Positions 1-23,176 of a stretch of 23,176 nt of DNA are shown here, in pieces. This DNA is from a virus. Positions within the stretch are counted from its first letter, which is position 1, and every line of letters starts with the position of its first letter. The notes under the pieces are model-generated. The model saw nothing but the letters and a program-made list of their open reading frames with translations, did not search any database and was not told where the DNA came from. Where the stretch lies: the IMG/VR virus record IMGVR_UViG_3300009508_000064, positions 1-23,176 of that record; one strand, 5' to 3'. The translations under genes were made by a program, and so were the position numbers.

Positions 1-104
1 GCTTCTTCTGAGAATTCCATTGATCGTTTGTTAGATACATCGTCAAGGAACCAATCGAATTCTGTCATGATGTAGTGCGATGAGATGTGGGGTTTCTTTG
101 GCAT
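1..104 (-). CDS. Partial leftward gene, N-terminal end only, unknown function
   Basis: An open frame reads leftward from an ATG at 104-102 and runs off the window edge after about 34 codons. A strong ribosome binding site (AAGGAGACC, complement of 112-120) lies 7 bases upstream of the start. The visible peptide begins MPKKPHISSHYIM and is rich in polar and acidic residues (FDWFLDDVSNKR). I do not recognise a family. It lies 34 bases downstream of the HNH-AP2 endonuclease gene and probably shares its transcript. Because only the start is present, length and function cannot be judged. Confidence 0.6.
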   Translation of the reverse strand, partial: MPKKPHISSHYIMTEFDWFLDDVSNKRSMEFSEE

Positions 105-137
105 ATTATTTGGTCTCCTTTGTTTGTTAAATGTTGA

Positions 138-704
138 TCACTCTTCGCCATGGCGGTTAGTAAAACCTAACTCTGGATGATCTGAAAGAAATCTTTTACG
201 TGCGTCAACAGCGTCCTCTATTTTTTCATAACAACCGAGGTATTTATACCTCCCGTTGATATGCACGTTTGCTCGCCACTTCCCCAACCTCTTGTCTAAA
301 GTCACACCAGTGTACCCCGATGTGTTATCAGGTCTCATCTTACGGTTTCTGTGATTAATTTTATGAGTAACATCTCTTAGGTTTTCTATCTTATTGTTCT
401 CAGGGTTTCCATCAATGTGGTCAATATAATGTATGGGCAGGCTACCCTGAGATATGACCCATGCTATTCGATGAGCATAGATACGATTGATACCTCCTGC
501 TCCTGTATAGAGGTGACCGCTTGATTTCTTACCGAAGGTGACGGTTGTACCAGCACGATCATTCATATAATTATTGTATGCACCCTTGAGTTTATACCAA
601 TCGGGAGACACCCATTCTTTCCAACTAATCTCCCCTGTCTCTGGGTTGTAGTCGAACCACGCTTTTATCACACCTTCAATCGATTTATCCAACTGATTCG
701 TCAT
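138..704 (-). CDS. Free-standing HNH homing endonuclease with AP2 DNA-binding domain
   Basis: This 188-residue protein has the layout of phage HNH-AP2 endonucleases, which nick or cut a target site and promote their own spread. The HNH part lies around residues 78-120: His78 in AHRIAW, Asp95-His96 in YIDHIDGNPENN, and the Asn residues 104 and 108 of the NNKIENLR stretch. An AP2-type domain follows at about 127-175 (NTSGYTGV, KWRANVHINGRYKYLG, DAVDAR). The N-terminal region (WFDYNPETGEISWK) is also typical of this group. The start at 704 has AAGAGG seven bases upstream. The gene does not lie inside a recognisable intron, so it is called free-standing. It sits between a leftward promoter and the next leftward gene, as expected for an insertion into an operon. 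The cleavage target cannot be told from sequence. Confidence 0.88.
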   Translation of the reverse strand: MTNQLDKSIEGVIKAWFDYNPETGEISWKEWVSPDWYKLKGAYNNYMNDRAGTTVTFGKKSSGHLYTGAGGINRIYAHRIAWVISQGSLPIHYIDHIDGNPENNKIENLRDVTHKINHRNRKMRPDNTSGYTGVTLDKRLGKWRANVHINGRYKYLGCYEKIEDAVDARKRFLSDHPELGFTNRHGEE

Positions 705-783
705 TCTGTTACCTCTTGAGTTAATCTTAAAAATTTCTCACATATTAACGGCGTAACCGGTATTCGTGAGGATGTTTAAGTGC

Positions 784-813
784 ACTCTAGCACCCAGTGA
801 TGGCAAATGTCAA
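784..813 (-). promoter_or_regulatory. Leftward sigma70-like promoter
   Basis: On the minus strand a perfect TTGACA -35 box (complement of 808-813) is followed after 18 bases by TAGAGT (complement of 784-789), which matches four of six -10 positions and is preceded by TG. It points toward the HNH-AP2 gene, whose start is about 80 bases downstream. The -35 match is strong, while the -10 match is only moderate. Confidence 0.5.
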
Positions 814-941
814 CACACAACATAACAATTTTTACACTCTTTGCTATATCTTAAGAATTTTCTACAGTGTCATAGGAATTTCTACAGAATCGTGGTGTGA
901 GGGAAGAAAACAACACACCAACACATTGTAATGAATCCTAT

Positions 942-957
942 GATACTCTAGAGTATC
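942..957. repeat. Perfect 16-bp palindrome
   Basis: GATACTCTAGAGTATC reads identically on both strands. It lies in the divergent region between the leftward and rightward promoters, a usual place for a dimeric regulator to bind. The symmetry is directly visible; the role as an operator is inference. Confidence 0.55.
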
Positions 958-1164
958 TCAAGGGGTTCTTGGGTTGGGAGATTTTCATTTCTTCATCTCC
1001 CTGTGTCAAGAGGGTTCTTAAGGAATCTTTAGAAGGTTTTTGAGTAGCTTGTGTGTACTACTGCATTTCTATGCTCTTCTATTGATCATAGTGTAACCTC
1101 AATAGGAAATTCTGTCAAGAGAACCACTAAAGAAAATTCTTTTGAAATAATTAGCAACCTAGTG

Positions 1165-1193
1165 TTGACGTACTCAGGTTTTTACCCTATACT
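1165..1193 (+). promoter_or_regulatory. Rightward sigma70-like promoter for the small-gene operon
   Basis: TTGACG (1165-1170) and TATACT (1188-1193) are separated by exactly 17 bases, each one or two mismatches from consensus. This is the best promoter match in the window. It would start an RNA about 160 bases upstream of the P-loop gene at 1357, giving a long structured leader. Confidence 0.75.
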
Positions 1194-1198
1194 GAGTA
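1171..1198. repeat. Inverted repeat inside the rightward promoter, possible operator
   Basis: TACTCAG (1171-1177) and CTGAGTA (1192-1198) are perfect inverted 7-mers, 14 bases apart. The left arm follows the -35 box and the right arm overlaps the end of the -10 box. A dimeric repressor bound here would block RNA polymerase. The repeat is directly visible; its function is inferred. Confidence 0.45.
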
Positions 1199-1241
1199 AG
1201 TAGAGGCATAAGGGGGTTTGGGGGATTGTTATTAAAAGTTT

Positions 1242-1318
1242 CTTTAGTAATCTCTTAAGAATTTCTTTACTATTTTTCTTTATTGTTTTAAGTATTGTTA
1301 TTCTTAAGATTACTAGAG
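1242..1318 (+). repeat. Long imperfect hairpin in the 5' leader
   Basis: The arms at 1242-1262 and 1300-1318 pair over about 19 base pairs with a single two-base bulge. The core is TAGTAATCTCTTAAGAAT against ATTCTTAAGATTACTA. The loop (1263-1299) is U-rich. The structure lies between the promoter at 1165-1193 and the ribosome binding site at 1349-1353. No poly-U tract follows the right arm, so it does not look like an intrinsic terminator. RNA stabilisation or processing is more plausible. Confidence 0.6.
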
Positions 1319-1356
1319 TTCTTTCAAGAATATCTATAGAATACTTTGGAGGGCAT

Positions 1357-1788
1357 ATGACAGTTTTAACCATGACATTAACACAAGAGCAGTCAAGACG
1401 ACTTAAGAGTTTCTCGGAAAGCACCTATGGGCTTCAGGGATGGTACACAACTAGGGACGAGCGAGGTCTTGGTAAGACTACACTACTTCGAGCGATGGCA
1501 TTGGTGGAAGCTCAGGACAAGCCCGTGACAGTGTTTGTGCCAAACGATGTTTGTGCTAGAGAATTCCTGATGAGGATGCCCAAGGAAATCTTAGAATCTG
1601 CCCAGATGAAACAACAAAACACACTGTTAGAATATGGTGAAGGCATTCATGTGTTACCCTGCACTAATTTTGAAAAGCTCCTTGGGTGTCAACGTGAGTG
1701 TATTCTTGTTGATGACGCAGACATGATTGATTTAAAGATTCTCGATTTTCATATTGCAAGGGCACATAAAATGTTTATCTGCTCTTAG
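1357..1788 (+). CDS. Small P-loop ATPase-like protein
   Basis: The 143-residue product has a Walker A-like loop at residues 34-42 (DERGLGKTT) and a good Walker B strand at 116-122 (ILVDDAD), so it is probably a compact NTP-binding protein. The Walker A is degenerate: an Asp stands where the first Gly of GxxxxGK[ST] is expected. The domain is much shorter than a full helicase or AAA+ module, which suggests a minimal or reduced family member. The start is chosen because GGAGGG lies just upstream. It is the first gene of the rightward operon and is followed after nine bases by another small gene. The exact role is unknown; helicase-loader or DNA-packaging accessory roles are only possibilities. 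Confidence 0.65.
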   Translation: MTVLTMTLTQEQSRRLKSFSESTYGLQGWYTTRDERGLGKTTLLRAMALVEAQDKPVTVFVPNDVCAREFLMRMPKEILESAQMKQQNTLLEYGEGIHVLPCTNFEKLLGCQRECILVDDADMIDLKILDFHIARAHKMFICS

Positions 1789-1797
1789 GGGGAAGGT

Positions 1798-2145
1798 ATG
1801 ACACAAATAATCAACCTAGACGAGCACAGGAAACTCAAAGATCCTCCTGAGACTTCCTCTGGAGCCTCTGACGAGGTTTCCACAGTATCCCGTAGGGAAG
1901 TTATCGAATCTATGATGTTCACGCTTGAGAGACAGCACAGCTTGCTCAGAGAGATGCTTGAGAATGATGTGGATTATCTTGAGGTGACTGTTGGTAAAGA
2001 TAGCACAATGGAGTTTAAGCCACAGAGTCTTGCGATTATTCTTGGGAATGGTTCTGTGGTGTTGACTTCTGGTATGTCTAGTTTAAATTCTATTGAGGCT
2101 CTGAGTGTCAAACAAAAGATGACGGAACTTGTTTTTGGAGAATGA
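1798..2145 (+). CDS. Hypothetical protein, 115 residues
   Basis: I do not recognise a family. The N-terminus (MTQIINLDEHRK) is followed by a polar Ser/Glu-rich linker (about 18-30), a helical stretch (RREVIESMMFTLERQHSLLREML), and a C-terminal region with alternating hydrophobic residues (AIILGNGSVVLTSG). It is acidic overall and has no signal peptide or membrane segment. AGGGGGAAGG precedes the ATG closely. The gene lies between the P-loop gene and a short gene that starts just beyond its stop codon, so the group is translated as one operon. Confidence 0.7.
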   Translation: MTQIINLDEHRKLKDPPETSSGASDEVSTVSRREVIESMMFTLERQHSLLREMLENDVDYLEVTVGKDSTMEFKPQSLAIILGNGSVVLTSGMSSLNSIEALSVKQKMTELVFGE

Positions 2146-2147
2146 TT

Positions 2148-2393
2148 ATGCAAGATTATGAAGAAACTTATGAAAGTTTCTGGAAAGAGATTTTAGAAGA
2201 TTCAAATGGTAATATTAACATAAATCAGCTTAAGAGAGAACTTCACGATTATCGTATGATTCTTGACAGTGTCCCAAAAGTATATTGTCACGTAACAGGT
2301 GGTATCGTTAGTAAGCCCCTGACTGATCCCAGTGTTGTATGTAGTTTGGCAGATGAACATTATGAAGAAAGTTATGGTTGGATTGGGGAGTGA
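2148..2393 (+). CDS. Hypothetical protein, 81 residues
   Basis: This is a short acidic protein (MQDYEETYESFWKEILED at the start) with no family I recognise. Two ATG codons are available, at 2142 and 2148. The second is chosen because GGAG at 2137-2140 stands 7 bases from it but only 1 base from the first. The upstream gene stops at 2145, so the two are tightly coupled. No membrane segment or Cys motif is seen. Confidence 0.6.
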   Translation: MQDYEETYESFWKEILEDSNGNININQLKRELHDYRMILDSVPKVYCHVTGGIVSKPLTDPSVVCSLADEHYEESYGWIGE

Positions 2394-2396
2394 TTT

Positions 2397-2615
2397 ATGG
2401 AAGTTCCTGTTGATTGGAGTTTTTATTTGAATCAGCACCTAAACGAATTTTTTATAGAGGTTGACTTTGGGGCAGTGTATAAATTTTTAGGCGTACACTG
2501 CGACTGTGGCGGGTTTTACTGGGAGTTTCAAAAACACTGTGATGGGTCATTAGTGTACTTACCTATCACTGATAATGAATACCCAGAGGACTATAGTTTT
2601 GAACGGCTGTGGTAA
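2397..2615 (+). CDS. Hypothetical protein, 72 residues
   Basis: This is a short protein rich in aromatic and acidic residues (VDWSFYLNQHLNEFF, VHCDCGGFYWEF). A Cys-x-Cys and several His are present, but they do not form a complete metal-binding motif. GGGGAG lies 6 bases before the ATG and overlaps the end of the previous gene. No family is recognised. The gene is followed 18 bases later by the zinc-ribbon gene in the same frame. Confidence 0.6.
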   Translation: MEVPVDWSFYLNQHLNEFFIEVDFGAVYKFLGVHCDCGGFYWEFQKHCDGSLVYLPITDNEYPEDYSFERLW

Positions 2616-2633
2616 ATAATTCGGAGGTGTAAG

Positions 2634-2843
2634 ATTTCCACAAAATGCAAAGGGTGTAACCAAGACTTACTCTATATCGGTAACAAACGTTCAAAAGATG
2701 CTCGTAACGAACTCGAAGATTTGTGTGGGGTTTGCCGGAGTGCTTCTTTTGGTAATTACAATTACGTGTATGATCACAGGTATGTTCTTCAGGATGCTGA
2801 AGATGGTGATGTGAGCCAGCCGTATGATTGTTCTGGATATTAA
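2634..2843 (+). CDS. Small zinc-ribbon protein with apparent ATT start
   Basis: This 69-codon frame encodes a small protein with two CxxC knuckles, Cys5/Cys8 (KCKGCNQD) and Cys31/Cys34 (LCGVCRS), the usual layout of phage zinc-ribbon proteins. The frame has no ATG, GTG or TTG before the first knuckle, and the preceding in-frame codon series runs back to the TAA of the previous gene (2613-2615). A strong GGAGG (2623-2627) stands 6 bases before an ATT at 2634, which is the ideal distance, so ATT is the best start. The C-terminal half is rich in Tyr and Asp. Alternatives are a sequencing error that removed an ATG, or a later start that loses the first knuckle. Binding partner and function are unknown. 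Confidence 0.6.
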   Translation: MSTKCKGCNQDLLYIGNKRSKDARNELEDLCGVCRSASFGNYNYVYDHRYVLQDAEDGDVSQPYDCSGY

Positions 2844-2854
2844 AGGGTGATCAT

Positions 2855-2884
2855 TTGACAACCATTAGCAATACAGAGTATTCT
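2855..2884 (+). promoter_or_regulatory. Rightward promoter upstream of the terminase genes
   Basis: A perfect TTGACA (2855-2860) and TATTCT (2879-2884) are 18 bases apart. The promoter lies about 90 bases upstream of terS and just after the zinc-ribbon gene, so it would allow packaging genes to be expressed separately from the small-gene operon. An inverted TTGTCAA lies downstream, near 2913. Confidence 0.6.
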
Positions 2885-2975
2885 ATTGTGTAATACAACA
2901 AAACACCCCTGTTTGTCAATAGATGAACGTAAAAATAATTAGGGGAGTTGCAACAGAATACTTTGGAGAGCATAA

Positions 2976-3332
2976 ATGGCAAAAGGTAAACAAGCGAATA
3001 ACGCAAGTAATCCCGGTGGACGTAAGAAGGGTATGAACAAGAAGATATTGGATTCCCGGAAGAATCTGCGGACTTGGGGAGAGCTTGAGTATAAGGTATC
3101 TCAGGACGTTCTGGATGCTTATAATATCATCAGGAATGTAATGAATGACCAAGAAGCTCCTGCGGCTACTCGTCGGAGTGCAGCTAACGATGTTATTGCA
3201 TTCTTCGAGAAGATGAAGGATGAGTCTGAGAAAGTTGTTCAAGAGTTTGAAGAAGAATACAATGGTGAGCAAGGGGGGACTAAAGAAAGCGAAAGTGACA
3301 ATGTTCAGCCTTTGTTCAAATGGAGTGAGTAA
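2976..3332 (+). CDS. terS: Terminase small subunit (DNA recognition for packaging)
   Basis: The 118-residue protein is called the small terminase subunit, which binds phage DNA and hands it to the large subunit. The N-terminus (NPGGRKKGMNKKI) resembles the basic start of many phage small terminases. The middle is helical and charged (TRRSAANDVIAFFEKMKDESEKVV), which suits an oligomerising segment, and the C-terminus is acidic with a final LFKWSE that could contact TerL. GGAGAG precedes the ATG. The strongest support is context: it is immediately upstream of terL. The length is on the short side for the family. Confidence 0.75.
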   Translation: MAKGKQANNASNPGGRKKGMNKKILDSRKNLRTWGELEYKVSQDVLDAYNIIRNVMNDQEAPAATRRSAANDVIAFFEKMKDESEKVVQEFEEEYNGEQGGTKESESDNVQPLFKWSE

Positions 3333-3353
3333 TGGTAATTTTGGAGGTTTATA

Positions 3354-3455
3354 TTGAGTAACGGTCAATATGTTATAAGTCCACAAAAAGGTCCGCAGGA
3401 GAGCTTCCTCAGGGCCGATGAAACTTATGTATTTTATGGCGGTGGTGCCGGGGGT
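3354..3455 (+). CDS. terL: Terminase large subunit, exon 1 of 4 (residues 1-34)
   Basis: TerL is the packaging motor: an N-terminal ATPase and a C-terminal RNase H-like nuclease. Exon 1 starts at TTG (3354), with GGAGG 6 bases upstream; the frame is closed upstream by TAA and offers no ATG. It encodes 34 residues ending YGGGAGG, the first part of the Walker A loop. The frame then hits TAG within intron 1. Joining to 3787 completes GGGAGGGKT. The spliced protein has 497 residues, the usual TerL size, with Walker A at 29-37, Walker B at 135-139 and nuclease Asp residues near 302, 368 and 455. Confidence 0.88.
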
Positions 3456-3786
3456 AATGAGATTTGTTCTCACTTACTGCTCCCCTAGAGCGAAATCTCT
3501 AGTAAACAACCTGTCTAATTGCTGGGAACTCTTGTCAGACAATAAGTAGGCTACTGCATGGAAACATAGCAGCGACCCCTGAAAATCTTGTTGGTAGAGA
3601 CAATCAGCAGCGAAGCCTGTAAAGTACAGGAACGTTCAACGATCAGTCGAAAGACGTAGACTCAAGCGGGTCGAAACGGCAGGCACCTAAACAGTATCGC
3701 TGTAGGTGAAGATATGATCTTATCTGCACGGAGACGTGTAGCAGTTTTATAACGGGCAGTCTGTAGCGAAGACTGTTGAAATCTTG
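3456..3786 (+). ncRNA. Group I intron 1 of terL, no ORF (331 nt)
   Basis: The exon ends in T (3455) and the intron ends in G (3786), as group I introns require. Exon GGGGGU pairs with the guide GCUCCC at 3479-3484, with a U-G wobble at the splice site. P7 is formed by GATCA (3641-3645) and TGATC (3715-3719). The P9 hairpin TCTGCACGGAGACGTGTAGCAG-like region follows at about 3722-3744, and CAGTCT/AGACTG forms the last stem before the 3' end. The P4-P5 segments (AATTGCTGGGAACTC near 3517, GACAATCAGCAG near 3599) match those of intron 4. There is no open frame of note on the plus strand. Removing it restores the Walker A loop, which is strong independent support. Confidence 0.88.
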
Positions 3787-3861
3787 GGTAAGACGTGGGC
3801 AATACTTGCCGACAACCTTAAGTATATTAACGATCCAAACTATTTCTCGGTATTCTTCCGT
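3787..3861 (+). CDS. terL: Terminase large subunit, exon 2 of 4 (residues 35-59)
   Basis: This 75-base exon encodes 25 residues, GKTWAILADN through SVFFR. It supplies the Gly-Lys-Thr of Walker A, whose Lys and Thr bind ATP phosphates and Mg, and the following helix and strand of the ATPase core. The 5' boundary is set by completion of the Walker A motif and the 3' boundary by the in-frame TAA just after CGT in intron 2. Such a small exon between two introns is unusual in phages. Confidence 0.87.
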
Positions 3862-4109
3862 TAATTGTAGCGGCTTGGTAGAGAAATCTGCCTCGAATAA
3901 CTCCTCTAATTCAGGGGAAGTCCTAACGTAAAGTCGAGGATGATCCTGAGCCAAGGCTTAATAAGCAAGGTGCAACGACCAACCGCAAGGTGTAGGCTCA
4001 AGTGAGTCGAAACGGGGAGCACCCGCAAGGGTGGTGATATGGTCTGATCTTTATGGAAACATAAAGCTGATTGCGGGCAGAACTTAACGACTTCTGTTGA
4101 ACACTAATG
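3862..4109 (+). ncRNA. Group I intron 2 of terL, no ORF (248 nt)
   Basis: The intron lies between CGT (exon T at 3861) and AAT, and ends in TAATG with G4109 as the last base. Exon CCGU pairs with GCGG at 3870-3873, extended by the first intron bases UA with the UA before the guide. P7 is GACCA (3977-3981) with TGGTC (4040-4044), a compensatory change relative to the other introns. P4 segments are TTCAGGGGAAGTCC (about 3909) and ATCCTGAGCCAAGG (about 3943). The P9 hairpin and last stem (CAGAA/TTCTG) match those of introns 1, 3 and 4. It is compact and encodes no endonuclease. Confidence 0.87.
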
Positions 4110-4358
4110 AATACAACTACCGAAATAGACACAAATTTATGGCCCATGGCATTGAAGATGTACGACCCATTCTTAAAATATCAGAGTGGGCCGAAGCAAG
4201 GTAAGCTTCTACCGGGCGCTAGGATAAGGGATAAAGATAAAACAATAATCTGGCCTTCTGGTGCTAAGACACGCTTCAGTTATTTGCAGAATACAAAAGA
4301 CGCAATGGCTTGGTTCGGGAGCGAGCTGTCTCGGGTATATTTTGATGAATTCCAGCGT
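4110..4358 (+). CDS. terL: Terminase large subunit, exon 3 of 4 (residues 60-142)
   Basis: The exon encodes 83 residues from NTTTEIDTNL to YFDEFQR. It carries the Walker B strand VYFDE (protein residues 135-139), whose Asp binds Mg and Glu activates water for ATP hydrolysis. The end is placed after CGT (4356-4358) rather than after the next GGT. The reasons are that this gives DE-xxx-FTE, the spacing usual in TerL, and that GCGU then pairs with the guide GCGC at 4367-4370. Reading past the splice site meets TAA two codons later. Confidence 0.85.
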
Positions 4359-5203
4359 GGTTAAATGCGCCTTTATGTGGTGACACATATCGAAAACCCT
4401 TGTTAATTCGGTGGACACCCTTTGGTATTTAGTATATACTGAGTAATTAAGGGCAATACCGAGCCGAGCCTGTGCGAACAGGAAGGTGTAACGACTAATT
4501 GTAAGCCGCAAGCGATGGCGGTTGAAACACAAGGGGTTCTTTTTAATGTCAAGTAAGCAATGTTTCGATTGTAAAGAGGTAAAACTTTACTCGGAATTTA
4601 ACAGAAATCATAAAACCAAAGATAAACTAACGTGTTATTGCAAAAGCTGCACTAAGAAATCACGAGACAAGATGGTTGCATCTAGAGAGCAGATTTCTAA
4701 AGAAGATGCAAAAGTCTTTCACCAGCAATTAATAGACGAAGGTTCTCTATATCAATGCAGCACATGCAAAGAAAAGAAGGGTGCTGGGCATTTTTATTAC
4801 AAAAGAGATATTGGACAAGTTAGATTGTCAACTTCTCAGTGTAAAGAGTGTACACGGGATCAAGTTCGCTACAGAAAGTTCGGACTAGATTCTGGTGACG
4901 TTTATGCTATGTTGAGTGAGCAAGATTTCAAGTGTAAAATTTGTGGTATTGATTACGAGCAGTGGCGTGAAGATACAGGTAGAGATTTTCATATAGACCA
5001 TTGTCATACAACTAATGTAATCCGTGGGTTTATTTGTGGACATTGCAACCGAGGTTTAGGTGCTTTTTTGGATGATGTAGAAATCATGAAAAGTGCTATT
5101 CGGTATCTTGAAGAAGAACGTGATATAGTCTGATCTGCATGGTAACATGCAGCTGCAAGTAATGTTGCGGGGACAGGAGTAGCGTCCTGTTTTGAACACA
5201 ATG
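4359..5203 (+). ncRNA. Group I intron 3 of terL, with endonuclease ORF (845 nt)
   Basis: The intron follows T4358 and ends in CAATG with G5203. P1 is exon GCGU with guide GCGC (4367-4370). The core includes TTAATTCGGTGGACACCC (about 4402), GGCAATACCGAGCCGAGCC (about 4451), and P7 GACTA (4493-4497) with TAGTC (5126-5130). A P9 hairpin (CTGCATGGTAACATGCAG) and a terminal stem ACAGGA/TCCTGT follow. The endonuclease gene lies between the two halves of P7, thus in the P8 region, and its last codons overlap the 3' half of P7. Excision joins FDEFQR to FTEEQF. Confidence 0.88.
4546..5133 (+). CDS. Intron-encoded endonuclease VII-like (His-Me finger) protein
   Basis: The 195-residue protein ends in a domain like T4 endonuclease VII: CKICG (130-134), HIDHCHTT (149-156) with Asp151-His152, and GFICGHCNRGLG (161-172) with zinc Cys pair 164/167 and Asn168. 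This fold cuts DNA and is used by many intron homing enzymes. Upstream are further Cys pairs (6/9, 32/35, 71/74, 99/102) that could form additional zinc knuckles for DNA binding. The ATG at 4546 is preferred to an in-frame TTG at 4522 because AAGGGG lies before it at suitable distance. The stop TGA (5131-5133) directly abuts the 3' half of P7. It probably cleaves intronless terL near the Walker B codons, which is inference. Confidence 0.85.
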   Translation: MSSKQCFDCKEVKLYSEFNRNHKTKDKLTCYCKSCTKKSRDKMVASREQISKEDAKVFHQQLIDEGSLYQCSTCKEKKGAGHFYYKRDIGQVRLSTSQCKECTRDQVRYRKFGLDSGDVYAMLSEQDFKCKICGIDYEQWREDTGRDFHIDHCHTTNVIRGFICGHCNRGLGAFLDDVEIMKSAIRYLEEERDIV

Positions 5204-6271
5204 TTTACAGAAGAACAGTTCACTATTATAAGGTCTCGTTTGCGTTCTATGGCGAAGATGCCATCGGCTATGCGCTGTACGATGAACCCCGATAGTGGGC
5301 ATTTTGTTCTTGAATTCATCAAGCGATATCTGGACGACGAAGGTTATCCTATACGGGAGTATTCAGGAAGACGCGCCTACTTCATCATTCAAGGCGGTGA
5401 CATATATACAGATTGGGATTATGATTCTCTCAAAGAAAGGTTCCCTGACCAGAACCCACAAAGTTATTCCTATATCCCAAGTGTGCTTTCTGATAACAAG
5501 GCATTGACTGATTTCGAGCCGGGATACGAAGACATACTCAAGTCTTTGCCTGAGATCAAGCGTAAGCAACTCTTAGAAGGCTGCTGGTATGTCTCAGACA
5601 ACCATGCGATGTACTTTGATAGAACATGGCTGCACAAGATAGATGCTGTACCACCGAACTGTAAGGCTGTTAGAGGATGGGATAAGGCATCAGAAGAACC
5701 CAACCCCAACCTTCGTCATCCAGACTATACAGCTTCTGTAAAGATGTACAAGGATAAGCATGGGAATTTCTATCTGTGCAACGGTACGCGCTTCAGGAAG
5801 AAGTCTGGTGAGCGTGATATGATGATTCTCAACCAAGCAGAACACGATGGTCGAGACGTTTATCTAATAATGCCACAAGATCCCGGTGGGGCCGGTGCTG
5901 ATGCGTTCAGACACTCAACCAAGATGTTTCTTGAGGAAGGTTTTGTTGTCAAGAAAGACCCAATGCCCCCTACGAAACCTAAGTTGCAGAAGTTTGAACC
6001 GTTTGCTACAGCTTGCCAAAACGGTCAGGTGTATCTCGTAGAGAAAGATTGGGACCCTGATGTACTGAAGCAATACCTAGACGAACTTGAGTCATTCACG
6101 GGAGAGAGATCTTCTGCGAGTCGCAAGGACGATTTCGTGGATTGCACAGCATCAGCATTCAACAGTCTCTCAAGAGAAAAAGTAATCCCCCAATTCTCTC
6201 TAGGAGAATTCTCAAGCTCTAGTCCAACATCCTTCAAGAAACACAAGGATGAAACAGGGTATTACGATTGA
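5204..6271 (+). CDS. terL: Terminase large subunit, exon 4 of 4 (residues 143-497)
   Basis: This 355-residue segment finishes the ATPase (FTEEQF, RSRLR, and motif III at CTMNPD) and adds the RNase H-like nuclease. Candidate catalytic Asp residues are in RGWDKAS (302), PQDPGGAG (368) and DDFVDCTASAF (455). It opens directly after the intron 3' end AATG, so the ATG at 5201 or TTG at 5192 should not be taken as a start: both belong to the intron. The stop overlaps nothing, but a short P-loop gene begins 13 bases later. Confidence 0.9.
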   Translation, partial: FTEEQFTIIRSRLRSMAKMPSAMRCTMNPDSGHFVLEFIKRYLDDEGYPIREYSGRRAYFIIQGGDIYTDWDYDSLKERFPDQNPQSYSYIPSVLSDNKALTDFEPGYEDILKSLPEIKRKQLLEGCWYVSDNHAMYFDRTWLHKIDAVPPNCKAVRGWDKASEEPNPNLRHPDYTASVKMYKDKHGNFYLCNGTRFRKKSGERDMMILNQAEHDGRDVYLIMPQDPGGAGADAFRHSTKMFLEEGFVVKKDPMPPTKPKLQKFEPFATACQNGQVYLVEKDWDPDVLKQYLDELESFTGERSSASRKDDFVDCTASAFNSLSREKVIPQFSLGEFSSSSPTSFKKHKDETGYYD

Positions 6272-6284
6272 TACAGGAGTTACA

Positions 6285-6533
6285 ATGAAAACAAAGGTTA
6301 TCGAGGTGACTGTCTGTGGAGAAACAGGGACAGGTAAGAGTGAGGTTTTAGAAGTGATCGCAGATGCGCTCAATGCTTTCTATCGAAACGGAAGCAGTGT
6401 CAAAGTATGTGGTAAGGTTTCTAAGGGTGCTATTGACGAAGCAAAGTTTACCCGACAAACCGCCAAGAATAAGGACACAATTTTTGTTCTTCGGGAAGCT
6501 AATGTTGGTCCTGACAAGACAGTTTACGACTGA
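6285..6533 (+). CDS. Mini P-loop protein, 82 residues
   Basis: The protein has a textbook Walker A at residues 12-19 (GETGTGKS) right after a beta strand (VIEVTV) and followed by a helix (EVLEVIADAL). A second strand, DTIFVLREAN (64-73), is the only candidate for a Walker B region and lacks the acidic pair. At 82 residues it is too short for a complete kinase or AAA+ enzyme. The ATG at 6285 is chosen over 6249 because AGGAG is 6 bases upstream and because 6249 would overlap terL. It sits between terL and a promoter for the portal operon. Function is unknown; it may bind a nucleotide without hydrolysing it or work as an oligomer. Confidence 0.65.
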   Translation: MKTKVIEVTVCGETGTGKSEVLEVIADALNAFYRNGSSVKVCGKVSKGAIDEAKFTRQTAKNKDTIFVLREANVGPDKTVYD

Positions 6534-6589
6534 TTCAGAAGAATCTTTCCAATTATACCACAAAATAGTTAGCTTTTGAATGATTAGTG

Positions 6590-6618
6590 TAGACAACTAA
6601 AGATTTCTCTGTTAAAGT
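6590..6618 (+). promoter_or_regulatory. Rightward promoter for the head operon
   Basis: TAGACA (6590-6595) and TAAAGT (6613-6618) are 17 bases apart in the only sizeable gap between terL and the head genes. It would start transcription about 120 bases upstream of the portal gene. The -10 match is moderate. Confidence 0.5.
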
Positions 6619-6626
6619 ATTATTGT

Positions 6627-6664
6627 AGAAGGTTGTTATTGGGGACTATTTCCCAAAACCTTCT
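6627..6664 (+). repeat. Two-part hairpin in the portal leader
   Basis: AGAAGGTT (6627-6634) pairs with AACCTTCT (6657-6664), and inside it TTGGGGA pairs with TTTCCCAA, leaving a tiny loop. No U-tract follows. A second short hairpin, TTTGGT/ACCAAA, lies at 6684-6700. Their place right after the promoter suggests RNA stabilisation or control of portal translation; this is inference. Confidence 0.5.
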
Positions 6665-6743
6665 AAAAGAATTCAAAGGAACCTTTGGTTGTCTACCAAA
6701 TCTCCTTGTTCATTTCTTATGAACACAACACAAGAGGATATTA

Positions 6744-8198
6744 TTGAATATGGCAGACAATGTCCGGGTAGATCCCGCAGGTGTCGCCAGCGAAGAATCC
6801 GCAACCAGTCGAATGAATCTATCTGCGATAGGTTACACTGGTCTGAAGGAAGTCTCAGGATATGTCTATGAGAATTCCAAGGTCGAACTGAGGTGGCCTT
6901 ACGCTGGTGAAACCTACCGCAAGATGATGCTTGATCCTACCATAGCTTCTCTGGTGAACTTCATAAAGATTATGATCACAAAGCCTCAGTGGTATGCAAC
7001 GTACCCAGATGGTTCATCAGAGCAGTCAAAAGAAGCCGCAGAATTCCTAAGTTATTGCATGAGCAATATGGAAGATCAAACTTGGCGAGATTTCATTGGT
7101 CAGGTTGTTGATTATATTTTCTTTGGATTTCAAATTAACGAGAAAGTATTTACTCGTGTTACCAAAGGAACTTGGGAAGGAAAGATTAAGTGGAAACATT
7201 TGCCCTCTCGTCCACAGGATACACTCACAGGATGGGTGATGGACAAGCAGGGGATTGTTCAAGGTGTTAAGCAGAATCCTTCACGTATTGGTGTATCGAC
7301 CAACGGTGTTTCTGAAGTAACTATCCCGAGAAACAAGTTCCTGCATTTTAAGAACATGCCCCGGTCAAGTAACCCTGAAGGAACTGCTGGTCTCAAAGGA
7401 TGCTACCTGCCTTGGAAAGAGAAGACTCTGGCAAGTGAACTTGAGTTGATTGGGATGTCAAAGGACTTGGCAGGTATTGTTGACATTGGTGTTGATGCTG
7501 ATTATCTGGCAAAAGCTGCTATCAATCCTAACGGCCCTGAAGCACGTAACATCAATCAGATGAAAAAGGATGCTGCTAATCTTTCGGCAGGTGAACAGTC
7601 GTATGTAATCACGCCTATCGCTTATTCAGAATCTGGCAAAGAACTGTTCCATTTCAAACTTACTGGCGTAGATGGCGGCGGGAAGCAATACAGCACTGAC
7701 ACAGTTATCCGCAGAAAGCAAAATGAAATCCTAACAGTATTCATGGCAGACCTTCTGAAAGTCGGTCAAGATTCTGCTGGCTCCTATGCCCTGAGTGATT
7801 CCAAGAATAACATCCTTGCGCTTACCCTTGAGTCTTACCTGACAACTATGGAAGACGTTCTCAATCGGGAACTTGTGCCGCAAACTCTGGCAATCAATGG
7901 TTGGAGCTTTGACGATCAGGAGATGCCAAGGCTTACGTTTGGTAAGATTGAAGATCGTGATTTGGATGATCTGAGCAAGTATATCCAGAGAGCCGTATCC
8001 GTGAATGCTATATCGGTTGACAAGAGTTTGGATGAAGCACTTCGTAAGATTGCTAATCTCCCTGAGCCTGACTATGACAATCCAATGCCTGCTAATGAGA
8101 CTATCTCAAGAGCTTCTGATGGATTTACTACGGCAGGTGAAGGCACTAGCGATGGAATTTCTGATGACCCTTCTGTTGGAAACAACGAAAATGCCTAA
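6744..8198 (+). CDS. Portal protein (DNA entry channel of the capsid)
   Basis: The 484-residue protein has the size, place and sequence character of a DUF935/Mu gp29-like portal, which forms the dodecameric ring at one capsid vertex and docks TerL. Characteristic stretches are ASLVNFIKIMITKPQWY, WRDFIGQVVDYIFFGF and FHFKLTGVDGGGKQ, and a disordered Ser/Gly/Glu-rich tail ends the protein. Start is TTG at 6744, 6 bases from AGAGG. An ATG two codons later (6750) is the alternative, but its spacing of 12 is long. The protease gene starts 11 bases after the stop. It opens the head operon. Confidence 0.88.
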   Translation: MNMADNVRVDPAGVASEESATSRMNLSAIGYTGLKEVSGYVYENSKVELRWPYAGETYRKMMLDPTIASLVNFIKIMITKPQWYATYPDGSSEQSKEAAEFLSYCMSNMEDQTWRDFIGQVVDYIFFGFQINEKVFTRVTKGTWEGKIKWKHLPSRPQDTLTGWVMDKQGIVQGVKQNPSRIGVSTNGVSEVTIPRNKFLHFKNMPRSSNPEGTAGLKGCYLPWKEKTLASELELIGMSKDLAGIVDIGVDADYLAKAAINPNGPEARNINQMKKDAANLSAGEQSYVITPIAYSESGKELFHFKLTGVDGGGKQYSTDTVIRRKQNEILTVFMADLLKVGQDSAGSYALSDSKNNILALTLESYLTTMEDVLNRELVPQTLAINGWSFDDQEMPRLTFGKIEDRDLDDLSKYIQRAVSVNAISVDKSLDEALRKIANLPEPDYDNPMPANETISRASDGFTTAGEGTSDGISDDPSVGNNENA

Positions 8199-8209
8199 AG
8201 GAGACTAAT

Positions 8210-9682
8210 ATGGCACATGAAGTAAATAGGCTCCTTGGGTCTATTACAAACGTACCTCTGCTTACTACTGCTGAAAATCTTAAGCAAGTTCAAGACTACC
8301 TTTTCTCACGCAATGCTCAAGAAGACTTCGCAATTGCTTCCCAGCAAGATGCCCGTGAGATGGCTGATCACATGCCGCCTACTGTTGAAAACGGTATTGG
8401 TCTGATGACAGTTGAGGGAAGTTTGATGTATCGCTGGTCATTCCTAAGCGCTCTGTGCGGACTCAATACTTACCAACAGATGTTGGCTGACTTTGAATCT
8501 ATGGTTGAACAGGGTGCTCATACTATCGTTATGGATATGGATACCCCCGGTGGTTCCGCGTATTCTTCGATGGAAACAGCCATGAGGATGCGTGAGATTG
8601 CTGACGCTAATAATGTCAAGATCATCACTTACGTGGATGGCATGGCAGCTTCAGCCGGATATGTGTTCGCAAGTGTTTCTGACGAAATCATTGTCAACCC
8701 AATGGCTAAAGTTGGATCTATTGGTGTTGTCATTAGCATTGTCAATGATCTCCCTAAGAAGATAGAAGAAGGTTCTGAAGTAGTCTTTGTCTACTCTGGT
8801 GAATCCAAGATTCCTTATGAGAAAGACGGTAAACTTCGTGAAGACTTTATAGCTGATCTTCAGAAGGATACAGACCTCCTCTATAATGACTTCATCAAGC
8901 ACGTTGAGACTTTCCGTAATATGTCTGCTGGTGAGATTCGCGACACTAAGGCAAAGATGTTCCGTCCCGCTGATGCGATTCGTATGGGATTGGCTGACAA
9001 AGAGATGACAAGTTTTGAGTTCATGGATTATCTAGCAGACCTTGCAGATGACTACGACCGTAAAATGGATCAACAAGAGGGACGTTCAAACATGCCTTTG
9101 TTTGGTTGGGGTAAGAAAAAAGACAAAGAAATGTCTGCCCAAGAAGATACAGAAGAACTCGCTTCCGAAGCTGCTGAAGCTGAAGAGGCATCCCCTTCGG
9201 AATTGCTGGAGGGTAACCAAGAGGGCCAAGAGGAAGCGTCTGCTGAATCACCCTCTAAGCAATCCAAAGAAAATAACGAGGTGAATATGGATTTGGAACA
9301 AATGCTGGCTTCCCCTGAAGCACAAGCAAAGCTCAACGAAATGGCTGAAGCTAAATCTGCTGAACTTAAAGAGAAGTTGGCTGCATTTGAAGCTGAGAAA
9401 GAAGCTGCCGCTAAGGCTTCTTACAAAGAACTGGTTTCTGGCTACTCTTTTGTAGCTCAGGAGTCTCAAGAGAAAGTAGCTACCTTCCTGTACGAAGCGT
9501 CTGAAATGCAAATGGATGGCGTTAGTGAAATTATGGAAGCTCTTGAGTCTGCTAAGACGGCTGTTGAAGCTGTCGTTGAAAAAGAACACGGTGATGAAGG
9601 TGAGCGTCTTGAGACTGATCCCGACGAAGCATCCAAGTCTGCCGTTTCTGCACTTATTGCAAAGCGTTACGCTAAAAAATAA
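8210..9682 (+). CDS. Prohead protease (S49/SppA-like) fused to scaffold region
   Basis: The 490-residue protein matches the lambda gpC arrangement: a serine protease followed by a scaffold. DTPGG (111-115) and GMAASAGYVFAS (144-155) are S49 motifs, with Ser148 as nucleophile; Lys200 in SGESKIPYEKDG is the likely general base. From about residue 295 the sequence changes to a very acidic, Ala/Glu-rich linker and coiled-coil region (AELKEKLAAFEAEKEAAAK), as scaffolds show, ending in basic KRYAKK. In related phages the protease trims scaffold and capsid proteins during maturation. AAGGAG precedes the ATG. In-frame starts at residues 295 and 360 may make a separate scaffold. Confidence 0.88.
   Translation: MAHEVNRLLGSITNVPLLTTAENLKQVQDYLFSRNAQEDFAIASQQDAREMADHMPPTVENGIGLMTVEGSLMYRWSFLSALCGLNTYQQMLADFESMVEQGAHTIVMDMDTPGGSAYSSMETAMRMREIADANNVKIITYVDGMAASAGYVFASVSDEIIVNPMAKVGSIGVVISIVNDLPKKIEEGSEVVFVYSGESKIPYEKDGKLREDFIADLQKDTDLLYNDFIKHVETFRNMSAGEIRDTKAKMFRPADAIRMGLADKEMTSFEFMDYLADLADDYDRKMDQQEGRSNMPLFGWGKKKDKEMSAQEDTEELASEAAEAEEASPSELLEGNQEGQEEASAESPSKQSKENNEVNMDLEQMLASPEAQAKLNEMAEAKSAELKEKLAAFEAEKEAAAKASYKELVSGYSFVAQESQEKVATFLYEASEMQMDGVSEIMEALESAKTAVEAVVEKEHGDEGERLETDPDEASKSAVSALIAKRYAKK
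9287..9682 (+). CDS. Possible nested scaffold protein from an internal start
   Basis: An in-frame ATG (residue 360 of the protease ORF) has CGAGG five bases upstream and would give a 131-residue protein, MDLEQMLASP to KRYAKK. It consists of the helical, charged C-terminal region. This is the arrangement of lambda Nu3 within gene C. A further candidate start at 9092 (MPLFGWGKKK) has AGAGGG upstream, would give a 196-residue version, and reads like a natural protein N-terminus. The internal sites are visible in the sequence; their use is inference. Confidence 0.5.
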   Translation: MDLEQMLASPEAQAKLNEMAEAKSAELKEKLAAFEAEKEAAAKASYKELVSGYSFVAQESQEKVATFLYEASEMQMDGVSEIMEALESAKTAVEAVVEKEHGDEGERLETDPDEASKSAVSALIAKRYAKK

Positions 9683-9708
9683 TTGAAATCCTCTGGAGGT
9701 TTTAACAA

Positions 9709-10086
9709 ATGACACAGATTGGCACTCGTGACCCTAAGCTGGGTAATCTGGTTAAGTACGAAGAAGGCACTCACATCGGCTACTGCCGCGATACCGTAAC
9801 TGTAAACGAAGCATCTGCTGAAGAATACACTGTTGGTACTCTGCTGGGTTTTGATGGCACAGACTACAAGATTTCTGTAGAAGCTGCTGTTGATGGTTCT
9901 GAAGTTGTTGCAGCCGTTGTTCTCGAAAACAAGTCTATTGCCGCAACTACCGACACCGAAGTTTCCGTACTTGTACGTGGTCCTGCTGGCGTATCTCAAG
10001 ATGCTCTGGTTCTCGGAGACCGTACCGAAGCTGACGTAGTATCCGAGCTTGAAGCTCTTGGTATCAAGGTTATGACTACCGTTTGA
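9709..10086 (+). CDS. Head decoration protein (lambda gpD-like)
   Basis: The 125-residue protein resembles gpD-type decoration proteins, which sit as trimers on the expanded capsid and stabilise it. Visible signs are a short N-terminus, beta-rich repeats (TVGTLLGFDGTDYK, VVAAVVLENKS), the VLVRGPAGVSQDALV segment and the C-terminal ELEALGIKVMTTV, close to the usual end of this family. CTGGAGG precedes the ATG. Its place between the protease/scaffold and the capsid gene is the same as in lambda. Confidence 0.82.
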   Translation: MTQIGTRDPKLGNLVKYEEGTHIGYCRDTVTVNEASAEEYTVGTLLGFDGTDYKISVEAAVDGSEVVAAVVLENKSIAATTDTEVSVLVRGPAGVSQDALVLGDRTEADVVSELEALGIKVMTTV

Positions 10087-10127
10087 AGCGGTAGCTTCTA
10101 AAGAATTAATTAAGGAGATTTAAGTAA

Positions 10128-11165
10128 ATGCCTATTACTCGTGATGTGTCCAATATTTCCCGTATTACGGATTGGACTCAAGAAATCAACGAAATCCCGA
10201 ATCAGTATGGTTGGGTAAAGAATCAGGGTATTTTCTCTGTTCGTCCTACTACCCAGACTGCGATCATCTTCGACAAGAACGAAGCTGAAACCACACTGCT
10301 TCCCCAAGTACCTCGTGGTGCTCGTGAGACTACCGTTGGCAAAGATCGTGACGTAAAGACCTTCTCACTGCCTCTGGCATACTTCAAGCACACCGATTAT
10401 GTTACTCCTGAAGACATTCAGAGTCAACGTATGCCGGGTACACCGGATTCCCCAGAAACTCTGGCAAACGTCCGTATCACCAAGCTGGAAGATATGCGCC
10501 GTGCTGTTGACCAAACTCACGAATACATGCAGATTCAAGCTCTGAAGGGTGTTTCTAGCACTCCTGATGGTGCTGTTCTGGCTAACATGTTTACCGAGTT
10601 TGGCGTATCACAGCCTACCGTAGACTTTGACTTGGGCACTGCTGGCACCAACATTGATGCCAAGATTGCTGAAGTTAAGCGTGGCGTACAAGCCAACCTG
10701 AAGTCTGGTGGCACCATTTCTGGTATCGACATCATGTGTGGCGAGACGTTCTTCGACAAGCTGATCGACCATCCGAAGGTTCGTGAAGCGTATCTGAATG
10801 CTGCTTCTAACACCCAGTATCAGCGTGATATTTCCGAATACATGCCTTGGGGCGTTTCTGATGTATTCGTTTATCGTGGTGTTCGCTTCTTCACTTATCC
10901 GGCAGTATTCCTGCTTCCGGGCGGTGGTAGTGAGACTGCTGTAGAGACTGGTGAAGCACACGTTATCCCGCGTGTTCGTGATCTGTTCCGTGGCTACGTT
11001 GGTCCGAACAACAAACTGTCTGGTGCTAATCAGGCTGGTCGTGAGATGTTCGCCTACGAGTTCACTGATCCGAAGGATGAATTCCACGAAATGCAGGTAG
11101 AGACAGCCCCGTTGTTCTTCTGTACCAAGCCTGCTGTACTGTACAAGCTGACTACTTCTACCTAA
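10128..11165 (+). CDS. Major capsid protein (gpE family)
   Basis: The 345-residue protein has the length and features of lambda gpE-type capsid proteins: an N-terminal arm (DVSNISRITDWTQEINEIPN), the GWVKNQGIFSVRPTTQTAI region, an E-loop region with RGARETTVGKDRDVKTFSLP, a helix rich in charged residues (ITKLEDMRRAVDQTHEYM), and the C-terminal ETAPLFFCTKPAVLYKL. AAGGAGATTT precedes the ATG. Base use changes here to more C-ending codons (CGT, CTG, ACC, AAG) than in neighbours, as expected for the most highly expressed virion gene. A terminator follows directly. Confidence 0.92.
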   Translation: MPITRDVSNISRITDWTQEINEIPNQYGWVKNQGIFSVRPTTQTAIIFDKNEAETTLLPQVPRGARETTVGKDRDVKTFSLPLAYFKHTDYVTPEDIQSQRMPGTPDSPETLANVRITKLEDMRRAVDQTHEYMQIQALKGVSSTPDGAVLANMFTEFGVSQPTVDFDLGTAGTNIDAKIAEVKRGVQANLKSGGTISGIDIMCGETFFDKLIDHPKVREAYLNAASNTQYQRDISEYMPWGVSDVFVYRGVRFFTYPAVFLLPGGGSETAVETGEAHVIPRVRDLFRGYVGPNNKLSGANQAGREMFAYEFTDPKDEFHEMQVETAPLFFCTKPAVLYKLTTST

Positions 11166-11181
11166 TCGTAGGATAGTTTAT

Positions 11182-11211
11182 GAGAGGGCTTCGGCCCTCT
11201 CTAGCTTTCTT
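11182..11211 (+). terminator. Rho-independent terminator after the capsid gene
   Basis: GAGAGGGC pairs perfectly with GCCCTCTC around a UUCG tetraloop, followed by TAGCTTTCTT. The stem is strong but the U-tract is interrupted, so some readthrough into the neck genes is likely; no clear promoter is seen between it and the next gene. Confidence 0.8.
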
Positions 11212-11285
11212 GAGAGCATTCTTTCGAGTGTTCTTTGGAAAGTTATAGCAGAACTTCAATATCTATGGGCGGAGGACGTCGAATA

Positions 11286-11753
11286 ATGCCAGCGGATTTT
11301 ACAACAGACAATGGCAAAGTCAGATACAACATTGGAGACATTGAAGAGTCCTATATTCTCCCCGATGTTGTTATTGATGGATTGCTTGCCAAGTATTCAG
11401 ATGAGAGTCCTGAGTATCGCATCTGGGCTGCTACGGTTGATGCCTTGTTTATTCTCAAAGGTATTGCCGCTAAGAACTCTGAGAGACGCCGTGAGCGCGA
11501 AGGTGGTGTTGAGGTAGAGGTTTATAGCAACCTCACTTATGACGCCATTAAAGACCTCCTAGAGTATTACAAGGCTAATCCTCCGAAGACACCAACATAC
11601 GGATATGATCTGCATATCTTTGGTGGGGTTTCCAAGGAAGAAAAGCAGCGTGTTAAAGGTGATCCAGATTCTGCAAGACCTTATCCAGAAGTTGACGGAA
11701 CATACGAAGATGATCCTAAGTATGTACCTTGGAGATTTGAAGGGCTTGAGTGA
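11286..11753 (+). CDS. Probable head-tail adaptor (head completion) protein
   Basis: The 155-residue protein (MPADFTTDNGKVRYNIGD) lies just after the capsid gene, where phages encode the adaptor that extends the portal. It has a helical N-terminal half (WAATVDALFILKGIAAKNSERRRER) and a Pro/Asp-rich C-terminus ending YVPWRFEGLE. An ATG at 11286 is chosen because GGAGGA lies 9-10 bases upstream; longer in-frame versions from a TTG at 11235 lack such a site. It overlaps the next gene by one base. The call rests on position and size more than on motifs. Confidence 0.55.
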   Translation: MPADFTTDNGKVRYNIGDIEESYILPDVVIDGLLAKYSDESPEYRIWAATVDALFILKGIAAKNSERRREREGGVEVEVYSNLTYDAIKDLLEYYKANPPKTPTYGYDLHIFGGVSKEEKQRVKGDPDSARPYPEVDGTYEDDPKYVPWRFEGLE

Positions 11754-12211
11754 TGAGCAGAGTCAAAAGTGATACAAAGATTCTCGATAGCTTAATCCGA
11801 CAAACATCAGGTGGTGATATATCTGCCCGTGCTGGTTTCTTTGAAGATTCTGGCAAGCATCCTAGAAGTGGCGAAGACGCTTATTACATTGCTGCTGTGA
11901 ACAACAATGGTGCTCCCGAAGCGAATATTCCAGAAAGGCCTTTTGTGACCGATGGTGCTTTTGAGCGAGAGCTTTTAACACAGAATATTCTAAAACGTGG
12001 TGTGAGGTTAGCACATCAAGGTAAGAGAACGTATCAGAAGTCTTTCAGAGACGCCACAGAAGCACAGAAGGAAGGTATTCTTGCACAGCTTCTTCTTGCC
12101 CGCTTTGTATACATGGATAACGCCCAGTCAACTGTAGATTCAAAAGGCTTCAATGCTCCCTTGTATGAAACAGGATGGCTTCAGAAACAAATTGACATTA
12201 AATACGACTAG
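11753..12211 (+). CDS. Probable neck or tail-completion protein
   Basis: The 152-residue protein contains NIPERPFVTDG (about residues 58-68), a short motif common in HK97 gp10-like and related virion morphogenesis proteins, preceded by YYIAAVNNNGAPEA. The ATG overlaps the TGA of the previous gene in TGATG; a GTG three bases earlier is less likely. The rest is helical (EAQKEGILAQLLLARFVYMD) and ends in a basic segment. It belongs to the neck operon between adaptor and tail terminator. Assignment to a precise ring position is not possible from sequence alone. Confidence 0.6.
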   Translation: MSRVKSDTKILDSLIRQTSGGDISARAGFFEDSGKHPRSGEDAYYIAAVNNNGAPEANIPERPFVTDGAFERELLTQNILKRGVRLAHQGKRTYQKSFRDATEAQKEGILAQLLLARFVYMDNAQSTVDSKGFNAPLYETGWLQKQIDIKYD

Positions 12212-12219
12212 GAGGATAT

Positions 12220-12585
12220 GTGGCTACTTGGAAACCTAAGTTAATCCCAAGAAAGACCCTCAACGGTCGTAGGAGAACACAAGCTGTAGATGAGTTTGGA
12301 TTGCCTGTAGACGACCCTGTTGTGCCTTTTACGATTGAGAATGCTGGTGTACAACCTGTCACGGGTAATCAACTAGATGTCTTCCCAGAAGGCTACAGAG
12401 ACCGTAAGAACTATCGTGTCTACACTACTACACCTGTCTTCACAGCACAAGAGGCAACCACAGGACTTGCGGATCAAATTGAAGCGTATCCAAATGTATG
12501 GTGTGACGTTATCAAAGTAGAGCCTTGGGGTTATGGTTTACAAAGCCATTATCTGGCTTATGTGTCTGAGGAGAATGAACGCTAA
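12220..12585 (+). CDS. Probable head-closure protein
   Basis: The 121-residue beta-rich protein has basic N-terminal residues (KPKLIPRKTLNGRRR) and a central DVFPEGYRDRKNYRVYTTTP stretch, which recalls small head-closure ring proteins that plug the connector. Start is GTG at 12220, with GGAGG four bases upstream; the overlapping ATG at 12218 is out of frame. The stop overlaps the next start in TAATGG by one base. Family membership is tentative. Confidence 0.55.
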   Translation: MATWKPKLIPRKTLNGRRRTQAVDEFGLPVDDPVVPFTIENAGVQPVTGNQLDVFPEGYRDRKNYRVYTTTPVFTAQEATTGLADQIEAYPNVWCDVIKVEPWGYGLQSHYLAYVSEENER

Positions 12586-13160
12586 TGGCTATCCTCTACA
12601 CTCCCGAAGAACCCCTTGAGATTTCTATTTACAAAGTATTCTCAAAGTTTGTTCAACAGTTTGATGGTGATCCTGTAAGACTTCTTGATAGCAACTTCAT
12701 TGCACCAGATGGTCCATACGTTGTTCTAAAGCTGAATGACATTGAACCCGTCTCTGGTAAGGAAGGTTGGTATACACACGTTGATCCAGATACTGGTGTA
12801 CAAGTAACGTACAACAATTTCATAGGGTATGCCAACGTATATACATACGGACGCTATGCCCTCAGTCGAGCACAAAAGATTGCATACGCTACTAGGGACA
12901 GAAACCTTAGACAAATATTACAAGAAAATGGAATTGGTATCAGCAATACCAGTCGAGTCCGTAATGCTTCTAGGGCAATTGGCGGAACGCAGATGGAAGA
13001 ACGTGCGCAGTTCTCTATCTCATTTAACTTTGTTCAATCTCTCTCTGGTATTAACTCAGATGGGTTTATTGAGCATATCAATACCACAGGTGAACTTGAT
13101 GCTTGCACAGACATACCAATTATCATAACACCCTCTGCATCATCCCCTGATGCAATCTAA
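12585..13160 (+). CDS. Neck/tail terminator protein, gp12-like
   Basis: The 191-residue protein has the traits of the phage neck terminator (gp12-like) family: YKVFSKFVQQFDG near the start, GPYVVLKLNDIEPV, a beta strand pair around VTYNNFIGYANVYTYG, and a long helix with repeated Arg (RAQKIAYATRDRNLRQIL). The following IGGTQMEERAQFSISFNF strand is typical. In contractile phages this protein caps the tail tube and joins it to the neck. It directly precedes the sheath gene, the usual order. Confidence 0.72.
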   Translation: MAILYTPEEPLEISIYKVFSKFVQQFDGDPVRLLDSNFIAPDGPYVVLKLNDIEPVSGKEGWYTHVDPDTGVQVTYNNFIGYANVYTYGRYALSRAQKIAYATRDRNLRQILQENGIGISNTSRVRNASRAIGGTQMEERAQFSISFNFVQSLSGINSDGFIEHINTTGELDACTDIPIIITPSASSPDAI

Positions 13161-13199
13161 TGATCTTAAAAGTTAGCTAACAAATTTAGGAGAAATTTA

Positions 13200-14267
13200 A
13201 TGGCAAGTGTTTACACTATTGAGGACATCGTTGACGTAAATATTACGCTCGGTGATCGTCCCATTGCCCAAAGTAACTTCAGCACACCGCTGATTCTCTC
13301 CGCAGATGCTCCATTCGCCCCAGATCGAACAGTGATTGTGACGGGTGTTGAGGATGCTGTGAGTGCAGGATATACAGACGGAGATCCTGTGTATGAATTG
13401 GTTGCCAATGTCTTTGCCGGTGATAATCCTCCGCGTGAAGCAATCATTGGTAACGTGGACGTAACCGGTTCATCTGAGACTTATATTGAAGCTCTGGCAG
13501 CTATTGAGCAGGAAACTACAGATTGGTTCTTCATTCTTGCTGACACCCATACAGATGCAGACATTGAAGCAATTGCTCAGTATGCTGAAGCAGAACGTAA
13601 GATGTATATCACCTCAAGTGCTTCTGCTGATATTCCTGATGGTACTGCTGGCAACCTTCTGGAGACTCTCGTAGACCTTCAGTATAACAACACGATGCTC
13701 TGGCCTCACGTCGATGCTGATACAGTTTATCCAGAGGGTGCTGTTGTAGGTGCTATGGCAGGTCTTCGTGAGGGTAGCTCTACGCTGCACGGCAAGACCC
13801 TTCCGGGTGTACCTACTAACAAATGGACACGTACTCAGGCAAGCTACATTCAGGACAACAATGGTTTCCAATATGTTATGATTGGAGGTGTAGGTTTTGC
13901 ACTAGACGGCAAGATGGTTTCTGGTCGATTCTTTGATGTGACCCGTGGGGCACTATGGCTTGAGGCACGTCTGGAAGAAGATTTGTTTGGTCTTCTCAAG
14001 CGTCAATCTGATCTGGGTCGCAAGATTTCTTATGATCAAGTTGGTCTGACTGTTATTGAAGGTGTTATCTACGAGCGTCTTAACCTCGCTGTAGCACGTA
14101 ACTTCCTGACAGCTTCACCAGCACCCACTGTTATTATGCCGAACATTGCTGACATTCCTGATAATGATAAGGCTAACCGCGAACTCAATCAGGTTCAATT
14201 TGAGGGCGTTCTTGCTGGTGCTGTGCATTATTTGCAGCCAGTGAGAGGGTATATCCGACTCAGCTAA
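13200..14267 (+). CDS. Tail sheath protein (DUF3383-type)
   Basis: The 355-residue protein is the contractile sheath. It begins with VDVNITLGDRPIAQSNFSTPLIL, followed by an Ala/Asp-rich region (YVE-like AIAQYAEAERKMYITSSA), and ends with GAVHYLQPVRGYIRLS, the C-terminal strand through which sheath subunits mesh. These are characteristic of the short DUF3383 sheaths of KPP10/Pam3-like myophages rather than T4-size sheaths. TTAGGAGA precedes the ATG. The tube gene comes next, confirming a myovirus. Confidence 0.88.
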   Translation: MASVYTIEDIVDVNITLGDRPIAQSNFSTPLILSADAPFAPDRTVIVTGVEDAVSAGYTDGDPVYELVANVFAGDNPPREAIIGNVDVTGSSETYIEALAAIEQETTDWFFILADTHTDADIEAIAQYAEAERKMYITSSASADIPDGTAGNLLETLVDLQYNNTMLWPHVDADTVYPEGAVVGAMAGLREGSSTLHGKTLPGVPTNKWTRTQASYIQDNNGFQYVMIGGVGFALDGKMVSGRFFDVTRGALWLEARLEEDLFGLLKRQSDLGRKISYDQVGLTVIEGVIYERLNLAVARNFLTASPAPTVIMPNIADIPDNDKANRELNQVQFEGVLAGAVHYLQPVRGYIRLS

Positions 14268-14293
14268 TCAATAACTTACAGGAGATATAAAGT

Positions 14294-14764
14294 ATGTCAG
14301 GTGGATTTTATCTGGGTACTTATGACCCACAAGCAGTTGTGCTGACGGTTGATAAGCTGCCCATCGTAGGCTTCCAAGAAGGTGACGCTATTACAGTAGA
14401 ACGTAACGAAGACTTCTCAAGTGAAACCGTAGGTATTAAGGGTGAAGTGTCCCGTGCGATCAATCGTAACGCTACAGGCACTCTTACAGTAACGCTTCAG
14501 CATAACAGTCCGAGTGTTGCACAGTTTGAGCAGATGATGCACTCCGATTACCCTCCGGTAATTACAATGGAATGTTTTGACCCTGCTTCTGCTGAGAAAT
14601 TTAGCTCATCTCAAGCATGGCTTAAGACAGACGCTTCTCACACATTTGGTGATGAAGTGGGTTCTCGTGAGTATACGTTCTTTCTGGTCAGCATCCGTCA
14701 GGGTCAGTACATTGAGAACTTTGCCAAAAACCTCGCGTTTGCTTTGGCCAACCAAGTGATCTAA
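14294..14764 (+). CDS. Tail tube protein (DUF3277-type)
   Basis: The 156-residue protein resembles tail tube proteins of KPP10-like myophages: GGFYLGTYDPQAVVLTVDK, then GFQEGDAITVERNEDFSSE, VGIKGEVSRAINRNATGTL and a long beta region ending in NFAKNLAFALANQVI. Such proteins stack as hexamers to make the inner tube. CAGGAGAT precedes the start. It is followed by a strong terminator, so sheath and tube are probably made at high level. Confidence 0.88.
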   Translation: MSGGFYLGTYDPQAVVLTVDKLPIVGFQEGDAITVERNEDFSSETVGIKGEVSRAINRNATGTLTVTLQHNSPSVAQFEQMMHSDYPPVITMECFDPASAEKFSSSQAWLKTDASHTFGDEVGSREYTFFLVSIRQGQYIENFAKNLAFALANQVI

Positions 14765-14803
14765 TTATCAATTAGAAGATAGTTAAAAGAAGCTCAAAAG
14801 AAC

Positions 14804-14829
14804 AAGGAGGGCTTCGGTCCTCCTTTTTT
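14804..14829 (+). terminator. Rho-independent terminator after the tube gene
   Basis: AAGGAGGGC pairs with GTCCTCCTT (one G-U pair) around a UUCG loop and is followed by an uninterrupted T run. A TATAAA-like box at 14859-14864 lies downstream, but I see no convincing -35 for it, so expression of the chaperone and tape measure genes may rely on readthrough. Confidence 0.88.
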
Positions 14830-14881
14830 GTGCTTAAAAGAAACGGCGAATGTTTTCTTATAAAATCTAAGGTGTAAATCT

Positions 14882-15319
14882 ATGACAGATAATTCAATGC
14901 CGCGTCCTGACGGAACTCGTGTTGAAGTTAATGGCAGGGGTGTGTATATCCCTGAATGGAACATGCAAAAGCAAATTAAGAATGCTAAGTTTGTTATGCC
15001 TCTTGTGGCAGAACCTCTTGCAAATGCCGCTGCAATGTCAGGTGAAGATGATTCAGAGGGTATGTATACAGCAGCCGTTATCCACGGTGTTGTACGTGCT
15101 CTTGGTGAGAATGATCTGAGTGTCACTATTCCAACACTTCTTGACGGTGTTCTTGTTGAGAATGACAACGGTGTTCCTCAGATGGCTAATCTAAAAAACC
15201 TTGAAGAAACCTACGGAATGAACTTTGCTCATGTCCTCAAGATTTGTGCAGAGGTGATTAAGGTGAATGTTGGCCCTTTATTCGAAGACGGTTTGCAAGG
15301 AATGCTGACGGGAATGTAA
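14882..15319 (+). CDS. Tail assembly chaperone, short form (gpG-like)
   Basis: The 145-residue acidic protein lies between the tube and the tape measure gene, the fixed place of tail assembly chaperones. These proteins coat the tape measure during tube polymerisation and are absent from the finished virion. Segments such as NAKFVMPLVAEPLANAAAM and NLKNLEETYGMNFAHVLKICAEVI are helical. Its stop lies 39 bases after a slippery heptamer that leads into the overlapping frame. AAGGTG before the ATG is a modest ribosome binding site. Confidence 0.75.
   Translation: MTDNSMPRPDGTRVEVNGRGVYIPEWNMQKQIKNAKFVMPLVAEPLANAAAMSGEDDSEGMYTAAVIHGVVRALGENDLSVTIPTLLDGVLVENDNGVPQMANLKNLEETYGMNFAHVLKICAEVIKVNVGPLFEDGLQGMLTGM
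15274..15280 (+). other. -1 ribosomal frameshift site C CCT TTA
   Basis: The heptamer CCCTTTA is read as GGC CCT TTA in the chaperone frame, so it has the X XXY YYZ form with both tRNAs able to re-pair after a -1 slip (CCC TTT). It lies inside the overlap (15262-15319) where both the chaperone frame and the -1 frame are open. Frameshifting between two frames at this spot upstream of the tape measure gene is a known, widely conserved phage feature. Confidence 0.7.
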
Positions 15320-15576
15320 ATCGTCAAAGCAAAAGAATGCAGAAGCTCTACGATAAGATTGATGAAGAAACATCTATTGAGTCTATGGAGCTATATGTAT
15401 TTCGTCCCGTCTTTAGTGAGCATTCCAGTGTAACATTAGATGATATGTTGAATTGTACTCTTGAATGGGCTTTGAAAGTCAATGAGTATTTAGATATTAG
15501 AGATAGTATTCAAGAAGAACAGCATTCTGAAATGGAAGCTGCTCAGAAGAAAGGTATGCCGAGAGGGGTACGATAG
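15280..15576 (+). CDS. Tail assembly chaperone extension made by -1 frameshift (gpGT-like)
   Basis: After the -1 slip, translation would add 98 residues (IRRRFARNADG onward) to the first 133 of the short form, giving a 231-residue fusion. The frame is open from 15262 to the stop just before the tape measure gene. It contains an ATG at 15337, but no Shine-Dalgarno site stands before it, which argues against separate translation. The extension is acidic and helical (EYLDIRDSIQEEQHSEMEAAQ), as T domains that bind the tape measure often are. A separate 79-residue protein from 15337 is the alternative. Confidence 0.68.
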   Translation: MRRRFARNADGNVNRQSKRMQKLYDKIDEETSIESMELYVFRPVFSEHSSVTLDDMLNCTLEWALKVNEYLDIRDSIQEEQHSEMEAAQKKGMPRGVR

Positions 15577-16692
15577 ATGGCAGACGGTGATAGAGTTGCC
15601 GGTATATATTCGGAGATTAAGTATAAGTTTGACAGACGTTCCATACAAAATCTCCGAAAGTTTAAACGAGACTTAATGGAGCTAAAGAATAATCTTAGGT
15701 CTGTTCAACAGATGTCTCGTAAGAATGTTAAGATTGGCTTTACGGCTAATAATGCTAAAGTCAGCAAACAGGTTGCTAAGGCACAAAAGGAAACAGCCAA
15801 GGCTTCTAAAGATCAGGTTGATAGGTCCGCAAAAGTCTGGCGAATGAAAGAGAAGATCCTCAAGACTCAACAGAGAGAAGCTAGGGTAGCCAAACAAGCT
15901 GCTGAAGCAAGGTCTCGTCAGAGTGTTGATAGGTCTTCAAGGGTTTGGAAGCAGAAAGAAAGGATTCTAAAAGAACAAGAGAGACAATCCCAAGCTGAAG
16001 TTTCTAGGGCCGGTAAAGTTTATAAGCAAAGACAAAAGATTACACGGGAGATGGCCCGCCAGAAGAAGCTCTCTGGAAATGCTATGCGAAGCGAAAGGGA
16101 TATTCAGGATCGTATGGCAAGGAATCAGGCAAAGCTCGGAAGGATTTCTGATCAGTCTGACGGTAGAGTTACAGAAAGGAATCTAAGGGCTGCACAACGA
16201 GCACAAGAGCGTTACAACAGAAAGCTCAGGGATGGCATCATTACGATGGGGCAGTACAACAGGGCTTCTCAGAATGTCACAGAGGGGCTTAGGCGACAAG
16301 GAAGGGCTGCTAAGAATACAACTATGAGTTTTGACAGGATGCGAACTAGCCTTGCCGGGGCCACGGGAGCGTTCAGTGGATTTGCTGGTGCTGTTGGTAT
16401 TGGTGCTATCGGTGGGCAGTTTGAGAGTGTTCAGATCATGCTTGAGACCGCTATGGGTGCTGAAGACGCTGCAAGCACTATGGAATTTTTGATTGAACAA
16501 TCACAGAGGCTTGGTGTAGGGGCAATCGAAACTTCCAAAGGTTTCGCTAGGTATGCTATTGCTGGTCGTAAGATGGGATTCACTAACGAACAGTTGCGCG
16601 AACAATTTCTTGGCGTGGCAGAGGCTGCTACAACTTTTGGCCTCCGTCAAGAGGAGATAACAGGTGTTATCAGAAGTCTCGAACAGATGGCT
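15577..16692 (+). CDS. Tape measure protein, exon 1 of 2 (residues 1-372)
   Basis: The tape measure sets tail length and is carried in the tube lumen. Exon 1 encodes 372 residues: a Lys/Arg/Gln-rich coiled region (about 20-240) with internal repeats, a Gly/Ala-rich hydrophobic segment (about 259-280, GATGAFSGFAGAVGIGAIGG), then a conserved region ending VIRSLEQMA. The ATG follows the chaperone stop directly. The frame hits TAG immediately after codon 372, within intron 4. Spliced to 17760 it makes a 661-residue protein, which at about 1.5 angstroms per residue predicts a tail near 100 nm. Confidence 0.88.
15817..15984 (+). repeat. Internal repeat in the tape measure coiled region
   Basis: Residues 81-100 (VDRSAKVWRMKEKILKTQQR) and 117-136 (VDRSSRVWKQKERILKEQER) are near copies starting 36 codons apart, at 15817 and 15925. 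A weaker third copy begins near residue 144 (RAGKVYKQRQKITREM). The DNA copies are also similar (GTTGATAGGTC at both starts), so the duplication is recent enough to see at base level. Confidence 0.7.
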
Positions 16693-17759
16693 TAGAGTTT
16701 GAGGTCATTTAAAACTCCTTTAATTGCGGGAAACTCCAGCTAGACTTTAGATAGGATACTCGGTGGTGACACACGGGCGACCCCTAAAAACGCTAAAGGT
16801 ATGGACAATCCGCAGGTAATTGTGTATACTTCGTAAGTAAAGCTGTGTAACTTTATTTATGGAGGATTTGACTTGAATATTAAAGAGATTAATGGTTTTC
16901 CCGATTATTATATCACAGATTGTGGAGATGTCTACTCTGCTAAAAGAGGTGGTTGGAAGAAAAGAAAACCAACTCCAGATAAAGATGGTTACCTAACCAT
17001 TGCGATATCGCCAGATGGAAACTTAACACGGAAAACTTTTAAAATTCATCGGTTAGTAGTTGAATATTTTCTTACTTCTGACATTACCGGCTTAGATGTA
17101 AATCACAAGAACGGGGTGAAGTGGGATAATAGAATGAGTAACTTAGAACTTGTTACTCATTCACAAAATATGAAACACGCAGCCGAGAAAAACTTTTTAC
17201 CAAGGGGCGAAAAAATCTGGTGTTCAAAACATACTGAAGACCAGATTCACCAAGCCTGTGAATTACTACAAAATCCTGATTTGGAGATAAAGGATGTTGC
17301 TAGAATTACGGGCGTTTCTGAAAACATGTGCTCGGGTATCTACAACGGCGCTAAGTGGCAGTATATCGCTATAAATTATGACTTCTCTAAAAAACGTAGA
17401 CGTGGTGGAAATAACAGACCACTTTCCGACGAAACAGTAGCCGATATTTGTAGACGAATTCTGCGCGGAGACAATGCTTCCAAAATAGCCAGAGATTTAA
17501 AAATTAGTTACTACGGAGTGCGCAGGATTAAGAGTGGTAAATATTATACTGATGTATCAAGTCAATACTTACACAAAACTCCAAAGACTATCGAAAGCAC
17601 ATCATAAGATGGAAGTGAGTAGAGTACACCACAAGCGATTGGTGGTGGAAAAGGGGAGAAGACCTAAAAAGTCTTAAGATATAGTCTGGTCTGCGTGGAG
17701 ACACGTAGCGGCACTTAAGTGTGCGGGGAGGGGTTTAGCGCCCCCTTCTGAACATAATG
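16693..17759 (+). ncRNA. Group I intron 4, in the tape measure gene (1067 nt)
   Basis: The exon ends in T16692 and the intron ends in AATG with G17759. P1 is an 8-bp helix of exon AGAUGGCU with guide GGUCAUUU (16705-16712). P4-P5 segments are AATTGCGGGAAACTCC (about 16722) and GACAATCCGCAG (about 16804). P7 is GACTA (17586-17590) with TAGTC (17682-17686). The P9 hairpin (CTGCGTGGAGACACGTAG) and a GGGG/CCCC final stem follow. The endonuclease gene fills the P6 side of the core, and its last codons contain the 5' half of P7. Splicing joins SLEQMA to SKGQVMS, an unbroken tape measure sequence. Confidence 0.9.
16873..17607 (+). CDS. Intron-encoded NUMOD4-HNH homing endonuclease
   Basis: The 244-residue protein starts with a NUMOD4-like motif (INGFPDYYITDCGDVYSAKR), then an HNH nuclease: IHRLVVEYF (His59), LDVNHKNG (Asn77-His78) and WDNRMSNLELVTHSQN (Asn86, Asn90). 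Two helix-turn-helix-like segments follow, about 133-158 (IKDVARITGVSENMCSGIYNG) and 195-225 (IARDLKISYYGVRRIKSGKY), which would recognise the long target site. Start is TTG, 7 bases from GGAGG; the frame has no ATG nearby. It differs in family from the terL intron enzyme. Its presumed target is the intronless tape measure gene around the AAGATGGCT junction side, which is inference. Confidence 0.88.
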   Translation: MNIKEINGFPDYYITDCGDVYSAKRGGWKKRKPTPDKDGYLTIAISPDGNLTRKTFKIHRLVVEYFLTSDITGLDVNHKNGVKWDNRMSNLELVTHSQNMKHAAEKNFLPRGEKIWCSKHTEDQIHQACELLQNPDLEIKDVARITGVSENMCSGIYNGAKWQYIAINYDFSKKRRRGGNNRPLSDETVADICRRILRGDNASKIARDLKISYYGVRRIKSGKYYTDVSSQYLHKTPKTIESTS

Positions 17760-18629
17760 TCTAAGGGGCAAGTAATGAGTGAGGAATTGAAACTCCAGCT
17801 TGGTGATAGAATGCCCGGCGTTCTGCAACTTGCCGCAGAATCTATGGAGATGACAACTGAGACCTTTCTCAAGAAAATGGAAGAAGGTTTGATAAAGTCC
17901 AAGGACTTCTTGCCTGTCTTCACCAAAGCTCTGCGTGAAATGGCAGCACCCGGTCTTGAGAAAGCATTTAAGACCATGAACGTTGCTATGAAGCGTATGG
18001 TCCAAAACGGCAAGCTTCTAATAGACGCAATATTCCAATCAGGAGTTGGCGAACTATTCACCCAAATATTCAACAGTCTTACTGACGTATTCCAAATCAT
18101 GCAGCCCATAATGAGCTTACTGTTTGGATTTCTGTCAGCATTCATAAAAGCTGTCATATTCCCGATTAGACTGGCGATAGCACTTATTGCTGATCTTGTA
18201 GATATGGTTGCGACAGGGTTCCAGAACGTATTCGGTGTAAGCCTTGATAAAGCTATGGCGAAGATCGGCAACTTCTTTGGTTTTCTTACCAGTATCTTCT
18301 CGGGTATATTTAGCTTCGTTGGTAAAATAGTATCGGGAATTGGAGGGCTCATTGGTAAAGTATCACCAACAATGGCTGTTGCCAGAAAGTTCCCCGGAGC
18401 ATCTGAGACAATCAAGCAAGCCACTACCAAGGCAGGTGAAATTGCCGGTAAGATCGGCAGAAGCACTTATACGAAAGCTGGTGGTGTTGGTGCATCAACT
18501 TCTGAAGTAATAGGCTCTGAAGCCGCTTCTAGGGTCTTTGTAGAATTCACCGGAGAAGGCAAAGAATACTTGCGTCAGAACGAGCGAGAGAAGCCTAGAA
18601 CAACTATGTCGTCAAACATTAGGGGGTAA
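17760..18629 (+). CDS. Tape measure protein, exon 2 of 2 (residues 373-661)
   Basis: This 289-residue segment begins SKGQVMSEELKLQLGDRMPG, a conserved tape measure stretch, and contains two long hydrophobic regions (about 477-522, including IMSLLFGFLSAFIKAVIF, and about 543-572, NFFGFLTSIFSGIFSFVGKI). Such segments are thought to enter the host membrane when DNA is delivered. The ATG at 17757 is the last bases of intron 4, not a start, and no Shine-Dalgarno site stands before it. The C-terminus is Ala/Gly/Ser-rich and ends in a basic tail. Confidence 0.87.
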   Translation, partial: SKGQVMSEELKLQLGDRMPGVLQLAAESMEMTTETFLKKMEEGLIKSKDFLPVFTKALREMAAPGLEKAFKTMNVAMKRMVQNGKLLIDAIFQSGVGELFTQIFNSLTDVFQIMQPIMSLLFGFLSAFIKAVIFPIRLAIALIADLVDMVATGFQNVFGVSLDKAMAKIGNFFGFLTSIFSGIFSFVGKIVSGIGGLIGKVSPTMAVARKFPGASETIKQATTKAGEIAGKIGRSTYTKAGGVGASTSEVIGSEAASRVFVEFTGEGKEYLRQNEREKPRTTMSSNIRG

Positions 18630-18631
18630 GT

Positions 18632-19228
18632 ATGGCTAGTCCATTATTGTTTATTGCAGGTGGTCCTACGCCCTCTACGAACGATGGTCCGATCAGGACT
18701 TTTGTTGAATTTGATAGTACGGTTGAATTAACCACAGATTTTAGGGGTGAGGTTTCGACCCACCCTGTTGAATCTGGCACTCGTGTGAGTGATCACTTTA
18801 GTCGAGAGAATCCAAAGTTTCGTGTGCAAGGTGTTACAACCAACACACCCGTGTATGACTTCAATGAGTTCAGCTTTGTCCAAAACACAGGCAAGCGTAC
18901 TCAGAATATGTACGATGTGCTTGTAACAATGTACACACAAGGCTCTTTGTTTACTCTGGTGTCTGACTTAGATTCTTATGAAAATTGTGTAATCAAAAGC
19001 ATTGGCTACACACAATCTGTGGATAAAGTAGAGGGGCTGTATGTTGACCTTGCTATTGAACAGATACGTGTCGTAGGAACTCAAAGAGTTGTCTCTGCGT
19101 TACCCATTGCTGCTGGTAAAGCTGGTGATTCTCAGCCAACAACCGATGGTGGAACTCAGTCAGGCAAAGCAGCTAATGACCCCGAAGCATTCTCAAGAAC
19201 TCGCCGCGTACTTACAGGAGATGGTTAA
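18632..19228 (+). CDS. Dit-like baseplate protein
   Basis: The 198-residue protein starts with a beta strand and then the segment THPVESGTRVSDHFSRENPKF at about 43-63, which is typical of Dit-like proteins that form the ring joining tail tube and baseplate. The RVQGVTTN strand that follows and the VYVDLAIEQIRVV-like strand near 135-150 support a beta-sandwich. The C-terminus is flexible, rich in Gly, Ser and Thr. AGGGGG precedes the ATG. It follows the tape measure gene, the standard place. Confidence 0.78.
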   Translation: MASPLLFIAGGPTPSTNDGPIRTFVEFDSTVELTTDFRGEVSTHPVESGTRVSDHFSRENPKFRVQGVTTNTPVYDFNEFSFVQNTGKRTQNMYDVLVTMYTQGSLFTLVSDLDSYENCVIKSIGYTQSVDKVEGLYVDLAIEQIRVVGTQRVVSALPIAAGKAGDSQPTTDGGTQSGKAANDPEAFSRTRRVLTGDG

Positions 19229-19569
19229 TGGCTAAATTCTTACCCGCTGGTGTTACTCCTGATTATAAGTACAGAATTTCTTTAGAAGGTGACGGTTATG
19301 ACATCCGTACTCGCTGGAATAGCCGCAGTGAGTCTTGGTTTATTTATTTAGGGCGAACTGGAAGAACACCTGTGCTAAAGACACGTGGTGTGACAGGAAG
19401 AGACTTACTATCTGCATATACTAACGAAGACCTTCCACCGGGAAAGCTGTACGTTATTGATGTAGAGAAAGGTTTTGGTAGAATTACAGAAGATGGTTTT
19501 GGACTTGATAAGAGATTCAGATTGCTGTATGTGAGATCAGATGAAGACGATCCAATTCTAGGAGGCTAA
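19228..19569 (+). CDS. Baseplate plug protein (Pam3 gp18-like)
   Basis: The 113-residue protein resembles the small baseplate plug proteins of Pam3-like myophages (DUF6983 family): DYKYRISLEGDGYDIRTRWNSR followed by SWFIYLGRTGRTPVL and a GRDLLSAYTNEDLPPGKLYV segment. It probably sits inside the baseplate between hub and Dit-like ring. The start overlaps the stop of the previous gene in TAATG, with AGGAG upstream. Confidence 0.75.
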   Translation: MAKFLPAGVTPDYKYRISLEGDGYDIRTRWNSRSESWFIYLGRTGRTPVLKTRGVTGRDLLSAYTNEDLPPGKLYVIDVEKGFGRITEDGFGLDKRFRLLYVRSDEDDPILGG

Positions 19570-20724
19570 ATGTTTAATCGTAGATACGAGCTTAGAATTG
19601 GTCAGAACTTTGGCGCATCAGCAGCAGAAGAAATTCAGGCAATAACACCACAACAACAAAAGCAGTTCCTGAATGACTTTTATAAACTTGGTGAGGTATA
19701 CAAGAATGCAATTGATACCTTTGATCCTGATGTTGCTTTAGAAGCTATTGAAGATTTTGGTGATAATAGGATATACATCAACCAGAACCAGTTGAAGTTT
19801 GATATCGAGAAAGTTGGTGCCGAATCTTCAGAAGGCAATCAGGGCGAGATTACCATTTACAACCTTGCACAAGAAAGTGCCAAGTTGCTTCAGAGGTTAT
19901 CTGGCGTAAAGAACTTTGTAGAGCTTCTTGCTGGATATGAAGATGAAACTCTCAAGACAGTCTTTCGAGGAAACCTTGTAAAAGTTGAAGACACCTTTGA
20001 TGGTACAGAGAGACGAACAAAACTTGAAGTATCTGATGGTGGTGCTTTTGTTCAATCACAGTTGACAGCAAGACGTTATCCCAAGAATACACCGATTGAT
20101 AAAATTGTAGACGATCTCTTGCAAGACCTAGCATTACCTCGTGGTGTTATCTACAGACTTGGTAACAATATCCGAACAAACGGTCCTCTTGTTGTACACG
20201 GACCTGCTGCTGGTGAGTTATCAAGACTTCTAAGCACCTTTGGTTATTATATTAATGTACAGGATTTGTTTGTCAATGTTGTCTCGAATAAATCTACGAT
20301 TCCTTCTGGCAATTCCAATGCTGACTTGTCGCAAACTATTGAAACACCTCTGATTGAAACAATTCTCAATGTTACTGCTGAAAGTGGCCTGATAGCATCT
20401 CCAACATTCTTGGGTGATTATTCTGACCTATCTCCTGCTGAAGCAAGAGAGCAATCAGCGAGTGGCATCAAGTTCAAGAGTTTGCTCAATGGTGAGTTTC
20501 AGCCCAATGCTATTGTACAGGTTGTTTCAAACAATATCTCCGGTGTCTATCGTATTCTCAAGGTTACACATAGGGGATCGTTTAGAGGAAGCGAGTGGTT
20601 CTCAGAAGTAGAAGCAGAGGATGTATCGTTGGCTGATGGACTCTCTGGTGCTGCTGTGATTGAACAACCAGAGGACAATAATAAGATACGAGCTAAACTA
20701 GACCAAATAAGCAACTTCAGGTAG
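19570..20724 (+). CDS. Baseplate hub protein (gp27-like)
   Basis: The 384-residue protein lies between the plug and the spike, where the hub is encoded. A segment around 70-110 (LKFDIEKVG, EGNQGEITIYNLAQESAKLLQ) and the following EDETLKTVFRGNLVKVEDTFDG are typical of tail hub proteins with gp27-like barrels. The trimeric hub joins the sixfold tail to the threefold spike. The N-terminal helix (about 22-60) is an addition of unknown role. GGAGG stands four bases before the ATG. Confidence 0.75.
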   Translation: MFNRRYELRIGQNFGASAAEEIQAITPQQQKQFLNDFYKLGEVYKNAIDTFDPDVALEAIEDFGDNRIYINQNQLKFDIEKVGAESSEGNQGEITIYNLAQESAKLLQRLSGVKNFVELLAGYEDETLKTVFRGNLVKVEDTFDGTERRTKLEVSDGGAFVQSQLTARRYPKNTPIDKIVDDLLQDLALPRGVIYRLGNNIRTNGPLVVHGPAAGELSRLLSTFGYYINVQDLFVNVVSNKSTIPSGNSNADLSQTIETPLIETILNVTAESGLIASPTFLGDYSDLSPAEAREQSASGIKFKSLLNGEFQPNAIVQVVSNNISGVYRILKVTHRGSFRGSEWFSEVEAEDVSLADGLSGAAVIEQPEDNNKIRAKLDQISNFR

Positions 20725-20735
20725 AAGGACATTAA

Positions 20736-21572
20736 ATGAATACGAACACATTCTACCAATCTCTCGAAAGATTTGTTAGAGATAAACTCAGGAACGTTCA
20801 TACGATTAAACCTGCTGTTGTGTTGAAAAACAATGGTTATACTGTTGATCTTAAAGTTCTGACAACAACACGCTACAGAGATGGCACACAATTACCTATG
20901 CCGGTATTTGAAGATGTTCCTCTGATGATCTACTCTGCTACAAAAGGTAACGCCAGAGTAACCGTGCCAGTAGCCGCAGGTGATACAGTTGTGGTATTAT
21001 GTAGTGATAGGGAGTATTCAGATTTACTTGATTCACCCGTAACAACCGCTAGTGTATTCCCAAGTGATTCTATTGAACCTTTGGGTATCAACCCAATTAT
21101 GGCTATCCCATGTTTCTTCACAGAACCTGAAGGAACTCCTGTAGACACTCAGAGTATCGTTGTTGAGAATGGCTCTACCAAGATCACTGTCAAACCTTCT
21201 GGCGACATCGACATAGACACCCCAGCAAACATCAACGTAAACGCTGGTGGTGATGCTAATGTAACTGTTGGTGGTAACATGGAAGCATCTGTCGGAGGAA
21301 CCGCCAACATAGCTGTTACAGCTTCTGTGACAGTCTCTGGTACAACAGTTACCGTAGACTCACCCCTGAGTACCTTTACAGGTAATGTCGTCATAGGTGG
21401 TACGTTAGGTGCTGCTGGTGGCGCTCTCACTGTTGACGGGTCTTCTATGGCCTTTACAGGGGCTATGCAAGCTAACACTGTCGATAGTGCTACAGTATCT
21501 CTTGATAATCACACGCATCCTTACACTTGGACAGACCCAGCAGGTTCTGGTAACACAAGTCCACCGTCTTAA
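20736..21572 (+). CDS. Baseplate spike protein with metal-binding tip
   Basis: The 278-residue protein has an N-terminal gp138/gpV-like OB-fold region (about 20-130, VTVPVAAGDTVVVLCSDRE), then a beta-helix with many short Thr/Val/Gly repeats (DIDIDTPANINVNAGGD, NVTVGGNMEASVGGTANI). It ends in a tip with HTHPY (259-263): the HxH motif binds iron at the sharp apex of P2 and phi92 spikes. The spike pierces the outer membrane on sheath contraction, which supports a Gram-negative host. GAAGGAC precedes the ATG. Confidence 0.88.
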   Translation: MNTNTFYQSLERFVRDKLRNVHTIKPAVVLKNNGYTVDLKVLTTTRYRDGTQLPMPVFEDVPLMIYSATKGNARVTVPVAAGDTVVVLCSDREYSDLLDSPVTTASVFPSDSIEPLGINPIMAIPCFFTEPEGTPVDTQSIVVENGSTKITVKPSGDIDIDTPANINVNAGGDANVTVGGNMEASVGGTANIAVTASVTVSGTTVTVDSPLSTFTGNVVIGGTLGAAGGALTVDGSSMAFTGAMQANTVDSATVSLDNHTHPYTWTDPAGSGNTSPPS

Positions 21573-21587
21573 AACTAAGGACAATCT

Positions 21588-22091
21588 ATGGCTTATGACT
21601 TTTCATTAGATTCTGATGGTACGGACTTGGTGCTTTCCAAGGGTAAATTTAAAACCACTCTAACTGTTCGTGAGTTGCTTAGGCAGCGAATGTATATCAC
21701 CTTCAGGACATTCAAAGGTGAGTGGTTCTTGAACACTCAGTTTGGTGCTTATGATACTGAATTGTTCCTGAACAAACAAGTGACAAAAGACAGCCTTGAT
21801 TCTTACTTCATTGCTCTAATCAATAGTTTCCCCGAAGTGGATGCCCTGAGAGATTTCTTGGGAACATACAACGCAGGCACCCGTGTTTATTCAATGGAAT
21901 TTGTTGTAACGGCACAGGGGCAAACTGGTGTTTACAAGATTGATCTGACACCGCCGGGGATTGAAGTTGCTTACCCAGACCCTTCAAGTAGTTTTGAACT
22001 AGATGCTTGTGAAGTACCTGACGTAGATCAGACCAATGTTTACTATGAATATATTAACATCACCATGGCAACAGATCAGAGGTGGCTTTAA
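21588..22091 (+). CDS. Baseplate wedge protein, gp25-like
   Basis: The 167-residue protein fits the gp25/gpW wedge group that starts sheath assembly at the baseplate. LVLSKGKFKTTLTVRELLRQ and RMYITFRTFKGEWFLNTQFG are typical: the gp25 fold places such a strand-helix pair at the sheath contact. It lies between the spike and the J-like gene as in many simple baseplates. It is slightly longer than most, with a C-terminal extension of unknown role (about 135-167). Confidence 0.78.
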   Translation: MAYDFSLDSDGTDLVLSKGKFKTTLTVRELLRQRMYITFRTFKGEWFLNTQFGAYDTELFLNKQVTKDSLDSYFIALINSFPEVDALRDFLGTYNAGTRVYSMEFVVTAQGQTGVYKIDLTPPGIEVAYPDPSSSFELDACEVPDVDQTNVYYEYINITMATDQRWL

Positions 22092-22106
22092 AAACGAGAG
22101 GATGCA

Positions 22107-23176
22107 ATGGCAGAACTAACAGAGTTTGGATTTGAACGAGATAATAGAACAGATATTACAGCGAGAGTTAATAATAGGTTTAGAAATAAGTTTGGTTCAA
22201 ACATCCTGTTGACCGATGATTCCATTGCTGGTCTCCTTCGATCTGTTATTGCAGAGCGTTCTTTGGAATTTGAAAAGCTGCTTGAGGATGTTTATTACAG
22301 CCGTACATTGAACGGTGCTGAAGGTATTGCCCTTGATGACTCAGCAAGTTATTTCGGATTCACTCGGAACCCACCACAACCTTCGTCTGGTGTTGCTCAC
22401 ATTGAGTTTGTTGATAACGGAAGTAACCTTGGAACATCAATAAATGCGTCTTACACATTCAGCGCAAACAATGGTCTTACTTACCGTGTGGCTGAAGGTG
22501 GTACTCTGAATCAGAATATCACAGGTGCGGTTATTGATTCAAATATTTTAACAGCAGGCTCCTATGACTTCTTTATTACCAATGTAATTTCTGGTGGTGT
22601 ATCTAATCAGATTATTGACCTTATCAGCAATTCAGAAAGTGATGTACAACAATTCAACATTGAGCTTATTTCGTTTATTCTGAACAACACTGAGGGCAAC
22701 GTATCTTCTGTATTTCAAGACGCCGGTATTGTTTACATTGGGTATGCAAGTTCTGAGGACTTCATTGGACTAGCGCAGTCGATTTATTTTGAATCTGCTG
22801 ATCTCCCTACGGGATTTACTTGGTGGTCTGGGTTTGATGTTCTTGCGGGAACCACCGGGTTTAATCCGTTAGAGTCTGGTGGCATTGATGGGTTATCACC
22901 TACCTTTGCGGGGTACACTTCTGCAACTTCTACTGTTGATTTTGACCCAGGTTCTGAGAATGAGACAGACGCAGAGTTTCGATTCAGGCTTCAGACGAGT
23001 CAAGCAAGAACTCCAGTAGGAACTCGTGATAGAATTGTAGAAGCGATCAATGCTGTTGACAACGTAGAGGGTGTGAGGATCTATGACAACCCCACCCCTG
23101 CTGATACTGTTGAGGCACCTGCTTTAACATTCAATGCGATTGTTCGTGGCGGTATTGCCTTTGATGTTGCTAAAGC
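22107..23176 (+). CDS. Baseplate J-like wedge protein, cut by the window end
   Basis: An open frame runs 356 codons from ATG 22107 to the edge without a stop. It begins MAELTEFGFERDNRTDITAR and has the J/gp6-like pattern: VIAERSLEFEKLLEDVYYSRTL near the start, GIALDDSASYFGFTR, later beta-rich domains, and ENETDAEFRFRLQTSQART with TPVGTRDRIVEAINAVDNVEGV, a hallmark of the family. J-like proteins form the wedge ring linked to gp25. GAGAGG precedes the ATG. The remainder lies beyond the window. Confidence 0.85.
   Translation, partial: MAELTEFGFERDNRTDITARVNNRFRNKFGSNILLTDDSIAGLLRSVIAERSLEFEKLLEDVYYSRTLNGAEGIALDDSASYFGFTRNPPQPSSGVAHIEFVDNGSNLGTSINASYTFSANNGLTYRVAEGGTLNQNITGAVIDSNILTAGSYDFFITNVISGGVSNQIIDLISNSESDVQQFNIELISFILNNTEGNVSSVFQDAGIVYIGYASSEDFIGLAQSIYFESADLPTGFTWWSGFDVLAGTTGFNPLESGGIDGLSPTFAGYTSATSTVDFDPGSENETDAEFRFRLQTSQARTPVGTRDRIVEAINAVDNVEGVRIYDNPTPADTVEAPALTFNAIVRGGIAFDVAK

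Follow-up and report, generated by a model that had tools for sequence, protein, structure and literature searches.

Organization of the terL Locus

The window analyzed here, i.e., positions 1 to 23,176 of the IMG/VR virus record IMGVR_UViG_3300009508_000064, carries at 3354-6271 a gene for the large terminase subunit (TerL) whose reading frame is shut by in-frame stop codons in three insertions, with no frame being open throughout, as claimed in a preliminary description of this DNA. Excising these insertions (introns 1-3 in Table 1) results in a 1494-nt in-frame sequence encoding a 497-residue TerL, and the boundaries proposed there proved to be exact to the base. All three introns are in phase 0 and every exon is in phase, including the exon of only 75 bases already noticed between introns 1 and 2. 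In line with the complete ATPase and nuclease motifs previously ascribed to it, the spliced product shows Walker A, Walker B and an RNase H-like nuclease (Pfam; alignment with five homologues), matches Pfam Terminase_6N (E 2e-18) and Terminase_6C (E 4e-9), and aligns with the proteins of Alteromonas phage PT11-V22 (46%), Rheinheimera phage Barba19A (45%) and Vibrio phage ICP1 (about 40-41%). A PDB search with TerL gave no match at E 0.001, and an NCBIfam search on the window ORFs only noise far under the cut-off. The TTG-AGT-AAC start of the gene is identical in two related viral contigs, L007 and L008, and a further contig, L006, which is 99.99% identical to the window over 12.3 kb, has the identical terL arrangement. 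Hence, the three-intron structure is not a single-contig assembly slip, with L006 and the window possibly stemming from one sample. From its position, the 118-aa ORF directly upstream probably encodes the small terminase.

TABLE 1. Features of the terL region and of the tape-measure intron in the window.
Feature	Position	Strand	Remarks
Small upstream ORF	2976..3332	+	118 aa; without Pfam match
terL exon 1	3354..3455	+	34 codons; starts with TTG; last codons GGG GGT, within the Walker A loop
Intron 1, group I	3456..3786	+	331 nt; ORF-less; phase 0; between G34 and G35 of Walker A
terL exon 2	3787..3861	+	75 nt; 25 codons; GKTWAILADNLKYINDPNYFSVFFR
Intron 2, group I	3862..4109	+	248 nt; ORF-less; phase 0; after R59
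terL exon 3	4110..4358	+	83 codons; Walker B VYFDE inside
Intron 3, group I	4359..5203	+	845 nt; phase 0; after R142, just past Walker B
Intron-3 ORF, EndoVII-type His-Me/HNH homing endonuclease	4546..5133	+	ATG at 4546 (TTG at 4522 also possible)
terL exon 4	5204..6271	+	355 codons and stop; remaining ATPase and RNase H-like nuclease
Fourth group I intron, tape-measure gene	16693..17759	+	NUMOD4/HNH_3 ORF at 16873-17607 in the P6 region (Pfam)

Besides, two non-coding stretches at 6550-6641 (89%) and about 2852-2975 (about 82%) resemble L008, while the TerL protein is only 70% identical, and might represent late promoters or packaging sites. On the minus strand at 138-704, ahead of the packaging genes, lies a homing-endonuclease-like gene (HNH_3 and weak AP2).

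Group I Identity of the terL Introns

The group I character of the insertions, as first proposed, is now backed by a covariance model, a check of helices and P10, intron-free junctions in relatives and compensatory changes. At a gathering score of 50, the Rfam model RF00028 recovers intron 1 (3455-3741, 77.7 bits, E 1.8e-18) and intron 2 (3852-4066, 77.6 bits, E 2e-18), the core of the latter resembling introns from Twort and further staphylococcal phages (74-78%). Intron 3 stays below this threshold because its ORF splits the match in two; the flanking halves at 4349-4621 (30.5 bits) and 4979-5152 (25.9 bits) are each sub-threshold but reach E 1e-5 and 3e-4, respectively, in a 1-kb search. 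Within the window, RF00028 is the only Rfam element found at gathering score, and no tRNA was detected.

In each terL intron, helices P1, P3, P4, P7, P8, P9 and P10 can be assigned. The P4 strands (UUGCUG/CAGCAG, UUCAGG/CCUGAG and UUCGGU/ACCGAG) pair at all six positions, with the usual terminal U-G, and in intron 3 helices P3, P7 and P8 are formed by strands on either side of the ORF. All four introns of the window, i.e., the three in terL and one in the tape-measure gene, possess a P1 with a U·G wobble at the 5' splice site as well as a terminal G, and their guides pair with the start of the 3' exon over P10 lengths of 6, 5, 4 and 4 bp, the value for intron 3 being 4 bp. Introns of relatives likewise end in G. 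P7.2 pairs were found in introns 1-3. Subgroup IA is marked by additional P7.1/P7.2 stems in the P7-P3 interval, and membership of the introns in it is tentative. For introns 1 and 2, minimum-free-energy folding was only modestly superior to that of shuffled sequences (z of -2.4 and -1.8, respectively), and this weak evidence was given no weight.

Covariation could be followed for intron 1, introns 2 and 3 being without close homologues at the same site. Among 62 listed pairs compared with the L008 intron inserted at the same position, 49 are unchanged, seven show double changes, four are changed on one side and two are not kept. The corresponding intron of Pseudoalteromonas phage J2-1 is too divergent to align with intron 1 and was left out of this alignment.

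Splice Junctions

The splice sites given in the preliminary description agree with three lines of evidence, namely the P1, terminal G and P10 features, empty junctions in relatives and the length of the PT11-V22 homologue. In L007 (80%) and L008 (70%), exon 2 runs unbroken into exons 3-4 as one open stretch of unchanged length and, therefore, junctions 2 and 3 are fixed. Junction 1 lies in the P-loop, where the homologue in Alteromonas phage PT11-V22, being free of introns, has the same length.

The Intron-3 Nuclease and the Tape-Measure Intron

The ORF of intron 3 matches Pfam Endonuclease_7 (E 6e-17) and sits in the P8 loop, with its stop codon, in our reading, within P7. The phage proteins most similar to it belong to Listeria phage LPML1 (45%) and to rV5-like phages, where they are encoded in terL or next to it (37%). 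An empty exon 3-4 site, the putative target of this nuclease, is present in terL of both L007 and L008. A 62-base stretch near the 3' end of intron 3 recurs with 93.5% identity in the tail of an insertion that interrupts the thymidylate synthase gene in Erwinia phage Joad; the nuclease of that insertion is of the GIY-YIG and not of the EndoVII type. Since the tail is shared and the nuclease is not, the core and the nuclease of intron 3 differ in their history.

A fourth group I intron, which was not part of the initial claim, splits the tape-measure gene at 15577-18629. It is matched by RF00028 in two halves (29.1 and 19.4 bits) and has a P1 of 8 bp. Parts of this intron share 75-79% identity with introns in the nuclease domain of the L007 and L008 terL genes, and this similarity suggests that one intron family may have moved between the tape-measure gene and terL. 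Dense clusters of four RF00028 matches within 1.7 kb, some about 60 bases apart, occur in J2-1 (MF370964.1 101680-103401, W02) and in a freshwater ICP1-like genome (G008:C1:53740-55301), probably in tape-measure genes as well.

Proposed Mechanism and Alternatives

From these data, we consider it very probable that the locus is a working phage large terminase gene whose pre-mRNA bears three autocatalytic group I (IA-like) introns. In the course of splicing, the last exon base (U) would pair with the internal-guide G in P1, guanosine would attack the 5' site, and the freed exon, aligned with the 3' exon by P10, would then attack after the terminal G. Joining of exons 1-4 in frame would yield the single 497-residue TerL, and the in-frame stops in the first ~33 intron bases would halt ribosomes ahead of the catalytic cores. 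Intron 3 is likely mobile through its own EndoVII-type homing endonuclease, while the ORF-less introns 1 and 2 may have lost their own endonuclease or might use one in trans. As to their persistence, we propose that the introns are retained because the coding sequence around the ATPase motifs, in which they are sited, is highly conserved, so that homing finds constant targets and any imprecise loss would kill the phage.

Alternative splicing, in which exon 2 or exon 3 would be skipped in a sizeable share of transcripts beside formation of full TerL, is unlikely, albeit the best of the other explanations. Skipping of exon 2 would keep the frame, all introns being in phase 0 and exon 2 being a multiple of three, and would lead to a TerL whose nuclease domain is intact but which lacks residues 35-59, and thus the Walker A lysine. 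Both Twort orf142 and the SIOphi terminase are known to skip exons (PMC11878797). Moreover, the guide of intron 2 resembles that of intron 3, each being able to form three of its four pairs with the exon of the other, and with a P1 of just 4 bp in both introns mis-splicing between them would be conceivable. However, cognate exon-guide pairing amounts to 6, 4 and 4 pairs versus at most 3 for any non-cognate combination, with only 2 for exon 1 and the guides of introns 2 or 3, which counts against skipping of exon 2 and, less strongly, against skipping of exon 3.

It is very improbable, in turn, that terL is decaying or dead in a defective phage and that the insertions are debris no longer splicing. 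An essential gene is interrupted three times in frame and its unspliced product would have merely 44 residues, but in all four exons non-synonymous changes are much rarer than synonymous ones, even in the 25-codon exon 2 (pN 0.06-0.08 versus pS 0.90-0.98), i.e., purifying selection acts on every terL exon. Likewise, cores and splice sites of all introns as well as the EndoVII domain are intact, compensatory changes are present, the downstream portal, capsid and tail genes are intact, and a second contig has the same arrangement. Least probable of all is a separate translation of the exons to a split TerL assembled from several polypeptides without RNA splicing. Split phage enzymes such as an endonuclease-split ribonucleotide reductase do exist (cited in PMC10448857) and a TTG at 5192 precedes exon 4 in the ORF listing, but exon 1 would stop inside the P-loop, exon 2 alone comprises 25 codons, and a split protein would need neither the complete group I cores nor the exact in-frame junctions that the introns show.

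Intron Insertion Sites Across Relatives

By scanning viral contigs with a TerL alignment, 33 loci were obtained and their exons mapped in the residue numbering of the window. Altogether, about 14 insertion points can be distinguished in the TerL of relatives, five of them in Walker A and six around Walker B (Table 2). For the second intron of rV5, the guessed 3' splice site lacked a terminal G and only the approximate position was kept. RF00028 support exists for 11 of the 15 Walker A insertions in the window and the viral-contig loci; those of L045, L048, L052 and L062 are deduced from the split frame. When taking sites as independent, the binomial probability is ~2e-6 for 5 of 14 falling in 8 Walker A residues and ~3e-6 for 6 of 14 in 16 Walker B residues, values to be read with the caveat that independence is doubtful, as neighbors in the glycine run may be slid copies, and that the residue ranges were picked after seeing the data.

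TABLE 2. Intron insertion points in TerL (window residue numbering).
Region	Position	Carriers
Walker A	after 30	L045, L048, L052, L058, L059
Walker A	after 31	ICP1
Walker A	after 32	L007, Barba, L040, L060, L062
Walker A	after 34	window, L008, J2-1
Walker A	after 35	L064; the very distant Nitrincola phage 1M3-16
	after 59	window only (among mapped loci)
Walker B region	codon 127	L057, L058, L059, J2-1, J2-1_QLiu-2017
Walker B region	codon 137	Aeromonas phage phiA009
Walker B region	after 138	L064
Walker B region	after 140	rV5, MaxBurger
Walker B region	codon 142, phase 1	L062
Walker B region	after 142	window
	about 237	rV5 (second intron)
Nuclease domain	after 452 (D452)	L007, L008

The nuclease-domain introns are located at 6931-7999 in L007 and 3553-4615 in L008. 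In the latter, the exon 3' of the intron shows 84% DNA identity to the window versus about 67% in the preceding exon, and this step would fit a co-conversion tract.

In the open-access literature, we found no paper mapping group I introns onto TerL motifs. Tentatively, and with somewhat less than even confidence, the ATPase motifs of TerL might be regarded as a general, repeatedly used landing zone for group I introns in distantly related phages (five points in six Walker A codons, six in sixteen around Walker B), convergent with TerL inteins; the window would then be the most loaded known member of its clade, and stacking of introns possibly delays TerL production. This wider pattern of site targeting around the ATPase motifs is of more interest than the three-intron case itself, and with the insertion-site map it becomes directly testable why catalytic motifs are the targets of mobile introns. 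For two of the three sites in the window terL, natural intron-minus alleles exist.

In L068, L069, L039, L040 and L060, the annotated or apparent terL starts at Walker A because an intron cuts off exon 1. Such missing of first exons by annotation applies to ICP1-type and Barba records; it is already published for ICP1, and the record of Rheinheimera phage Barba19A still has a truncated terL. These omissions matter since TerL often serves as a marker in classifying phages.

Comparison With Known Intron-Bearing Phage Genes

The window adds a cleanly resolved three-intron terL to a phage clade with Rheinheimera Barbavirus, Alteromonas, Pseudoalteromonas J2-1 and ICP1 phages as its relatives. The preliminary assessment that three introns in one gene, with so small an exon, are uncommon is only partly right. 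Among the mapped loci, the window is alone in having three terL introns, the other complete ones having 0-2, but precedents are given by rV5, Bastillevirinae, Twort orf142 and the ICP1 tape-measure gene, plus the closely spaced intron clusters in related phages. Hence, the window terL is a well-defined further case of already published multi-intron packaging genes.

Among the closest cases are the Bastillevirinae SIOphi and phiAGATE, where terL has two or three group I introns and splicing was demonstrated in vitro and in vivo (PMC11878797, 2025). In SIOphi, three RF00028 matches lie within 2 kb at 21.9-23.9 kb, a cluster taken to be in its terL. Unlike the window, these are Bacillus phages, and the dominant SIOphi terL product skips an exon (PMC11878797).

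Related TerL proteins are encoded by Escherichia phage rV5 and other Vequintavirinae (DQ832317, MZ501093). The rV5 gene consists of three segments with two introns (PMC3606486), one of them just past Walker B, as in the window, although the site shared with MaxBurger lies two codons upstream of that used here. The nuclease encoded in the MaxBurger intron at this site is likewise of the EndoVII type and shares 37% identity with that of the window. In contrast to the latter, rV5 terL has no Walker A intron and carries its second intron much further downstream (Table 2).

In ICP1, splicing of a single terL intron was demonstrated by RNA-seq and RT-PCR (PMC10448857). This intron resides in the same Walker A loop as intron 1, three codons away, with a homing endonuclease gene adjoining terL, whereas in the window the nuclease ORF is inside intron 3. 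The ICP1 tape-measure gene, in addition, has three introns with HNH-3 endonucleases (PMC10448857). The tail tube gene orf142 of Twort, reported to contain three group I introns and to undergo exon skipping (Landthaler and Shub 1999, as cited in PMC11878797), is a different gene in a phage of another host, yet one of its introns is 74% like intron 2 over 70% of the length.

Finally, TerL inteins of mycobacteriophages concentrate in the P-loop, Walker B and C-motif (PMC5050341). By position, the Walker A and Walker B intron sites parallel these published hotspots, although inteins are removed by protein splicing and are not RNA introns.
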